Source of the DNA: Pseudomonadota bacterium
GTDB taxonomy: Bacteria > Pseudomonadota > Gammaproteobacteria > Pseudomonadales > Oceanobacteraceae
Assembly: GCA_030145845.1 (NCBI GenBank)
Contig: JAIXHJ010000003.1
Location: 1-64,000 of the forward strand
Direction: 5' to 3'
DNA length: 64,000 bases
Part shown: positions 1 through 64,000 of the stretch, one piece after another
How positions within the stretch are numbered: position 1 is the stretch's first letter
How the letters are laid out: the number at the start of each line of letters is the position of its first letter
Made by a program: the position numbers and the translations under genes
The notes under the pieces: generated by a model
Seen by the model: the letters and a program-made list of their open reading frames with translations, nothing else
Database searches by the model: none
Told to the model about the DNA's origin: nothing

Positions 1-127
1 CCTATCTGACTGGCTATTACAGTCAGATCCGACCGCACACGAATAACGGTGGGAAAAGTCCAAATGCAGCAGAGAAACTGTATTGGGATTCCTACTAAAC
101 CGTGGCCAAAATTACTTGACCACTACA
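1..127 (+). mobile_element. Right end of an IS3-family insertion sequence (rest lies outside the window)
   Basis: The first 127 bases are the 3' end of an insertion sequence. They hold the last codons of a transposase (stop at 96-98) followed by a 28-base terminal sequence (100-127) that ends in ACTACA. Seen from the other strand this begins TGTAGTGGTCA, so the element has the TG...CA ends usual for the IS3 family. The porin reading frame on the minus strand is intact up to base 128 and is then replaced by element sequence, which places the insertion boundary at about 127/128. The left end and the target duplication cannot be seen. Confidence 0.85.
3..98 (+). CDS. IS3-family transposase OrfB, C-terminal fragment
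   Basis: An open frame enters from the left edge and ends at the TAA at 96-98. The 31 visible residues read YLTGYYSQIRPHTNNGG and then KSPNAAEKLYWDSY. This is the characteristic C-terminus of the integrase-like OrfB of IS3-family elements, which carries the YY...RPH..NGG..P..AE..YW pattern after the third catalytic acidic residue. The DDE catalytic core lies outside the window. No conclusion about activity of the element is possible from this fragment. Confidence 0.85.
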   Translation, partial: YLTGYYSQIRPHTNNGGKSPNAAEKLYWDSY

Positions 128-903
128 CTGCCATTATCGTAAGTTAAGGATGCCTGATAGAACTTCGACTTATCTTCATCCGGTACGAAATCTTCACCAA
201 CCCCATTCAGGGTTGCAAGGCCAGCCAGCTGATCCAGCGGGCGGCTACCGGCAGGGTCGATGTCCATGCTGATCGCTGCCTGATGGTAGCTGACACGGGC
301 ACCGAAATTGCCATAGTTCATGCTTACGACCAGACCGGCCACGCGGCGCATTTCGATATTGTAGGTGTCACCGTACAGGTCGATGTCGTCGGCAAAACGG
401 CCGGTATAAAGCTGTACAGAACCGTCAACCGAACCCGCAGAAAAACGCTGGGTAATATCAACACCGCTGATGGAAGACAGCATGTCCATACGGTAAACCA
501 GTGACGGCGGCCGTACCCAGTTATAGGCATAGCCGACTTCAAGGAAGTCAGAATAATAGAACATGGGGGTACGCAGCCGGCCGACACGGATGTCGGTATC
601 TGCGGACGGGGAATAAGTAATGTAAGCCCAGGATGCTTCCGTTTCGTAATCCTGTGAGCCACGGGAAATCAGCTGCAGGGTCGCCGACGTGCTGTCGTTC
701 ACCTGCTGGGTCATTTGCAGGCCGACCAGAGTGCCGTTGTCAAAAGACACTTCGTCGTCGTAGCCGTCGAGGGATATTTCATCGGTAGAAAGAACGCCGG
801 CTGTAATATTCATAAAGCCGTTGATCTGCAGGTCGCTGGAAAATGCTGCGGGACTGCAACTGAAAAGAACGGCTGCAGCCAGAGCGGATTTGCGGAAAAC
901 CAT
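112..903 (-). pseudogene. Outer-membrane porin, truncated by an IS element
   Basis: The product begins with a typical signal peptide (MVFRKSALAAAVLFSCSPAAFSSD) and continues as alternating beta-strand sequence rich in Tyr, Asp and Gly (for example GFMNITAGVL, VRVGRLRTP-like strands), as expected of a general trimeric porin of the outer membrane. The ATG at 903 is preceded by GGAGG at good spacing. The frame runs 263 codons, but the last few (VVVK and the stop) are read from the terminal repeat of the insertion sequence at 100-127. Porins of this type are usually around 350-400 residues, so the last third of the barrel is missing. A C-terminal aromatic residue needed for barrel assembly is also absent. 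A functional porin is unlikely unless the remainder is supplied elsewhere. Confidence 0.8.
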
Positions 904-1043
904 GAATCAGAACCTCCACTGTTGGTTTCACAATAACCTTAGCCGAGGCCGGCGGAAGTTCAAATTCACTGATAAAAAAATCAGGTTGATTGAATGCGGG
1001 AAATTATTTTTGCCGCTTTTTTGGCATTTTTACCCTGTATTTA

Positions 1044-2396
1044 TCAGGCATTTTCCGTCATGGCGGTAATATGTTTTATCTGTCGCTGAATCAGCTGGCT
1101 GGTTTTTTCCGGTAAATCCGCCAGCCAGTAACTGGACTGTTCACGCCCATGCAGGTCCGATACCAGCGGACCTTCTTCCCAACTGATTTCATTATCATTA
1201 CCAAGGTGCTCAACCAGTTGCTGGCTGACCAGTAAACGATGTTCTTCGCTGTTGGTGGCGAGGTTGTAAGCCCAGTGCACGGTATCACCGATCAGATTGC
1301 ATTCAGTACGGTCGTCGTGGGTAATCGGTGCCAGCAGGATATTGCCCCAGTGAGCGGCGATACGGAATCCGACCGGCAGGGTCTGCTGACCGGCATCCTG
1401 CAGATGAGCCACCAGACCGAGAAACAGCTGCGCGGCATACAGGCAATGCAACGCGGCGTTACCATGATCGGCGGTGGGGTTCGCCAGCCCGAACATCATG
1501 ACCACACCGTCACCGAGGTAACGGTCAATTTTACCGTTATAGAGTTTGGCTGCCTGTGACAGCAGGCGGTGATACTGATTCAGCACCTGGCTCAGCTCGT
1601 CGGCAGACAGGCGCTGCTGCAGCACTTCCAGATCCTGAATTTCAATAAACAACAGGGCGCATTCGTGATAGCGCAGCAGCGGCTGAGTTTTGTTATCCAC
1701 CGCCGAAACAAAGCGTCCGAGCGCTTCCTGCATGGCCTTCTGATGCAGCTCACGCTGGGCAATGTTATTCAGCGCCTGATGAATCCCCTGCATTTCACTG
1801 ATGGCCGGGGCAGCCGGCAGAGTCAGCGGGCGCTCATCCTGCTGCCACTGACTGAGGCTCTGCTGTAGTTGGCGGATGTAGCGCAGCCCGCGTTCGGCCA
1901 GTTGATACGCGGCCAGTGCGGCAATCAGTGCCAGCAGGCCGCTGGCAATCAGCCCCAGTGACAGATAATGCCGTGCCGTCTGGCTGGCACTGTCCAGGCT
2001 GATGCTGGCACGCAGCACGCCGGCGGAAACATTGTCCTGAGTAACCGGCTGAGTGATTTCTGTACTGCCGCTGCGGTAGCTGCCGGTTTCAGCAATCACC
2101 TGCTGATCATGGTTCAGTACCTGAATCCCGGTCAGTTCCGGGCCCAGTTTCCACTCGGACAGGGTCAGGCTGAGTGTAATCCGGTCTTCTTTCAGCAGGC
2201 TGGGGGCGGTGGCCAGTGCCAGCCGCTGCAGCTGGCGCGCGGCATCCTGCTGCAAACGGCTCTGCAGCTGGCCGTGCAGGTGGGAATAGGTCAGGGTGCT
2301 GATCAGTATTCCCGACAGCAGGATCATCAGCCCGGCAATCAGCCCACAAATTTGACTTATATTCAGCTTTTGCCCAATCAGTCTGACTCTCTGCAT
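1044..2396 (-). CDS. Membrane protein with degenerate class III adenylate/guanylate cyclase domain
   Basis: About 450 residues. A first membrane helix (GLIAGLMILLSGILISTL) is followed by a periplasmic sensor region of roughly 110 residues, a second helix (LGLIASGLLALIAALAAY), a linker rich in Gln, and a C-terminal cyclase homology domain. In that domain the second metal-binding Asp is kept (YLGDGVVMMFG). The first metal Asp is replaced by Glu (LLFIEIQDLE), and the substrate-binding Asn and Arg of the usual VN.AARL motif are replaced (GDTVHWAYNLA). It is therefore probably inactive or altered as a cyclase. The start at 2396 is chosen because the longer frame runs into the divergent promoter region of the next gene. 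A TTG 12 bases upstream is possible. It reads divergently from the serB side. Confidence 0.7.
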   Translation of the reverse strand: MQRVRLIGQKLNISQICGLIAGLMILLSGILISTLTYSHLHGQLQSRLQQDAARQLQRLALATAPSLLKEDRITLSLTLSEWKLGPELTGIQVLNHDQQVIAETGSYRSGSTEITQPVTQDNVSAGVLRASISLDSASQTARHYLSLGLIASGLLALIAALAAYQLAERGLRYIRQLQQSLSQWQQDERPLTLPAAPAISEMQGIHQALNNIAQRELHQKAMQEALGRFVSAVDNKTQPLLRYHECALLFIEIQDLEVLQQRLSADELSQVLNQYHRLLSQAAKLYNGKIDRYLGDGVVMMFGLANPTADHGNAALHCLYAAQLFLGLVAHLQDAGQQTLPVGFRIAAHWGNILLAPITHDDRTECNLIGDTVHWAYNLATNSEEHRLLVSQQLVEHLGNDNEISWEEGPLVSDLHGREQSSYWLADLPEKTSQLIQRQIKHITAMTENA

Positions 2397-2548
2397 CTGC
2401 TTACTCAAACAATCGAAGATTTCCGTAATTAAGATGGTATTATATGCGCCGCCTGCGGTAACGCCAGGATATTCCCGGTGGCGCAGCTTTATCCGGTGTC
2501 GGACCCTCACACTCCGACCAGAACTGAATAATTTGATGGGGATTCACC

Positions 2549-2719
2549 ATGAGCGACGTGAAACAGTCTCTGCAGGACAAACTGCAACAACTGGAAAAAG
2601 GCCTGTTCCTGATGAGTGTGGACCGTGTCCGTGCACTGTCTGTCCATGAGACCGTAGATCTGATCGAAGAACTGCGTGCGGTTGTGGCTGCTGCAAAGGC
2701 AGACGCTGAAAAACTGTAA
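2549..2719 (+). CDS. Small conserved-looking protein of 56 residues upstream of serB
   Basis: A short frame starting MSDVKQSLQDKLQQLEKGLF and ending AAAKADAEKL, rich in Leu, Glu, Lys and Gln, with no signal peptide or membrane segment. It is predicted to be mostly helical, perhaps a short coiled coil. GGGG lies 7 bases before the ATG, a good ribosome binding site. It ends 32 bases before serB in the same direction, so the two are probably co-transcribed. I do not recognise the family. Codon use matches the neighbours and the frame is free of stops, which supports a real gene. Confidence 0.65.
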   Translation: MSDVKQSLQDKLQQLEKGLFLMSVDRVRALSVHETVDLIEELRAVVAAAKADAEKL

Positions 2720-2751
2720 CGTGCTGACGGTATTGCGAGCAGGATATATCC

Positions 2752-3963
2752 GTGACTGAATTGGTTCTAATCCGCGTGACTGGGGCCGATAAGCCCGGGT
2801 TAACCTCAAGCATCAGTGCCATTCTGGCACAGTACGATGTCACCATTCTTGATATTGGCCAGGCCGAAATTCACGACACTCTGTCGCTCGGTATTCTGGC
2901 CGCTATCCCTTCCCGGGCAGAGTCTGCCCCGGTTCTGAAAGATGTGCTGTTCAAAGCCCATGAACTGGGCCTGTCGGTGCGTTTTACACCGGTAACCCCG
3001 GACAGCTACGACAACTGGGTGCAGGGGCAGGGCAAGTCCCGTCACATTATTACCCTGCTGGCACGCACGATTGAGGCGGAAGCCATTGCCCGGGTGACCG
3101 CGATTGTTGCCGATCATGGGCTGAATATTGATCAGATTAACCGTCTGTCCGGGCGGGTCCCGCTGGAACAGACAGAGCAGGCCACCCGTGCCTGTGTGGA
3201 ATTTTCCGTGCGTGGTGAAGCCGATCAGACTGCCATGCGCGCGCAGTTCCTTGAAGTAGCCAGTGACCTGGGGGTGGATATCGCGTTCCAGGAAGATAAC
3301 GTCTACCGCCGCACCCGGCGGCTGGTGTGCTTCGATATGGATTCAACCCTGATTGAAGCCGAGGTCATCGACGAGCTGGCGGCTGCCGCCGGTGTCGGTG
3401 AGCAGGTGGCCGCCATTACCGAACGGGCGATGCAGGGCGAACTGGACTTTATTCAGAGCTTTGAGCAACGGGTGGCGCTGCTGAAAGGGCTGAGCGGCGA
3501 TGTGCTGCAGGGCATTGCTGAACGTCTGCCGGTGACGGAAGGCGCCGAGCGTCTGATCCGTAACCTGAAAGCACTGGGCTACAAGACAGCCATTCTGTCC
3601 GGTGGCTTCAATTATTTCGGCCACTATCTGCAGCAGAAGCTGGGCATTGATTATGTTTATGCCAATGAGCTGGAGATGGAAGAGGGTGTCGTCACCGGCC
3701 GGGTCACCGGACGGGTGGTCGACGGTCAGCGCAAAGCTGAGCTGCTGAAAGAACTGGCGCTGCAGGAAGGCATCAGTCTGGAGCAGACCATTGCCGTCGG
3801 TGATGGCGCCAACGACCTGCCGATGCTGAGCATTGCCGGTCTGGGCATTGCGTTCCGGGCCAAGCCGCTGGTGCGTAAAAATGCCAAGAACTCCATCACC
3901 ACGCTGGGGCTGGACGGTATTCTGTACCTGCTCGGTTACCGCGACCGGGATATTATGGAATAA
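2752..3963 (+). CDS. serB: Phosphoserine phosphatase SerB
   Basis: Catalyses the last step of serine synthesis, hydrolysis of O-phosphoserine, in the cytoplasm. The 403-residue protein has two N-terminal ACT-like regulatory segments (residues about 5-170) and a C-terminal HAD phosphatase domain. The nucleophile motif DxDST appears as CFDMDSTLIEAEVIDELA. Later HAD motifs are SGGFNYF (motif II Ser) and GDGANDLPML (motif IV). The start is GTG at 2752, with AGGA 8 bases upstream. The long form with N-terminal ACT segments is the one found in pseudomonads and relatives. serB next to fimX is the order of P. aeruginosa PA4960-PA4959. Confidence 0.95.
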   Translation: MTELVLIRVTGADKPGLTSSISAILAQYDVTILDIGQAEIHDTLSLGILAAIPSRAESAPVLKDVLFKAHELGLSVRFTPVTPDSYDNWVQGQGKSRHIITLLARTIEAEAIARVTAIVADHGLNIDQINRLSGRVPLEQTEQATRACVEFSVRGEADQTAMRAQFLEVASDLGVDIAFQEDNVYRRTRRLVCFDMDSTLIEAEVIDELAAAAGVGEQVAAITERAMQGELDFIQSFEQRVALLKGLSGDVLQGIAERLPVTEGAERLIRNLKALGYKTAILSGGFNYFGHYLQQKLGIDYVYANELEMEEGVVTGRVTGRVVDGQRKAELLKELALQEGISLEQTIAVGDGANDLPMLSIAGLGIAFRAKPLVRKNAKNSITTLGLDGILYLLGYRDRDIME

Positions 3964-3965
3964 AT

Positions 3966-3993
3966 AAAAAAGCCCGCTCTGTGCGGGCTTTTT
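3966..3993. terminator. Bidirectional rho-independent terminator between serB and fimX
   Basis: Stem AGCCCGC (3971-3977), loop TCTGT, stem GCGGGCT (3983-3989). It is flanked by an A-run on the left and a T-run on the right, so it can serve both convergent genes, serB and fimX. Confidence 0.85.
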
Positions 3994-3998
3994 ACACT

Positions 3999-6098
3999 TC
4001 AGATTTCGTTGTCTTCGGCGAAATCGAAGGTCATTGCCGACTGCGGCGGCTGGACATAATAACCCTGAATAAAATGCACACCCATCTGCCACAGTGAGGC
4101 CACGGAGGTGGCGCTTTCCACCAGAGGAACGATGGTCTGTTTCTCTTCTTCGTGCAGATCCGCCAGCAGTTCTTTCAGGTGCTTCTGGGTATCGGGGTTA
4201 CTGCCCAGCTCCTGGGTAAATGAGCCATCGACTTTGACGTAATCCACCGTCAGGTGTTTCAGCATCTGCAGTGGGTTGAGGGCGCAGCCGAAACGGCTGA
4301 CGGAGGATGGAATGGCCTTGTCCGTCAGCGCCTGGGTAAACATCTGTGCCTGCTTCAGCATGCGTCCGGCATCTTCTTCATTGAACTGGAAAATCACCGA
4401 TCCCTTTGGCAGTTTGGCGGCGTTGATGGCCACACCGATCCAGCCCGGCAGAGTGTCATCGCACAGGGAGGCCCCGGACAGGTTGATGAACATGCGGGTA
4501 TTGTGGCCCTTGGCCCGGTGCTCGCCCAGCAGTTTGGTGGTGTGCAGAATGACCCAGCGGTCGATTTTCTTTTTCAGCTCATCGCTGATTTCCGGGCTGT
4601 TGAGAAAATCACCGGCGGACAGCTCTTCACCATCGGGCAGCGGCAGGCGCAGCAGGGTTTCGTAATGCTCGGTTTCGTCACCACGCAGGCTGATCATCGG
4701 CTGGAACAGCAGACGCAGGGTGTTACTGCGGATGGAGTCAGCCAGACGGGTTTCCAGACTTTCCGCTGAGCGGCCCTGATCGTCGCTTTCTTTCGGCTGG
4801 AACAGATGCACACCATTACCGCGTTCCTTGCCTTCCAGTGTACGCACATCATCGGCGGCGTGATGGGACTGCTGCAGAATTTCATCGGGCCGTGAGCTGT
4901 TTTCGGTAATCAGGGCCAGGCCGATGGAGACGGTGACGGTGACGGTACGTTTGCCGAGATCAATCAGCATATGCTCAACGCGGCCGCGGATCTGTTCAGC
5001 AAAATCCAGCGCGCTTTCGGCATCAATGCCCATACGCAGACAGCAGAAAATATCTTCACCGATACGTGCCAGAACATCACCTTCCGTGCTCTGACTTTTC
5101 AGCATGTTGGCCACTTCACTGACCACCGTATCGGTATGGCTGATACCGATCTCGCTTTTCAGTTTGCCGAAATGATCGATATTCACATACAGGACCGCCC
5201 CCCGGGCTCCCTGCAGAACGGCTTTATCAACGGCTTCTTCCAGACGGCTGATAAAGGTGGGCTTGTTGTACAGGCCGGTCATCAGGTCGCGGCTGCTGAT
5301 TTCTTTCAGTTTGGCTTCCAGTTCGGCATTGTCGGTGTTGGCACTGATCACCACCTGGGTGCAGCGCTCTTCAGCGTAAGTCGCCTGAGAAAACGTCAGG
5401 CGCATGGGAAAAGGTTTGCCCTCACCGTTAATACCGGTGGTCCGCAGCTCCTGGGTGTTGCCTTCGTTGTGGTAATTACGCAGGAAGGCTTTGAACCCCT
5501 GCTGGGCGGAGGCATCAATCATATCCATGATCGGCATGCCTTCCAGTTCTTCCACGGATTCGTAACCGAACAGTTCCAGATAGGCATGGTTGGCAAATAC
5601 GTGCATACCATCATGAATATAGGCGATGGCATCCTTGGAACTTTCGAGTAGATTATGGCTGCGCTTTTCGGCATCACGGATACGGACTTCCAATGTGCGC
5701 AGATCGCGGCGGGTACGCAGGTGATTCAGTTCGCGCTGGATAACCAGTAACAACAGGTTGGTTTCATCGGCCGGCACCACGGTGCAGGCACCGCGCTTGA
5801 TGGCACTTTCCATCACCATCGGGTCGACGTCTTCGGCAATCAGGATAACCGGCAGGTCTTTGTTCAGTCGCCGGATCAGTTTCAGCAGATCTTCATAGCC
5901 GATATCACCGACTCTCGGGTGGGCGATCAGCAGATCCCAGGATTTTTCCTGCAGTTGTTCGTTCAGATCACTCAGTGACCGGATCTGGTGGGCGCGCGTG
6001 GCACTGCCGGAGTTTCTCATCAGACTGACCAGGCTTTCAGCTTCATTCTGGGTTTCTGTGAGTAACAGCAGATGCAGGGTATCCCGACTTGATGACAT
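3999..6098 (-). CDS. fimX: FimX-like c-di-GMP receptor with degenerate GGDEF and EAL domains
   Basis: The 699-residue protein matches the length and order of FimX: an N-terminal receiver-like domain (about 1-130), a PAS domain (about 150-260), a GGDEF domain (about 270-430) and an EAL domain (about 440-690). The GGDEF signature is replaced by GEDIF (ARIGEDIFCCLRM), and the EAL signature reads ETL (HYETLLRLPLPDG), so neither synthesis nor hydrolysis of c-di-GMP is expected. In P. aeruginosa, FimX binds c-di-GMP through its EAL domain and promotes type IV pilus assembly and twitching motility. GAGG precedes the ATG. It is convergent with serB, as in Pseudomonas. The identification rests on domain order, length and neighbourhood. 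Confidence 0.85.
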   Translation of the reverse strand: MSSSRDTLHLLLLTETQNEAESLVSLMRNSGSATRAHQIRSLSDLNEQLQEKSWDLLIAHPRVGDIGYEDLLKLIRRLNKDLPVILIAEDVDPMVMESAIKRGACTVVPADETNLLLLVIQRELNHLRTRRDLRTLEVRIRDAEKRSHNLLESSKDAIAYIHDGMHVFANHAYLELFGYESVEELEGMPIMDMIDASAQQGFKAFLRNYHNEGNTQELRTTGINGEGKPFPMRLTFSQATYAEERCTQVVISANTDNAELEAKLKEISSRDLMTGLYNKPTFISRLEEAVDKAVLQGARGAVLYVNIDHFGKLKSEIGISHTDTVVSEVANMLKSQSTEGDVLARIGEDIFCCLRMGIDAESALDFAEQIRGRVEHMLIDLGKRTVTVTVSIGLALITENSSRPDEILQQSHHAADDVRTLEGKERGNGVHLFQPKESDDQGRSAESLETRLADSIRSNTLRLLFQPMISLRGDETEHYETLLRLPLPDGEELSAGDFLNSPEISDELKKKIDRWVILHTTKLLGEHRAKGHNTRMFINLSGASLCDDTLPGWIGVAINAAKLPKGSVIFQFNEEDAGRMLKQAQMFTQALTDKAIPSSVSRFGCALNPLQMLKHLTVDYVKVDGSFTQELGSNPDTQKHLKELLADLHEEEKQTIVPLVESATSVASLWQMGVHFIQGYYVQPPQSAMTFDFAEDNEI

Positions 6099-6362
6099 GT
6101 AAACCTCAGGTCACTTCAGCCCGTATTTGTTGATGGGCTTATCATTTTGTTGAAACAATCTGCACAGAGTCTGGTGGAACAGATGGAACACTGTCTGAAA
6201 GGTAAATGCAGCTATGTACAGATAAATACAGCTTAACGCGGGTCCGGATTACAGAACAGCCACGGACCATGACACAGGCCGATTATAAGGGGCATTAATG
6301 GAAAAAAAATGACCGTGTATGACAAATGTGACAGCTTTGGGCTTTGCTGACGAAAAGCCCGC

Positions 6363-8183
6363 TCAGAGTTTGTTCCAGATAGAGTCGAAATCGTCTTCGG
6401 CAATACTGGCGGAAGGCTGCACATTATTGCTGGCAGAGGTGGTGGCTGCGCCGGCCGTTCTGAACTGGAACTGGCTGAAGCTGCTGGTTGAGGTCAGGCG
6501 TTTGGTCAGTTGATGACGCCCCTGCAGATCAGTGAACAGCAGTTCTGTTTTATTGCCGGTGCGGAATGGCATGCGTGGCAGCAGCAGGGTGGCCGGCTGG
6601 GCAATGGCCTTGATGGCCGGTAATAATAAGGCGCGCATAAAAGGACCGTTGCTGCCGGTCTTCTGCAGCAGCCGCGCGGCACCGACTTCCGCCCGCGGTG
6701 CCAGCAGTTCAATCCCCAGCTGAGTACCCTGGTCGCGCAGGTGACGGATCCAGCGGATGACACCGATGGACCAGTGTTTCACGCCTTTTTCCTGGATGCC
6801 CAGTAATTCCCCGGCCTGAATGCTGGACGGAATATCTCCCGCCCAGTGCACACAGTAACCACCCGGGCTGGTATTGATCAGGGTGACGTCATGGGTCGGG
6901 TATTTTGCCGTAAATTCGCCTTCGTCTTCATCCTTGCTTTTATGGCGGTTGATGAATTCGATGGCATCAATATTCATGCTGCTGTTTTCTGCCAGACGGG
7001 AACCGCCGGCGTCAAAGGCATTGGCCCAGACATCGTCGTCCGCAACAGGCCGGCCGACGTCAACGCTGCGGTCGGCCGTCTGGCCTTCCAGTGTTTTCGG
7101 GCGGATGGATGCAATCTGAGCTTCAAACTCTTTCATGTCGCCACTGTAATAGTGCGTGGCCGACAGGCCGATACACAGACGCAGCTGACCTTCACTGCTG
7201 GCGCGGCGGAAAGAGCGCTGCCAGTGAATGCCCCACGACTGGATGGCGTGGGACAGCAGGTTATCACTCAGCTTGCCCGGCACGGTAATCTGATGCGAGC
7301 CGTTCGGGTTGGCGGCCCACTGTTTCAGCGCCTGTACCAGGCCGGCGGTATTGAGACTGCGGAACAGTGGCTTCTGCGCGTCGCGCAGGTGCTGGCGGTA
7401 CTGTGCCGGACGGTCGCGGTGCAGGTTGATAATAAACAGCGCTTCTTCATCATCGGCCTGTGCCAGGGAGGCAAATTCTGCCCACAGTTCGCTGGCGTCA
7501 TAGAGCAGGGAAAGATCCTGCTGACGCAGATTGTTCGGTTTGGCGGTGCCCAGCAGGTGCGCACGGATGTACACGTCACGGATGGTGGACGTGGACATAA
7601 AGCGGGTCTGGCGGTCACTGACAGCAAAGGTCAGCAGCTTGTGCATTTCCGCCAGCAGATACAGCTGGTTGATTTCCAGCCAGGCGTGTTCCGGTGGCTG
7701 ACAGTACAGCTGGAAGGCACGCAGGATGGTCTGATTGATATCGGATATCGCACGGTGGATCGCCAGTGTCACGACCTTGGACGGGCGTTCGGCTGAGCCC
7801 AGACGACTGATACTGTGTGCCACCACCATTTTATAGCCGGTGGCGAGATGTCCCTGCAGAGCCTGACTGAGGTTGGCAATCTTGAGCTGTTTCTCGTTCA
7901 GGGTAATGGATGACTGCAGGAAATGTTTATTCAGCAGGGTGCAGATCGAATAGATATAAGGACGCACCACTTCCAGCGTTTTGAAACGCAGCAGCGGATC
8001 AGTATTCCACTGATTCAGTTCGCGGATGGCTTTATACAGCTGACGGGCAGCCTCGCCGGTATTTGCCATCGGCAAAGCCTTCGCCCATTGGGTCACACCT
8101 TCCACGTTACCAGGACAGAAAGATGGCTGGCTGAGTGGTGTTGTCGGTATGTTCAGCTTGATCGGCGTTACTGGGCTATCCAT
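6363..8183 (-). CDS. Large protein with C-terminal PilZ-like domain, upstream of fimX
   Basis: 606 residues, no signal peptide or clear membrane helix. The first 400 residues are helical and of unrecognised family. Residues about 415-520 resemble a PilZ domain: NTSPGGYCVHW fits the (D/N)xSxxG part of the c-di-GMP-binding signature, followed by GELLGIQE and a beta-rich stretch. The RxxxR half of the signature is not clear upstream; RHKSK is the nearest candidate. The tail is low-complexity and rich in Ser and Ala. The gene lies directly upstream of fimX on the same strand, 264 bases apart, a position held in P. aeruginosa by the uncharacterised PA4958. A role in c-di-GMP signalling with FimX is inference from position. 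AGGA precedes the ATG. Confidence 0.6.
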   Translation of the reverse strand: MDSPVTPIKLNIPTTPLSQPSFCPGNVEGVTQWAKALPMANTGEAARQLYKAIRELNQWNTDPLLRFKTLEVVRPYIYSICTLLNKHFLQSSITLNEKQLKIANLSQALQGHLATGYKMVVAHSISRLGSAERPSKVVTLAIHRAISDINQTILRAFQLYCQPPEHAWLEINQLYLLAEMHKLLTFAVSDRQTRFMSTSTIRDVYIRAHLLGTAKPNNLRQQDLSLLYDASELWAEFASLAQADDEEALFIINLHRDRPAQYRQHLRDAQKPLFRSLNTAGLVQALKQWAANPNGSHQITVPGKLSDNLLSHAIQSWGIHWQRSFRRASSEGQLRLCIGLSATHYYSGDMKEFEAQIASIRPKTLEGQTADRSVDVGRPVADDDVWANAFDAGGSRLAENSSMNIDAIEFINRHKSKDEDEGEFTAKYPTHDVTLINTSPGGYCVHWAGDIPSSIQAGELLGIQEKGVKHWSIGVIRWIRHLRDQGTQLGIELLAPRAEVGAARLLQKTGSNGPFMRALLLPAIKAIAQPATLLLPRMPFRTGNKTELLFTDLQGRHQLTKRLTSTSSFSQFQFRTAGAATTSASNNVQPSASIAEDDFDSIWNKL

Positions 8184-8317
8184 GCAATCCTGCTGTCAAA
8201 ATAGTTAATAAACGGCCTGATTAGGTGTAATTGTCATCAGGCTTTATGTTCAGTATAGCGGGTTTAATGTAAGTGTCTGTGTATGCAGCCGAAATCCACC
8301 GCTTTATAGGTGAGAAA

Positions 8318-9343
8318 TTATTGCCTGTCGAGGTTGATTGGTGCCTTGTTGGGCAATCCTGCTATTTCCCGGACCAGTCGCGGAACCAGATAACCAGGCA
8401 GGCCGGCCAGTAACTCCCTGTGCAGCTTCACGGCTTCCGCTTCACTGATTTCAAAGTGATGCGCGCCACTGACCCGGTCCAGCAGGTGAAGGTAATAAGG
8501 CAGGATGCCAAACTCAAACAGACTTTCGCTTAACTCAGACAGAACTCTGAAGTCATTGTTCACATTTTTCAGCAACACTGACTGGTTCAGCAGCGTGACG
8601 CCGGCCTCGCGGAGAGTACTGAGAGAGCTGTGCAGGGCCGGACTGAGTTCACGCGCGTGATTAATATGCAGCACCATGCTGGTGGTCAGACGGCTGTGCT
8701 TCAGGATCTGCGCCAGCTGAGGGGTCACCCGTTGCGGGATCACCACCGGCAGGCGGGTATGAATACGCAGGCGTTTTAACTGTGGAATCGCATCGCACAG
8801 GCTGACCAGTTCCTGCAGGGCATCGTCCTGCAGCAGCAGCGGGTCACCCCCGCTCAGTATCACTTCTGTGATGCTGGTGTCGTTGCGGATATAGTCCAGC
8901 GCCTGCTGCCACTGAGCGCGGCTGACACGGTTGTCTGCATAAGGAAAGTGGCGGCGGAAACAGTAGCGGCAGTTAACGGCACAGCCGGATGCCGCCAGTA
9001 ACAGCACCCGTCCATGGTACTTGTGGATAATGCCGCGGTCCGGGTTCGCACCGGCTTCTTCCAGTGGGTCGGAACTGAAACCGGGCACCGGCAGCAGTTC
9101 GTCGCGCAGTGGTAATACCTGCAGCAGCAGCGGGTCAGCCGGATTGCCGGGCTCCATCAGACTGGCATAAGGCTGAGGCACCAGCAGCGGGAAATCACGG
9201 AATTCTGTTAATACCTGGGGCAGCCTGTCAGCAGCAAGGCCGAGGTAGTCCAGCAGGTCGCCGGCGGAGCGGAAAGCCTGGGCCAGTATCTGCCGCCAGT
9301 CATCACGCTCAACAGAAACGGCAGATCGGGTTATGATAGGCAC
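8318..9343 (-). CDS. epmB: EF-P (R)-beta-lysine forming enzyme EpmB
   Basis: Radical SAM enzyme of the lysine 2,3-aminomutase family, 341 residues. It converts alpha-lysine to (R)-beta-lysine for attachment to elongation factor P. The iron-sulfur cluster motif CxxxCxxC is seen as GCAVNCRYCFRRHFPY, followed by the SAM-binding SGGDPLLL. It is shorter than clostridial lysine aminomutases, as EpmB is. It is divergent from efp, with start codons only about 35 bases apart, and epmA follows efp. The three genes of one modification pathway therefore sit together. Confidence 0.92.
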   Translation of the reverse strand: MPIITRSAVSVERDDWRQILAQAFRSAGDLLDYLGLAADRLPQVLTEFRDFPLLVPQPYASLMEPGNPADPLLLQVLPLRDELLPVPGFSSDPLEEAGANPDRGIIHKYHGRVLLLAASGCAVNCRYCFRRHFPYADNRVSRAQWQQALDYIRNDTSITEVILSGGDPLLLQDDALQELVSLCDAIPQLKRLRIHTRLPVVIPQRVTPQLAQILKHSRLTTSMVLHINHARELSPALHSSLSTLREAGVTLLNQSVLLKNVNNDFRVLSELSESLFEFGILPYYLHLLDRVSGAHHFEISEAEAVKLHRELLAGLPGYLVPRLVREIAGLPNKAPINLDRQ

Positions 9344-9378
9344 CTTTTGAAAATATCCTACATTGATTGGGCTGTGAA

Positions 9379-9945
9379 ATGGCGAACTATTCTACCAACG
9401 AATTCAAATCAGGTCTCAAGGTCATGCTCGAAAACGAGCCATGTTCCATCATCGAAAACGAGTACGTAAAACCGGGTAAAGGCCAGGCATTCAACCGGGT
9501 GAAACTGCGCAACCTGCGTAACGGCCGGGTTGTGGAAAAAACCTTCAAATCCGGGGATTCGCTGGAAGGCGCCGATGTGATGGAAGTGGACATGGAGTAC
9601 CTGTACACCGATGGTGAGTTCTGGCACTTCATGGCAACAGACGGTTCCTTCGAACAGCATGGTGCCTCGGCCGAAGCGCTGGGTGACACCGTCAAATGGC
9701 TGAAAGAACAGGATGTGTATGTGGTCACCCTGTTTAACGGTGCGGTACTGACCGTTGCGCCACCGAACTTTGTTGAGCTGGAAGTCACGGAAACAGACCC
9801 GGGCGTGAAAGGGGATACTGCCCAGGGCGGTAACAAGCCGGCCACTCTGAGCACCGGTGCCGTGGTGAAAGTACCGCTGTTCATCAACATCGGTGACAAG
9901 CTGCGTGTCGATACCCGTACCGGTGAATACGTGAGCCGTGCATAA
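9379..9945 (+). CDS. efp: Elongation factor P
   Basis: Translation factor that binds between the P and E sites and relieves stalling at polyproline stretches. From the ATG at 9379 the product is 188 residues, exactly the E. coli length. The upstream TTG at 9367 in the same frame is rejected because family members start [10 protein letters not shown]. The modified lysine is present at residue 34 in the loop [10 protein letters not shown], consistent with beta-lysylation by EpmA/EpmB. Pseudomonas-type EF-P carries an arginine here that is rhamnosylated. Three beta-barrel domains are expected. The C-terminus reads [13 protein letters not shown]. Confidence 0.96.
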
Positions 9946-9964
9946 GGGCTGCACACTGCCAATG

Positions 9965-9989
9965 AAAGGGAGCTGCGGCTCCCTTTTTT
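9965..9989 (+). terminator. Rho-independent terminator after efp
   Basis: Stem GGGAGC (9968-9973), loop TGCG, stem GCTCCC (9978-9983), then six T. It separates efp from epmA. Confidence 0.85.
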
Positions 9990-10045
9990 AATGCCGTTCC
10001 TGACGCCGGTGATGTGCCGGCGGCTCTGCTGTCCGAGGACCTGTT

Positions 10046-10966
10046 ATGTGGCAACCTTCTGCCGGGCGTGACGCCCTGCTGGCCCGCCAGAACCTGAATC
10101 AGACCATCCGCCGCTTCTTCGCTGAGCGTGGCGTGCTGGAAGTGGAAACCCCGGTGCTGTCACAGGCGGCGGTCTGTGATCCGAATATTGAACCCATGCA
10201 GACCAGCGATCAGCGTTATCTGCATACCTCGCCGGAATATGCCATGAAGCGTCTGCTGTGCGCCGGCAGTGGCGATATTTTCCAGATTGCGCGGGTATTC
10301 CGTCGTGGTGAAGCCGGCCGCCGCCACAATCCCGAATTCTCCATGCTGGAATGGTACCGGGTCGGCTGGGGGCCACAGCAGCTGATGCAGGAAGTGGCAG
10401 AACTGACCCGGACTCTGCTGGCGGCAGGTTATCCACAGTTACCGGTGATGACCCTGCATTACCGTGAGGCGGTACAGCAGTACGCGGCTATTGATGTCTT
10501 TGTCGCCACTGACGATGACATTGCCTGCCGAGGCATGCAGCTGGCGGGGCAGGATCTGCAATTGAGCCGTGATGGCTGGCTGGACGTGATTATGAGTCAT
10601 GCGGTGGAGCCGGCGCTGCCGCCGGACACACTGGTGTTTATCGATGATTTTCCGGCTTCGCAGGCAGCGCTGGCGCGGGTGGAAAAAAATGCTGATGGCA
10701 TGGCGGTCGCCCGCCGCTTTGAGCTGTATCTGAACGGTGCGGAGCTGGCCAACGGCTATCACGAACTGACCGATGCCGCTGAACAGCGGCGCCGGTTTGT
10801 GGCCGAGGCCGGCAACCGGCCTGTGGATGAAAATCTGCTGGGGGCACTGGCGCACGGGCTGCCGGATTGTGCCGGGGTGGCCATGGGCCTCGACCGTTTG
10901 CTGATGATGGTGCTCAATCACACAGACATTTCTGCCGTACTGGCTTTCGACTGGGCCCGGGCGTAA
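10046..10966 (+). CDS. epmA: EF-P lysine ligase EpmA (GenX/PoxA)
   Basis: 306 residues, a paralogue of the catalytic core of class II lysyl-tRNA synthetase without the anticodon-binding domain. It activates (R)-beta-lysine with ATP and transfers it to Lys34 of EF-P. Class II motif 2 is seen as IARVFRRGEAGRRHNPEFSM, and motif 3 as GVAMGLDRLLMM near the C-terminus. GAGGA precedes the ATG at 10046. It ends 4 bases from the convergent rhodanese gene, without an obvious terminator between them. Confidence 0.93.
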   Translation: MWQPSAGRDALLARQNLNQTIRRFFAERGVLEVETPVLSQAAVCDPNIEPMQTSDQRYLHTSPEYAMKRLLCAGSGDIFQIARVFRRGEAGRRHNPEFSMLEWYRVGWGPQQLMQEVAELTRTLLAAGYPQLPVMTLHYREAVQQYAAIDVFVATDDDIACRGMQLAGQDLQLSRDGWLDVIMSHAVEPALPPDTLVFIDDFPASQAALARVEKNADGMAVARRFELYLNGAELANGYHELTDAAEQRRRFVAEAGNRPVDENLLGALAHGLPDCAGVAMGLDRLLMMVLNHTDISAVLAFDWARA

Positions 10967-10970
10967 CGGT

Positions 10971-11321
10971 TTACGGTGCTTCTGTACATGGCAGGCCGGC
11001 CTTCCACCAGGCCAGCATGCCACCCTGCAGCTGGGCAGCCTGAAATCCCATCGCCTGCAGTTGCCGCGTCGCCGGAATACTGCGGTGGGCGGACAGGCAG
11101 ATGGTGACCACCGGCCGCTGCGGGTCCAGTTGCAGGGCGCGGATACGCTCATGACTGAACCGGGTGATGGGCAGGTGCAGCGCCTGCGGGATGTGGCTGT
11201 GGCGGTATTCGCGCTGGCTGCGGACGTCGACAAGCTGCACCTGATGGCGCCGCTGCCACAGCTCAGTGGCAGCAACTTCCCTGACATGTCCCAGCGGTAA
11301 CCAGCGTAACAGACGTTTCAT
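10971..11321 (-). CDS. Single-domain rhodanese-like protein
   Basis: 116 residues forming one rhodanese domain: VQLVDVRSQREYRHSHIPQA at the start and the active-site loop around VTICLSAHRSIPA, where the Cys would carry a persulfide. The end LQGGMLAWWKAGLP is typical. The family moves sulfur or acts as a redox or phosphatase-like module; the substrate cannot be told. It is the last gene of a four-gene run on the minus strand (13988 to 10971), 11 bases after the CMD-family gene. Confidence 0.8.
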   Translation of the reverse strand: MKRLLRWLPLGHVREVAATELWQRRHQVQLVDVRSQREYRHSHIPQALHLPITRFSHERIRALQLDPQRPVVTICLSAHRSIPATRQLQAMGFQAAQLQGGMLAWWKAGLPCTEAP

Positions 11322-11332
11322 GCTGTCTCCTC

Positions 11333-11926
11333 TTATGGCTGACGGTCGAAATGCACGGTACGGTCATTCCGTGCCGCTATGCGGATGGCGATCAGTACCG
11401 GTGCCGCCAGCAGGGATGCCAGTAATTCCGTCAGCAGTTGGCTGTTGTCCGCTGCCCGGCCACGCAGGCGCGCAAGCAGGGCGTCAAAGGTATTGCCGCT
11501 CAGGTTGGCAAAGTAAATGGCGTATAAACAGGCATGGATTTCCCGTACCTGAGCTTTGCTGAAGGCGCTGCTGAGCCGTTGCCGGGCGGCGGCGGTGGGG
11601 TACCCCTGCTGTTCAGCAAAGTGCTGGGCATAGAGAATGGCAATGCCTTCCTGCTCATTGCCCAGCGGTTGCTCCGGGGTCGTCAGCAGCTCATTCAGAG
11701 CTTCAATATCAACCCCGTTTTTCAGCGCCAGATGCGTATGTGCCCAGGCGCAGTAGCGGCAGTCGTTGACCCGGGTGCAGGCCAGCATGATCTGCTCGCG
11801 CAGCCGGCGTGAGGTGGCCGGTAACAGCAGTGCTTTGCCCAGCCGTGGCAGGCGCAGCAGGGCGGCGGCGCTGATGCGCAGCAGGCTGGTCAGGGTGAAG
11901 ACCCGTTTGCGGAAGGCTGTGTTCAT
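11333..11926 (-). CDS. AhpD/carboxymuconolactone decarboxylase-family protein
   Basis: 197 residues. The core ACTRVNDCRYCAWAHTHLAL contains the CxxC plus downstream His arrangement of AhpD-like members of the CMD family, which act as peroxidase partners or disulfide reductants. The helical remainder (ALNELLTTPEQPLGNEQEGI, then FSKAQVREIHACLYAIYFANLSGN) also fits this fold. It is probably co-transcribed with the GMC oxidoreductase upstream (20 bases away) and the rhodanese downstream. Oxidases of the GMC type make hydrogen peroxide, so a role in coping with it is a reasonable but untested inference. Confidence 0.72.
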   Translation of the reverse strand: MNTAFRKRVFTLTSLLRISAAALLRLPRLGKALLLPATSRRLREQIMLACTRVNDCRYCAWAHTHLALKNGVDIEALNELLTTPEQPLGNEQEGIAILYAQHFAEQQGYPTAAARQRLSSAFSKAQVREIHACLYAIYFANLSGNTFDALLARLRGRAADNSQLLTELLASLLAAPVLIAIRIAARNDRTVHFDRQP

Positions 11927-11946
11927 CGTCTGTTCTCCTGAACGCG

Positions 11947-13467
11947 TTATTTTTGTTGTTGTGTTTGCTGGCGCCGGCTGCGCTGGCGGGCCGGTGTCAC
12001 GTCAGCCTGGCTGATTCCCAGGGCAACATGGCGGGACCAGGCGGCGATGGTCATCGACGGCGGTGTCCCCGGCGCAGCGGGCAGGGCACTGGCATCGGCA
12101 ATAAACAGCCCGCGGTGGCCATAGACCTCGCCGCGGGCATCCACCACGCCCTGTGTGGAGGATGGCGCCAGCCGGGCACCGCCGAGCGGGTGTACGGTGA
12201 GGGGACTGCGGCGGCGGAAATGAACCGGCCGCTGACTGCGCCGTGCCACCTCATCCAGATGGGCGTAAACACTGGCCAGTACCGGGTTGTTGCCCTGCAG
12301 GTAGCGGAACGTCAGACGGCCTTTGTGCCACTCGGCCACGCCATCGGCGTTATCCGCCCCCATGCCCACCAGAATCAGGTCACGTTGCAGGCGCCGGCGT
12401 AAAAACGCGGGCATGGGAATGCGTGCGATACCGTTCAGACCATAAGTTGTCAGGTCGGCCGGCAGACAGCCGGGTAATGTGGCGGGGCCACCGCTGTGTG
12501 GATCCCGCAGGGCAAAGCGGCCGTGACAGGGTGTGCCGGTGCTGAAATCAGCGCCATCTTCATTGAGCGCCCAGTAAGCCGGTACATCGCCATTACCACC
12601 GAAGCCCAGCCCCAGCGCCGGCATCCCCCGCAGACCACCAAGCGCGCGGCTGCGGAACAGCAGGCGCAGGGTGTTGAGGGTGCCCGCTGCCAGAACCACC
12701 CGGGCGGCGCTGAGCTGACGGATGGTGTTGTCACGCTGATCCAGCACTTCCAGCCGGTAGCCCTGCGGCTGTTGCCACAGGCTCAGGCACTCATGCCGGG
12801 CACGTATTTCCAGTCCCTGCTCCATGGCCGGCAGCAGCAGAATCCGGTCGAGCGTGGCTTTGGCGCCGTTTTCACTGCCGAAGAAACTGTTGTTGCAGAA
12901 ATCGGCGGCATCCTTGTCCATGCGCACCGACATCGCCGGCTGCTGGTCAGCAATAAAGTGTTCTGAGCCGGCGTAGCGGCTGCCGGTGAAGTTGGGGATG
13001 GCGTCACTGTCCTGCGGCGCCCGGGCTCCCATGGTGCGCAGCATCCACTGATAATGTTCTTCCATGGCGGCGGAGGTGATGCCGTGCACGTGACCGTCCC
13101 AGTAATGGCTTTGGGCCGGGCGGGTATTCATGGCGCTGTAAACATGGCTGCCACCGCCGACCCCATTGGCACATACCAGGGTCATATCGCTGCTCTGATG
13201 AATATCGAACAGGCCCCGGCGGTTGAGACACCAGCCCCGGGCGGGGGTCCATGGTGTCGCCAGGCGGTGCAGCAGGTGGGTGTAAAAATGACGCCCGTAC
13301 GGCAGCGGGCTGCGCTCATCAATACCGGCCATGCGTACCGGCCGGGTATCCCGCCAGGGACCACGTTCCAGCAGCAGAACCCGCTGGCCTGCCCGGGTCA
13401 GGGTGGCTGCCGCGACCGCGCCGCCAAAACCACTGCCGATAACGATGACGTCGTACGGCGCACTCAT
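11947..13467 (-). CDS. GMC-family FAD oxidoreductase (cholesterol-oxidase-like)
   Basis: From the ATG at 13467 the protein has 506 residues. The N-terminal dinucleotide-binding motif reads YDVIVIGSGFGGAVAAATL, followed by RVLLLERGPW. The C-terminus has the GMC signature HPLGGARLAPSSTQGVVDAR and a final FAD-binding stretch GLFIADASALPAAPGTPPSM, as in cholesterol oxidases and related alcohol oxidases or dehydrogenases. The native substrate is unknown. The longer reading frame to 13542 is rejected, because ATG 13467 overlaps the stop of the upstream gene as ATGA, a common translational coupling. Confidence 0.85.
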   Translation of the reverse strand: MSAPYDVIVIGSGFGGAVAAATLTRAGQRVLLLERGPWRDTRPVRMAGIDERSPLPYGRHFYTHLLHRLATPWTPARGWCLNRRGLFDIHQSSDMTLVCANGVGGGSHVYSAMNTRPAQSHYWDGHVHGITSAAMEEHYQWMLRTMGARAPQDSDAIPNFTGSRYAGSEHFIADQQPAMSVRMDKDAADFCNNSFFGSENGAKATLDRILLLPAMEQGLEIRARHECLSLWQQPQGYRLEVLDQRDNTIRQLSAARVVLAAGTLNTLRLLFRSRALGGLRGMPALGLGFGGNGDVPAYWALNEDGADFSTGTPCHGRFALRDPHSGGPATLPGCLPADLTTYGLNGIARIPMPAFLRRRLQRDLILVGMGADNADGVAEWHKGRLTFRYLQGNNPVLASVYAHLDEVARRSQRPVHFRRRSPLTVHPLGGARLAPSSTQGVVDARGEVYGHRGLFIADASALPAAPGTPPSMTIAAWSRHVALGISQADVTPARQRSRRQQTQQQK

Positions 13468-13988
13468 GGGCGGGCTTCCAGGGTGAAATAAAGCAGGGTT
13501 TTCAGGCCATGGCGGCCCTGCCAGCGCATACGGGCCAGCCACACACCGTCCGTCAGTAAGCGGGCTTCACCGCGTATGGGCTGCAGCAGGCGTGGGGTGC
13601 GCGGGTGTGCATAATTCAGCCGGATCAGCGCGCGGCCGTTGTCATCTTCAGCGCGGCGGATGTGGTAATAGCCGAAGCTCAGACTGCCGCGCGCGGACAG
13701 CCAGATATTGGCCCCCTCCTGGGCGCCGAAGCTTTTGCCTTTCCAGGGGTTAAGGAAACTGTCCAGCAGACGGCAGATCAGTCCGGCGAGCGGTCGTGGC
13801 AGACGGCTGACAGCGCTGATGGCAAACAGCCGGCCACGGTAGACGCCATCCGGGCTGATGTCCGCAGGGCAGCTCAGGGTGTCGAACAGTTCGTCCATCT
13901 CCGCTTGCCGGTGGCGGAAAAAATAGCGTGCGCTGAAGCCGGCCGGCGGGTTGCTGGCGGGGAAATCCGGGTGTGATTGCTGATTCAT
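13464..13988 (-). CDS. Unrecognised 174-residue protein coupled to the GMC oxidoreductase
   Basis: No signal peptide and no membrane helix. The sequence has YRGRLFAISAVSRLPRPLAG, NPWKGKSFGAQEGANIW and a beta-rich second half ending LLYFTLEARP, giving the impression of a small lipocalin- or barrel-like fold. I do not recognise the family. The ATGA overlap with the GMC gene downstream suggests the two products are made together and may work on the same compound. It is the first gene of the run that ends with the rhodanese gene. Confidence 0.65.
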   Translation of the reverse strand: MNQQSHPDFPASNPPAGFSARYFFRHRQAEMDELFDTLSCPADISPDGVYRGRLFAISAVSRLPRPLAGLICRLLDSFLNPWKGKSFGAQEGANIWLSARGSLSFGYYHIRRAEDDNGRALIRLNYAHPRTPRLLQPIRGEARLLTDGVWLARMRWQGRHGLKTLLYFTLEARP

Positions 13989-14080
13989 AACGTGCCTCCT
14001 TTGCGTGGCACTTTAGAGGTCAGCGGCTGGCGGCGACAAACGATAAAAAAGCGCTGTTCGGATTAGCTCTGCTTAACTGA

Positions 14081-15001
14081 TTACAGGGCCTGCAGCAGGT
14101 CTCTGAGCCAGCCGGTGAAGGTGCGCACGGACGGATGTTGCTGCCATACGGCCGGGTAGACCGCATAGATAGCATCGTTCATGGGGCCGGCAGGCGGAAA
14201 GGGGGATTCCAGCCGGCCGCTCTGAATCAGCGGGTTCTCGACCGGATACAGGGCCAGGGCGGCGCCCAGGTTTTCGGCCGCCTGAATGGCCGCCGGGTAG
14301 TCATCAACGTGAAAGACCGGCCCGTCAGCCGCCTGTCCCTGACAGATACCGGTCTGTTCAAACCATTGCTGCCAGCTGCCCGGGCGGTCGTTCATGGCGA
14401 TGCGCGGTACATGGCGGATGTTGGCCGGATTTTCCTGCAGGTGGTACTGCTGACTGAAACCCGGTGGGCAGACCAGCTGGACGCTGACATCCAGCAGTTT
14501 TTCATGCACCAGCCCCGGCCACGGCGGCGAGCCGAAACGGATGGCGATATCGGCTTTGCCCTGCTGCAGATCGGTATAACCCAGTGCGGTTTCGATGTGC
14601 AGTTCCAGATCCGGCTGCTGCTGACGGAATTCGGCCAGATGCGGAAAGATGACCCGGTTGGCAACCGGTGGCATGACGCTGACCCGCAGACGCTGATGGC
14701 CATGCTGCTGGTACAGTTCGGTGGTGGCCGCGCGCAGCCCGGCCAGCTGGCGGCAGACTTTCTGCCAGTACTCTTCACCGGCAGCAGTCAACGTCAGCGA
14801 GCGGTTATGGCGCCGGAACAGATCGACTCCCAGCTGGGATTCGAGTAACTGGATCTGCTGACTGACGGCGGATGGGGTTATGCAGAGTTGTTCGGCAGCG
14901 AGTTTGAAGCTCAGCTGCTGACCTGCTGCCTCAAAGGTGCGCAGCAGGTTCAGGGTTGGCAGGTCGCGCTGTGACTGCCGCTTCAACGGCTTATTCCACA
15001 C
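14081..15001 (-). CDS. LysR-family transcriptional regulator (GcvA-like)
   Basis: 306 residues with an N-terminal winged helix (LNLLRTFEAAGQQLSFKLAA, then ITPSAVSQQIQLLE) and a C-terminal periplasmic-binding-like effector domain. The sequence style is that of the GcvA/AmpR subgroup. The start is a GTG at 15001 that overlaps the end of psd by 11 bases, so it seems to be translated in the wake of psd. The downstream gene on the same strand is the 174-residue protein of the GMC cluster, 93 bases away. Regulation of that cluster is a plausible inference. Confidence 0.85.
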   Translation of the reverse strand: MWNKPLKRQSQRDLPTLNLLRTFEAAGQQLSFKLAAEQLCITPSAVSQQIQLLESQLGVDLFRRHNRSLTLTAAGEEYWQKVCRQLAGLRAATTELYQQHGHQRLRVSVMPPVANRVIFPHLAEFRQQQPDLELHIETALGYTDLQQGKADIAIRFGSPPWPGLVHEKLLDVSVQLVCPPGFSQQYHLQENPANIRHVPRIAMNDRPGSWQQWFEQTGICQGQAADGPVFHVDDYPAAIQAAENLGAALALYPVENPLIQSGRLESPFPPAGPMNDAIYAVYPAVWQQHPSVRTFTGWLRDLLQAL

Positions 15002-15851
15002 TCATGCCGATGGCTTCGCCCATGCGCAGCGGGCTGTCGGCGCTGAGCTCTTCCTGCCAGTGAATTTTGTCTTTGGCAAAGCAGAGCACCACGGTGGAGC
15101 CCAGCAGGAAACGGCCCATTTCTTCACCTTTCTCCAGTGTGACCGGCTGCGGATTGGTGTAGTCCACCACTTTCAGCTCCCGTTTGGGCGGGGTGATCAG
15201 ACCGGCCCAGACGGTTTCCACCGCTGCCACGATCATGGCGCCAACCAGCACCATGGCCATCGGCCCCTGCTCGGTATCAAAGATGGCCACCACGCGCTCG
15301 TTACGGGCAAACAGCCGCGGCACGTTTTCCGCGGTGGTTTTGTTCACCGAGAACAGATCGCCGGGGACGTACACCATTTCGCGCAGGGTGCCGCGCAGTG
15401 GCATGTGCACGCGGTGATAATCTTTCGGTGACAGATAGATAGTGGCGAACTCACCGCCCATGAATTCTTCTGCCCGTTCTGTGCTGCCACCCAGCAGTTC
15501 AATCAGTGAGTAGTCCTGCCCTTTGGCCTGAAAAATACGGCCGTTTTCAATTTTTCCCAGCTGTGACACCGCACCGTCGGCCGGGGATACCAGCTGGTTG
15601 TCGCCGTCTGCCAGCGGCCGTACGCCATCTTCCAGTTCACGGGTGAAGAAGTCGTTGAAGCAGCGGAATTCGTCCGCGCTCTTGCGTGCGGCTTCCTCCA
15701 TATTGACGTCATAGCGTTTGATGAAGGCATTGATGAAGGTGTTCTTCAGCCAGCGGATTTCGCTGGCAGCAATCCAGCCGACCAGACGTGACAGCAGGTG
15801 CTGCGGAATCAGGTACTGGCTGACGATAAAGGCTTTATCTTTGAAAGTCAT
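14991..15851 (-). CDS. psd: Phosphatidylserine decarboxylase proenzyme
   Basis: Inner-membrane enzyme that makes phosphatidylethanolamine. 286 residues, close to the bacterial norm. The self-cleavage motif LGST is present near the C-terminus (MGRFLLGSTVVLCFAKD); cleavage between Gly and Ser creates the pyruvoyl group on the small subunit. YHRVHMPLRG and VSPADGAVSQ are family landmarks. It is followed by the overlapping LysR gene and preceded by rhdA, as in P. aeruginosa (PA4957-PA4956). Confidence 0.95.
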   Translation of the reverse strand: MTFKDKAFIVSQYLIPQHLLSRLVGWIAASEIRWLKNTFINAFIKRYDVNMEEAARKSADEFRCFNDFFTRELEDGVRPLADGDNQLVSPADGAVSQLGKIENGRIFQAKGQDYSLIELLGGSTERAEEFMGGEFATIYLSPKDYHRVHMPLRGTLREMVYVPGDLFSVNKTTAENVPRLFARNERVVAIFDTEQGPMAMVLVGAMIVAAVETVWAGLITPPKRELKVVDYTNPQPVTLEKGEEMGRFLLGSTVVLCFAKDKIHWQEELSADSPLRMGEAIGMSVE

Positions 15852-15872
15852 AATATAGGGTGCTGCCTGTTG

Positions 15873-16706
15873 TTATGGTTGTTCGCCGGTGTTGACCGGT
15901 GTTGCCGGGTCATTCCCCCATTCCGACCAGGAGCCGGCGTAGCCTTTGATATTGAGGCCGAGAATTTTGCCCACCAGATAGGTAAAGCCCGAGCGGTGGT
16001 GGGTCTGGCAGTGGGTGGCAATTTCCTTGCTGTCATCAATGCCCAGCCCGCTGAGCAGGGTGCGGAAGCCTTCCAGCTCATTGATTTTCAGCCCACGGGC
16101 TTTATCCATGCCCAGCGTCCATTCGTAGTTCACCGCGCCGGGAATATGACCGCCCCGTTGGGAAACGGCTTTTTCGCCGGTGTATTCCGCGTGTGAGCGT
16201 GCATCCCACACGGCGAAGTCCGACTGGCCGAGGCGCTGCAGAATCTGCTCTTTGGTCAGGGTGCAGTCGCTGTTGACCAGCTGGGCCTGATACTGGCTGG
16301 TCAGCGGCTGTACGGCACCACTTTCAGTTGGCAGACCTTCCTGCAACCAGGCAACCAGCCCGCCGTTGAGATAGGAATACTTACTGTGGCCGAGGCAGTC
16401 GAGTACCCAGATCATGCGCCCGGCCCAGCCGCCGCCTTCGTCATCGGAACAGATCACATGGGTGTCCGGGGTGAGACCGATGTCACTGAACGCTGCGGAT
16501 AACTGCTCCAGTGGCGGCAGTTTGCCCGGTGCCGGCTGGCCCACGCACTGCAGCTTTTTAAAGTCGAGCCAGACAGAGCCGGGGATGTGGTTTTCCAGGA
16601 AAGCTTCGGCTTTGGCCTGTTCAACGATCAGAATCTTATCCGCCGCGGCGAAAGGGAGCTGCGCCGCCAGTGCGGCCGGTTCAAGTAACAGGGGAAGATC
16701 TGCCAT
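15873..16706 (-). CDS. rhdA: Thiosulfate sulfurtransferase (RhdA-type, two rhodanese domains)
   Basis: 277 residues with an inactive N-terminal and an active C-terminal rhodanese domain. The active loop is CQTHHRSG (ATHCQTHHRSGFTYLV), the form known from Azotobacter and Pseudomonas RhdA, which transfers sulfane sulfur from thiosulfate to cyanide or thiols. HIPGSVWLDF and HIPGAVNYEW mark the two domains. The start at 16706 (MADLPLL) is chosen over an in-frame TTG at 16721 because GAGAG lies at good spacing before it. It is upstream of psd by 22 bases, so it is probably in one transcript with psd. Confidence 0.9.
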   Translation of the reverse strand: MADLPLLLEPAALAAQLPFAAADKILIVEQAKAEAFLENHIPGSVWLDFKKLQCVGQPAPGKLPPLEQLSAAFSDIGLTPDTHVICSDDEGGGWAGRMIWVLDCLGHSKYSYLNGGLVAWLQEGLPTESGAVQPLTSQYQAQLVNSDCTLTKEQILQRLGQSDFAVWDARSHAEYTGEKAVSQRGGHIPGAVNYEWTLGMDKARGLKINELEGFRTLLSGLGIDDSKEIATHCQTHHRSGFTYLVGKILGLNIKGYAGSWSEWGNDPATPVNTGEQP

Positions 16707-16766
16707 GGAAAACTCTCGCAATAATTCAATACAGAGGCGGCAGTTTATCCAAGGCAGGCGCGGATG

Positions 16767-18341
16767 TCAGTTACCGGCGGCTTTCACCGTTCTGGTACGC
16801 AGTGTTGCAAGGCTCTGGCTGCTGACCATACACAGGTTTTTGAAGGTGATGTATTCGGCATTGGAGAGCGCGTCCTGCTGCTCACCGGCAAAGGCCATGG
16901 CAATACCGATGGGGCTGGCACCGGCATCAATCGACATCATCATCGTCTGCTGTGGCAGGCGGGCGGCCATGTCGGCCGGCAGCTGTGACAGAAAGCGTTC
17001 ACGGTTGTCCGGCGTCAGCAGCACACTGGCCTGTTTTTCCAGCAGCCGGGTAAACAGGCTGGTCTGGCGCAGGTCGATACTGAAGCGGCGCATCGGGGAC
17101 TGTTCGCTCATGCCCTCGGCATACACGACCTTAAGCAGGGTTTTGTCTTTATTCAGCAGTGCCACGCAGGCGGACGGCATGCCGATGCCTTCGGTCATGC
17201 CGCGCAGCATGCCACGCATCAGATAGTGCCAGTCACCGAAGCTGTCCGGCCGCTCACGCAGCTGGGCAAGCAGGTTCTTCATATAGCGTTCGTCGCTGTG
17301 GCGTTGCGGGTCGGCAATCTGCGGTCGCCCGGCGGGCTGACTGAGCGGATCGTCAGTGGTGGCGTTATCGGGGGCAATCCATGGGTAGGGTTCATACGCA
17401 GGGTTCGGGCTGAGCAGCAGGTGCAGGCCGGTACCCAGACTGCTGTGCTGCTGCTGGCTGGTCTGAACCTGAATCTGGCGGATCTGGGCTCCGGTCTGGA
17501 ACGGCGGCCGGCCGAGCCAGTGGCTGACCAGCATCAGCCAGCGGCCGCAGCGGTGATGCTGTGGCGCAATGTGCAGATGCCACGCCATCTGGCCGGCCAT
17601 CAGACAGATCATGGCCGGATCCTGGCAGAGGTGCAGCAAGGGCCGCTGATTATCCAGATCGCGGGGGTCGTGGCGGCGCAGGGTCTGCCACTGGGCGGCG
17701 TCGGGCAGGTGGCTGACGGCATACATGTCCTGTGCCATGACCGGCAGCTGCAGTTCGCGGAACAGCAGCGCCCATTGTTTATCGGCTTTGCCGAACACCC
17801 GCTCTGCGGCGGTTTTCAGATCCACATGCCGGGTCAGCAGATGCATCCAGTTGGCGGCGGCCGGCCAGTTCAGCAGCCAGGGCCACAGCGGTGCCTGGCT
17901 GAGCATGGTGCTCCAGCGCGCATAGCTGACCGAAGGCCGGCCCTTGATCTGTGCCCAGCTGGCCGCCAGATTGCCGGCAAACTGAGCGGTGAGCAGTGCC
18001 CGCCGGTAGGCGATCTGCTGCGGGTCATCGGTTGTGCTTTCCACCACCGGCAGCTGTTTCACCAGTCTGACCAGATCCTGCATCCCCAGCAGGGACAGGC
18101 AGCTGGCGGCCCCGGAGATCTGCGCCACTGACTCCGGCCGCTGGCGGGCGGCGAGCAGCAGCAGGTTCAGGCACATGGCCGGGTCCCGTTCAATGGAGGG
18201 TGCCAGCTCGTCAAAGCTGACGCGCTGGCTCTGCATTTTGCTGCGGATGCGCTGCCGGGTTTCTTCCAGAATGGGGAAGACAGTGGTTGCCCGTACCGTT
18301 TTCCACAGATCCGCCGGCGGCTTTATCGATAAATAGGTCAT
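16767..18341 (-). CDS. HDOD-domain signalling protein
   Basis: 524 residues. Residues about 15-230 form an HDOD domain: FPILEETRQRIRSKM, CLNLLLLAARQ and LLGMQDLVRLVKQLP are the usual landmarks of this metal-free HD relative. The C-terminal part (residues about 350-520) looks GAF-like, with SACVALLNKDKTLLKVVYAEG. HDOD proteins are regulatory adaptors in signalling and motility in many gammaproteobacteria. Here the gene sits divergently beside motA, which fits such a role without proving it. Confidence 0.75.
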   Translation of the reverse strand: MTYLSIKPPADLWKTVRATTVFPILEETRQRIRSKMQSQRVSFDELAPSIERDPAMCLNLLLLAARQRPESVAQISGAASCLSLLGMQDLVRLVKQLPVVESTTDDPQQIAYRRALLTAQFAGNLAASWAQIKGRPSVSYARWSTMLSQAPLWPWLLNWPAAANWMHLLTRHVDLKTAAERVFGKADKQWALLFRELQLPVMAQDMYAVSHLPDAAQWQTLRRHDPRDLDNQRPLLHLCQDPAMICLMAGQMAWHLHIAPQHHRCGRWLMLVSHWLGRPPFQTGAQIRQIQVQTSQQQHSSLGTGLHLLLSPNPAYEPYPWIAPDNATTDDPLSQPAGRPQIADPQRHSDERYMKNLLAQLRERPDSFGDWHYLMRGMLRGMTEGIGMPSACVALLNKDKTLLKVVYAEGMSEQSPMRRFSIDLRQTSLFTRLLEKQASVLLTPDNRERFLSQLPADMAARLPQQTMMMSIDAGASPIGIAMAFAGEQQDALSNAEYITFKNLCMVSSQSLATLRTRTVKAAGN

Positions 18342-18434
18342 GTGCTGGTTTGTGTAACCGTCGTTTGTAGCCTTTACTTAACTATAGTCTTTAATCATTC
18401 CTTCGGGAGAAGTTGCGCCAGGGACCTTTAGCGA

Positions 18435-19286
18435 ATGCTGTTCTTTATCGGACTTATTATTGTCTTTGGCAGTGTGCTGTTCGGCTATGTGATGTCGCAC
18501 GGCAATCTGCTGGCCTTATGGCAGCCGTTTGAAATTCTGATTATCTGCGGGGCTGCATTCGGTGCGTTTTTGCTCGGGAATCCATGGCATGTGGTGGTGC
18601 ACTGCTTCCGGATGACGCCGCAGATTATTATGGGCAGCAAGGTCAACAAAGCCATGTATATGGATGTGCTGGGGCTGATCTACGACATTCTTAACAAGGC
18701 ACGCCGGGAAGGCATTATGGCGATTGAGGCCGACGTTGAGAGTCCGGCCTCCAGTGCGCTGTTCTCGCGTTATCCGGCCATTCAGGCGAATGAAGAGCTG
18801 GCCCATTTTATTGCCGATTATTTCCGTATCATCGCCGCCGGCAACCTGACCTCGTATGAGCTGGAGGCGCTGATGGATCAGGAAATTGATGCCCGCCTGC
18901 ACGAACTGGAGCTGCCGGCCAATGCGGTCAGTAAGGTGGCCGATGGTCTGCCCGGTTTCGGTATTGTGGCGGCGGTACTGGGTATTGTGATTACGATGGG
19001 GGCGATTGACGGTGAAATTGCCGAAATCGGTGCCCATGTCGCGGCCGCGCTGGTCGGTACCTTCAGCGGGGTGTTCCTGGCCTATGGTGTGGTGGCGCCG
19101 GTGAGTGCGGTCATGCGTCATCTGGCGGAAGAAGAAATCAAACTGTATGAGGCATCCAAGTCCTGCATTATTGCGTCACTGAACGGCCTGCCACCGCAGC
19201 TGGCGGTTGAGTTCGGGCGTAAATCCCTGTTCACCCATGGACGACCCAGCTTTACCGAAGTGGAAAGCAAGGTCCGCAGCCGCTGA
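18435..19286 (+). CDS. motA: Flagellar motor stator protein MotA
   Basis: 283 residues, four membrane helices with the large cytoplasmic loop between helices 2 and 3. It starts MLFFIGLIIVFGSVLFGYVM. Helices 3 and 4 are GFGIVAAVLGIVITMGAI and HVAAALVGTFSGVFLAYGVV, holding the family's conserved prolines and the LVGTFLG-like motif. Together with MotB it forms the ion-conducting stator that drives flagellar rotation. Its stop overlaps the motB start (TGATG), so the two are coupled. It belongs to the long MotA type of Escherichia and Pseudomonas rather than the shorter PomA type. Confidence 0.93.
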   Translation: MLFFIGLIIVFGSVLFGYVMSHGNLLALWQPFEILIICGAAFGAFLLGNPWHVVVHCFRMTPQIIMGSKVNKAMYMDVLGLIYDILNKARREGIMAIEADVESPASSALFSRYPAIQANEELAHFIADYFRIIAAGNLTSYELEALMDQEIDARLHELELPANAVSKVADGLPGFGIVAAVLGIVITMGAIDGEIAEIGAHVAAALVGTFSGVFLAYGVVAPVSAVMRHLAEEEIKLYEASKSCIIASLNGLPPQLAVEFGRKSLFTHGRPSFTEVESKVRSR

Positions 19287-20308
19287 TGGAAAACTTAGGC
19301 CCGCACCAGAATATTATTATCCGCCGCTCGAAAAAGGGCCGGCATGAGGAGCATGGTGGTGCGTGGAAAGTCGCCATGGCGGATTTCGCCCTGGCGATGA
19401 TGGCACTGTTTCTGGTGCTGTGGGTGATCAATTCATCCAATGAACAGCAGCGCGCAGCTATTTCCGGTTATTTCCAGGACCCCAAAGCGTTCGAAGACGG
19501 TAATAAAGTGCCGTCGAAATATGTGATTGATCTCGGTGGCTCTCCGTCAGAAGCAGACAATATTGCGGAGTCGGAAGTTCTGGATCCGGAAAAAATTCTG
19601 CAGGCGGAAGAAATTGAAAGCATGGCGGAGGCCATCGAGCGCCACCGCATGGAAAAAATGAAGCAGCTGATCGAACAGCGGATTGATGCCAGCCCGACCC
19701 TGAGCCCGTTCAAGAATCAGCTGCTGCTGGATATCACCACCGAAGGTCTGCGGCTGCAGATTGTTGATCAGACCAAGCGGCCGATGTTCGATGCCGGCAG
19801 TGCTCATCTGAAATATTATTCAGAAGATATTCTCTGGGAGCTGGCGCCTATGCTGGCCACCATGGATCATCGTCTGTCGATTGTCGGTCATACCGATGCG
19901 TCGCGTATGGGCGGCGTCCGTGATGAGGATGACGCCAACTGGAGTCTGTCGGCGATGCGGGCCGATGCCGCCCGGCGGGCACTGATGGAAGCCGGGGTGG
20001 ATAAAACCCAGGTGGCGGAAGTGATCGGTATGGGGGATACCGCGCCGCTGAAACCGGACGATCCTTACGCGGAAGTGAACCGCCGTATTTCCATCACCCT
20101 GCTGAACAAAGAATCCGAGGAGAGCGTGCGCGACCGTTCCGGTGGTGACCCTCAGGTTGAGTTTATCAACGACGGTGAAGCCGCCACGGATGAGCGTAAG
20201 CCGGTGATCAATCAGGCCGGTTCGCTGCTGGAAAAACTGCGTAAGGAACGTGAAGCGCGGGATAACAGCTACGATAACCCGCCAAACCGCGAAGAGGTTT
20301 TCTGGTAA
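19286..20308 (+). CDS. motB: Flagellar motor stator protein MotB
   Basis: 340 residues. One N-terminal membrane helix carries the ion-coupling aspartate (MADFALAMMALFLVLWVINSS). A plug region follows, then a C-terminal OmpA-like peptidoglycan-binding domain with LSIVGHTDASR and the EVNRRISITLL motif. The N-terminal positively charged segment contains RRSKKGRHEEHGG. It anchors the stator to the cell wall. The reading frame starts within the motA stop codon. Confidence 0.93.
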   Translation: MENLGPHQNIIIRRSKKGRHEEHGGAWKVAMADFALAMMALFLVLWVINSSNEQQRAAISGYFQDPKAFEDGNKVPSKYVIDLGGSPSEADNIAESEVLDPEKILQAEEIESMAEAIERHRMEKMKQLIEQRIDASPTLSPFKNQLLLDITTEGLRLQIVDQTKRPMFDAGSAHLKYYSEDILWELAPMLATMDHRLSIVGHTDASRMGGVRDEDDANWSLSAMRADAARRALMEAGVDKTQVAEVIGMGDTAPLKPDDPYAEVNRRISITLLNKESEESVRDRSGGDPQVEFINDGEAATDERKPVINQAGSLLEKLRKEREARDNSYDNPPNREEVFW

Positions 20309-20314
20309 GCGGTT

Positions 20315-21346
20315 TCAGAGATCAGTCAGGGTCTGCAGAATACGCTGATAACTGGCGAAGCGCTGTGGCCGGATTTCTCCTTTTTTCAGGGCGGCGCGGA
20401 TAGCGCAGCCGGGCTCCTGATCGTGACGGCAGTCGCGGAAGCGGCAGTAGCCGGCCAGCGGCCGCAGTTCGCGGAAACCGTACAGCACGTCATCCTCCGA
20501 CATATGCCAGAGTCCGAATTCACGGATTCCCGGTGAGTCGATCAGATCGCCACCGGCGGGAAAGTGATAGAGACGGGCGGTGGTGGTGGTGTGTTTGCCT
20601 TTGCGCGTGTTTTCCGACAGTGCACCGACCTTCAGTTCCTCATCCGGCAGCAGTGTACTGATCAGTGAAGACTTACCCACCCCGGACTGGCCGACAAACA
20701 CACTGATGCGGCCGTTAAGGAATTCCTTCAGTTCATTCAGGCTGGATTCATCTTTGCTGCATACCCGCAGGGTGCGGTAACCCAGTGCCTCGTAGCCGGC
20801 CAGCAGGCTGGCAAAACGCGGGCGGCTGTTTTCATTCAGCAGGTCGGTTTTGTTGAGCAGGATAATGGGTTCGATATGGCAGTTTTCTGCTGCCACCAGG
20901 TAACGGTCAATCAGGTTGGCGTGTGCTTCCGGTTCCGGCGCTATCACCAGCACGATAAAGTCGATATTGGCCGCGACCGGCTTGATCTCGTTGTAGGGAT
21001 TGGGGCGTGACAGTTCGGAACTGCGTGGCAATACGGTTTCCACCACGCCGCTGTGCACGCCGTTGGTTTCCGGTCCGGGGCGGAATACCACCTGATCACC
21101 GGTCACCAGCGAGCCCAGGTTGGCGCGCAGATAGCAGCGGTAGCGCTGACCACTGTCGTGCAGGGCTTCCACTTCCACCTGGGTGCCGAAATGGGCAATC
21201 ACCCGGCCTTCGCTTTCCTCGCCCAGTTCACCGGCAGCCAGCTGGCCGGAAATCCCGGCTTCCTTTTGACGGGCGCGCTGGGCTTTCTCCTGCTGGATTT
21301 TCTCTACCCGCCAGGCCTGACGGCGGTTCAGTTTGCGTTTGCTCAT
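20315..21346 (-). CDS. rsgA: Ribosome small-subunit biogenesis GTPase RsgA
   Basis: 343 residues from the ATG at 21346; longer readings are rejected because family members start MSKRKLNRRQAWR and the frame upstream overlaps the divergent orn gene. It is a circularly permuted GTPase: an OB-fold first, then G4 (LLNKTDLL), G1 (GQSGVGKSSLIS) and G3 (DSPGIREF). A C-terminal zinc site holds the cysteines and histidine of CRFRDCRHDQEPGC. It helps mature the 30S subunit. It is divergent from orn and convergent with motB, whose stop is 6 bases away. Confidence 0.95.
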   Translation of the reverse strand: MSKRKLNRRQAWRVEKIQQEKAQRARQKEAGISGQLAAGELGEESEGRVIAHFGTQVEVEALHDSGQRYRCYLRANLGSLVTGDQVVFRPGPETNGVHSGVVETVLPRSSELSRPNPYNEIKPVAANIDFIVLVIAPEPEAHANLIDRYLVAAENCHIEPIILLNKTDLLNENSRPRFASLLAGYEALGYRTLRVCSKDESSLNELKEFLNGRISVFVGQSGVGKSSLISTLLPDEELKVGALSENTRKGKHTTTTARLYHFPAGGDLIDSPGIREFGLWHMSEDDVLYGFRELRPLAGYCRFRDCRHDQEPGCAIRAALKKGEIRPQRFASYQRILQTLTDL

Positions 21347-21442
21347 ACCGGTTTCACTGCTTACAGATGGCGCTATTCTCCGTGTTGGCTGCCCGGGGCG
21401 CAAGTTGGTAGACTGCAGCCATCCATCTGTGAGTGAGTAGTT

Positions 21443-21985
21443 ATGAGTCAGAGTGACAATCTGGTGTGGATGGACCTGGAAATGACAGGTCTGGATCCCG
21501 AACACGACGTTATCATCGAAATCGCCACCATCGTGACCGACAGCGATCTGAATGTGATCGCGGAAGGCCCGGTGATCGCAGTCAGTCAGCCGGATGTTCT
21601 GCTGGATGCCATGGATGAGTGGAACACCAAAACCCATGGCAATTCCGGCCTGACTGAGCGGGTGCGTAACAGTACCGTCAATGCCCGCGCGGCCGAACTG
21701 CAGACGCTGGAGTTCCTGCGCCAGCATGTGAAGGAAGGTACCTCACCTCTGTGTGGTAACAGTATTCATCAGGACCGCCGTTTTCTGGTGAAATACATGC
21801 CGGAGCTGGAAGCTTATATGCATTACCGTAATGTTGATGTGTCCACACTGAAGGAGCTGGCCAAACGCTGGAAGCCTGAAGTCGTGTCATCGTTCCAGAA
21901 AAAAGGCAGTCATCAGGCACTGGATGATATCCGTGAATCCATTGATGAGATGCTGCATTACCGTCAGCACTTTCTTGCTCTGTGA
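21443..21985 (+). CDS. orn: Oligoribonuclease
   Basis: 180 residues, DEDDh 3'-5' exonuclease that degrades di- and oligoribonucleotides, including the c-di-GMP breakdown product pGpG. Exo motif I is [20 protein letters not shown]. Motif III is the [10 protein letters not shown] stretch, where the catalytic His and Asp lie. It is followed by a strong terminator. The rsgA-orn divergent pair is as in Pseudomonas. Confidence 0.96.
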
Positions 21986-22020
21986 GCTGACACTCAGTCA
22001 TTGGCCGTCGTGAAATATAA

Positions 22021-22048
22021 AGCCCTGTTTTTTAACAGGGCTTTTTTT
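22021..22048 (+). terminator. Rho-independent terminator after orn
   Basis: Perfect nine-base stem AGCCCTGTT (22021-22029) and AACAGGGCT (22034-22042), loop of four T, then a run of T to 22048. Confidence 0.9.
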
Positions 22049-22063
22049 GTTGTACAGAAAGAA

Positions 22064-22077
22064 GGGTTATATAACCC
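22064..22077. repeat. 14-base perfect palindrome
   Basis: GGGTTATATAACCC, a perfect two-fold symmetric sequence just past the orn terminator. It lies at the start of the 0.9 kb region before cyoA. It could be a protein binding site; no regulator is assigned. Confidence 0.4.
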
Positions 22078-22254
22078 GGTTTAATTTCTGATTATTCACC
22101 GGTGCTTTTAATTGCCTGATTTGTCTGCAGTTTTATTAAAAGGGGAGTGGGTTTACATGGCGGGACAGATTGTTGTCTTTTTCTGCGTCATAAAAATAGG
22201 TTAGAATCCGGGCACTCTGCAAATTATCTGTTTCCATAAGCAGAGAATAATAAA

Positions 22255-22286
22255 ATTACTGCATATCTATATTCTTATGCGGTAAT
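22255..22286. promoter_or_regulatory. Inverted repeat in the cyo upstream region
   Basis: ATTACTGCATA (22255-22265) and TATGCGGTAAT (22276-22286) are inverted copies with one mismatch, separated by 10 AT-rich bases. A second imperfect inverted repeat follows: AAACACCGC (22300-22308) with GCGGTGTTT (22329-22337), with inner GACA/TGTC pairs. These could be operators or RNA hairpins in a leader. A-rich AATAATAAAA lies just before the first. Confidence 0.4.
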
Positions 22287-22337
22287 AATAAGCGCAGAAA
22301 AACACCGCCTGACAGAAACTTTTTTGTCGCGGTGTTT

Positions 22338-22703
22338 ATGGGTAAAACCGCTACAACAGGCAAGGTTTTGACGAATACAAAACACGCCGGCAGCAACACT
22401 GCTGTTGGTGACCTCCTCAGTAAATCGGCATTGGCTCTGTCTCTGGTGGCAGCGGCCTGCGTATGCTTTGCTGATATGGTCAGTCTTGCCGATCTGCCTT
22501 ATGCTGAGTTCCGGACTCTGTTAGAGCTGTGTGGCGTGGCGGTTGCCGGCGCACTGCTTTACGGCATTATTTTCTGGTTCTGTTTTTTCCACTGTAAAAA
22601 TTCCTCCGCCGCCGCGCGTGTTTACCGTGCTTCCCGCCGGCGGAATATTTTCATATCTGAAATTCTGGTTTCTGCGCACGGCAGCCGTGCGCCTCCCCTG
22701 TAA
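22338..22703 (+). CDS. Doubtful small membrane protein upstream of cyoA
   Basis: A frame of 121 residues with two hydrophobic helices (ALALSLVAAACVCFADMVSL and GVAVAGALLYGIIFWFCFFH). No ribosome binding site precedes the ATG at 22338; that stretch is instead part of a hairpin. The C-terminal third (SRRRNIFISEILVSAHGSRA) does not look like ordinary protein. Apart from this frame, the 880 bases between the orn terminator and cyoA hold only the inverted repeats described and no other gene that I can support. Confidence 0.3.
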   Translation: MGKTATTGKVLTNTKHAGSNTAVGDLLSKSALALSLVAAACVCFADMVSLADLPYAEFRTLLELCGVAVAGALLYGIIFWFCFFHCKNSSAAARVYRASRRRNIFISEILVSAHGSRAPPL

Positions 22704-22928
22704 CGCAACGCCGGATCTCATGCAGAATTAAATTCCCGTTTCTGGTCAGCCTGCTGACTGGGTATCTGTATTTCTGCGTCTGCATTCTGCGTTGGTTTCC
22801 CCTGTGGCACGCCGTTATTCCGCACGCCTGCTGTTGAATACCGTGTCTTCCCTGCGGCACATGTCCGCATCTTCTGTGCGCCTGAATTCAGGTGTGCTGG
22901 TATGTATTACGTTTTAAAAGGCTGAGAA

Positions 22929-23897
22929 ATGACAGATAAGAAGGTTTCCCGTGTGATCACGGGGCTTCTCATCAGTGGCGCTGCTCTGCTGTCGGGGTGT
23001 TCCGGTGGTGTGCTTGATCCGAAAGGACAGGTGGGCGTGGATGAGAAAAATCTGATTCTGATTGCTACCGGGCTGATGCTGCTGGTGGTAATACCGGTCA
23101 TTGTGATGACACTGGTATTTGCCTGGAAATACCGGGCTTCGAATAGTGAGGCGGAATATGACCCGAAGTGGTCCCATTCCGGAAAAATTGAGCTGGTGGT
23201 GTGGACGATTCCCATCATTATCGTGGTCATTCTGGGCACCATTACCTGGGCCACCACGCATTCCCTCGACCCGTATCAGCCTCTGGATCACGACAGTGAA
23301 CCGCTGCAGGTGGAAGTGGTCTCCCTCAACTGGAAATGGCTGTTTATTTATCCTGAACAGAATATCGCGACGGTTAACGAACTGGTGATTCCTGCCCACC
23401 GTCAGGTGGCCTTTAAGCTGACGTCTGAGTCGGTGATGAATTCTTTCTTTATTCCTCAGCTGGGCAGCCAGATTTACACCATGGCGGCCATGGCGACCAG
23501 ACTGCATCTGATTGCGGATGAGCCAGGTAGCTACGATGGCTTCTCGGCCAATTACAGCGGTGAGGGTTTCAGTGAAATGAAATTCAAAACCATTGCCATG
23601 GCTGATGAGCAGTCATTTGACGACTGGGTGGCCAGGGTCAAAGAGGCGGATGCGGCGCTGACCGGCAGCGTCTATCAGCAGCTGACGGAACCCAGTGAAG
23701 CGGACCCGGTTGCTTATTATTCATCGGTCAAACCCGGTCTGTTTGATGACATCGTTATGAAGTACATGCGCCATCATGGTCATACACCGCTGACCGACCA
23801 GGGTGATATGCAACCTATGCCGGCCATGCCTGCAGAGCACAGGCACGAAATGCCTGCCCATGATGATGCTGAATTTATGCATGAGGCGGAGGAGTAA
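22929..23897 (+). CDS. cyoA: Cytochrome bo3-type quinol oxidase subunit II
   Basis: 322 residues. A lipoprotein signal peptide ([15 protein letters not shown]) is followed by two membrane helices and a periplasmic cupredoxin domain. The domain lacks the two-Cys CuA site of cytochrome c oxidases, so the electron donor is quinol. [11 protein letters not shown] and [18 protein letters not shown] are typical of CyoA. The tail is rich in His and Met. AAAAGG precedes the ATG. It is the first gene of cyoABCDE. Confidence 0.93.
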
Positions 23898-23901
23898 AGT
23901 T

Positions 23902-25884
23902 ATGTTTGGTAAATTAACACTGGATGCCCTGCCGCTGCATGTGCCGATTGTGATGGGCACACTGGCTGTGGTTGCTGTGCTCGGCCTGGCACTGGTGATT
24001 GCGATTACAAAATACGGCAAGTGGGGCTATCTGTGGCGTGAGTGGATCACCTCGGTTGATCATAAACGCCTGGGAGTTATGTACATTATTCTGGCTCAGG
24101 TCATGATGCTGCGCGGTTTTGCCGATGCCATTATGATGCGCACTCAGCTGGCAGTAGCCACCAACGGCGCAGAAGGTTATTTGCCGCCGGAACACTACGA
24201 TCAGATCTTTACCGCCCACGGCGTGATCATGATTATCTTTATGGCGATGCCATTTATGATCGGTTTGATGAACATCGTACTGCCGCTGCAGATCGGCGCG
24301 CGCGATGTGGCCTTTCCGTTCCTCAATAACCTCAGTTTCTGGCTGGCGGTTGCCGGTGCCCTGCTGGTTAATATTTCTCTGGCAGTGGGCGAATTTGCCA
24401 AGACTGGCTGGGTGGCTTATCCGCCTTTATCCGGCATTAATTACAGTCCGGGCTCCGGGGTGGATTATTACATCTGGGCGCTGCAGATATCCGGGATCGG
24501 TACCACGCTGACCGGCGTGAACTTTATTGCCACCGTGCTGAAAATGCGTGCGCCGGGTATGAAGCTGATGCAGATGCCGATTTTTACCTGGGCCTGTACC
24601 TGGGCGAATATTCTGATTGTTGCGTCGTTCCCGATTCTGACCGGCGCACTGGCGATGCTGACGCTGGACCGCTACCTCGGTTTCCATTTCTTTACCAATG
24701 ACCTTGGCGGTAACGCCATGATGTACATTAACCTGTTCTGGGCCTGGGGCCATCCGGAAGTTTATATTCTGGTGTTACCGGCATTCGGTATTTTCTCCGA
24801 AGTGATTTCCACTTTTTCCGGCAAGCGTCTGTTTGGTTATACCTCGATGGTCGTGGCCAGTGGGGCGATTTCCATTCTGGGCTTTATTGTCTGGCTGCAC
24901 CATTTCTTCACCATGGGCTCCAGTGCCGATGTGAATGCGTTCTTCGGTGTCACCACCATGATTATTGCCGTGCCGACCGGGGTGAAACTATTTAACTGGC
25001 TGTTCACCATGTACAAAGGCCGGGTGCAGTTTAAGCCGCCGGTATTATGGACACTGGGCTTTATGGTGACCTTCACCATCGGTGGTATGACCGGTGTGCT
25101 GTTGTCCGTGCCCGGTGCCGACTATGTGCTGCATAACAGCCTGTTCCTGATTGCGCATTTCCATAACACCATTCTCGGTGGTGCCGTGTTCGGATATATG
25201 GCCGGTTTTGCTTACTGGTTTCCGAAAGCCATGGGTTACAAGCTGGACGAGAAGTGGGGTAAACGCGCTTTCTGGTTCTGGCAGATTGGTTTCTATGTGG
25301 CCTTTATGCCGCTGTATGTGCTGGGCTTCCTGGGTATGACCCGGCGTATGAATCATACCGATAATCCGGACTGGAATATGTGGCTGTACATCGCCTGTGC
25401 CGGTGCTTTCATTATTGGTCTGGGCGTGGTGTCACAACTGATTCAGCTGTATGTCAGCTACCGTGACCGCGAGAAAAACCGCGATGTCACCGGTGATCCC
25501 TGGAATGGCCATACGCTGGAATGGTCGACCATGTCACCGCCGCAGTTTTATAACTTCGCCAAAGATCCTGTGGTCAGCGATATCGATGCCTTTACGGATA
25601 TGAAAGAAAAAGGCACGGCCTATCAGCGTCCGGAAAAATACGAACCGATTCATATGCCATGTAATACCGGTGCCGGTTTCATTATGGGCATGTTGCTGAC
25701 GGTATTCGGTTTCGCTTTTGTCTGGCACATCTGGTGGCTGGTGGTGATTACTCTGCTGGGTACCATCGCCACCTTTATCAAACGCTGCTATGACACGGAT
25801 GTGGATTACTACGTCCAGCCGGATGAAATCGAAAACATTGAAAACGCACATCTGGCTGCGGTTCAGTCAACATTAAAGGCCTGA
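23902..25884 (+). CDS. cyoB: Cytochrome bo3-type quinol oxidase subunit I
   Basis: 660 residues, close to the 663 of E. coli. Haem-copper oxidase core with many membrane helices. CuB and haem ligands are seen in [25 protein letters not shown] and the late [11 protein letters not shown]. It reduces oxygen to water and pumps protons. The ATG at 23902 follows the cyoA stop by 4 bases, with GGAGG just upstream. The longer reading that starts inside cyoA is rejected. Confidence 0.96.
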
Positions 25885-25886
25885 TT

Positions 25887-26495
25887 ATGTCGACAAGTGT
25901 GATGAATCACGATGCTCATGGTCATGAGCATCACGACAGCGGAAGCACAACACTGTTTGGTTTCTGGCTGTATCTGATGACAGACTGCCTGTTGTTTGCA
26001 TCTGTCTTTGCAACCTACGCCGTGCTCTTTATGAACACCGCCGGTGGTCCGTCAGGGCATGATATTTTCGAGCTGGATTATGTCCTGATCGAAACCTTTG
26101 CCCTGCTGTTTTCCAGTATCACCTATGGCTTTGCCATGATAGGTGCCCAGCGTGGCAATCAGCGGGCTACGCTGCTGTGGCTGGCGGTGACCTTTGTGCT
26201 CGGGGCTGTCTTTATTGGTATGGAAGTGAATGAATTTTCACATCTGATCCATGAAGGTTTTGGCCCGCAGCGCAGTGCCTTTTTAACCGCATTTTTCTCT
26301 TTGGTAGGCATGCATGGTCTGCACGTCACTGCCGGTCTGATCTGGATGGCAGTACTGATGCTGGAAGTTAAAAAACGCGGGCTTAAACCACGCACGGTTA
26401 CCCGTGTCGGCTGTCTGAGCCTGTTCTGGCACTTCCTGGATGTGGTGTGGATCTGTGTCTTCACTGTGGTTTATCTGATGGGAGCGGTGTCATGA
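25887..26495 (+). CDS. cyoC: Cytochrome bo3-type quinol oxidase subunit III
   Basis: 202 residues with five membrane helices, for example [24 protein letters not shown] and the late [20 protein letters not shown]. The short, five-helix subunit III is that of quinol oxidases. The N-terminus is His-rich ([11 protein letters not shown]). It starts 2 bases after cyoB and overlaps cyoD by ATGA. Confidence 0.94.
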
Positions 26496-26821
26496 GTCAG
26501 CATGAGCAGGCAAATCACGGCCATGATCATGGCGTAAAACCCTATGTCATCGGCTTTATTCTGGCGGTTATCCTGACGGTCATTCCGTTCTGGCTGGTCA
26601 TGGACGGTGTGCTGAGTAAGGGCGCCACCCTGTGGACCATCGTTATTATGGCGGTGGTGCAGATTGCGGTGCATCTGAAATATTTCCTGCACCTGTCCTT
26701 TACCACAGAAGATGGCCGGCTGAATTCCTTTACCTTCCTGTTTTCCGCACTGATTATCGTGCTGGTGGTCGGCTTGTCGGTATGGATTATCTACGCCTCC
26801 AACGCCATGATGATGGGATAA
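26492..26821 (+). CDS. cyoD: Cytochrome bo3-type quinol oxidase subunit IV
   Basis: 109 residues with three membrane helices and a His-rich N-terminus ([15 protein letters not shown]). [14 protein letters not shown] is the family landmark. The start at 26492 overlaps the cyoC stop. It is needed for assembly of the oxidase. Confidence 0.92.
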
Positions 26822-26833
26822 AAGGTGGTGTCT

Positions 26834-27709
26834 ATGAAACTGAGACGCTATCTGATGGTGACCAAACCCGGCATTATCATGGGCAACCTGATTGCCACGG
26901 CGGGGGGATTTTTTCTCGCCGCTCAGGGGCATGTGGATGTCACGCTGCTGCTGGCGACGGTCATGGGTCTGTCTCTGGTGGTGGCTTCCGGTTGTGCCAT
27001 CAATAACTGTATCGACCGTGATATCGACAGCCGTATGCAGCGCACCCGTAACCGGGTGACGGTCACCGGGGAAATTTCCCCGGCGGCGGCACTGATGCAT
27101 GCGCTGGTGCTGGGTGTGGCAGGTTTTGCGCTGCTGGCCTGGCTGACCAATCCGGTGGCGCTGTTTTTTGCCGCAGCCGGTTTTGTGATTTATGTCGGTA
27201 TTTACAGTCTGTGGATGAAACGCAGTTCGGTTTACGGCACTTTAATCGGCAGCTTGTCAGGCGCGGTTCCCCCGGTGGTGGGCTACTGTGCGGTCAGCGG
27301 TACCTTTGATACCGGTGCCGCCATTCTGCTGCTGATGTTCTGTCTGTGGCAGATGCCGCATTCCTATGCCATCGGTATTTTCCGTTATGCGGATTATGAA
27401 GCAGCCGGTATTCCCGTGCTGCCGGTGGCGCAGGGAATTTCCAAAACCAAACTGCATATCGTGCTTTATATCCTGGCGTTTGCTCTGGTCACTGTTCTGC
27501 TGACCGCCACCGGCTATGCCGGTTATGGTTTTCTCAGCGTTGCCTGTGCCACCAGTCTGTGGTGGCTGGGTATGGCGCTGCGTGGCTGGCGGGTGGATGT
27601 CGATGATTATGGCTGGGCAAGGCAGGTGTTCGGATTTTCCATTATTACCATCACTGCATTAAGTGTGGCGATGGCGGTGGATTTCCGTGCTCCCGGGGTT
27701 TTGAGCTGA
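26834..27709 (+). CDS. cyoE: Protohaem IX farnesyltransferase (haem O synthase)
   Basis: 291 residues, UbiA-type prenyltransferase with about eight membrane helices. The first Asp-rich motif is [18 protein letters not shown]. It makes haem O for the oxidase encoded upstream. The ATG at 26834 is preceded by AAGGTGG; an in-frame GTG at 26825 is less likely because that would leave the ribosome binding site inside the gene. A terminator follows. Confidence 0.94.
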
Positions 27710-27735
27710 CATACCAGACCGTCAGTTCAGAGCAG

Positions 27736-27772
27736 AGCCGGAAGACGTTGAGGGTCGTCTTCCGGCTTTTTT
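27736..27772 (+). terminator. Rho-independent terminator after cyoE
   Basis: Twelve-base perfect stem, AGCCGGAAGACG (27736-27747) and CGTCTTCCGGCT (27756-27767), loop of eight, then TTTTTT. Confidence 0.9.
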
Positions 27773-27792
27773 GTTTTTATCCGTCGGTCGGA

Positions 27793-28872
27793 TTATTTCC
27801 CTGCCTGCTGCTGCAGCGCCCAGTCAATATGTTCCTGCACTAAGCTGCTGACCAGCGGCCTTTTGTTTTTTAACGCTTCTGCCACTTCGATGCTGTGCGG
27901 GGCATTGCCCAGTGCCACGGCGATATTGCGCAGCCAGTTTTCATAGCCGGTGCGGCGGATCGGCATGCCTTCGGTGTTTTTCAGAAAGGTGGCTTCATCC
28001 CAGGCGAATAATTCCAGCAGGCTGGCTTTATCCAGATTAGCGCGCGGGGAAAAATCCGCTTCGGTGGTGTGTCTGGAAAAACGGTTCCACGGACAACCGA
28101 TCTGACAGTCATCGCAGCCGAAAATGCGGTTGCCGATTCCCGGCCGCAGGTCTTCCGGAATCGGACCGTCCAGTTCGATGGTGAGGTAAGAAATACAACG
28201 GCGGGCATCCAGCACATGAGGGCCAACAAACGCCTGGGTCGGGCAGATATCCAGACAGCTGGTACAGCGGCCGCAGTGATCCTGCTCATAGGCATCGTCC
28301 ACCGGCAGCGGCAGGTCGGTGAGGATTTCGCCGAGAAAAAAATAGGAACCGGCTTTGCGGTTGATCAGCATGGTATTTTTGCCGATCCAGCCCAGCCCGG
28401 CCCGCTGCGCCAGCGCGCGTTCGAGCACCGGGGCGCTGTCGACAAAGGCGCGGAAGCCCATACTGCCGGCTGCCTGCTGTATGCGTTTGCCCAGCTGGGT
28501 CAGCCGTTTACGCAGCAGTTTGTGGTAGTCACGGCCGAGCGCATAGCGCGAAATGTAGGCCTGGTTTTTATCGCTGAGCTGGGCGGTCAGGCTGATGTCC
28601 GGCGGCAGATAATCCATGCGCAGGCTGATGACGCGCAGGGTGCCGGGCAGCAGTTCCTGTGGCCGCGAGCGCATGGTGCCGTGCTCGGCCATATAGTGCA
28701 TATCGCCGTGATAGCCGGCCGCTAGCCAGTCCTGCAGGCGCTGTTCGTGCTCGCCCAGATCGACACCGGTCACGCCCACCTGACGGAAGCCGGCTTCGGC
28801 GGCCCAGTCGGTGATACTGGCACGTAAGGTGGCCAGTTCGGCAGCAGACAGTGGTGGATTGTTGTCGGACAT
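27793..28872 (-). CDS. queG: Epoxyqueuosine reductase QueG
   Basis: 359 residues, cobalamin- and iron-sulfur-dependent enzyme for the last step of queuosine synthesis in tRNA. Two [4Fe-4S] motifs are visible, CGRCTSCLDICPTQAF and CDDCQIGCPWNRF. AQRAGLGWIGKNTMLI is typical of the family. It is divergent from nnr, with 62 bases between the start codons, the same arrangement as PA4950-PA4949. Confidence 0.95.
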   Translation of the reverse strand: MSDNNPPLSAAELATLRASITDWAAEAGFRQVGVTGVDLGEHEQRLQDWLAAGYHGDMHYMAEHGTMRSRPQELLPGTLRVISLRMDYLPPDISLTAQLSDKNQAYISRYALGRDYHKLLRKRLTQLGKRIQQAAGSMGFRAFVDSAPVLERALAQRAGLGWIGKNTMLINRKAGSYFFLGEILTDLPLPVDDAYEQDHCGRCTSCLDICPTQAFVGPHVLDARRCISYLTIELDGPIPEDLRPGIGNRIFGCDDCQIGCPWNRFSRHTTEADFSPRANLDKASLLELFAWDEATFLKNTEGMPIRRTGYENWLRNIAVALGNAPHSIEVAEALKNKRPLVSSLVQEHIDWALQQQAGK

Positions 28873-28934
28873 TTCGTGTTCAGCGGCAGCTTCTATATAA
28901 TTTTGAGAAATTTAACACATTGGACGTCCAACGG

Positions 28935-30452
28935 ATGAATCGACCTTACAGTGCCAGGGATCACCTGCCCGGAGAGCTCTACACGGCAGCACAGGTACGC
29001 GAACTCGACCGGCTGGCGATCGACGGCGCCGGGATTGATGGTTTTGAGCTGATGTCCCGTGCCGGCGAAGCAGCGTTTGCCTGTCTGCTGGAGCGCTGGC
29101 CGGAAGAAGAGCAGGTGTGCGTTTTTGCCGGGCCGGGCAATAATGGCGGTGATGCCTGGGTATTGGCGGCGCTGGCCTGCTATCACGGTATGCAGGTGCA
29201 GTTTTATACCGTTGGCGATATGAGTCGCCAGTCTGAGACTGCTGTGCAGGCGCGGCGGATGGCGGAGCAGGCCGGGGTGCAGGCGCAGGCTTTCCGCGGT
29301 GAACTGGATTACGACGGCCATATTATTGTCGACGGACTGCTGGGCACCGGCCTGAATGCTGAGGTGCGCGGTGATTTTGCCACGGCAATTGCCGCCATGA
29401 ATCAGCACCGCGCTGACGTGCTGGCGCTGGACCTGCCCTCCGGCCTCAATGCCGATACCGGCGTGGTGATGGGCTGTGCGCTGCAGGCAGCGATGACGGT
29501 GACTTTTATCGGTATGAAGCAGGGGCTGCTGACCGCCTCCGGCCCCGATGTGTGTGGCGAAATTGCCTTTGCGTCACTGGCGGTTGATCCGCTGCTGTAC
29601 ACGCGCCTGCCGCCAGCGGCAGAGCGCATCAGCTGGGATCGTCTTGACCGTCTGGGGCAGCGTCTGCCGGCCCGTCACGGTAATGCGCATAAAGGGGATT
29701 TCGGTCATGTACTGGTGATCGGTGGCGATACCGGTATGGGCGGTGCGGCGGCCATGGCTGCCGAAGCGGCGGGCCGCTGTGGTGCGGGTCTGGTCAGCTG
29801 TGCCACGCGCACTGAGCATGTGCTGCCGCTGCTGGTGCGGCGGCCGGAGGTGATGGTGCGGGGCGTGGAATCCGGCCTTGAACTGCAGCCGTTGCTGACA
29901 CGGGCCAGCGTGCTGGCCGCCGGCCCGGGCCTGGGCCAGAGCAGCTGGTCAGAACTGCTGTTACAGCAGGTACTGGGATCGTCACTGCCGCTGGTACTGG
30001 ATGCCGATGCGCTGAATATGCTGGCGTCGCCGGGCTGGCAGTGTGATTTTTCCGGCCGTGACGTCATACTGACGCCTCATCCGGGGGAAGCCGCCCGTCT
30101 GCTGGGCTGCAGCACGGCGCAGGTGCAGGCAGACCGCTTCGCTGCTGCACGGACGCTGGCGGAACGATATCAGGCGGTTGTGGTTCTTAAAGGACAGGGC
30201 TCGCTGATTGCGCTGCCGCAGGGTGAGGTATCCCTGTGCACCGACGGTAATCCGGGTATGAGCAGTGGTGGTATGGGTGATGTGCTCAGTGGTGTGCTGG
30301 CGGCGCTGCTGGCACAGGGCATGAGTGCTGCCGCCGCCGCCCGTTATGGTATCTGTCTGCACAGTGCCGCGGCCGATCTGGCCGCACAGCGTGGTCAGCG
30401 TGGACTGCTGGCCACCGACCTGATGATGGTTTTACGGGAGTTAATAAACTGA
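28935..30452 (+). CDS. nnr: Bifunctional NAD(P)H-hydrate epimerase/dehydratase
   Basis: 505 residues with two domains. The N-terminal YjeF epimerase domain has CVFAGPGNNGGDAWVLA and DGLLGTGLN. The C-terminal ADP/ATP-dependent dehydratase domain has HKGDFGHVLVIGGDTGMGGA, DADALNML and the NPGMSSGGMGDVLSG motif. It repairs damaged nicotinamide cofactors. The start at 28935 (MNRPYSARDHLPG) is chosen; the longer frame overlaps queG. Its stop overlaps the tsaE start (TGATG). Confidence 0.93.
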   Translation: MNRPYSARDHLPGELYTAAQVRELDRLAIDGAGIDGFELMSRAGEAAFACLLERWPEEEQVCVFAGPGNNGGDAWVLAALACYHGMQVQFYTVGDMSRQSETAVQARRMAEQAGVQAQAFRGELDYDGHIIVDGLLGTGLNAEVRGDFATAIAAMNQHRADVLALDLPSGLNADTGVVMGCALQAAMTVTFIGMKQGLLTASGPDVCGEIAFASLAVDPLLYTRLPPAAERISWDRLDRLGQRLPARHGNAHKGDFGHVLVIGGDTGMGGAAAMAAEAAGRCGAGLVSCATRTEHVLPLLVRRPEVMVRGVESGLELQPLLTRASVLAAGPGLGQSSWSELLLQQVLGSSLPLVLDADALNMLASPGWQCDFSGRDVILTPHPGEAARLLGCSTAQVQADRFAAARTLAERYQAVVVLKGQGSLIALPQGEVSLCTDGNPGMSSGGMGDVLSGVLAALLAQGMSAAAAARYGICLHSAAADLAAQRGQRGLLATDLMMVLRELIN

Positions 30453-30940
30453 TGTCCATTCGCCTCACCGGTGAACAGAAAATGCTGGAATTTGCTGCTG
30501 CCTGCGCTCCGCTGCTGGCGGTGGGCGGACTGGTTTTCCTTGAAGGTACGCTGGGGGCCGGTAAAACCACCTTCAGCCGTGGTCTGATTCAGGCGCTGGG
30601 TCATCAGGGCGCAGTAAAAAGCCCGACCTATACGCTGGTGGAAGATTATGAACTGAACTCAGCGCATGTCTGTCATTTTGACCTCTACCGTCTGGGTGAC
30701 CCGGAAGAACTCGAATTTATGGGCATCCGTGACTATCTCGACCAGCAGGCGCTGTGCCTGATTGAATGGGCGGAAAAAGGGCAGGGCATTCTGCCGCCGG
30801 CGGATCTGATTCTGCATATCGACGATCTGGGTGACAGCCGCGAACTGAGCTGGGAAGCGGCGACCGATAAAGGCCGCCACTGGTGCGGGACACTGGATCG
30901 GCTGGCCGCAGCTCAGACCAACGCCGGGGATAACACATGA
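30452..30940 (+). CDS. tsaE: tRNA t6A synthesis ATPase TsaE
   Basis: 162 residues. P-loop FLEGTLGAGKTTFSRGL, then SPTYTLVEDY and HFDLYRLGDPEELEFMGIRDY, all landmarks of TsaE. It works with TsaB and TsaD in making threonylcarbamoyladenosine on tRNA. It is coupled to nnr upstream and to amiB downstream by overlapping stop and start codons. Confidence 0.94.
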   Translation: MSIRLTGEQKMLEFAAACAPLLAVGGLVFLEGTLGAGKTTFSRGLIQALGHQGAVKSPTYTLVEDYELNSAHVCHFDLYRLGDPEELEFMGIRDYLDQQALCLIEWAEKGQGILPPADLILHIDDLGDSRELSWEAATDKGRHWCGTLDRLAAAQTNAGDNT

Positions 30941-32250
30941 GACTGTTGTTGTGTCTCACACTGCTGCTGGGCGGCATCGCGCCGGCGCTGGCTGATGTGC
31001 AGGAAGTGCGGGTCTGGCAGTCGCCGGATAAAACCCGGCTGGTATTTGACCTGTCGGCCCCGTCTGAACACAAAATTTTTACCCTCAATAATCCCGACCG
31101 GGTCGTGATTGATCTGGACAACGCGCGGCTGAACGCCGATCTTGGCGGGCTGGACACCCGCTCCACCTCGATCCGTAAACTGCGCAGCGGTACCCGCAAT
31201 CAGAAAGACCTGCGCATCGTGATTGATGTGGCCGAGCCGGTGAATGCCAGCAGTTTCCCGCTGGCACCGAATGATGTTTACCCGAATTACCGCCTGGTGG
31301 TCGACCTTGAACAGAGCAACAAGGCCAGGGCCGTGGTACCGGTTAAAAAAGCGGATGACGGTTACGACGATAACAAGCGCGATATTATTATTGCCATCGA
31401 TGCCGGTCATGGCGGGGAAGACCCGGGCGCCATTGGTTATGGCCGTACCAAAGAAAAAAATGTGGTGCTGGCAGTGGCCAAAGAGCTGGAGCGGCTGCTG
31501 AAAGCTGAGCGCGGTTTTGCGCCGTTTATGGTACGCACAGGAGATTACTATATCGGCCTGCGTGAGCGCACTAACCGTGCGCGGAAAGCCAATGCCGATT
31601 TCTTCGTTTCCATTCACGCTGATGCTTTCAAATATGCCAGCGCCCGTGGCAGTTCGGTGTATATGCTGTCGGAACGTGGCGCGACCAGTGAAGCCGCACG
31701 CTGGCTGGCGGACAAAGAAAATGAATCCGATCTGGTCGGTGGTGTCAGTCTGGAAGATAAGGAAGATCACCTGGCGATGACGCTGCTCGACCTGTCCATG
31801 ACGCACAAACGCAATGCCAGTGTGCAGCTGGGTAATTCCATTCTCGGTCAGATGGGGCAGATTTCCACGCTGCATAAAAAACAGGTGGAGGAAGCGGCAT
31901 TTGTGGTGCTGAAGGCACCGGATATTCCGGCGCTGCTGGTGGAGACCGGGTTTATTTCCAATCCGCAGGAAGCGCGCAAGCTGGCGGACAAAAGTTATCA
32001 GCAGAAACTGGCACGGGCGATATTTACCGGAGTGACCGGTTATTTCCGTACTCATCCGCCACGCGGCACGCTGCTGGCGGCAGAAAGAGAAACGGCGCCG
32101 GTATTCAGCACTTACGTGATCCGCAGTGGTGATACACTGTCGGAAATTGCCGTCCGTAACGGTATTGCGGTGAACGATCTGCGCCGTCTCAATGACCTGA
32201 AAAACGATCAGCTGCGCATTGGTCAGCGCATCAAAATCCCGAACACCTGA
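30937..32250 (+). CDS. amiB: N-acetylmuramoyl-L-alanine amidase AmiB with LysM domain
   Basis: 437 residues: a cleaved signal peptide ([17 protein letters not shown]), an AMIN domain (about 20-130) for septal targeting, a zinc-dependent Amidase_3 domain (about 150-370) and one C-terminal LysM repeat ([20 protein letters not shown]). Zinc ligands lie in [16 protein letters not shown] and the SIHADAF region; [10 protein letters not shown] holds the catalytic Glu. It cuts septal peptidoglycan for daughter-cell separation. ATGA overlap with tsaE. Confidence 0.93.
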
Positions 32251-32279
32251 ATGTATCTGACCCCGGGCCGGAAGTTTTT

Positions 32280-34160
32280 ATGAGCAGAATCCATTTACTG
32301 TCACCACGGCTGGCGAACCAGATTGCGGCCGGCGAAGTCGTGGAGCGGCCGGCCAATATCGTCAAAGAGCTGGTGGAAAATGCCCTCGATGCGGGCGCCG
32401 GCCGGATCGAAATTGATGCCGAGCAGGGCGGGGTCAAACTGCTGCGTATCCGTGATGACGGGCATGGCATTGATAAAGACGATCTGCCGCTGGCGCTGAG
32501 CCGTCATGCCACCAGTAAAATTACCACGCTGGACGATCTGGAAGCCGTTGGCAGCCTTGGCTTCCGTGGGGAAGCGCTGGCCAGTATCAGTTCCGTCACG
32601 CGCCTGACGCTGACCTCAAAAACCTCAGAAGCTGCGGAAGCCTGGAGCGTGAATGTCGAAGGCCGGGATATGGCGGCCAGTGTCAGTCCGGCTGCGCATC
32701 CCACCGGGACCACCGTCGAAGTGCGGGATCTGTTTTTTAATACCCCGGCACGGCGTAAATTTCTGCGTACCGAAAAAACCGAATTTTCTCATCTGGAAGA
32801 ATACGTCAAGCGGCTGGCGTTAAGCCGTTACGATGTGGCTTTTTCGCTGCGCCATAATGGCCGTGTGATTCATCAGCTGCGCGCCGCTGAGCGTGAACTG
32901 GAAAAAGAAAAACGGGTGGCCAGTCTGCTCAGTGCGGATTTTATCGACAGTGCGGTGCGCATTGATGCTGAGGCGGCCGGGCTGACGCTGGAAGGCTGGG
33001 TCGGCCTGCCGACCTTCTCCCGCTCACAGGCGGATATGCAGTATTTCTTTGTTAACGGCCGTGTGGTGCGCGACAAACTGGTGGTGCACGCGATCAAACA
33101 GGCCTACCGTGATGTGCTCTATCACGGCCGTCAGCCGGCATTTGTGCTGTATCTGTGGCTGGAGCCGAAACTGGTGGATGTGAATGTGCATCCGACCAAA
33201 CACGAAGTGCGTTTCCGTGACGGGCGGCTGGTGCATGATTTTCTCTTCCGCACGCTGCACCGCGCTCTGGGCGATGTGCGCCCGGAAGACCGTCTGAGCG
33301 GGAATGCCATGGGCACCACGCCAGGCAGTCTGACCAGTGCACCGCTGAGCAGTCAGCCGGCGCCGGCGACCGGGGTACAGGCCGGTGAATTTCAGGAGCA
33401 GCCCCGACTCGACTGGCAGGCACAGCGGCCGGCCGCAACAGGGTTGTCGCCGTCTTATTCGCGGGAACCGGTCAGCCGCTCGGCGGTCGCCGAACAACTG
33501 CATGCTTATCAGCAGATGAGTGACGCGCAGGTGCCTGCGCCGGCACCACAGGCACTGCCTGAGGCGGATGCCGATATGCCGCCGCTGGGCTTTGCCATTG
33601 CTCAGCTGCACGGCATTTATATTCTTGCCCAGAACGCCATCGGCATGGTGGTGGTGGATATGCACGCCGCCCACGAGCGCATTACCTATGAGCGGCTGAA
33701 AACCGCCGTCGATCAGCAGGGCGTGCAGACGCAGCCGTTGCTGGTGCCGGTGACACTGGCGGTCAGTGAACGGGAAGCCGACGCTGCCGAGCAGTTTGCC
33801 GATGAATTCCGCCAGCTGGGTGTGGAGCTGGCGCGGGTGGCGCCGGAGAGTATTGTTGTACGCCAGATTCCGGTGCTGCTGCAGCAGGCCGAAGTGCCGC
33901 GTCTGGTCACCGATATGCTCGGCGACCTGATGGAGCATGGCACCTCCGACCGGCTGTTATCGCACCGCAATGAACTGTTATCGACCATGGCCTGTCATGG
34001 CTCGGTACGCGCCAACCGCAGACTGACGGTGCCGGAAATGAATGCCCTGCTGCGGGATATGGAAGCCACCGAACGTAGCGGTCAGTGTAATCACGGCCGT
34101 CCGACCTGGACCCAGCTGAGCATGAGTGAACTGGACAAACTGTTTCTGCGGGGCCGTTAA
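32280..34160 (+). CDS. mutL: DNA mismatch repair protein MutL
   Basis: 626 residues. The N-terminal GHKL ATPase has [35 protein letters not shown] and [12 protein letters not shown]. The transducer part has [12 protein letters not shown] variable Pro/Ala-rich linker (about 340-430) leads to the C-terminal dimerisation domain. It couples mismatch recognition by MutS to downstream repair. No DQHA(X)2E(X)4E endonuclease motif is seen; [13 protein letters not shown] stands at that position, as in methyl-directed gammaproteobacterial MutL. Its stop overlaps the miaA start (TAATG). Confidence 0.95.
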
Positions 34161-35119
34161 TGACTCAGATCCGTGAACTGCCGCCGGCCATTTTCCTGAT
34201 GGGGCCGACCGCCTCCGGCAAAACTGCGCTGGCACTGGAACTGGTGGATAAATACCCGTGCGAAATCATCAGTGTGGATTCGGCGCTGGTGTACAAAGGC
34301 ATGGATATCGGCACCGCCAAACCGGATGCCGTCATGCTACAGCGTGCCCCGCACCGGCTGATTGACCTGATTGATCCGGCTGACAGTTATTCCGCTGCGA
34401 CCTTCCGTGAGGACGCTCTGCGGGAGATGGCGGATATCACCGCCTGTGGCAAAGTGCCGCTGCTGGTTGGTGGCACCATGATGTATTTCAAATTTCTGCG
34501 TGATGGCGCTGCGCAGTTACCGCCGTCGGTGCCGGAAGTGCGTGAGCGCCTGCTGGCGGAAGGGCTGCAGCATGGCTGGCCGGCCATGCATGCACGGCTG
34601 GCAGGGATTGATCCTGAATCCGCAGCGCGGCTGAAGCCGATGGATTCACAGCGCATCCAGCGGGCGCTGGAAGTGTGGGAAATATCCGGCAAGACCCTCT
34701 CCCAGCTGTGGGCCGAACAGAAAACCGAACCTTTACCTTACCATGTCGTCAATCTGGCAGTCTGTCCGGCGCAACGCAGTGTTCTGCACGAGCGCATAGC
34801 GCTGCGCTTCCGGCAGATGGTGGCGCAGGGATTTGTCGACGAGGTGCGTGGCCTCTACGCCCGCGGCGATCTGGACGTGAATATGCCGTCGGTACGCTGC
34901 GTTGGTTACCGTCAGGTGTGGGATTATCTGGACGGTAAATATGAGTATGAGGAAATGATTGAACGTGGCATCATAGCCACGCGCCAACTGGCAAAGCGTC
35001 AGATTACCTGGTTGCGGAGCTGGCCGGATCTTCACTGGCTGGATACTGATGACAGTAATCTTCTGCAAAGCGCCTTGAAAATCCTGCATGCCAACGCCAT
35101 ATTTGACGCATCGTCCTGA
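34160..35119 (+). CDS. miaA: tRNA dimethylallyltransferase MiaA
   Basis: 319 residues. P-loop [18 protein letters not shown], then [18 protein letters not shown] and [16 protein letters not shown]. It adds an isopentenyl group to A37 of tRNAs reading codons that begin with U. The C-terminal [13 protein letters not shown] is typical. It is followed 103 bases later by hfq, the common enterobacterial and pseudomonad order. Confidence 0.95.
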
Positions 35120-35222
35120 ATTCGCAGCCTTACCGCCTGGCGTCGCTCCGGACGAAACTGGGGCTTATTTCTTTTTTGGCTGTCCCCGCATTGGACGGCA
35201 AACCTTATTTAAGGAGACTGTT

Positions 35223-35471
35223 ATGTCAAAAGGGCACTCGCTACAAGACCCTTATCTCAACCAGCTGCGCAAAGAGCGTATCCCTGTATCCATTTTTCTG
35301 GTTAATGGTATCAAGCTGCAGGGCCAGATCGAATCCTTCGATCAGTTCGTTATCCTGTTAAAAAACACGGTAAGTCAGATGGTGTACAAGCACGCGATTT
35401 CGACGGTTGTTCCGTCACGCAATGTGCGTATGGCACCAGCAGACAGTGAAGACGGTCAGTCAGAAGACTAA
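35223..35471 (+). CDS. hfq: RNA chaperone Hfq
   Basis: 82 residues with the Sm fold: Sm1 ([20 protein letters not shown]) and Sm2 ([17 protein letters not shown]), the latter with the YKHA motif. The C-terminal tail is short, as in Pseudomonas (82 residues) rather than E. coli (102). AAGGAG lies 7 bases before the ATG at 35223; the longer frame starting in miaA is rejected. Its distal face binds A-rich repeats, the very motif type found in the predicted RNA at 63.3-63.5 kb. Confidence 0.97.
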
Positions 35472-35489
35472 TCGCGGGAGCCGCTTACC

Positions 35490-36800
35490 TTGTTCTTTGA
35501 ACGCCCTGATAACGGCGGCGAAACCGCAGTACTGGTCCATATCGACTTTCCCGAAGGGCCAAATCGCGAGGATCTTTATGAATTCCGCGATCTGGTCATT
35601 TCTGCCGGGGCCGATCCGGTTGAGCTGATTACCGCCAAACGGACCGTGCCGGATGCCAAAACCTTTATCGGTAAAGGCAAGGTGGAAGAAATCGCTGAGG
35701 TTCTGCGTCTGCATGGCGCTGAGCTGGTGATTTTCAATCATGGTCTTTCCCCCAGCCAGGAACGTAACCTCGAACGTGCCCTGCAATGCCGCGTGCTCGA
35801 CCGCACCGGTCTGATCCTCGATATTTTTGCCCAGCGTGCCCGTACCCATGAAGGTAAGCTTCAGGTTGAACTGGCACAGCTGCAGTATCAGTCGACCCGT
35901 CTGGTACGGGGCTGGACTCACCTGGAACGGCAGAAAGGTGGTATCGGTCTGCGTGGTCCGGGTGAAACCCAGCTGGAAACCGACCGCCGTCTGCTGCGCG
36001 AGCGGGTGAAAACCATTCACGCGCGGCTGGAAAAGGTGCACGCCCAGCGTGACCAGGTACGCCGTGCGCGCAAACGTTCAGAGATTCCGGCAGTGGCCAT
36101 TGTCGGCTACACCAATGCCGGCAAATCTACCCTGTTCAATACCCTGACCAGCTCCGAGGTGTATGCGGCCAATCAGTTATTTGCCACGCTCGACCCGACC
36201 TTGCGCCGTTATCCGGTGGAGAACGTCGGTGAGGTGGTGCTGGCTGATACCGTGGGCTTTATCCGCCATCTGCCGCATAAACTGGTGGAAGCCTTTAAAG
36301 CTACCCTGCAGGAAGCGGCCGACGCCGATCTGCTGATGCATGTGATCGACTGCGCAGCGGAAGAGCGTGATGCCAATATTGAGCAGGTTGAGCTGGTACT
36401 GAAAGAAATTGATGCCGATAAGGCGCTGCAGCTGCGCGTGTACAACAAGATTGACCTGCTGGAACACGCTGAAGCGCGCATCGACCGTGACGACAGTGGC
36501 CGGCCGGTGGCCGTCTGGGTATCGGCGCAGCAACAGCAGGGACTGGAGTTGCTGAATCAGGCATTGGGTGAGCTGCTGGCCACCGATATGTTCTCGGCAG
36601 ACATTACCCTGCAGCCGCAGGATGCCAAGTTACGGGCAATTCTTTACGAAATTGGTGCTATTGAGAAAGAACACTGTGCGGAAAACGGTGATATGGTACT
36701 GACAATCCGTTTACAACGTCAGGATTTCCGGCGGGCACTGGCCCGGGCCAATATCGACCAAAGTCGTTTTCTGGAGCCGGAAAAAGAAGCTTGGCACTGA
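35490..36800 (+). CDS. hflX: Ribosome-splitting GTPase HflX
   Basis: 436 residues. An N-terminal HflX domain (VELITAKRTVPDAKTFIGKG) and the glycine-rich GIGLRGPGETQLETDRR precede the GTPase domain with G1 GYTNAGKSTLFN, G3 DTVGFI and G4 NKIDLL. It rescues stalled ribosomes under stress. The start is TTG at 35490 with GGGAG upstream. There is no ATG nearby that would keep the conserved N-terminus (FFERPDNGGETAVLVHIDF). Confidence 0.93.
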   Translation: MFFERPDNGGETAVLVHIDFPEGPNREDLYEFRDLVISAGADPVELITAKRTVPDAKTFIGKGKVEEIAEVLRLHGAELVIFNHGLSPSQERNLERALQCRVLDRTGLILDIFAQRARTHEGKLQVELAQLQYQSTRLVRGWTHLERQKGGIGLRGPGETQLETDRRLLRERVKTIHARLEKVHAQRDQVRRARKRSEIPAVAIVGYTNAGKSTLFNTLTSSEVYAANQLFATLDPTLRRYPVENVGEVVLADTVGFIRHLPHKLVEAFKATLQEAADADLLMHVIDCAAEERDANIEQVELVLKEIDADKALQLRVYNKIDLLEHAEARIDRDDSGRPVAVWVSAQQQQGLELLNQALGELLATDMFSADITLQPQDAKLRAILYEIGAIEKEHCAENGDMVLTIRLQRQDFRRALARANIDQSRFLEPEKEAWH

Positions 36801-36905
36801 GATTCAGGCGGGACTGAAGGCCGGAACAGGATTCAGTCGCCGCCTAAATCCGTTATGATTGGTTAACAGATAAGATAAAAACTGTCTTCCTAACTGGAGT
36901 GATAT

Positions 36906-38090
36906 ATGGCCTGGAATGAGCCCGGCGGAAAGGGCAATCCTAATGACCCATGGGGAAATAACAACCGTGGCGGTGACAAGAACCGCGGCGGTGGTAATCA
37001 GCCACCGGATCTGGATGAAGCTCTCAAGCAGCTGATGGATAAGCTGAATGGTTTGTTCGGTGGTGGCAAACGTAATAACAATAACCGCAAGGGCGGTGGC
37101 GGTGCCGGCGGTCTGTTCGGTATCGGTGCAGCCATTATTGTGGTTCTGCTGGTATTCAATTCTGTCTATACCCTGGATGAACAGGAACGGGGTGTGGTTC
37201 TGCGCCTCGGCAAATACCTGAAAACGGAAAATCCGGGTCTGCGTTTCAAAATCCCGCTGGTGGATCAGGTCATCCCTGTGGCGACCACCAAGGTCCGTGA
37301 ATCCGAAATCAAAGAACGTATGCTGACCGAAGACGAGAATATCGTTGAAGTCGAACTTAACGTGCAGTACCGCGTGAGCGATCCGGTGGCCTTTGCCCTG
37401 CGGGTTGAGCAGCCGGAGCGTACGCTGCTGTCGGCAGCTGAAAGTGCCCTGCGTCACGAAGTGGGCTCCGCTGCCATGGACCCGATTCTGACCACCGGCC
37501 GGGCGGAACTGGCCGATAAAGTGCAGACCCGTCTGCAGGATTACCTCGACCGTTACGAAACCGGTATGGTGCTGAGCAACGTTAACATCAAGGACGCGCG
37601 CCCGCCGGCTCAGGTGAAAGATGCGTTTGACGATGTACAGAAAGCGAAGAACGACAAAGAAACCATGACCAACCAGGCGGAGTCATACGCCAATTCCATT
37701 GTGCCGGAATCCCGTGGTAAGGCGCAGCGTCAGCTGGAAGAAGCCGCAGCTTATAAAGAACGTGTCATCGCCCGTGCACAGGGTGAAGCGTCACGCTTCG
37801 ATCAGCTCTACGCCGAATACAGAAAGGCGCCTGAGGTTACCCGTGAGCGTCTGTATATCGATGCCGTGTCTGAAGTTTATGGCAAGAGCAGCAAGGTGCT
37901 GGTGGACGTCGATGGCGGCAACAACATGATGTACCTGCCACTGGATAAACTGATGCAGAGTCTGCCGGCCGCTCCGGGCAGTGCGCAGCTGAGCAACAGT
38001 GATATTTCCCGTCTGACCGATCAGGTGCTGAGCGAAGTCCGTTCACGTCAGAGTAATTCAGGTACTACTACACGCCGGGAGGGCCGCTAA
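36906..38090 (+). CDS. hflK: FtsH regulator HflK
   Basis: 394 residues. A Gly/Asn-rich cytoplasmic N-terminus (GNNNRGGDKNRGGGNQPP) precedes one membrane helix (LFGIGAAIIVVLLVFNSVYT), an SPFH/band 7 domain in the periplasm and a helical coiled-coil C-terminus. With HflC it encloses the protease FtsH and controls its access to substrates. Its stop overlaps the hflC start (TAATG). Confidence 0.94.
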   Translation: MAWNEPGGKGNPNDPWGNNNRGGDKNRGGGNQPPDLDEALKQLMDKLNGLFGGGKRNNNNRKGGGGAGGLFGIGAAIIVVLLVFNSVYTLDEQERGVVLRLGKYLKTENPGLRFKIPLVDQVIPVATTKVRESEIKERMLTEDENIVEVELNVQYRVSDPVAFALRVEQPERTLLSAAESALRHEVGSAAMDPILTTGRAELADKVQTRLQDYLDRYETGMVLSNVNIKDARPPAQVKDAFDDVQKAKNDKETMTNQAESYANSIVPESRGKAQRQLEEAAAYKERVIARAQGEASRFDQLYAEYRKAPEVTRERLYIDAVSEVYGKSSKVLVDVDGGNNMMYLPLDKLMQSLPAAPGSAQLSNSDISRLTDQVLSEVRSRQSNSGTTTRREGR

Positions 38091-38959
38091 TGTCACCTAA
38101 AGCTATGATCGCCATCATCGTTGCCGGTCTGGTTCTGCTGGTGGGCAGTCAGTCCCTGTACGTGATCAATGAAAAAGAACGCGCCATCCGCCTGAAGTTC
38201 GGTGAAGTCGTGGGCGCGGATATCCAACCGGGGCTGCATTTCAAAACGCCGCTGGTGGACGAAATCAAGCGCTTTGATGCCCGGGTGCTGACACTGGACA
38301 CCAATCCGTCACGCTTCCTGACCTCAGGTAAGAAATACGTGATTGTGGATTCCTATGCCAAGTGGCGCATTAAAAACGTCCGTGCGTACTACAAAGCGAC
38401 TTCCGGTAACCGTCTGGAAGCCTCTAACCTGCTGGCTAACCTGGTTAACAAAGGTCTGCGTGACGAAATCGCTGCCCGTACCCTGCATGAAGTGGTATCC
38501 GGTGAACGGGATGAACTCATGACCCAGCTGACCGCCAGTCTGAATACTCAGACTCAGGATGACCTGGGGATCGAGATTCTCGATCTGCGCGTGAAAGCCG
38601 TGGACCTGCCGGATGACCTGAGTAATTCCGTGTATGACCGGATGGCGGCGGAACGTGAGCGGGAAGCCCGTGAATTCCGCTCTCAGGGTAAGGAACTGGC
38701 AGAAGGTATCCGCGCGGATGCTGACCGTCAGAAGACAGTCATTGAAGCAGAAGCCTACCGTGACGCCGAGCGCACCAAGGGTGAAGGGGATGCGGAAGCC
38801 TCGCGTATTTATGCCGCGGCTTACAACAAAGACCCTGAATTCTATGCCTTTACCCGCAGCCTGAAGGCCTACACTGAGACCTTCAGCCAGAGTGATGTGC
38901 TGCTGCTCAAGCCTGACAGTGACTTCTTCCGTTATATGAAGGATGCTAAAGGCAAATAA
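38090..38959 (+). CDS. hflC: FtsH regulator HflC
   Basis: 289 residues with one N-terminal membrane helix (MIAIIVAGLVLLVGSQSLYV), an SPFH domain (KERAIRLKFGEVVGADIQPG) and a long helix rich in Glu, Arg and Ala (AEREREAREFRSQGKELAEG). It is the partner of HflK. Two hairpins follow the gene, the second a good terminator. Confidence 0.94.
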   Translation: MSPKAMIAIIVAGLVLLVGSQSLYVINEKERAIRLKFGEVVGADIQPGLHFKTPLVDEIKRFDARVLTLDTNPSRFLTSGKKYVIVDSYAKWRIKNVRAYYKATSGNRLEASNLLANLVNKGLRDEIAARTLHEVVSGERDELMTQLTASLNTQTQDDLGIEILDLRVKAVDLPDDLSNSVYDRMAAEREREAREFRSQGKELAEGIRADADRQKTVIEAEAYRDAERTKGEGDAEASRIYAAAYNKDPEFYAFTRSLKAYTETFSQSDVLLLKPDSDFFRYMKDAKGK

Positions 38960-39021
38960 TCGGATATAAAGCGGTGCGCCTTAACCATGTTCAAGGCGCA
39001 GCCACTTTGCTAGAATCCGTC

Positions 39022-39047
39022 AACCGGGCCTGGTGCCCGGTTTTTTT
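39022..39047 (+). terminator. Rho-independent terminator after hflC
   Basis: AACCGGGC (39022-39029), loop CTGGT, GCCCGGTT (39035-39042) and a T-run to 39047. A separate hairpin without a T-run, TGCGCCTT/AAGGCGCA, stands before it at 38975-39000. Confidence 0.85.
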
Positions 39048-39096
39048 GTGCGATTTTCTCTGAATTCAGTATTTTTTACCCGGACGGGGGCACCTG

Positions 39097-39294
39097 GTGC
39101 AGGCCGACCTTTGGCGCGAACTCGCGATAGCAGTGTGTCTGGTGTTTATTATTGAAGGCGTGATGCCTTTCCTGTATCCGGCCCGCTGGCGCCGGCTGGT
39201 TGCCCGGCTGGCAACAGTGGATGATCGCACAATGCGTATGACAGGGCTGATCAGCATGCTGATCGGGCTCGGTCTTCTCTACATAATCAACTGA
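39097..39294 (+). CDS. DUF2065 small membrane protein
   Basis: 65 residues with two hydrophobic helices (LAIAVCLVFIIEGVMPFL and LISMLIGLGLLYIIN) joined by a basic loop (PARWRRLVARLA). It fits the DUF2065 family, typically found between hflC and hisZ (PA4940 position). The function is unknown. GTG start at 39097 with GGGGG upstream. hisZ follows after 14 bases. Confidence 0.85.
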   Translation: MQADLWRELAIAVCLVFIIEGVMPFLYPARWRRLVARLATVDDRTMRMTGLISMLIGLGLLYIIN

Positions 39295-39308
39295 TTTAAG
39301 GTTGGACG

Positions 39309-40475
39309 ATGACAAGCGCTGACCGTTGGCTGTTGCCGGATGGTATCGAAGAGGTACTGCCGCCACAGGCGCGCCGGACTGAGCAGCTGCGCCGCCGTTT
39401 ACTCGACCTGCTGGACAACTGGGGCTATGACCTGGTCGTTCCGCCGGCTCTCGAATATCTCGACTCTTTGCTGACCGGTGTCGGTAAGGAACTGGATCTG
39501 CGTACCTTCAAGGTGATTGATCAGCTTTCCGGGCGCCTGATGGGCCTGAGTGCTGACACCACGCCGCAGGTTGCCCGTATTGATGCGCACAGCCTGGCGC
39601 CGGAAGGCACCAGCCGGCTGAGCTACTGCCGCACCGTCTTTCACGCCAAGGCTGCTTCACTGCTGGCCAGCCGCACCCCGACTCAGATCGGTGCTGAGCT
39701 GTATGGCGAAGCCGGTGTCGGTGCCGATGTGGAAATCATCAGCCTGATGCTGTCGATGCTGGAAGCAGCCGGCATGCAGGACGTGCATCTTGATCTGGGT
39801 AATGTCGGCGTGTTCCGCGTACTGTCCGGTAAAGCCGGACTCAGCGCTGCACAGCAGGGCGAACTGTTCGATCTGCTGAAGCTGAAATGCGAATCCGATG
39901 TGGTTGCCTGGGCAGAGCGTGAAATTGCGGATGCCTCACTGCGTGAAGCCTTTACTCTGCTGCCGCGCCTGCAGGGCGCACCGGAGAAACTGGCTGAGCG
40001 CCTGCAGCGTCTGGCAGAGCTGGTGCCGGAGGTGAGTGCTGAGATCGCTCACATCCGTGATGTCGCTGCCCGGGTTGCTGGCCGCTTCCCGCAGACGCCG
40101 CTGTACTTTGATCTGACCGAACTGCGTGGCTATAACTACCATACAGGCCTGCTGTTTGCGGCCTATATTCCGGGTTATGGTGATGCCATTGCCCAGGGTG
40201 GCCGCTACGACGAAACCGGTGCAGCCTTCGGCCGCGCGCGGCCGGCAACCGGCTTCTCAGCCGACCTGAAAGTATTATCCCGCTTCGGCACCTTCGTGAC
40301 CGGAGAAAAGCAGACCATTATTGCCCCTGACAGCGACGACGCTGAACTCTGGAAAGAGATCAATGCGCTGCGTGCCGCCGGCAAACGGGTGCTGACAGCG
40401 AGTGAACAGGATGCAGTCCGGGGTGATCTGTATCTGAAGCAACAGGATGGCCAGTGGCAACTGGTCGAAGCATAA
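39309..40475 (+). CDS. hisZ: ATP phosphoribosyltransferase regulatory subunit HisZ
   Basis: 388 residues, a catalytically inactive relative of histidyl-tRNA synthetase that activates the short form of HisG in the first step of histidine synthesis. It begins WLLPDGIEEVLPPQA, then TPQVARIDAH and YRTVFH-like class II motifs. FDLTELRGYNYHTGLLFAAY corresponds to the histidine-binding loop. No hisG lies in the window; the presence of hisZ predicts a short HisG elsewhere. Confidence 0.93.
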   Translation: MTSADRWLLPDGIEEVLPPQARRTEQLRRRLLDLLDNWGYDLVVPPALEYLDSLLTGVGKELDLRTFKVIDQLSGRLMGLSADTTPQVARIDAHSLAPEGTSRLSYCRTVFHAKAASLLASRTPTQIGAELYGEAGVGADVEIISLMLSMLEAAGMQDVHLDLGNVGVFRVLSGKAGLSAAQQGELFDLLKLKCESDVVAWAEREIADASLREAFTLLPRLQGAPEKLAERLQRLAELVPEVSAEIAHIRDVAARVAGRFPQTPLYFDLTELRGYNYHTGLLFAAYIPGYGDAIAQGGRYDETGAAFGRARPATGFSADLKVLSRFGTFVTGEKQTIIAPDSDDAELWKEINALRAAGKRVLTASEQDAVRGDLYLKQQDGQWQLVEA

Positions 40476-41792
<1,317 letters not shown>

Positions 41793-41809
41793 TCGCAGGC
41801 ACTGAAGTA

Positions 41810-41838
41810 AAAAACCCGCTGCGGCGGGTTTTTTTATG
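41810..41838 (+). terminator. purA terminator, left copy of a 29-base direct repeat
   Basis: Stem AACCCGC/GCGGGTT with loop TGCG and seven T, followed by ATG. The 29 bases from the A-run to this ATG recur without change at 44140-44168. The two copies frame the two-gene cassette at 42044-44119. Confidence 0.9.
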
Positions 41839-42043
41839 CCTGTTGTAAAGCGAATGAAACAAACAGCAGGTGGGGTATTTGCTGATTAAATGTTCTTAAG
41901 ATAATGGCAGCCTGCTGTGCGCTGAATGGCGTAATCAGCCGCATAATATACGCTTAATCAGAATGGGCCGTAAAACGGCCGGCTTAACAGGCAGGACGAT
42001 GCCTGATAAAGTGACCCTTTCAAAACAGAGAACAGAAGGGATC

Positions 42044-42910
42044 ATGTTCAAGCGTCTGTTTGCCTCCCGCAAAAATCCTTACATCCCCGGCCTCGATAAT
42101 CCTGAGCATATCAGTCTTAATATCGGCGGCTGCCGGTTGGAGATGGATATTCCACCGCATTACAGTTCTGATGGGTTTGAGGCAGGAAACGAGCCCACGG
42201 ATATCCCTAATATTCATGATGCCAGTCTCTATGACCCTGACGGTGATTTTCTCTTTAATGGTCTTCTTCCGCTGAGGCGGAGTTGGGAATACCTTGGCCC
42301 TGTCTGGCGTGGTCGCTTTCTTGGACTTACGGATTTTTCAATATCTGTTAAGAGGGTTAATTGCCTGCCTGAAGGGATGAGCTGCCTCAATCCTGAACAT
42401 CTGGAACAGGTGATTTTACGCTTTCTTTTTGACAAGGGGCCTGATAATCCTGGTTCGATAAAAAAGATAGCACCGGTGAACTGGCAGATAAAACAGATTG
42501 GTAATCAACCCTGGATACTGTTTGAGCAGCGGGTATGGGTCAAAGAAGGGCTACCGGATCGGGATGTCACTATTGCCAACTTCTGCTCGTATGCTGCGAC
42601 AGCCATTGATGACCGTTATTTTCTGTTGTTAGATTTTGATAATTTTGGCTATACGCCTTCTGAAATTTCGATAGCGAATATGAATACGTTAAAAAATCGG
42701 GTTATCGATAGTATTCACTGGCAATTAAGTAAAGCCACTCAGAAGCGTCTGGATGAAGTTAAAGCTCAGTGGCCGGATGCCAAAATATCTCAACACCGCG
42801 AGCCGGAAGACTGGGTATACCCGGAGTGGCGGCGTGGCGATAAACAGAAGGGCGAGCCGAATATCGTGATTTTAAAGCGTAACACGCCTCCCCCTGAATT
42901 TAAGATTTGA
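42044..42910 (+). CDS. Unrecognised cassette protein A
   Basis: 288 residues from the ATG at 42044, with GAAGGG just upstream; the longer frame from 41963 has no ribosome binding site. No signal peptide and no membrane helix. Landmarks: NIGGCRLEMDIPPHY near the start, FNGLLPLRRSWEYLGPVWRG, then NFCSYAATAIDDRYFLLLDF, and a charged tail ending in NTPPPEFKI. It is rich in Trp, Tyr and Asp. I do not recognise the family. The base composition is visibly more AT-rich than the neighbouring housekeeping genes. It is followed after 18 bases by protein B, so the two are surely co-transcribed. A role as partner or immunity protein of B is one possibility only. Confidence 0.7.
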   Translation: MFKRLFASRKNPYIPGLDNPEHISLNIGGCRLEMDIPPHYSSDGFEAGNEPTDIPNIHDASLYDPDGDFLFNGLLPLRRSWEYLGPVWRGRFLGLTDFSISVKRVNCLPEGMSCLNPEHLEQVILRFLFDKGPDNPGSIKKIAPVNWQIKQIGNQPWILFEQRVWVKEGLPDRDVTIANFCSYAATAIDDRYFLLLDFDNFGYTPSEISIANMNTLKNRVIDSIHWQLSKATQKRLDEVKAQWPDAKISQHREPEDWVYPEWRRGDKQKGEPNIVILKRNTPPPEFKI

Positions 42911-42928
42911 TCGATAAGGAGATAGGAA

Positions 42929-44119
42929 ATGACTGGAAGTCACGGTTATAAAAAAATCCTCGGACCAGAAGATGACCGAAGTCTGACCCGTAATGTCTGG
43001 GTACCTGAATGTCAGTACAACGAGTGGAAGCGGATTAAAGACGGCAGAGATGGTAATTATTATATGACCAGTCTTTTTCGCTCGATAACCGATATGGCAA
43101 AAACGCCTGGTGCCAGGATGCCGATGTATCAGATGGGGCGTTATGGTGACTTTGATATGTCTTATCAGATATCACCAGCCTCTAAGGATATTTATCTGAA
43201 TCTGGTTGCACTGTCGAACTCTTCCGAATCCATCGGTCCTCAGACGCCAGGGTTATATCGAACTTATTGGGAAGGTGATGCTACAGATGGCCGCTGGAAG
43301 GTTAAGGAATCCTGTACAACGATGGAGCTTTCTCATCAGTGGGGCGGTGCGCACTCGGCGGTGATTCCGGGAAAATTTGAATCGAAAGAAGTAGCAGGTC
43401 GTCTGATTGCAGAGCATCTTGAAAATGCTTACTACCCTCAGACCCGCCAAAAAAATGCGATTCATAAAAATAATAATCACTTTTCCATGTTCTGGCTGAA
43501 TGATGAATTTACCAGTGATGCCCATGTGAAAAGTCTGGTCTCTATGATGCAGATTGCCCGTAAACAGAGTGCTGAACTTCAGTGGCTGGTGCATGGGGAA
43601 GCCTGTGGAACCTTTGTCAGGGCAGCAGAGTATCTGAAGAAAAATCCAATTTCAGATAATCCCCATGAAGCGCAGAAAGGCTTTGCATTGCAGAGTTTTT
43701 ACTTTTCCAACCCCCGCGGTCGGCGAACCAGTAAATCTGATCTGGAAAAAATCTGTAAGGATGTCGGTTTTACCTACGAAGATACCCATATCAATAAACA
43801 CGATGTATTCAGGAACTCTGATGCGCGCAAAGATGCTGTATGGGGAAGTCTGAAGAAATTATCCGGTATCAGTCTGGCGGTGTTGGGTGGAAGTGCAGGG
43901 CTTAACTCCACGATGGCAAACGATTTGATTGGCGTTGATACCGTTATGAAAATTAAAGATCTGGTAGACAGTCCACTGGGGTTGGCAACGGGCGTTGCTG
44001 TTGCCGCAGGTATTGTCGTTCTGGCAGATAAAGGTGCAAGCCTTTACGGTTATGGCCGGAATCTGGGTGGGGTGGCATCCTCCACCTTCGGCAATGGCAA
44101 CCAGAACTGGGCCGCCTGA
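42929..44119 (+). CDS. Unrecognised cassette protein B with C-terminal hydrophobic segments
   Basis: 396 residues, AAGGAG upstream of the ATG at 42929. No signal peptide. The first 300 residues are soluble in character: EWKRIKDGRDGNYYMTSLF, TYWEGDATDGRWKVKES and AELQWLVHGEACGTFVRAAEY. The last stands where an alpha/beta-hydrolase elbow might be looked for, but no GxSxG is present. Residues about 305-390 hold two Gly/Ala-rich hydrophobic helices (ISLAVLGGSAGLNSTMA and GLATGVAVAAGIVVLADKGA) followed by a Gly/Asn-rich tail. That arrangement resembles membrane-inserting tails of secreted toxins, but I cannot place the family. It is AT-rich compared with its neighbours and ends just before the right copy of the 29-base repeat. 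Confidence 0.7.
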   Translation: MTGSHGYKKILGPEDDRSLTRNVWVPECQYNEWKRIKDGRDGNYYMTSLFRSITDMAKTPGARMPMYQMGRYGDFDMSYQISPASKDIYLNLVALSNSSESIGPQTPGLYRTYWEGDATDGRWKVKESCTTMELSHQWGGAHSAVIPGKFESKEVAGRLIAEHLENAYYPQTRQKNAIHKNNNHFSMFWLNDEFTSDAHVKSLVSMMQIARKQSAELQWLVHGEACGTFVRAAEYLKKNPISDNPHEAQKGFALQSFYFSNPRGRRTSKSDLEKICKDVGFTYEDTHINKHDVFRNSDARKDAVWGSLKKLSGISLAVLGGSAGLNSTMANDLIGVDTVMKIKDLVDSPLGLATGVAVAAGIVVLADKGASLYGYGRNLGGVASSTFGNGNQNWAA

Positions 44120-44139
44120 TTCAGGTTTTCTGCGAGATG

Positions 44140-44168
44140 AAAAACCCGCTGCGGCGGGTTTTTTTATG
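44140..44168. terminator. Terminator of the cassette and of the convergent LysR gene, right copy of the 29-base repeat
   Basis: Identical over 29 bases to 41810-41838 (AAAAACCCGC, loop TGCG, GCGGG, T7, ATG). The LysR gene on the other strand ends inside its T-run (stop at 44164-44166), so the element can terminate both directions. Confidence 0.9.
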
Positions 44169-45057
44169 GCTTCTGGTCGTCTGCTCCGGCTGCCAGTACA
44201 TGGGTCAGATAATCCAGCAGAATTCTCACCTTCGGCGACAGCTGTCGTCCGGGCAGGCACAGCGCCCAGATACCTTCGTCATCCGGGGCGTAGTTGGTCA
44301 GAATTTCCCGTACCGAGCCGTTTTCCAGATAAGGCAGGGCGTAGTAGTCCGGCAGCTGTACGATGCCCAGTCCACGTCGGGCGGCGTCCATTAAAGCTTC
44401 ACCACTGTTGCAGCGCAGGCGGCCGTGAATTCGCACCATGCGTTCACCGCGGCTGTCACGGAAGCGCCAGTAATCCAGGGTTCCCACCAGGCAGCTGTGA
44501 CGGCTGAGTTCCGACAGAGTATCCGGCGTGCCGTAGTGATCGAGATAGTCACGTGAGGCACAGGTATACAGGCGCCGGGTGCCGAGCCGGCGGGCGATCA
44601 GATCCTCGTTTTCCAGCCGTCCGAGGCGGATGGCCAGATCGTAATTACCTTCCACCATATCCATCTTCTTGTTGGTCAGGTCGCACTGCAGGCTCAGACG
44701 GGGGTTGTCCTGCAGAAAGCGGTTAAGCAGCGGCATCAGCTGGCGTTCGCCATAGGTTACCGGTGCGGTGACTCTGAGTGTGCCCTGGGGGACGCTCTGC
44801 AGCTGGCTCAGGGTGCGTTCAGCGTCGTTCAGGGCATCCAGCAGCGGGCGGCAGGACTGATAGTAGAGCTGACCGGCCTCGGTCAGACTGACCCGGCGGG
44901 TGGTACGGTAAAACAGTTTCACCCCCAGCCGCTGTTCCAGCGCCTGAATCTGCCGGCTGACCTGAGCGGTGGATACCTCCAGCCGGTTGGCGGCACGGGT
45001 GAAGCTTTCGGTTTCAGCCACGGCGACAAACTCGCTGACTCCCTGCCATTCATTCAT
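44164..45057 (-). CDS. LysR-family transcriptional regulator beside frmA
   Basis: 297 residues with N-terminal winged helix (VAVAETESFTRAANRLEVST, then AQVSRQIQALEQRLGVKLFY) and a LysR substrate domain of the CrgA/AaeR type. It is divergent from frmA with about 100 bases between. Two ATTAC/GTAAT palindromes in that gap are likely operators. Control of formaldehyde detoxification is inferred from this arrangement. In enterobacteria frmA is instead controlled by FrmR. Confidence 0.88.
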   Translation of the reverse strand: MNEWQGVSEFVAVAETESFTRAANRLEVSTAQVSRQIQALEQRLGVKLFYRTTRRVSLTEAGQLYYQSCRPLLDALNDAERTLSQLQSVPQGTLRVTAPVTYGERQLMPLLNRFLQDNPRLSLQCDLTNKKMDMVEGNYDLAIRLGRLENEDLIARRLGTRRLYTCASRDYLDHYGTPDTLSELSRHSCLVGTLDYWRFRDSRGERMVRIHGRLRCNSGEALMDAARRGLGIVQLPDYYALPYLENGSVREILTNYAPDDEGIWALCLPGRQLSPKVRILLDYLTHVLAAGADDQKP

Positions 45058-45062
45058 TGATT

Positions 45063-45126
45063 ATTACCAATATGTAATAGTGATTTTATAGAAAGCCAGA
45101 TTATCTCTGGTCTGTATGTAATTACA
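45063..45126. promoter_or_regulatory. Candidate LysR operators between the LysR gene and frmA
   Basis: ATTACCAATATGTAAT at 45063-45078 has the T-N11-A form with inverted ATTAC/GTAAT arms. A second palindrome, TGTAATTACA, lies at 45117-45126. Both are in the short gap between the divergent genes. Confidence 0.5.
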
Positions 45127-45143
45127 ATGCCCGTCATACTTAA

Positions 45144-46280
<1,137 letters not shown>

Positions 46281-46292
46281 GTTAAATAAAGA

Positions 46293-46323
46293 GCGCACTG
46301 CCCGTCCGGGTGGTGCGTTTTTT
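46293..46323 (+). terminator. Terminator-like hairpin between frmA and frmB
   Basis: Stem built from GCGCAC and CCCG pairing with CGGG and GTGCG, followed by six T. It lies inside the 59-base gap of what should be one operon, so it may lower frmB expression relative to frmA. Confidence 0.65.
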
Positions 46324-46339
46324 ATTTCAGGAGAACCTG

Positions 46340-47176
46340 ATGAGTCTGGAAATTTTAAGTCAGAACAAAAGCTTCGGTGGCTGGCATAAACAATATTCGC
46401 ATACTTCAGACGTGCTGAACTGCAGCATGCGTTTTGCCGTCTATCTGCCACCTCAGGCCAGCGCAGAAAATCCGGTGCCGGTGCTGTACTGGCTGTCCGG
46501 TCTGACCTGTAGCGATGAAAACTTTATGCAGAAAGCCGGTGCACACCGTGTTGCGGCGGAACTGGGGATGGCCATTGTCGCACCGGATACCAGTCCGCGC
46601 GGTGATGATGTGGCGGATGAAGCCGATCAGTACGATATGGGCAAAGGCGCGGGCTTTTATCTGAATGCCACGCAGGAACCCTGGCGTCAGCATTACCACA
46701 TGTACGATTATGTGGTGGAAGAACTGCCGGCACTGATTGAAGCGACGTTTCCGGTCACCACGCAGCGTGCCATTGCCGGTCACTCAATGGGCGGACATGG
46801 TGCACTGGTGATAGCCCTGCGCAACAGTGCGCGTTATTCCTCGGTGTCGGCGTTCAGCCCGATTACCAATCCGGTCAACTGTCCCTGGGGGCAGAAAGCC
46901 TTCGCTCAGTATCTGGGCAATGACCGCGAGCTGTGGCGTACGTATGATGCGTCTGAACTGATGAGTCAGGCGCAGGATAAACTGCCGGCGCTGGTGGATC
47001 AGGGCGAAGCTGACAACTTCCTGCAGGAACAGCTGAAGCCGGAAATGCTGGAAGCTGCGGCCAGACGCAGTGATTACCCGCTGCAGTTGCGTCGCCATGA
47101 AGGCTACGATCACAGCTATTATTTTATTGCCTCATTTATTGAGGATCACCTGCGTTTTCATCACGGTCATTTCTGA
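46340..47176 (+). CDS. frmB: S-formylglutathione hydrolase
   Basis: 278 residues, alpha/beta hydrolase of the esterase D family. It releases formate and glutathione. The nucleophile elbow is [30 protein letters not shown] forms the oxyanion region. [20 protein letters not shown] near the end carries the catalytic His. ATG at 46340 with AGGAGA upstream; the longer frame from 46310 reads through the terminator hairpin and is rejected. Confidence 0.94.
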
Positions 47177-47203
47177 TCCGTGTTGCCGTTTCCTGCCGGC
47201 TGC

Positions 47204-47932
47204 TTATAACAGCGCCGGCAGGGACAATGCCGCCAGAATACCGCCCACCACAAGCAGCAGCATAAAGACGATGCGCAGAAAAACGGCCTCGTTGATTTTA
47301 TGGTGCAGAGCATTGCCCGCCAGAGCACCCACGACCACGCACGGAATCAGCCACAGAATATGCTGGTAATGTTGCTGCAGGCGGCCACTGATAAAGAACC
47401 ACAGCGTCATTGCAGCATTCAGTGTCAGCCAGACCGTTAATAACGTGGCCCGGAACTGCGACTTATTTAATCCCAGCCGGGCAATGGCGTATACCAGCAG
47501 GGGACCGCCGGAGGCAAACAGACCATGTGTTATACCGGCACCGCCAATGGTGATGTCGCGGCGCAGGGGCGGCATGGCCGGTGGTTGTTGCTGCAATACC
47601 GCCCGCAGGGCAAACCAGATAATCAGCAGGGCAAACAGGAATTTTGCCCAGCCAGCGGGGACATAAGGCGTGATCATAATGCCGGCCGCGGTACCGGCCA
47701 GCATCAGCGGTAATACCCGCGTCAGCAGCAGCGGCCACTGAATATGAGCACGGTGACGGATCACCAGCGGGCCTGTCATCAGAATATTGAGCGAGACCAT
47801 AACCGGCACCAGGGATTGCAGATCAAATACCAGTGCACTCAGGGATAATGCCAGCACAATGCTGCCGAAACCGGTCATGGCCTCAATGCCATAGGCCATG
47901 GTTACCGCAAAGCCAACCCACAGCCAGGCCAT
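47204..47932 (-). CDS. TauE/SafE-family membrane transporter
   Basis: 242 residues with about seven membrane helices, for example GFAVTMAYGIEAMTGFGSIV and the internally repeated GLFASGGPLLVYAIARL. The family exports sulfite, sulfoacetate or other organic anions. The start at 47932 overlaps the stop of the SDR gene (TAATG), so it is the last gene of the run 51874-47204. Confidence 0.78.
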   Translation of the reverse strand: MAWLWVGFAVTMAYGIEAMTGFGSIVLALSLSALVFDLQSLVPVMVSLNILMTGPLVIRHRAHIQWPLLLTRVLPLMLAGTAAGIMITPYVPAGWAKFLFALLIIWFALRAVLQQQPPAMPPLRRDITIGGAGITHGLFASGGPLLVYAIARLGLNKSQFRATLLTVWLTLNAAMTLWFFISGRLQQHYQHILWLIPCVVVGALAGNALHHKINEAVFLRIVFMLLLVVGGILAALSLPALL

Positions 47933-48726
47933 TATTTCACCTCCAGTTCGTGGGCAAACTTCCGGCTCATCAGTTGCAGAAACAGCCGCGGCCACAAACG
48001 GTAGAGAATGCTCGACAGATTGGTGAAGGTATCCGGAAACAGGCGTTCCTTATCCTGGCTGGCAGCCTGCAGCACCCGGCTGACCATCCATTGTGCGGAA
48101 TGTACTCTGCCGACGGTTGAGCGCGCATGACGGGTTTTTCCACCGCTGCCACTGAGAGCGTTCTGCTCAATAGGCGTGTCGAGAAAACTGGGGTAAACCA
48201 TCAGTACCGAGACACCATAATGACGCATTTCACAGCGGAATACTTCAAAGTACTGGTGCAGGGCAGCTTTTGCGGCACAGTAACCGGCACGCGCCATCAC
48301 CGGCATCCAGCCGGCCATGGAACCGATATTAATCACTTTACTGCCGGAATTTTTCAGCAGTGGTAATAATGCCTGTGTCAGCCGCACGGGAGCGAAAAAA
48401 TCCACCGCCATCACTTTTTCTATGACTTCCGGGCGGGTGATTTCACTCAGAGAACGGTGGGTAATGCCGGCGTTATTGATCAGCAGGGCGATATCCGGCT
48501 GGCGGTGGCTGATGTCAGCGGCCAGCTGGCTGATGGAACCGGCGTCAGACAGGTCGCAGACAAAGGGCGTAGCCTCTGTCAGAGACTGGCAAACGCCCTG
48601 CAGCTGTTCTGCATTCACATCAATCAGGAACAGGCGGTAACGGCCATTCAGCTGGCGGGCCATTTCCAGGCCCAGTCCGGAAGCGGCACCGGTAATCACA
48701 GCCACTTGAGGGGATGACGCCGGCAT
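47932..48726 (-). CDS. Short-chain dehydrogenase/reductase
   Basis: 264 residues, classical SDR. The cofactor motif TGAASGLGLEMA, LLINNAGIT and the catalytic Ser-Tyr-Lys set (NIGSMAGW and YCAAKAAL) are all visible. The C-terminal FPDTFTNLSSILYRLWPRLF could touch the membrane. The substrate is unknown. It lies one base after the epimerase-like gene and overlaps the transporter gene. Confidence 0.85.
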   Translation of the reverse strand: MPASSPQVAVITGAASGLGLEMARQLNGRYRLFLIDVNAEQLQGVCQSLTEATPFVCDLSDAGSISQLAADISHRQPDIALLINNAGITHRSLSEITRPEVIEKVMAVDFFAPVRLTQALLPLLKNSGSKVINIGSMAGWMPVMARAGYCAAKAALHQYFEVFRCEMRHYGVSVLMVYPSFLDTPIEQNALSGSGGKTRHARSTVGRVHSAQWMVSRVLQAASQDKERLFPDTFTNLSSILYRLWPRLFLQLMSRKFAHELEVK

Positions 48727-48727
48727 C

Positions 48728-49657
48728 TCAGATCAGCCCCTGATGACGGGCGTAAAATTCAAACACCTCACGTGAAGATTTCTGCGGAATATAACCAAAG
48801 TCATTTTTCAGCGCGCTGTTATCCAGCACCGGACGGTAACGCAGAAAGTCCAGTTGCTCCGGACCATAGCGGGTCAGCTTCAGCAGTTTGCCAGCGGCCA
48901 GTATTGTTTTCAGTACCGTTGCCGGAATGGTCAGATTTTTCTTGCCCAGTGTTGCGGCAATTTCCTGAATGCTCATGGCACCATCACCAGCGAGATTGAA
49001 GCGGCCGCTCAGCTCCTGCTCAACACCGCGGCGGATAATTTCCACCACGTCTTCATCCCAGATAAAGACAAAAGGAGAACGTGAACCGGAAATCGCCAGC
49101 AGACGGTTTTTACGGAACAGATTGGTGATCAGGTTATCGGTGTTTTTTCCCAGCACCGTACCGGGACGGAGAATCAGTTGTTTCAGTTGCGGTGCTTCTG
49201 CGGCGAACTCCGCCAGCATTTCTTCAACCAGACGTTTGTGGTAGCTGTAAGGGAAACTGTAATTGCCGCGGATACTGTCATTTTCCTTCAGCCAGCCCGG
49301 GTTATCGGCATAGTAACCATAAGCGGCTCCGCTGCTGGTTACCGTAATATGACGTACGCCATGCCTGACACACGCCTGCAGCAGATTACGCGTACCGTTG
49401 ACGTCAATATCATAGTCGCGTTCCCGGTCAGGACCGGGCTGCACAATACTGGCCAGATGGATCACATGGGTGATCCCGGCTTTTTCAATGAAGCCGGCCA
49501 GATCCGGTGAACGGATATCCATTTTCCGGTACTGGTAATGAGTCGGGCTGGCATCGCGGATATCGATACCGAAGACGTTATGCTGTTGACAGAGGACGGC
49601 TGCCAGACGTGAGCCGATATAGCCCTCGCTGCCGGTAATCAGAATATTCATTGACAT
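48728..49657 (-). CDS. NAD-dependent epimerase/dehydratase-family protein
   Basis: 309 residues, extended SDR. ILITGSEGYIGSRLA binds NAD; VTSSGAAYGYYADNP and the YSYHKRLVEEML motif hold the catalytic Tyr and Lys. It could be a sugar-nucleotide epimerase or a 3-beta-hydroxysteroid dehydrogenase-like enzyme; the neighbours favour metabolism of a small hydrophobic compound, but that is inference. The start overlaps the preceding gene by 10 bases. Confidence 0.82.
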   Translation of the reverse strand: MSMNILITGSEGYIGSRLAAVLCQQHNVFGIDIRDASPTHYQYRKMDIRSPDLAGFIEKAGITHVIHLASIVQPGPDRERDYDIDVNGTRNLLQACVRHGVRHITVTSSGAAYGYYADNPGWLKENDSIRGNYSFPYSYHKRLVEEMLAEFAAEAPQLKQLILRPGTVLGKNTDNLITNLFRKNRLLAISGSRSPFVFIWDEDVVEIIRRGVEQELSGRFNLAGDGAMSIQEIAATLGKKNLTIPATVLKTILAAGKLLKLTRYGPEQLDFLRYRPVLDNSALKNDFGYIPQKSSREVFEFYARHQGLI

Positions 49658-50562
49658 GTTACGGATCCGTTCTTTTTGTTGTTGCCTGCGGAATACTTAC
49701 GGTCCTGCAGGTTCCAGAAGGCGGTCAGGCTCAGGCCACTGACCAGATGCCAGATACCCCAGGCGGCGGCGATAATTGCCATGCCGGAAAGCTGATCAAA
49801 AAAGGTAAAAATAATACCGAGGCCGAGGCCGGAATTCTGAATGCCGACTTCCAGAGTGACAGCACGGCTGTCGGCGGTATTCAGCTTCATCAGCCGGGCC
49901 GACAGACGCCCGACGCTGAGGGCCAGGGCGTTATGCAGAATCACGATAAAGAAGAAGCTGCCGATACCGGAGACAAATACCTGCCAGTGTTTTCCCAGCG
50001 TGACGCCGACAAAAATAAACAGTACGGCCAGCGATACCATACGGAAAATACCGTCGCTGCGGGCAGCAAAGCCCGGTGACAGGCGGGCTGTTATCAGCCC
50101 CAGAATTAACGGCACAATCAGTACCAGGCCGACCAGCAGCAGAATGTTTTCCGCCGGCACCGAAATCTCTTTCAGCAGGGCCGCGGTGTCCGGATTCAGG
50201 CCACTGTAAAAGACAAAGCTGGCAGGTGTCATCAGCGCGGCACCGATACTGGAAATACCGGTCATGCTGACTGACAGGGCCGTATTTCCCCGTGCCAGAT
50301 GCGTCATGATGTTGGAAAAACTGCCGCCGGGGCAGGAGCCCACGAGAATAATACCCAGCGCAATTTCTGCCGGCATATCAACCAGCATGGTCAGCCCCCA
50401 GCTGGCCGCCGGGAGCAGAATAAACTGGGCAAAAATACCGGTCAGCGGTCCTTTGGGGCGGACCAGAATGCGGCGGAAATCATCAAGGGTCAGGCTGAGT
50501 GCGATTCCGTACATCATAAATGCCAGAATCAGATTCAGCAGAATTAAACTGGTGCCTGACAT
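49648..50562 (-). CDS. Bile acid:sodium symporter-family transporter
   Basis: 304 residues from the ATG at 50562 (an in-frame ATG at 50574 overlaps the stop of the monooxygenase gene and is also possible). About nine or ten membrane helices. SCPGGSFSNIMTHLARGNTA and the later LEVGIQNSGLGLGI are the two crossover regions that bind sodium in this family. Members carry bile acids, steroid sulfates, pantoate or other organic acids; the substrate is not known here. Confidence 0.85.
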   Translation of the reverse strand: MSGTSLILLNLILAFMMYGIALSLTLDDFRRILVRPKGPLTGIFAQFILLPAASWGLTMLVDMPAEIALGIILVGSCPGGSFSNIMTHLARGNTALSVSMTGISSIGAALMTPASFVFYSGLNPDTAALLKEISVPAENILLLVGLVLIVPLILGLITARLSPGFAARSDGIFRMVSLAVLFIFVGVTLGKHWQVFVSGIGSFFFIVILHNALALSVGRLSARLMKLNTADSRAVTLEVGIQNSGLGLGIIFTFFDQLSGMAIIAAAWGIWHLVSGLSLTAFWNLQDRKYSAGNNKKNGSVTCQ

Positions 50563-50563
50563 A

Positions 50564-51874
50564 TCAGGCACCATTCAGCAGTGGTTTCTGCGTTAAGCGT
50601 TTACGTTCACTGGCCATGGCGTCGAGATAATCGGCCTTATGAACGTAGTAAGCCATGCGCGCCAGCTTCAGATAATTCAGTCCACCATCAACGCGCTGTC
50701 CGGCTTCGGCACGGACTTTCTGCATCAGTTTCTCTGCCGCTGGTGAGCCGTCTTCCCTGGCACGGATAAAATCGGCGACCAGCTGTGCCTGATCATCGCG
50801 ACCCTGCCAGCCAAGGCCCGATGCTTCGACCATCCCCATCACAAACAGGTTGTCGAAATGCGGGGTAAATACGTTCAGATACAGTGCCGGTGCATCCCCC
50901 TGCCAGTTCAGGTATTTCTCATCAATAAACGGATAGTGCAGGGTGTAACCGGTGGCTTCCAGAATCAGGTCGTATTCAGCTTTCTTCCCGTCGCTGAATT
51001 CCACACCTTCCGCGGTCAGCTGCTCAATGGCCGGGCGGACTTTAATGTCGCCATGACCGATATGATGCAGGAAGAGGGAATTCACCACCGGATGGGATTC
51101 GTACATTTTATAGTCCGGGTCCGGCAGGCCGAAGCTGCTGGGTTTGCCGGAAATCAGGCGCACCAGAGTACCGTCAACGATCTGTTTTAAGCGGTTGGGC
51201 AGGCGGATTTTTCCACCCAGGGTATCGGTCGGAATACCGGCAACAAATTTCGGCAGAAAATAGTAACCACGGCGCACTACCATATCCACGCTGTGTGCCC
51301 GGTGGACAGCATCCACGGCAATATCGCAGGCACTGTTACCGCAGCCGATAATCAGCACGCGTTTACCGGCAAAAATATCGGCACTGCGGTATTCACTGCT
51401 GTGAATCATCTCACCGCCGAAGTGGCCTTTGAACTGTCCGTGCCGCGGCTTATGCAGCGTGCCGTTGGCCAGCAGTACGCCGGCACAGTCGATCACTTCC
51501 GTTTTATCTCCACAGGTTACGGTCACCTGCCAGCCAGCGCCACGGGGTTCGACATGATCGACCCGGGTATTAAAACGGTACAGATCATACAGCCCGTTTT
51601 GGCGGGCATAGTCGCGCAGATATTTTGCCATCTCATCATGGCGGGGGTAGGTGGCAACGTCGTCACCCATAGGGAAGCCATCAAATTCCGTCATGCCCTT
51701 GGATGAGATCAGGTGGGCGGAGTCATACATGGTGCTGGTCGGGCTGTTAATGTCCCACAGGCCACCCACATCGGAGTGAGTTTCAATGCCGATCACCGGG
51801 AGGCTCTGTTCTGCCAGACGACGGACGGTACACAGGCCCATCGGGCCGGCGCCAATGACGATATAAGGTTTCAT
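50564..51874 (-). CDS. Flavin-containing monooxygenase
   Basis: 436 residues. The FAD motif is VIGAGPMGLCTVRRLAEQ; the family fingerprint FxGxxxHxxxY appears as FKGHFGGEMIHSSEY. The NADPH motif is LIIGCGNSACDIAVD. It could be an N-, S- or Baeyer-Villiger-type oxygenase. It is the first gene of a five-gene minus-strand run and is divergent from an AraC regulator 177 bases away. Confidence 0.88.
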   Translation of the reverse strand: MKPYIVIGAGPMGLCTVRRLAEQSLPVIGIETHSDVGGLWDINSPTSTMYDSAHLISSKGMTEFDGFPMGDDVATYPRHDEMAKYLRDYARQNGLYDLYRFNTRVDHVEPRGAGWQVTVTCGDKTEVIDCAGVLLANGTLHKPRHGQFKGHFGGEMIHSSEYRSADIFAGKRVLIIGCGNSACDIAVDAVHRAHSVDMVVRRGYYFLPKFVAGIPTDTLGGKIRLPNRLKQIVDGTLVRLISGKPSSFGLPDPDYKMYESHPVVNSLFLHHIGHGDIKVRPAIEQLTAEGVEFSDGKKAEYDLILEATGYTLHYPFIDEKYLNWQGDAPALYLNVFTPHFDNLFVMGMVEASGLGWQGRDDQAQLVADFIRAREDGSPAAEKLMQKVRAEAGQRVDGGLNYLKLARMAYYVHKADYLDAMASERKRLTQKPLLNGA

Positions 51875-52051
51875 AGTGCGGTACCCTGTTTTTTATTGTT
51901 CAGGCCCTGGCCTGTGAATGCACCCGCGTGGAGACACTCTTCGTTATTGTCAGGGTCAGATTACTGAAGAAAGTACCGGCCGGCTCTGGCCCATTGAGAC
52001 CAGAACTGGTTAATATGGGACAAACGATAATAACAAGCCGGACCTGACAGC

Positions 52052-53029
52052 ATGACATCCAGCGTAACGCCGGGGTTTACCCGGGCAATTCTGACCGTAC
52101 TGCCACAACTGAATATTGCCCTGCCAGCGGCACTGCAGCAGCGCCTGCAGGCGGTGCCGGCGGACGAGCGCCTGCCGATGAGTCTGCAGGATGAATTGTG
52201 GCAGGCGGTGGCAGAGCAGAGCCACGATAGCTGCACCGGTCTGCAGATCGGCCGTGCCCTGCAGCTGGCCAACTTTGACATGGTCGGATTCCTGCTGCTC
52301 AGCAGTCCGACACTGGCTGAAGCCGCCGATGCCCTGGTGTCTTATTCAACCCTGATTGGCGAAGGCGGCAGCTTTACCATTCTGTCCACGGCACAGGGCT
52401 GGAAGCTCAGCTACCGGGCGGAATTCCGCTGCGGCCGTCTTCTTCGTCTGGATGCGATTGTGGCCAGCATTCTGTTTGGTGCCCGCTGGCTGGTCGGTCA
52501 GGATCTGACCCCACTGGCCGCCGGTTTTGAAGGAGCGGATGACCAGTGCACCGAACGGCAGCAGTTATTTGGCCGTGCACAACTGTTGTTTGAGCAAGCG
52601 GATACCTGGCTGGAATTCAGCGCCGCTGACTGGCAGCGGCCACTGCACAGCGGCAGTCACGAAGTGCGTGAACAGATGCTGCGGCTGGCGCAGCAGCAGA
52701 TGCAGCGCATGCATCCGCGCACCATGGTGGATAAGGTCAGTGCCCAGCTGCGCCAGCGGCCGTGGATGAACCGTCAGCAGACCGCTACCCTGCTGGCCGT
52801 CAGTGAACGGCACATGAACCGTAAGCTGGCAGAACAGCAGCTGAGTTTCCGCCAGCTGGCGGATAAGGTGCGCATGGAGTGTGCGCTGGAGCTGCTGAAA
52901 GAGCGCGGGGCGACACAGGAAAGCATGGCCAGTTATCTGGGCTATTCCGATGGCAGTGCGTTCGCCAAAGCCTTTAAACGCTGGACCGGCATGAGCATGC
53001 GTGCCTGGCTGACGCAGGGCCTGAAATGA
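52052..53029 (+). CDS. AraC-family transcriptional regulator (ArgR/OruR-like N-terminus)
   Basis: 325 residues. An N-terminal effector domain of the arabinose-binding-like type (ANFDMVGFLLLSSPTLAEAA) and a C-terminal pair of helix-turn-helix motifs (TATLLAVSERHMNRKLAEQQ, then SYLGYSDGSAFAKAFKRWTG). It is divergent from the monooxygenase operon, so it is probably its activator. That is inference from arrangement. Confidence 0.88.
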   Translation: MTSSVTPGFTRAILTVLPQLNIALPAALQQRLQAVPADERLPMSLQDELWQAVAEQSHDSCTGLQIGRALQLANFDMVGFLLLSSPTLAEAADALVSYSTLIGEGGSFTILSTAQGWKLSYRAEFRCGRLLRLDAIVASILFGARWLVGQDLTPLAAGFEGADDQCTERQQLFGRAQLLFEQADTWLEFSAADWQRPLHSGSHEVREQMLRLAQQQMQRMHPRTMVDKVSAQLRQRPWMNRQQTATLLAVSERHMNRKLAEQQLSFRQLADKVRMECALELLKERGATQESMASYLGYSDGSAFAKAFKRWTGMSMRAWLTQGLK

Positions 53030-53054
53030 AATCAGGCTGGCATCAGATAGTAAT

Positions 53055-53077
53055 GGATATTATTATCATTAATATCC
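53055..53077. promoter_or_regulatory. Inverted repeat with resemblance to a Fur box
   Basis: GGATATTA (53055-53062) and TAATATCC (53070-53077) with seven bases between. Read on the minus strand the middle contains AATGATAATAAT, similar to the GATAAT repeats of Fur sites. It lies 22 bases before the next gene, where a repressor could act. No T-run follows, so it is not a terminator of the AraC gene. Confidence 0.4.
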
Positions 53078-53098
53078 TGAGGAAATATTGGCCATGGA

Positions 53099-53968
53099 AT
53101 GACCCGATTACACATTATTCTCATCTCAGTGGCGGCTGTTCTGCTGCTGCTCTGGCACTTTGCCGGTGGCAGCAATTATCTGATGACGTCGTCTGTGCAG
53201 GTTGGTCCGACCGGGACTGAGGTTGTTACCGTACCGGACACTGCTGCCGGTGAGATAGTCACCGTTGCTGAAGCTGCAGAGAAAAATACAGAAGCAGGAG
53301 AAGCAAAGACGTGCGTTGGTGTTAAAGGCAAGGCTGCCTGGCAGCCGATACTGAATGTTATCCGGGCAGCGAATACGAAAGGTGACTGGGAGACATTTCA
53401 GCAGTTGGGATATGAGGTGGTTTTCGGTAAATATTGCCCGCATGAACGATATGAGCAGGCTATCACGCCCTTTTATTATGTATTGGCACGGATGCCCCTG
53501 AATATGTTGCGCGGTTATCTGGAGCAGGGTCACCGACTGACGGATAAAGAATTACTGATGGCCTTCTGGGATCTGGAAAAAGCACGCTATCTGGTAAGAC
53601 AGGGATATGTTCTCAGGTCAGAAGACGAGTACTTTGAAGCATCACGGCGGCTGATTACCCGACATGGTGCGGAAGCCGTGCAGTTTATGGTGGAGAACAG
53701 TTTCAGTTTTAAGAATCTCCTGACAGATGACGGTAAGGAGCGGAGCCTGTTCCATACGGTACTGTTCTCAATTGATAATGATGACGAGCCGGATATGGAT
53801 TTACTGAACCGGGTTTATCAGTATGGTGCCAGGCCGGTCTGTTCGCGTATTGAGAAATACTATGCGGAGGGCTGGAGGTTTACTCTTGCTGATCAGGATC
53901 AGGAAAAGGCCGTCAGCTTCTGGAAATCAACGCGTTATTATCAGGAGTGTGCTGAGTCCGGCAGGTAA
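53099..53968 (+). CDS. Unrecognised protein with N-terminal membrane anchor
   Basis: 289 residues. An N-terminal helix (LHIILISVAAVLLLLWHFAG) with few basic residues before it acts as an anchor or uncleaved signal. The linker is rich in Thr, Glu and Ala. The rest is soluble and helical (AITPFYYVLARMPLNMLRGY, MAFWDLEKARYLVRQGYVL), somewhat like ankyrin or TPR-type helical repeats. Four Cys residues are present. I do not recognise the family. Flanking genes give no hint, since the AraC gene upstream belongs to the divergent operon. Confidence 0.6.
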   Translation: MTRLHIILISVAAVLLLLWHFAGGSNYLMTSSVQVGPTGTEVVTVPDTAAGEIVTVAEAAEKNTEAGEAKTCVGVKGKAAWQPILNVIRAANTKGDWETFQQLGYEVVFGKYCPHERYEQAITPFYYVLARMPLNMLRGYLEQGHRLTDKELLMAFWDLEKARYLVRQGYVLRSEDEYFEASRRLITRHGAEAVQFMVENSFSFKNLLTDDGKERSLFHTVLFSIDNDDEPDMDLLNRVYQYGARPVCSRIEKYYAEGWRFTLADQDQEKAVSFWKSTRYYQECAESGR

Positions 53969-53982
53969 ATCCGGCCTGAAAA

Positions 53983-54693
53983 TCAGGCCGGTTGAATATC
54001 CGTAAAAGTTGAAACCGCCGGGTGGCCGGGATTGGCCGGAATATCGCCATCGCGGATCAGCCAGCAGGTCTGCAGACCGGCTTCCCGGGCAGCGTCCAGC
54101 TCTTCTTTAATATCGGATAAAAACAGCACATCGGCGGCCTGGATATCATGTTGCTGCTGCAGTTCAGCAACAATATTACGGTAGGAATCTGCCTCCCGCT
54201 TAGGGCCGCTATTGGTATCAAAATAACCGCTGAACAGTGGCTGCAGGTCACCGGCTTCGCTGTAGCCGAAGAAGAGTTTCTGTGCTGCCACGGAACCGGA
54301 TGAATAAACATACAGCGGAATATTCTGCTGGTGCCATTGCTGCAGGCACTGTACGGCATCCGCGTACATATGCGCCTGGTAATCGCCGTTGTGGTAGCCC
54401 TGTTGCCAGATCATGCCCTGCAGAGCTTTGAGGGGCGTGGCTTTTTTATCGGTGGCGATCCATTGCAACAGAACATTGCTGATGGCCTCAATATCGTCAG
54501 CGCTTACCTGCAGACCTTCCGCCGCGGCCAGTTGTGCGGTTTCCTGCAGCAGCTTTTTTATGTCTGTTTTATCGGCATTGGCGCGGATAAATTCCGGCAA
54601 TTTCTTTGCGGCATAGGGAAACAGCACCTCTTTCACAAAAGCAATGGACGAGGTGGTGCCTTCAATATCGGTAAGGATGATTCTGGCAGTCAT
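53983..54693 (-). CDS. mtnC: Enolase-phosphatase E1 (MtnC)
   Basis: 236 residues, HAD-family enzyme with the nucleophile motif ILTDIEGTTSSIAFVKEVLF. It enolises and dephosphorylates 2,3-diketo-5-methylthiopentyl-1-phosphate in methionine salvage. YVYSSGSVAAQKLFFGYS and FLSDIKEELDAAREAG are further HAD motifs. The start overlaps the mtnD stop by one base. Confidence 0.94.
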   Translation of the reverse strand: MTARIILTDIEGTTSSIAFVKEVLFPYAAKKLPEFIRANADKTDIKKLLQETAQLAAAEGLQVSADDIEAISNVLLQWIATDKKATPLKALQGMIWQQGYHNGDYQAHMYADAVQCLQQWHQQNIPLYVYSSGSVAAQKLFFGYSEAGDLQPLFSGYFDTNSGPKREADSYRNIVAELQQQHDIQAADVLFLSDIKEELDAAREAGLQTCWLIRDGDIPANPGHPAVSTFTDIQPA

Positions 54694-55247
54694 CAGTTAT
54701 CCAGACGGTTAAAGTGTGTGGCAATGTCACTGCCGGTAAAATTGGCAACCCAGCCTTCCGGATTATTGAACAGACGGATGGCAACAAAATTGGGGTTCGG
54801 GCCCATATCAAACCAGTGCGGGGTATTGGCCGGCACGCTGATCAGATCACCTTTTTTGCAGATAACTTCGTACACTTCGTGGCCGACGTGCATGGTAAAC
54901 AGCCCTTCACCGGCGACGAAAAATCGCACTTCATCTTCGCTGTGCGTATGTTCGCTGAGGAATTTTTTGCGCATATCCGCTTTCTGCGGATGGTCAGCAC
55001 TGAGGCTGACCACATCGACGGTCTGATAACCATCTTCGGCAATCAGGCGGTCGATATCCTTGCGGTAGGCATCGATGACTTCTTCCTGTGACGCGCCGGG
55101 GGTGATGGCTTTATCCGTTCGCCACTGCTCAAAACGGACACCGATATCCGCCAGCCGGTCGCGGATTTTTTCGGGGTTTTCAGTGGTAAACAGCAGGTCT
55201 GTGGTATGACTCAGATTGCTGTCTTTATAGATACGGATCGTGCTCAT
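54693..55247 (-). CDS. mtnD: Acireductone dioxygenase (MtnD)
   Basis: 184 residues, cupin enzyme. Metal ligands lie in EHTHSEDEVRFFVAGEGLF, and a later His is in PANTPHWFDMGPNPNF. It cleaves the acireductone to the methionine precursor and formate with iron. It sits between mtnB and mtnC in a four-gene run. Confidence 0.94.
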   Translation of the reverse strand: MSTIRIYKDSNLSHTTDLLFTTENPEKIRDRLADIGVRFEQWRTDKAITPGASQEEVIDAYRKDIDRLIAEDGYQTVDVVSLSADHPQKADMRKKFLSEHTHSEDEVRFFVAGEGLFTMHVGHEVYEVICKKGDLISVPANTPHWFDMGPNPNFVAIRLFNNPEGWVANFTGSDIATHFNRLDN

Positions 55248-55254
55248 GCGGGCC

Positions 55255-55878
55255 TCACAGGTTGCGGATTTTCAGCAGTTCGAGCTGATAACCCAATAGG
55301 TTTTCGAGTGCTTCCAGATGACGGAAACATCCGGCCAGGTCTTTACCCCAGGTATATACACCGTGTCCCCGGATCAGGTACGCATGCCCCTGACCCTGCT
55401 GCTGCATATGCTGTTCAACCCGGGACGCCAGACGGTGAATGTCCTGATCGTTGGCAAACAGCGGAAAGGTAACCGTGTCTTCGTGGGTGGTTTCGCCGGC
55501 AAAAGCTTTCTGCAGCTCCCAGCCGGTGAGTGACAGGCTGTCGTCTTTCCAAATTTGGGAAAGAACCACAGCGATGGGGGAATGGGTATGTAATACAGCG
55601 CCAATCTGTTCGTCACGCTGATAGAGCTGGGTGTGCAGCAGGGTTTCCGCCGATGGTTTGCCAGCGCTCAGCGCCTTGCCCTGCCAGTCGACCACCAGAA
55701 TATCTTTCGGGGTCAGTTCGCCTTTGTGTTTGCCTGAACTGGTCAGGGCACAGCACTGGTCATTCAGACGGACGGAATAATTGGAGCTGGTGGCCGGTGA
55801 CCAGCCACGGTTGTACAGGATGCGGCCATAATCACAAAGCGCACTGGCCGCGCGGTTAAATTCCTGCGGATTGAACAT
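55255..55878 (-). CDS. mtnB: Methylthioribulose-1-phosphate dehydratase (MtnB)
   Basis: 207 residues from the ATG at 55878, class II aldolase fold. Zinc-binding His residues lie in AVLHTHSPIAVV and YLIRGHGVYTWG. The longer frame to 55923 overlaps mtnA and is rejected. It is the step after MtnA. Confidence 0.92.
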   Translation of the reverse strand: MFNPQEFNRAASALCDYGRILYNRGWSPATSSNYSVRLNDQCCALTSSGKHKGELTPKDILVVDWQGKALSAGKPSAETLLHTQLYQRDEQIGAVLHTHSPIAVVLSQIWKDDSLSLTGWELQKAFAGETTHEDTVTFPLFANDQDIHRLASRVEQHMQQQGQGHAYLIRGHGVYTWGKDLAGCFRHLEALENLLGYQLELLKIRNL

Positions 55879-55900
55879 TCGGTTAAACCTCTGGGCGCTG

Positions 55901-56917
55901 TCAGCGGGAAAACAGCAGCGCAATACTGTCGCTGTCGGGTTGCATGATCAGCCCTTTTTCGGTGGCGATCACATCAATCAGCCCGGCGGGGGTGACATCA
56001 AACGACGGGTTAAGAGCCTGGCAGCCGGCTGGTGCAATCGGCTTACCGGCCAGGCTGGTGACTTCTTCCTGCGGGCGCTGCTCAATGGGAATATCGTCGC
56101 CGGAGGGCAGGCTGAGGTCGAAGGTGGTGGTCGGCGCCACCACCATGACATTAATACCATGATGTTTGGCCAGCACGGCCAGACTGTAGGTGCCGATTTT
56201 ATTGGCCACATCACCATTGGCGGTGATGCGGTCAGCGCCGACAATCACCCAGTCGACTTTCTCACGGCGGAACAGCTGCGCGGCGGCACCATCGCACACC
56301 AGAGATACCGGGATATTATCCTGCATCAGTTCCCAGGCGGTCAGGCGTGCGCCCTGCAGCCACGGACGGGTTTCACCGGCATAAACCTGCTGCACTTTAT
56401 TATCGCCCCAGGCCGAACGGATCACACCCAGTGCAGTACCGTGCCCGCCGGTCGCCAGTGCACCGGTATTGCAGTGGGTATAAATCACGGAATTATCGTT
56501 GATCAGCGAAGCGCCGAACTGACCCATGGTCAGGTTGGCAGCGATATCTTCTTCATGAATTCTGCGTGCTTCCGCCACCAGAGTGTGGGCGTCGGCAGTA
56601 TTCAGGGCGGCCATGCGTTCCAGCGCCCAGAACAGATTCACCGCCGTGGGGCGGGACTCTGCCAGTACCTGATAGGCGTCCTGCAGATCACGTCCGGCCA
56701 GTGCATCCAGCGCATAGCCATAGGCTGCGGCAATACCGATGGCCGGTGCACCCCGTACCACCATATCGCGGATGGCAGCGGCTACTTCAGCGGCGGTGGT
56801 GTATTCCAGCATATGGTGCTCATGTGGCAGGGCACGCTGATCCAGCAGATGCAGGCTCTGATGGCGCCATTCGATGGCATGGAAAGAAGCTGGGTGACCG
56901 GTGGAGAGTGCAGTCAT
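55901..56917 (-). CDS. mtnA: Methylthioribose-1-phosphate isomerase (MtnA)
   Basis: 338 residues, related to eIF2B subunits. [40 protein letters not shown] and the catalytic region [21 protein letters not shown] are conserved. It is the first gene of mtnA-mtnB-mtnD-mtnC. AGGAAG lies before the ATG, and a GGGGTTAACCCC palindrome stands at 56937-56948 in the leader. The enzymes that would supply its substrate (MtnP, or MtnN with MtnK) are not in the window. Confidence 0.94.
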
Positions 56918-57004
56918 AGTGATCTTCCTGAAGCGCGGGGTTAACCCCGGGGCGGTTCGAGGGGCGTATTCTAGCGCAGGAGGGAGCCGGGATGTAGTGG
57001 AATA

Positions 57005-57039
57005 AGCACAGGAAGGTCCTCTGGAAGGCTTCCTGTGCT
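57005..57039 (-). terminator. Hairpin after pgi
   Basis: Eleven-base arms AGCACAGGAAG (57005-57015) and CTTCCTGTGCT (57029-57039), loop of 13, followed on the minus strand only by TTATT. It is probably the 3' end of the pgi transcript, though the T-run is weak. Confidence 0.6.
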
Positions 57040-57045
57040 GATGGT

Positions 57046-58704
57046 TTACAGCAGATTCTGCATCTGATGGAAGGCGCGGATCAGGCCGTTGGTTGAGCCA
57101 TCAAAATCCTGTGGGATTTTATCCGACTCCAGTGCGCCCAGCACTTTGCTGCCCAGCTGTTTACCCAGTTCCACACCCCACTGGTCGAAGGAGTTGATGC
57201 CCCAGATAAAGCCCTGTGCAGCTACCTTGTGTTCGTACAGGGCAATCAGTGCCCCCACGGTCTGTGGTTTGGCTTTGGGGAAATACAGGGTATTACTTGG
57301 CCGGTTGCCGGGAATAACTTTCTGCGGTGCCAGTACGATGGCTTCAGCTTTGCTCATGCCGGCGGCGATCAGTTCGGCCACGGCTTCATCTTCCGATTTC
57401 CCCTGCAGCAGGGCCTGGCTCTGGCTGAGGCAGTTTGAAACCAGCATGGCGTGGAAGTTATCAATCGGGTTGTGGCTGCTCATCGGCATAATAAAGTCAC
57501 AGGGCGAGAAGTGCGTGCCCTGATGCAGCAGCTGATGGAAGGCGTGCTGGCCGTTGGTGCCGACGCCGCCCCAGATAATCGGGCCGGTGTTGTAATCGGT
57601 GTGATAGCCGTCGATGGTGACGGATTTACCGTTACTCTCCATATCCAGCTGCTGCAGGTGAGCCGGCAGCGAGCGCAGGTAATGGTCGTAGGGCAGAATG
57701 GCGTGTGAGTTCACGCCGAAGAAATTCACGTACCACACCCCCAGCAGGGCCATGATGACCGGCATATTCTGCTCCAGCGGCGCGGTGCGGAAATGCTCAT
57801 CCATCTGATAGGCACCGTGCAGCAGGTCGCGGAAGTTATCGATGCCGATGGCCAGTGCCAGCGGCAGGCCAATGGCCGACCAGAGTGAATAACGGCCGCC
57901 GACCCAGTCCCACATGGGGAAGATGTTTTCTTCATCAATGCCGAAGGCTTTGGCTTTTTCGACATTGGATGACACGGCGGTGAAATGCTTGGGCAGATCG
58001 TCTTCGGTGCCGCCGTTGTCGAGGAACCACTGGCGGCAGGCGGTGGCATTTTTCAGGGTTTCCTGGGTGCCGAACGATTTGGACTGGATAATAAATAAGG
58101 TGGTCGCCGGGTCGAGACGCTTGAGAATCTCGGTAATGTGCGAGCCGTCAATATTGGCCAGATAGTGAATGTTCAGGCGGCTGTCCCAGTAGGGCTTGAG
58201 TGCGCCTGAGGCCAGTTTGGGGCCGAGGAAGGAGCCGCCGATACCGATGGATACCACATCGGTGAAGGGTTTGTTGCTGTAGCCACGCCATTGGTTGCGG
58301 CGGACTTTCCAGCAGAATTCTTCCATGCGGTGCACGGTATCACGCACTTCCGGCATGATGTCCTGACCATCGACCAGAATCGGACGGTCACTGAAATTGC
58401 GCAGGGCGGTGTGCAGGGCCGGGCGGTTTTCACTGCGGTTAATGGCCTCGCCGGTGAACATGCTGTCGATCTGCTGTGGCAGGTTGCGCTCATGGGCAAG
58501 CTGAATCAGCAGGTGCATGGTGTCTTCGTTGATCCGGTTTTTGGAGTAATCGAGGCTCAGGCCGGCCGCTTCGGCATGGAAGCGTTCAAAACGGTTGGTG
58601 TCTTCGGCAAACCAGCTGCGCATGTGCTGGTGGCGGATGTCATCGTAATGGCTCTGTAATGACTTCCAGATTTCAGATTGGGTCAGGCTTCCTGTGGTCG
58701 CCAT
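57046..58704 (-). CDS. pgi: Glucose-6-phosphate isomerase
   Basis: 552 residues from the ATG at 58704, near the E. coli length of 549. [19 protein letters not shown] binds the phosphate. [19 protein letters not shown] and a C-terminal [20 protein letters not shown] are family signatures. AAGGA at six bases supports ATG 58704 over the ATG six bases earlier and the much longer frame to 58836. Confidence 0.95.
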
Positions 58705-58796
58705 TGGCATTCCTTGTGTCCGAACTTTTCCGCTGAGTATACGGAAGGCCGCGGGGGTGGGCAAAAAACGGCAGCATTGGAAGGTGGCGGGGGTGT

Positions 58797-58828
58797 AAAA
58801 AAGCCGCTCGGGCCGGAGCCGGAGCGGC
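58797..58828 (-). terminator. Rho-independent terminator after panD
   Basis: On the minus strand the stem GCCGCTC/GAGCGGC (58822-58828 and 58803-58809, with further GC-rich pairing inside) is followed by six T (58797-58802). It ends the panB-panC-panD run. Confidence 0.85.
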
Positions 58829-58848
58829 GTTTTCATGACAGTTCCGGG

Positions 58849-59229
58849 TCAGGCAACCTGTACCGGAATATCGAAACTGGTGTGGCTGACGCTGTTATCG
58901 GCGTTCAGGTACACCATTTTCGGTCGGAAGCTGGCCAGTTCTTCCTCAGAGAAAGCACCGTAGGTACAGATAATAATGCGGTCACCCAGATCGGCCTGGT
59001 GAGCGGCGGCACCGTTCAGGGAAATGATACCGGAGCCGTCTTCACCACGGATGATGTAGGTGGTGAAACGCTTGCCGTTATCAATGTTGTAAATCTGGAT
59101 CTGTTCAAATTCGCGCATGCCGGCCAGGTCGAGCAACTGGCCGTCGATGGCACAGGAACCTTCGTAGTTCAGCACTGCGTGAGTTACCCGCGCCTGGTGG
59201 AGCTTGGCTTTAAGCATCGTGGATTGCAT
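58849..59229 (-). CDS. panD: Aspartate 1-decarboxylase proenzyme
   Basis: 126 residues. Self-processing Gly-Ser site is seen in [14 protein letters not shown]; the new N-terminal Ser becomes the pyruvoyl group. [17 protein letters not shown] and [19 protein letters not shown] are conserved. It makes beta-alanine for pantothenate. AAAGGGG five bases before the ATG at 59229 fixes the start. Confidence 0.95.
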
Positions 59230-59307
59230 AGGAACCCCTTTCATTCAGGACAGACGCCGGTCCGGCTCGGAATGGCTGTGACACACCGGATCGGAATTGT
59301 TCACTTT

Positions 59308-59327
59308 GCCCGCAGCGGACTGCGGGC
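59308..59327. repeat. Strong GC hairpin between panC and panD
   Basis: GCCCGCAG (59308-59315), tetraloop CGGA, CTGCGGGC (59320-59327). No T-run follows in either direction, so it is more likely an mRNA stabiliser or processing site than a terminator. Confidence 0.6.
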
Positions 59328-59339
59328 GCGCAGTATGCC

Positions 59340-60215
59340 TTAATCGTCTGACGCGTTCAATGTAACGGTCAGGTTGTCGATCAGCAGGTTGTCGATGAGG
59401 CGGGCTTTGCCGATATAGGCGGCGCCGAGGATGATGACTGAGTCATCTTCCGGGCTGGCCGGTGCCAGGTCGGAGGTGCGGCGGATTTCCAGATAATCGG
59501 TGCGGAAACCGCGCTGGTCGAGGCGCTCGCGGGCGTCTGTCAGCGAACGGCTGATGTCCTTGTGCTCACGGAAATCATTGGCAATTTCCTGCAGCGTGCG
59601 GTACAGACCGGTCGCCTGCTGACGCTCTTCTTCGGTCAGATAACCGTTGCGGGAGCTGAGAGCCAGACCATCGATGTCGCGGGCGGTGGGAACCGGGCAG
59701 ATTGCCACCGGCAGGCACAGGTCGTCGACCATTTTGCGGATCACGGCCACCTGCTGGAAATCTTTTTCGCCGAAGAAGGCTTTATCCGGCTGTACCATGT
59801 TGAGCAGTTTGTTGACCACGGTGGCAACGCCGTCGAAGTGACCCGGACGGCTGCCACCACACAGGCCTTCGGAGACTTCCGGCACATGAATGGTGGTCTG
59901 GCGGTCCTGGCCTTCCGGATACATTTCATCCACATCCGGGGCAAACAGCAGATTGCAGCCGGCTTCCGCCAGCATCTGCTGGTCACGCTCCAGCGTACGC
60001 GGATAGCGTGCCAGATCATCGGGATCATCAAACTGCAGCGGATTGACGAAAATACTGGCAACGGTAAAACAGTCGTCGCCCAGCGAACGCTGGATCAGGC
60101 TGATATGACCTTCGTGAAGGTTGCCCATGGTGGGAACAAAACCGATAACACGCTGCGCAGAGCGCGCCTTGCGGACATGCTCACGCAGTTCGCGGATAGT
60201 GTGAACAGTAATCAT
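59340..60215 (-). CDS. panC: Pantothenate synthetase
   Basis: 291 residues. [19 protein letters not shown] carries the HxGH ATP site; [19 protein letters not shown] and [20 protein letters not shown] are conserved, as is the [12 protein letters not shown] loop. It joins pantoate and beta-alanine. Its ATG overlaps the panB stop (ATGA). Confidence 0.96.
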
Positions 60216-61021
60216 GCACTGAATCCATGCTCGGCGGCCGGGAATTGGCCGTTTTTAACTTCTTCTGTGTAGGCGGCGAATGCCTGCTGGACGTTACGGC
60301 CACCGGTCAGGAAATTTTTGACAAATTTCGGGGTGTGGCCGGTATTGAGTCCGAGCATATCATGCATCACCAGAACCTGCCCGTCGGTATCTGCACCGGC
60401 ACCGATGCCGATAACCGGAATGCCAACCGTGGCGGTAATGCGTGCAGCCAGTGATGACGGTACACATTCCAGCAGCAGCACATCGGCCCCGGCGGCTTCC
60501 AGCGCCTGACAGTGGGCCACCATGGCGTCTGCTTTGTCCTGTTCTTTGCCCTGTACCCGGTAACCACCGAGTTTATTCACTGATTGTGGCGTGAGGCCGA
60601 GGTGAACGCACACGGGAACCCCCTGACGGCCGAGGGATTCAACCAGCGGTATCAGCCAGTCATCCCCTTCCACTTTCACCATATGAGCACCGGCCTGCAT
60701 CACTTTACGGGCGTTTTCCAGCCCCTGTTCCAGCGTGCCATAGGCCATGAACGGCAGGTCGGTCATCACCAGTGCCGGACGCTCAGCGCGGCGGTTGCCG
60801 CGGGCAACAGCGGCAGTGTGGTAAGCCATATCATCGGTGCTGACCGGCAGGGTGCTGTCATGCCCCTGCACCACATTGCCCAGAGAATCGCCAACCAGCA
60901 GGACTTCGACGCCGGCTTCCGCTGCCAGCTGTGCATACGTTGCATCGTAGGCAGTCAGAGAGGTGAACTTCTCCCCGCGGTCTTTCATGGCCTGCAGGGT
61001 GCGGATACTGATCGGATTCAT
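60212..61021 (-). CDS. panB: 3-methyl-2-oxobutanoate hydroxymethyltransferase
   Basis: 269 residues, TIM barrel. [40 protein letters not shown] and [21 protein letters not shown] are signatures. It is the first step of pantothenate synthesis. Downstream of folK by 220 bases; that gap shows no gene. Confidence 0.96.
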
Positions 61022-61241
61022 GGGTGATCTCCGTTATCAGCGTCAGATGACGCGTTATTCTGGGGGCGTATAGTGCGGATTGGCCGGTATAAGTCAACCT
61101 TAAGGTATATAGACAAGCCGCAGATTCTCTGCTTCTGATCAGCTCAGGGCACAGTGTTGGCGGGGCCCGGCGGGCTGTTCACGGATGTGCAACACTGAGA
61201 TGCAGAAACCGCCGGCAGCCGGGCAGGAAACAGCGGCCGGC

Positions 61242-61745
61242 TCATGACTGACTGTCCTCAGGCGACGGATGGTAAAGACGATGCAGAGGTTCGCCATAGC
61301 GTGGTGTCAGGCTGCTGAGGTCAGTGCCATCGGGCAGACGCAGCTGTGGTTCCAGTTCCAGCAGCGGCTTCACCACAAACGCACGTTCCTGCAGACCGGC
61401 ATGGGGAATGGTCAGGCGCTCTGAGGTCTTGGTCAGGTCGGCATACAGCAGAATATCGAGGTCGATACAGCGTTCGCCCCAGTGACGTAACTTGGTACGT
61501 CCCTGTTGCTGTTCCTGCGCTTTCAGCGCATCGAGCAGGGCCAGCGGCGTGAGGCTGGTTTCAATCTCGGCCACGGCATTGACGTAGTCCGGCTGGTCCT
61601 GTGGCCCCATCGGCCGCGAGCCATACAGGGATGACCAGCGCAGCAGACGGCTCTGCGGCAGACCACTGAGGGCGTGCAGGGCAACAGCAATCTGGTGGGC
61701 GGGATCATCAAGATTCGCCCCCAGGCCAATAAAACAACGCTTCAT
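61242..61745 (-). CDS. folK: 2-amino-4-hydroxy-6-hydroxymethyldihydropteridine pyrophosphokinase
   Basis: 167 residues. FIGLGANLDDPAHQIA at the start, YGSRPMGPQDQPDYVNAVAE and RCIDLDILLYAD are the HPPK signatures. It acts in folate synthesis. ATG at 61745 is chosen; a TTG at 61751 is in frame. The gene follows pcnB by only a few bases. Confidence 0.94.
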   Translation of the reverse strand: MKRCFIGLGANLDDPAHQIAVALHALSGLPQSRLLRWSSLYGSRPMGPQDQPDYVNAVAEIETSLTPLALLDALKAQEQQQGRTKLRHWGERCIDLDILLYADLTKTSERLTIPHAGLQERAFVVKPLLELEPQLRLPDGTDLSSLTPRYGEPLHRLYHPSPEDSQS

Positions 61746-61751
61746 CGGCAA

Positions 61752-63170
61752 TCAGCGCGAGCGCGGCCGGCGGCTGCGGTTACGTGCCGGACGCCGGCGT
61801 TTCGGACCGTCACTGTCACCGTCTTCGCGTAACGGACGGCTCTGCACCAGATCCGGGTTTTCTTCCTGCAGGCGGGTCCAGAAGGCACCGATACCGTCCA
61901 GCTGTTCACCGGACTGCTCACGCAACAGGACAAAATCGTAGGCTGCACGGAAGCGCGGGTGAGTCAGCAGCTCCTGGGTTTTACGGCTGCGTACCCGGCT
62001 CAGGCGCAGCTGCATTTCCCAGATTTCACGCATCGGAATGGAGAAGCGCTTGGGAATGGCCGTCGATTTGGTCTGTTGGGACAGTACGCGGTCGGCGGCT
62101 TTCTGTAATGCCGGGTGTGGCGCCATGCCACGGGCTTCGAATTCCTGCGCGGTGCGTACCAGAGGTGCCCACAGCAGGGACGCGAGGAAGAAATAGGGTG
62201 TTACCGATTTACCCGCGCGGATGCGCACATCGGTGTTACGCATGGTGTTCTCGGCCATCGCCAGTGCCAGCGGATCTTCCTTCAGGCATTGTTCGGTGGC
62301 CGGAAACAGATAGGCGAACAGACCGTATTCACGCAACAGGCGCAGGGTATCCAGTGCCTGGCCGTGCAGGAACAGCTTCAGCACTTCCTCAAACAGACGT
62401 GCGGACGGGATCTGTTCCAGCAGTGGTGCCATCAGCGGAATGGGCTCTGCGGTATGGGCTTCGATATTGAAATCCAGCTTGGCAGCAAAGCGGATGGCGC
62501 GCAGCATGCGCACCGGATCTTCACGATAGCGGGTTTCCGGGTCCCCGATCAGGCGCAGACGGCGGTTCTGCAGATCATCCCAGCCGCCGGCGTAGGCGTG
62601 CACACTGAAGTCGGCAATATCGTAATACAGCGCATTGATGCTGAAGTCGCGGCGCATGGCATCTTCATCTTTGTTGCCATACACATTGTCGCGCAGGATC
62701 ATGCCCTGATCGCCGGTGGCGGCTTCTTTCGGCGAGTTATCGTCGGTTGGCGGCGCGCGGAAGGTGGCGACTTCAATGATCTCACGGCCGAAGACCACAT
62801 GAACCAGTTTGAAACGGCGGCCGATCAGGCGTGAGTTACGGAACAGGCTGTTGACCTGCTCCGGCGTCGCATCGGTGGCGACATCGAAATCTTTCGGGTT
62901 CAGCCCCAGCAGGGTATCGCGCACCCCACCACCGACCAGCAGTGCCTGGTAGCCGGCGTTGTTCAGGCGATACAGTACCTTCAGCGCATTGTCGCTGATG
63001 TTGCGGCGGCTGATGGAATGCTGATCGCGCGGAATGACGGTCAGGGGCGCCTGGTGCTGGTCTTTTTCCCGTCCGGACAGACGTTTCAGACCGGCGCCGA
63101 GTTTTCTGACGGTTTTCGCCAGTTTTTCAGTATTTGTCAGTGATTTGATCAAATTAGGTTGCCGTTTCAC
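61752..63170 (-). CDS. pcnB: Poly(A) polymerase I
   Basis: 472 residues, class II nucleotidyltransferase. ALLVGGGVRDTLLGLNPKDF and DVATDATPEQVNSLFRNSRL carry the GG...DxD catalytic motifs; RRDFSINALYYDI follows. The C-terminus is very basic (GPKRRRPARNRSRRPRSR), as in PcnB rather than CCA-adding enzymes. GTG start at 63170. It adds 3' tails to RNAs, marking them for decay. In Pseudomonas the same gene follows cbrB and crcZ. Confidence 0.94.
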   Translation of the reverse strand: MKRQPNLIKSLTNTEKLAKTVRKLGAGLKRLSGREKDQHQAPLTVIPRDQHSISRRNISDNALKVLYRLNNAGYQALLVGGGVRDTLLGLNPKDFDVATDATPEQVNSLFRNSRLIGRRFKLVHVVFGREIIEVATFRAPPTDDNSPKEAATGDQGMILRDNVYGNKDEDAMRRDFSINALYYDIADFSVHAYAGGWDDLQNRRLRLIGDPETRYREDPVRMLRAIRFAAKLDFNIEAHTAEPIPLMAPLLEQIPSARLFEEVLKLFLHGQALDTLRLLREYGLFAYLFPATEQCLKEDPLALAMAENTMRNTDVRIRAGKSVTPYFFLASLLWAPLVRTAQEFEARGMAPHPALQKAADRVLSQQTKSTAIPKRFSIPMREIWEMQLRLSRVRSRKTQELLTHPRFRAAYDFVLLREQSGEQLDGIGAFWTRLQEENPDLVQSRPLREDGDSDGPKRRRPARNRSRRPRSR

Positions 63171-63253
63171 GGATTAAGCAGCAGGCGAGTTTACCGGTTA
63201 AGCGGTGACAAATAAATCTTGGCAGGAATATTGGTGCAGAGCCGGGGCTGCAG

Positions 63254-63282
63254 AAAAACAAAAAGCCGCATAAAGCGGCTTT
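63254..63282 (-). terminator. Rho-independent terminator of the predicted sRNA
   Basis: Stem AAAGCCGC (63262-63269) and GCGGCTTT (63275-63282), loop ATAAA. On the minus strand it is followed by TTTTTGTTTTT, so it works in the direction of pcnB. No convincing protein gene ends before it. Confidence 0.8.
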
Positions 63283-63535
63283 GTGAGTCCCTGTTGTTAT
63301 CAGTCCATTCCCTGTTTTCCTGATACGAAGCGGCTGTTTTGAATATACAGGCCGTAGCCCTTTATTTTTCTTATTGTCACAGCTCCGGGCTGTGCATTCG
63401 AAACAGTGCCTGCATGGTACCGCTCTGCTGTTGTTATTGTTATCGCAGAGCAGTAACCGGCCATTGTTATTTTTATTGTCGGCCGGTGTGGGACACAGGC
63501 GTTTTTTATTTTTATTGATCGCTGTGTTCCCTCTG
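63254..63535 (-). ncRNA. crcZ: CrcZ-like sRNA, predicted Hfq/Crc decoy
   Basis: Transcribed toward pcnB from a sigma-54 promoter at 63546-63561, ending at the terminator at 63254-63282, about 280 nt. The minus strand shows four A-rich AANAANAA motifs, at about 63503-63518, 63464-63480, 63431-63443 and 63361-63378, plus a weaker one at 63289-63298 (AACAACAG). Three are enclosed by hairpin arms: about 63490-63531, CCGGCC/GGCCGG at 63457-63486, and GCTCTGC/GCAGAGC at 63422-63451. In Pseudomonas, CrcZ lies between cbrB and pcnB, is made from a CbrB-activated sigma-54 promoter and carries several such motifs that titrate Hfq with Crc. Position, promoter type and motif content all agree. The region lacks a believable protein gene. 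It is named by analogy only. Confidence 0.75.
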
Positions 63536-63545
63536 ATCTGTATAG

Positions 63546-63561
63546 AGCAGGCGCCGTGCCA
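63546..63561 (-). promoter_or_regulatory. Sigma-54 promoter of the predicted sRNA
   Basis: Minus-strand sequence TGGCACGGCGCCTGCT: a perfect -24 element TGGCAC and a -12 element CTGCT, with exact GG-N10-GC spacing. The start of transcription would lie near 63535, just before the first hairpin of the sRNA. Confidence 0.7.
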
Positions 63562-63635
63562 GTTTTTAAATATCTATATAAATCAGTGGGTTATGATTTT
63601 TCTGGCGATATTGGTAACCCTGTGTAAGACCAAAG

Positions 63636-63694
63636 TGTTACGGCATCCGGGGTCTGAGGTAACAGTGACTGTTTCCCGGTAACAGTTTGTAACA
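63636..63694 (-). promoter_or_regulatory. Cluster of TGTTAC/GTAACA half-sites upstream of the sigma-54 promoter
   Basis: TGTTAC at 63636-63641, GTAACA at 63659-63664, 63679-63684 and 63689-63694; a related GTAACC lies at 63614-63619. They stand about 75-130 bases upstream of the promoter, where an NtrC-family activator such as CbrB would bind. TGTTAC-type half-sites are, as I recall, the reported CbrB recognition element. Confidence 0.55.
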
Positions 63695-64000
63695 CCACAG
63701 TATCCGCAGGGCTTTACACGGACATCGGGGTTGTCGCCGGAGCCGCAGCAATCAGGCAGCCTGTGGATAACGCACACAGGCCGGTACGGGTCTTGCCCGG
63801 CTCAGGGCATGGGTGACAGGGAATAGCGGAACCTGTGTTGAAGTCCGGACTCCGGGTTTTGCTGTACTCAACGATACCGTCAGGCCGGTTTACGCTGCAC
63901 AAGGTGCCTGGCGTCCGCCGCAGGTTTTGCGCGAACAGAGGTTGTCTGGCATCCGATGATGTCTGTGGGGGCTTGTGTTATGGGAGTGAATCGTCGGGGG
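63695..64000. other. Region without a recognisable gene at the right edge
   Basis: I see no supportable coding region here on either strand. By comparison with Pseudomonas the next gene outside the window should be cbrB, reading toward pcnB. The stretch would then be the cbrB-crcZ spacer. One perfect DnaA-box-like nonamer occurs at 63762-63770, probably by chance. Confidence 0.5.

Follow-up and report, generated by a model that had tools for sequence, protein, structure and literature searches.

The minus-strand interval 63258..63535 very probably encodes the distal of two tandem CrcZ-like decoy RNAs, whose predicted genes would be driven by CbrB and sigma-54 and whose products likely titrate Hfq and Crc, relieving catabolite repression. 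The window (the whole stretch of 64,000 nucleotides that was analyzed) corresponds to bases 1-64000 of contig C3, in a genome of 4.08 Mb on 24 contigs. A CrcZ-like sRNA had been proposed here from its sequence by an initial annotation, and this identity is supported by the cbrAB, crc, hfq and rpoN genes and the CbrB subsites that were found. Its standing in Rfam apart, the locus behaves as a CrcZ in everything that can be read from the DNA.

The predicted distal sRNA is approximately 277 nt long and is marked by a sigma-54 promoter, a terminator, its fold and a sub-threshold match to the Rfam CrcZ model. The promoter, TGGCACGGCGCCTGCT (63546..63561, minus), has the exact GG-N10-GC spacing that the initial annotation had described on this strand, and relatives have a comparable site ahead of their A-rich runs. 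The A-rich runs are of the (AAN)n type, four clear and one eroded, in line with the four motifs and one weaker motif reported previously. Run 1, AATAAAAATAAAAA (63503..63516, minus), run 2, AATAAAAATAACAA (63464..63477, minus; closing arms ACCGGCCG/TGGCCGGT), and run 3, AACAATAACAA (63431..63441, minus; closing stem of 11 pairs), are predicted to lie in hairpin loops, and run 4, AATAAGAAAAATAA (63362..63375, minus), inside a predicted long stem. The eroded fifth site, ATAACAACA (63292..63300, minus), is intact in relatives such as L011, L014, L020, L023 and L038. The intrinsic terminator, likewise anticipated, consists of a stem (63259..63285, minus) and then a T-rich tail, and the stem is paired in 13/13 aligned distal copies.

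Neither the sigma-54 core pattern, which matches at 42 places in the window where 24 would be expected, nor terminator-like sites (1 in the window against 1.0 expected) are remarkable alone, so the rarity lies in their combination with the A-rich runs. The sequence AANAANAANAANAA occurs five times in the window, three of them in the distal copy, compared to 0.08 times on average and at most 4 times in shuffles. We defined a module as a sigma-54 site with at least 9 consensus letters together with at least three A-rich runs within 330 nt; two were observed in the 1210-base gap of this genome, and 0 of 2000 dinucleotide shuffles yield even one. The distal RNA (63258-63535, minus) folds at -92.3 kcal/mol (z = -6.3), a value equaled by 0/200 shuffles.

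The predicted start at approximately 63535 follows a rule calibrated on one Pseudomonas locus (L024), the same rule being used to place the start of Pseudomonas CrcZ; applied to L024 it gives 10578, and Rfam CrcZ there starts at 10579. The predicted long stem around run 4 pairs CTGTTTCGAATG with ATATTCAAAACAG (63334..63406, minus; consensus pairs of 13 distal copies), and its five core pairs are unchanged or paired in 13/13 distal copies. This core is steady, whereas the stems in hairpins 2 and 3 change fast, and it may have a separate role.

The proximal CrcZ-like copy, of approximately 162 nt, is predicted between cbrB and the distal copy, beyond the window (64175-64014, minus). It has its own sigma-54 promoter (64201-64186, minus) with CbrB-type subsites upstream, and three clear A-rich runs (64149-64139, 64116-64103 and 64083-64070, minus) plus a weak one. 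The copy ends in a strong hairpin approximately 450 nt before the next promoter; after this hairpin comes a pyrimidine tract with scattered T and no clean T run, which counts against our reading. Searching the whole genome with the Rfam CrcZ model gave two adjacent matches, at C3:63990-64151 (E 5.3e-5) and at the distal copy (E 1.1e-4), and no dispersed crcY-like copy, all other matches being at E 0.12 or worse. The genome contains 25 TGGCACGN6GCW sites, and only two, the promoters of these copies, precede at least two A-rich runs. Further dispersed copies were rejected on this basis, as no other promoter of the searched pattern has two A-rich runs behind it; the search covered this one pattern, which less canonical promoters could escape.

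The gene order is cbrA-cbrB-copy 1-copy 2-pcnB. The initial annotation had presumed cbrB upstream and suggested looking for cbrA and cbrB just past base 64000. Both genes are there: cbrB (contig bases 64380-65780, minus), beyond the window edge, encodes receiver and sigma-54 activator domains, and cbrA (contig bases 65777-68713, minus) encodes a long N-terminal part and then PAS, HisKA and HATPase domains. The genes gluQ and dksA come after cbrA on the same strand. The downstream neighbor is pcnB, encoding poly(A) polymerase (61752..63170, minus; TIGR01942, 512.5 bits, cut-off 305.65), with folK and panB beyond it. With both neighbors identified, the proposed cbrB-crcZ-pcnB position stands, the gene lying between cbrB and pcnB and downstream of cbrAB.

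Compared over nearly the whole length with their counterparts in the Pseudomonas loci, CbrB shows 66-68% identity and CbrA 56-58%. The kinase-part Pfam domains of CbrA are those of the Pseudomonas control; this domain set and the full-length similarity, together with the receiver and sigma-54 activator domains of CbrB, identify the pair as CbrAB. An SLC5 transporter domain was sought in the N-terminal half of CbrA, and Pfam named no transporter domain there at E values up to 10, whether in this protein, in the Pseudomonas control or in L061. The nearest CbrA proteins, 83-85% identical, come from Thalassolituus records and kin, outside Pseudomonadaceae. In a quick tree of CbrA and CbrB (SH-aLRT support only), made without six near-duplicate Pseudomonas rows, L035 (stop in match), and L037 and L074 (incomplete match), the organism groups with T. 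marinus and two other rows. The suspicion that the organism is outside Pseudomonas was thus well founded, the closest CbrA and CbrB found being those of Thalassolituus and kin.

The hfq gene lies within the window (35223..35471, plus; TIGR02383, 102.7 bits, cut-off 61.7; start codon picked by us at MSKGHS), and rpoN is present on C9. Two ExoIII-type proteins are encoded in the genome, one of them beside pyrE and rph (neighbors named from translations). The best PDB match of this protein is P. aeruginosa Crc (4jg3, E 5e-73), and it departs from the true ExoIII of the genome at two motifs, with GNFE for GDMN and IQNLK for LQETK. We take the GDMN and LQETK positions, where Crc differs from ExoIII, to be catalytic motifs. 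Being ExoIII-like, adjoining pyrE and closer to Crc than to ExoIII, the protein is the Crc orthologue that the initial annotation had proposed to seek in the genome, which encodes all five of CbrA, CbrB, Crc, Hfq and RpoN. The Hfq has Phe at position 25, where PAO1 Hfq has Tyr25 on its distal face, and this counts against the decoy reading; a distal-face variant, Y25D, is described for PAO1 Hfq (in PMC4063720).

A CbrA search of named genomes yielded 70 loci, 66 of which had a cbrB match; with the present locus these gave 67 cbrB-downstream gaps, leaving out L077-L079 (kinase-domain matches only) and L037 (contig stops before cbrB). As the loci were chosen by CbrA homology, the motif did not select them. 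They include the genera Thalassolituus, Oleispira, Bacterioplanes, Oceanobacter, Motiliproteus, Balneatrix, Pokkaliibacter, Zooshikella, Neptuniibacter, Marinobacterium and Aliamphritea, with Pseudomonas as the control. The module was found in 53 of the 67 gaps. The rule made 74 calls, reduced to 73 by an overlapping double call (L020) and brought to 75 by adding L022 copy 2 and L073 copy 3 by eye, which have only two A-rich runs each; the counter used for shuffle tests, with a slightly looser rule, also gives 75 modules. No module was found outside the gaps in 1.873 Mb of strand-bases, on the antisense strand of the gaps, or in 20 rounds of dinucleotide-shuffled gaps. Locus L020 (NVUW01000001.1) is from a MAG titled Thalassobium and listed under Paracoccaceae, a name that looks wrong because the CbrAB tree puts the locus with Thalassolituus alkanivorans.

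The 14/67 gaps without a module call count against the decoy reading. In L062, L071 and L021 the contig ends before the gap is complete, and the gap of L033 has only 209 bases before the pcnB match. The L044 gap has A-rich runs with a weaker promoter (score 8), hence missed by the rule, and plausibly holds a module. In L030 cbrB adjoins pcnB, yet no module was called. Eight of the 14 gaps have no pcnB at the site, and when pcnB was sought elsewhere in four of those eight genomes (three Endozoicomonas and one Thiopseudomonas; L030 was excluded, its pcnB adjoining cbrB), a module preceded pcnB in 4/4. These relocated modules (L127, L128, L129 and L130), away from cbrB and beside pcnB, have GTAACA 81-83 nt upstream of the promoter. 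In some Endozoicomonas-type loci, including ones with the module elsewhere, a single A-rich run was seen soon after cbrB (L034:10483-10499 and the gap starts of L036 and L072), and this lone run is possibly a relic of the module.

The association with pcnB would also be expected if the distal stretch were mainly the 5' leader of pcnB, transcribed by CbrB/sigma-54 read-through, with A-rich hairpins regulating pcnB in cis via Hfq. Consistent with this, the module precedes pcnB in the four genomes where it lies away from cbrB, and the distance from the terminator to the listed start of pcnB is only approximately 88 nt. However, the intervening terminator stem is paired in all 13 aligned distal copies, the proximal copy has its own end hairpin approximately 450 nt before the next promoter, and Pseudomonas CrcZ, in the same place, is described as acting in trans on Hfq (in PMC4063720). 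We consider a leader improbable, and favor a decoy RNA that would act in trans.

The binding sites of CbrB are described in PMC6296734 as a set of TGTTAC/GTAACA subsites, of which one is forward and two are reverse and whose centers are 20-25 bp apart, and the third subsite of P. putida crcZ as GTAACg. Upstream of the distal promoter we identified three TGTTAC subsites, at -133, -123 and -103 (63694-63689, 63684-63679 and 63664-63659, minus), and one GTAACA at -80 (63636..63641, minus), 80 nt from the promoter. By its sequence, the distal copy has a sigma-54 promoter with upstream CbrB subsites. Within 160 nt upstream of the 75 modules, 234 subsite hexamers were counted against 6.2 in shuffles. 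GTAACA at -78 to -81 is present in 43/63 non-Pseudomonas modules and in 0/12 Pseudomonas modules. The latter have TGTTAC at -123/-124 and GTAACA at -103/-104, whereas the middle subsite of our distal copy is reversed (TGTTAC at -103). In Pseudomonas pseudonitroreducens, Rfam P36 (RF01679, 'Pseudomonas sRNA P36') at L024:10423-10483 overlaps the CbrB subsites of the crcZ promoter, where TGTTAC stands at position 13 of the gap and GTAACA at position 33; P36 may be a conserved protein-binding site and not an RNA.

The presence of CbrB subsites upstream of both promoters also bears on the proposition that the RNAs titrate Hfq alone, in general sRNA regulation, Crc and CbrAB having no role in carbon control in this lineage. 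Although Hfq is the principal RNA binder, and PMC4063720 describes P. aeruginosa Crc as having no RNA-binding activity itself, these subsites and the Crc orthologue beside pyrE, diverging from ExoIII at the GNFE and IQNLK motifs, make a Crc-free system appear quite unlikely, and argue for a decoy of Hfq and Crc under CbrB control.

A covariance search with the Rfam CrcZ model, as suggested by the initial annotation, bore out the proposal in part: CrcZ was the best RNA-family match (63227-63518, 25.4 bits, E 4.9e-4 in 4 kb), but the score is below the gathering score of RF01675 (25.4 against 95; genome-wide 26.6 and 25.4). With a score below the cut-off, we regard the gene as a CrcZ-like variant and not as a member of RF01675 as curated. 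The gathering score was reached in 0/9 non-Pseudomonas loci scanned, with 307.7 for the Pseudomonas control; sub-cut-off matches in whole-genome searches (E up to 10) also occur in 9/14 control genomes. Like Pseudomonas CrcZ, the copies described here have the cbrB-pcnB position, a sigma-54 promoter with CbrB subsites, and several consecutive A-rich (ARN) Hfq motifs, four plus an eroded one in the distal copy and three plus a weak one in the proximal copy. In Pseudomonas, CrcY and CrcX lie elsewhere than CrcZ, unlike the present copies, which are in tandem at one site. These are also shorter, approximately 277 and 162 nt, compared to 407 nt given for CrcZ in PAO1 (PMC4063720). The CrcZ and CrcY of Azotobacter vinelandii are likewise described as CbrAB-controlled Hfq-Crc decoys with RpoN-dependent promoters and have six A-rich motifs; this organism belongs to the Pseudomonadaceae, and the account in PMC6292655, as far as it bears on these genes, describes no tandem copies.

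Outside Pseudomonas, the A-rich runs are predominantly predicted in hairpin loops. In a test on 73 modules, the flanks of 244 non-Pseudomonas runs pair with -9.16 kcal/mol, against -5.51 for flanks re-dealt (z -24.5, 0/200), and those of 54 Pseudomonas runs with -6.6 against -5.54 kcal/mol (z -3.8). Closure by at least three pairs was predicted for 181/248 runs outside Pseudomonas (104/248 with shuffled flanks), compared to 19/54 in Pseudomonas (15/54 with shuffled flanks). The predicted loops outside Pseudomonas have a mode of 18 nt, with 16-19 nt in 121/181, a mode that is suggestive only, as loop size is partly fixed by run length; those of our own runs are predicted at 14 to 22 nt. For comparison, the distal side of Hfq is described as having six tripartite pockets, 18 nt altogether, and CrcZ with Hfq and Crc is pictured like beads on a string (both in PMC6422490). 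A CrcZ fragment with three A-rich stretches is reported to give three shifts (PMC4063720).

Covariation was assessed in 12 distal copies, L052_4 being dropped as near-identical to L052_3. Stems 2 and 3 pair through compensatory change, with 0/2000 re-dealings reaching each of them; hairpin 1 did not pass this test, as 429/2000 re-dealt arms reach it. RNAalifold on MAFFT alignments found the run-4 stem and the terminators and not the stems around distal runs 1-3. Since it missed the fast-changing stems, the tests with re-dealt arms were used instead, and pairs were not counted in the short alignments made for hairpins 2 and 3, as their columns are shifted by loop length. Decoys of the RsmY/RsmZ/CsrB type also repeat the binding motif of their protein in hairpin loops, often with several copies per genome, and bind CsrA/RsmA via GGA loops. 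The loops predicted here would carry ARN repeats for Hfq, as opposed to GGA.

A 102-codon frame is present on the plus strand (63374-63682). It has no family match in NCBIfam or Pfam and contains stops in L010, L011, L014, L020, L023 and L038; with the frame broken in these six relatives, no conserved protein gene, the finding that the initial annotation had named as one that would speak against an RNA gene, was found across the stretch. That this frame is a short protein gene, or that the sites arose by chance in A-rich intergenic DNA, is barely credible: Thalassolituus relatives do have similar translations (E as low as 9.8e-14, counting stops), but 0/2000 shuffles give the module and the stems change in a compensatory manner, as fits the decoy RNA.

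In the Thalassolituus/Oleispira/Bacterioplanes/Oceanobacter clade, 16/16 complete gaps (our own included, and L021, whose gap is cut by a contig end, left out) have at least two copies of the module, mostly two. Oceanobacter mangrovi has three, the middle one, with two A-rich runs, added by eye. L052, a Thalassolituus MAG, has four, of which copies 3 and 4 (beginning at locus positions 11582 and 12119) are 99.5% identical over 440 nt, reflecting either a recent tandem duplication or an artefact of MAG assembly. Marinobacterium jannaschii has three copies (the third by eye) and M. sedimentorum two, and these two species branch separately, among relatives with a single copy. Each of the 12 Pseudomonas loci that have the module has one copy. 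In our own genome and its nearest relatives there are two copy types, one of approximately 162 nt with a TTGCTTTG stem and one of approximately 277 nt with a AAAGCCGC or AAAGTCGC stem; as both types recur between species, the duplication looks old.

By analogy with the known system, poor carbon supply would be sensed by CbrA, leading to activation of CbrB, which together with sigma-54 would drive transcription of both copies. At each A-rich loop, one Hfq hexamer would be docked by its distal face (18 nt, in six ARN triplets), along with Crc. Catabolic mRNAs would thereby lose Hfq and Crc from their A-rich start regions and be freed from catabolite repression, and copy number would set the amount of Hfq/Crc held. 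Candidate targets are found in the cluster 48728-53029, where an A-rich run lies 23-26 nt before the start of each: a flavin monooxygenase gene (50564-51874, minus; AACAATAAAAA 26 nt before the start), an epimerase/3-beta-HSD-type gene (48728-49657, minus) and an AraC-type regulator gene (52052-53029, plus).

CbrAB has been called exclusive to Pseudomonadaceae in a 2022 review (PMC8871633) and exclusive of Pseudomonads in a statement of a research paper (PMC6296734). Among the matches listed from the open-licence literature, we found no description of CrcZ or CbrAB outside Pseudomonadaceae; cbrAB transcripts are reported in ocean microcosms, in the relevant part of PMC5073097 without assignment to these genera. 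Thalassolituus and Oleispira are listed as obligate hydrocarbon degraders in PMC5847120. On balance, we lean towards the view that the CbrAB-CrcZ-Hfq/Crc system is older than Pseudomonadaceae and extends to Oceanospirillales-type marine bacteria. The decoys would present preformed hairpins with loops of approximately 18 nt, the footprint of one Hfq hexamer, capacity would have been adjusted via repeated tandem duplication (two to four copies), and the tie to pcnB would have been kept, the decoy gene staying with pcnB even where it is parted from cbrAB.

If true, a carbon-control system called exclusive to Pseudomonadaceae would extend over many marine genera, hydrocarbon degraders included. 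The module is easily missed, since the Rfam model stays below its cut-off both in the window and in all nine non-Pseudomonas loci scanned. Tandem copies with loops for approximately one hexamer provide a testable model, in which decoy capacity equals sites per RNA times the number of copies. The association with pcnB, which persists even away from cbrAB, would raise a new question on the relation between poly(A) polymerase and Hfq.
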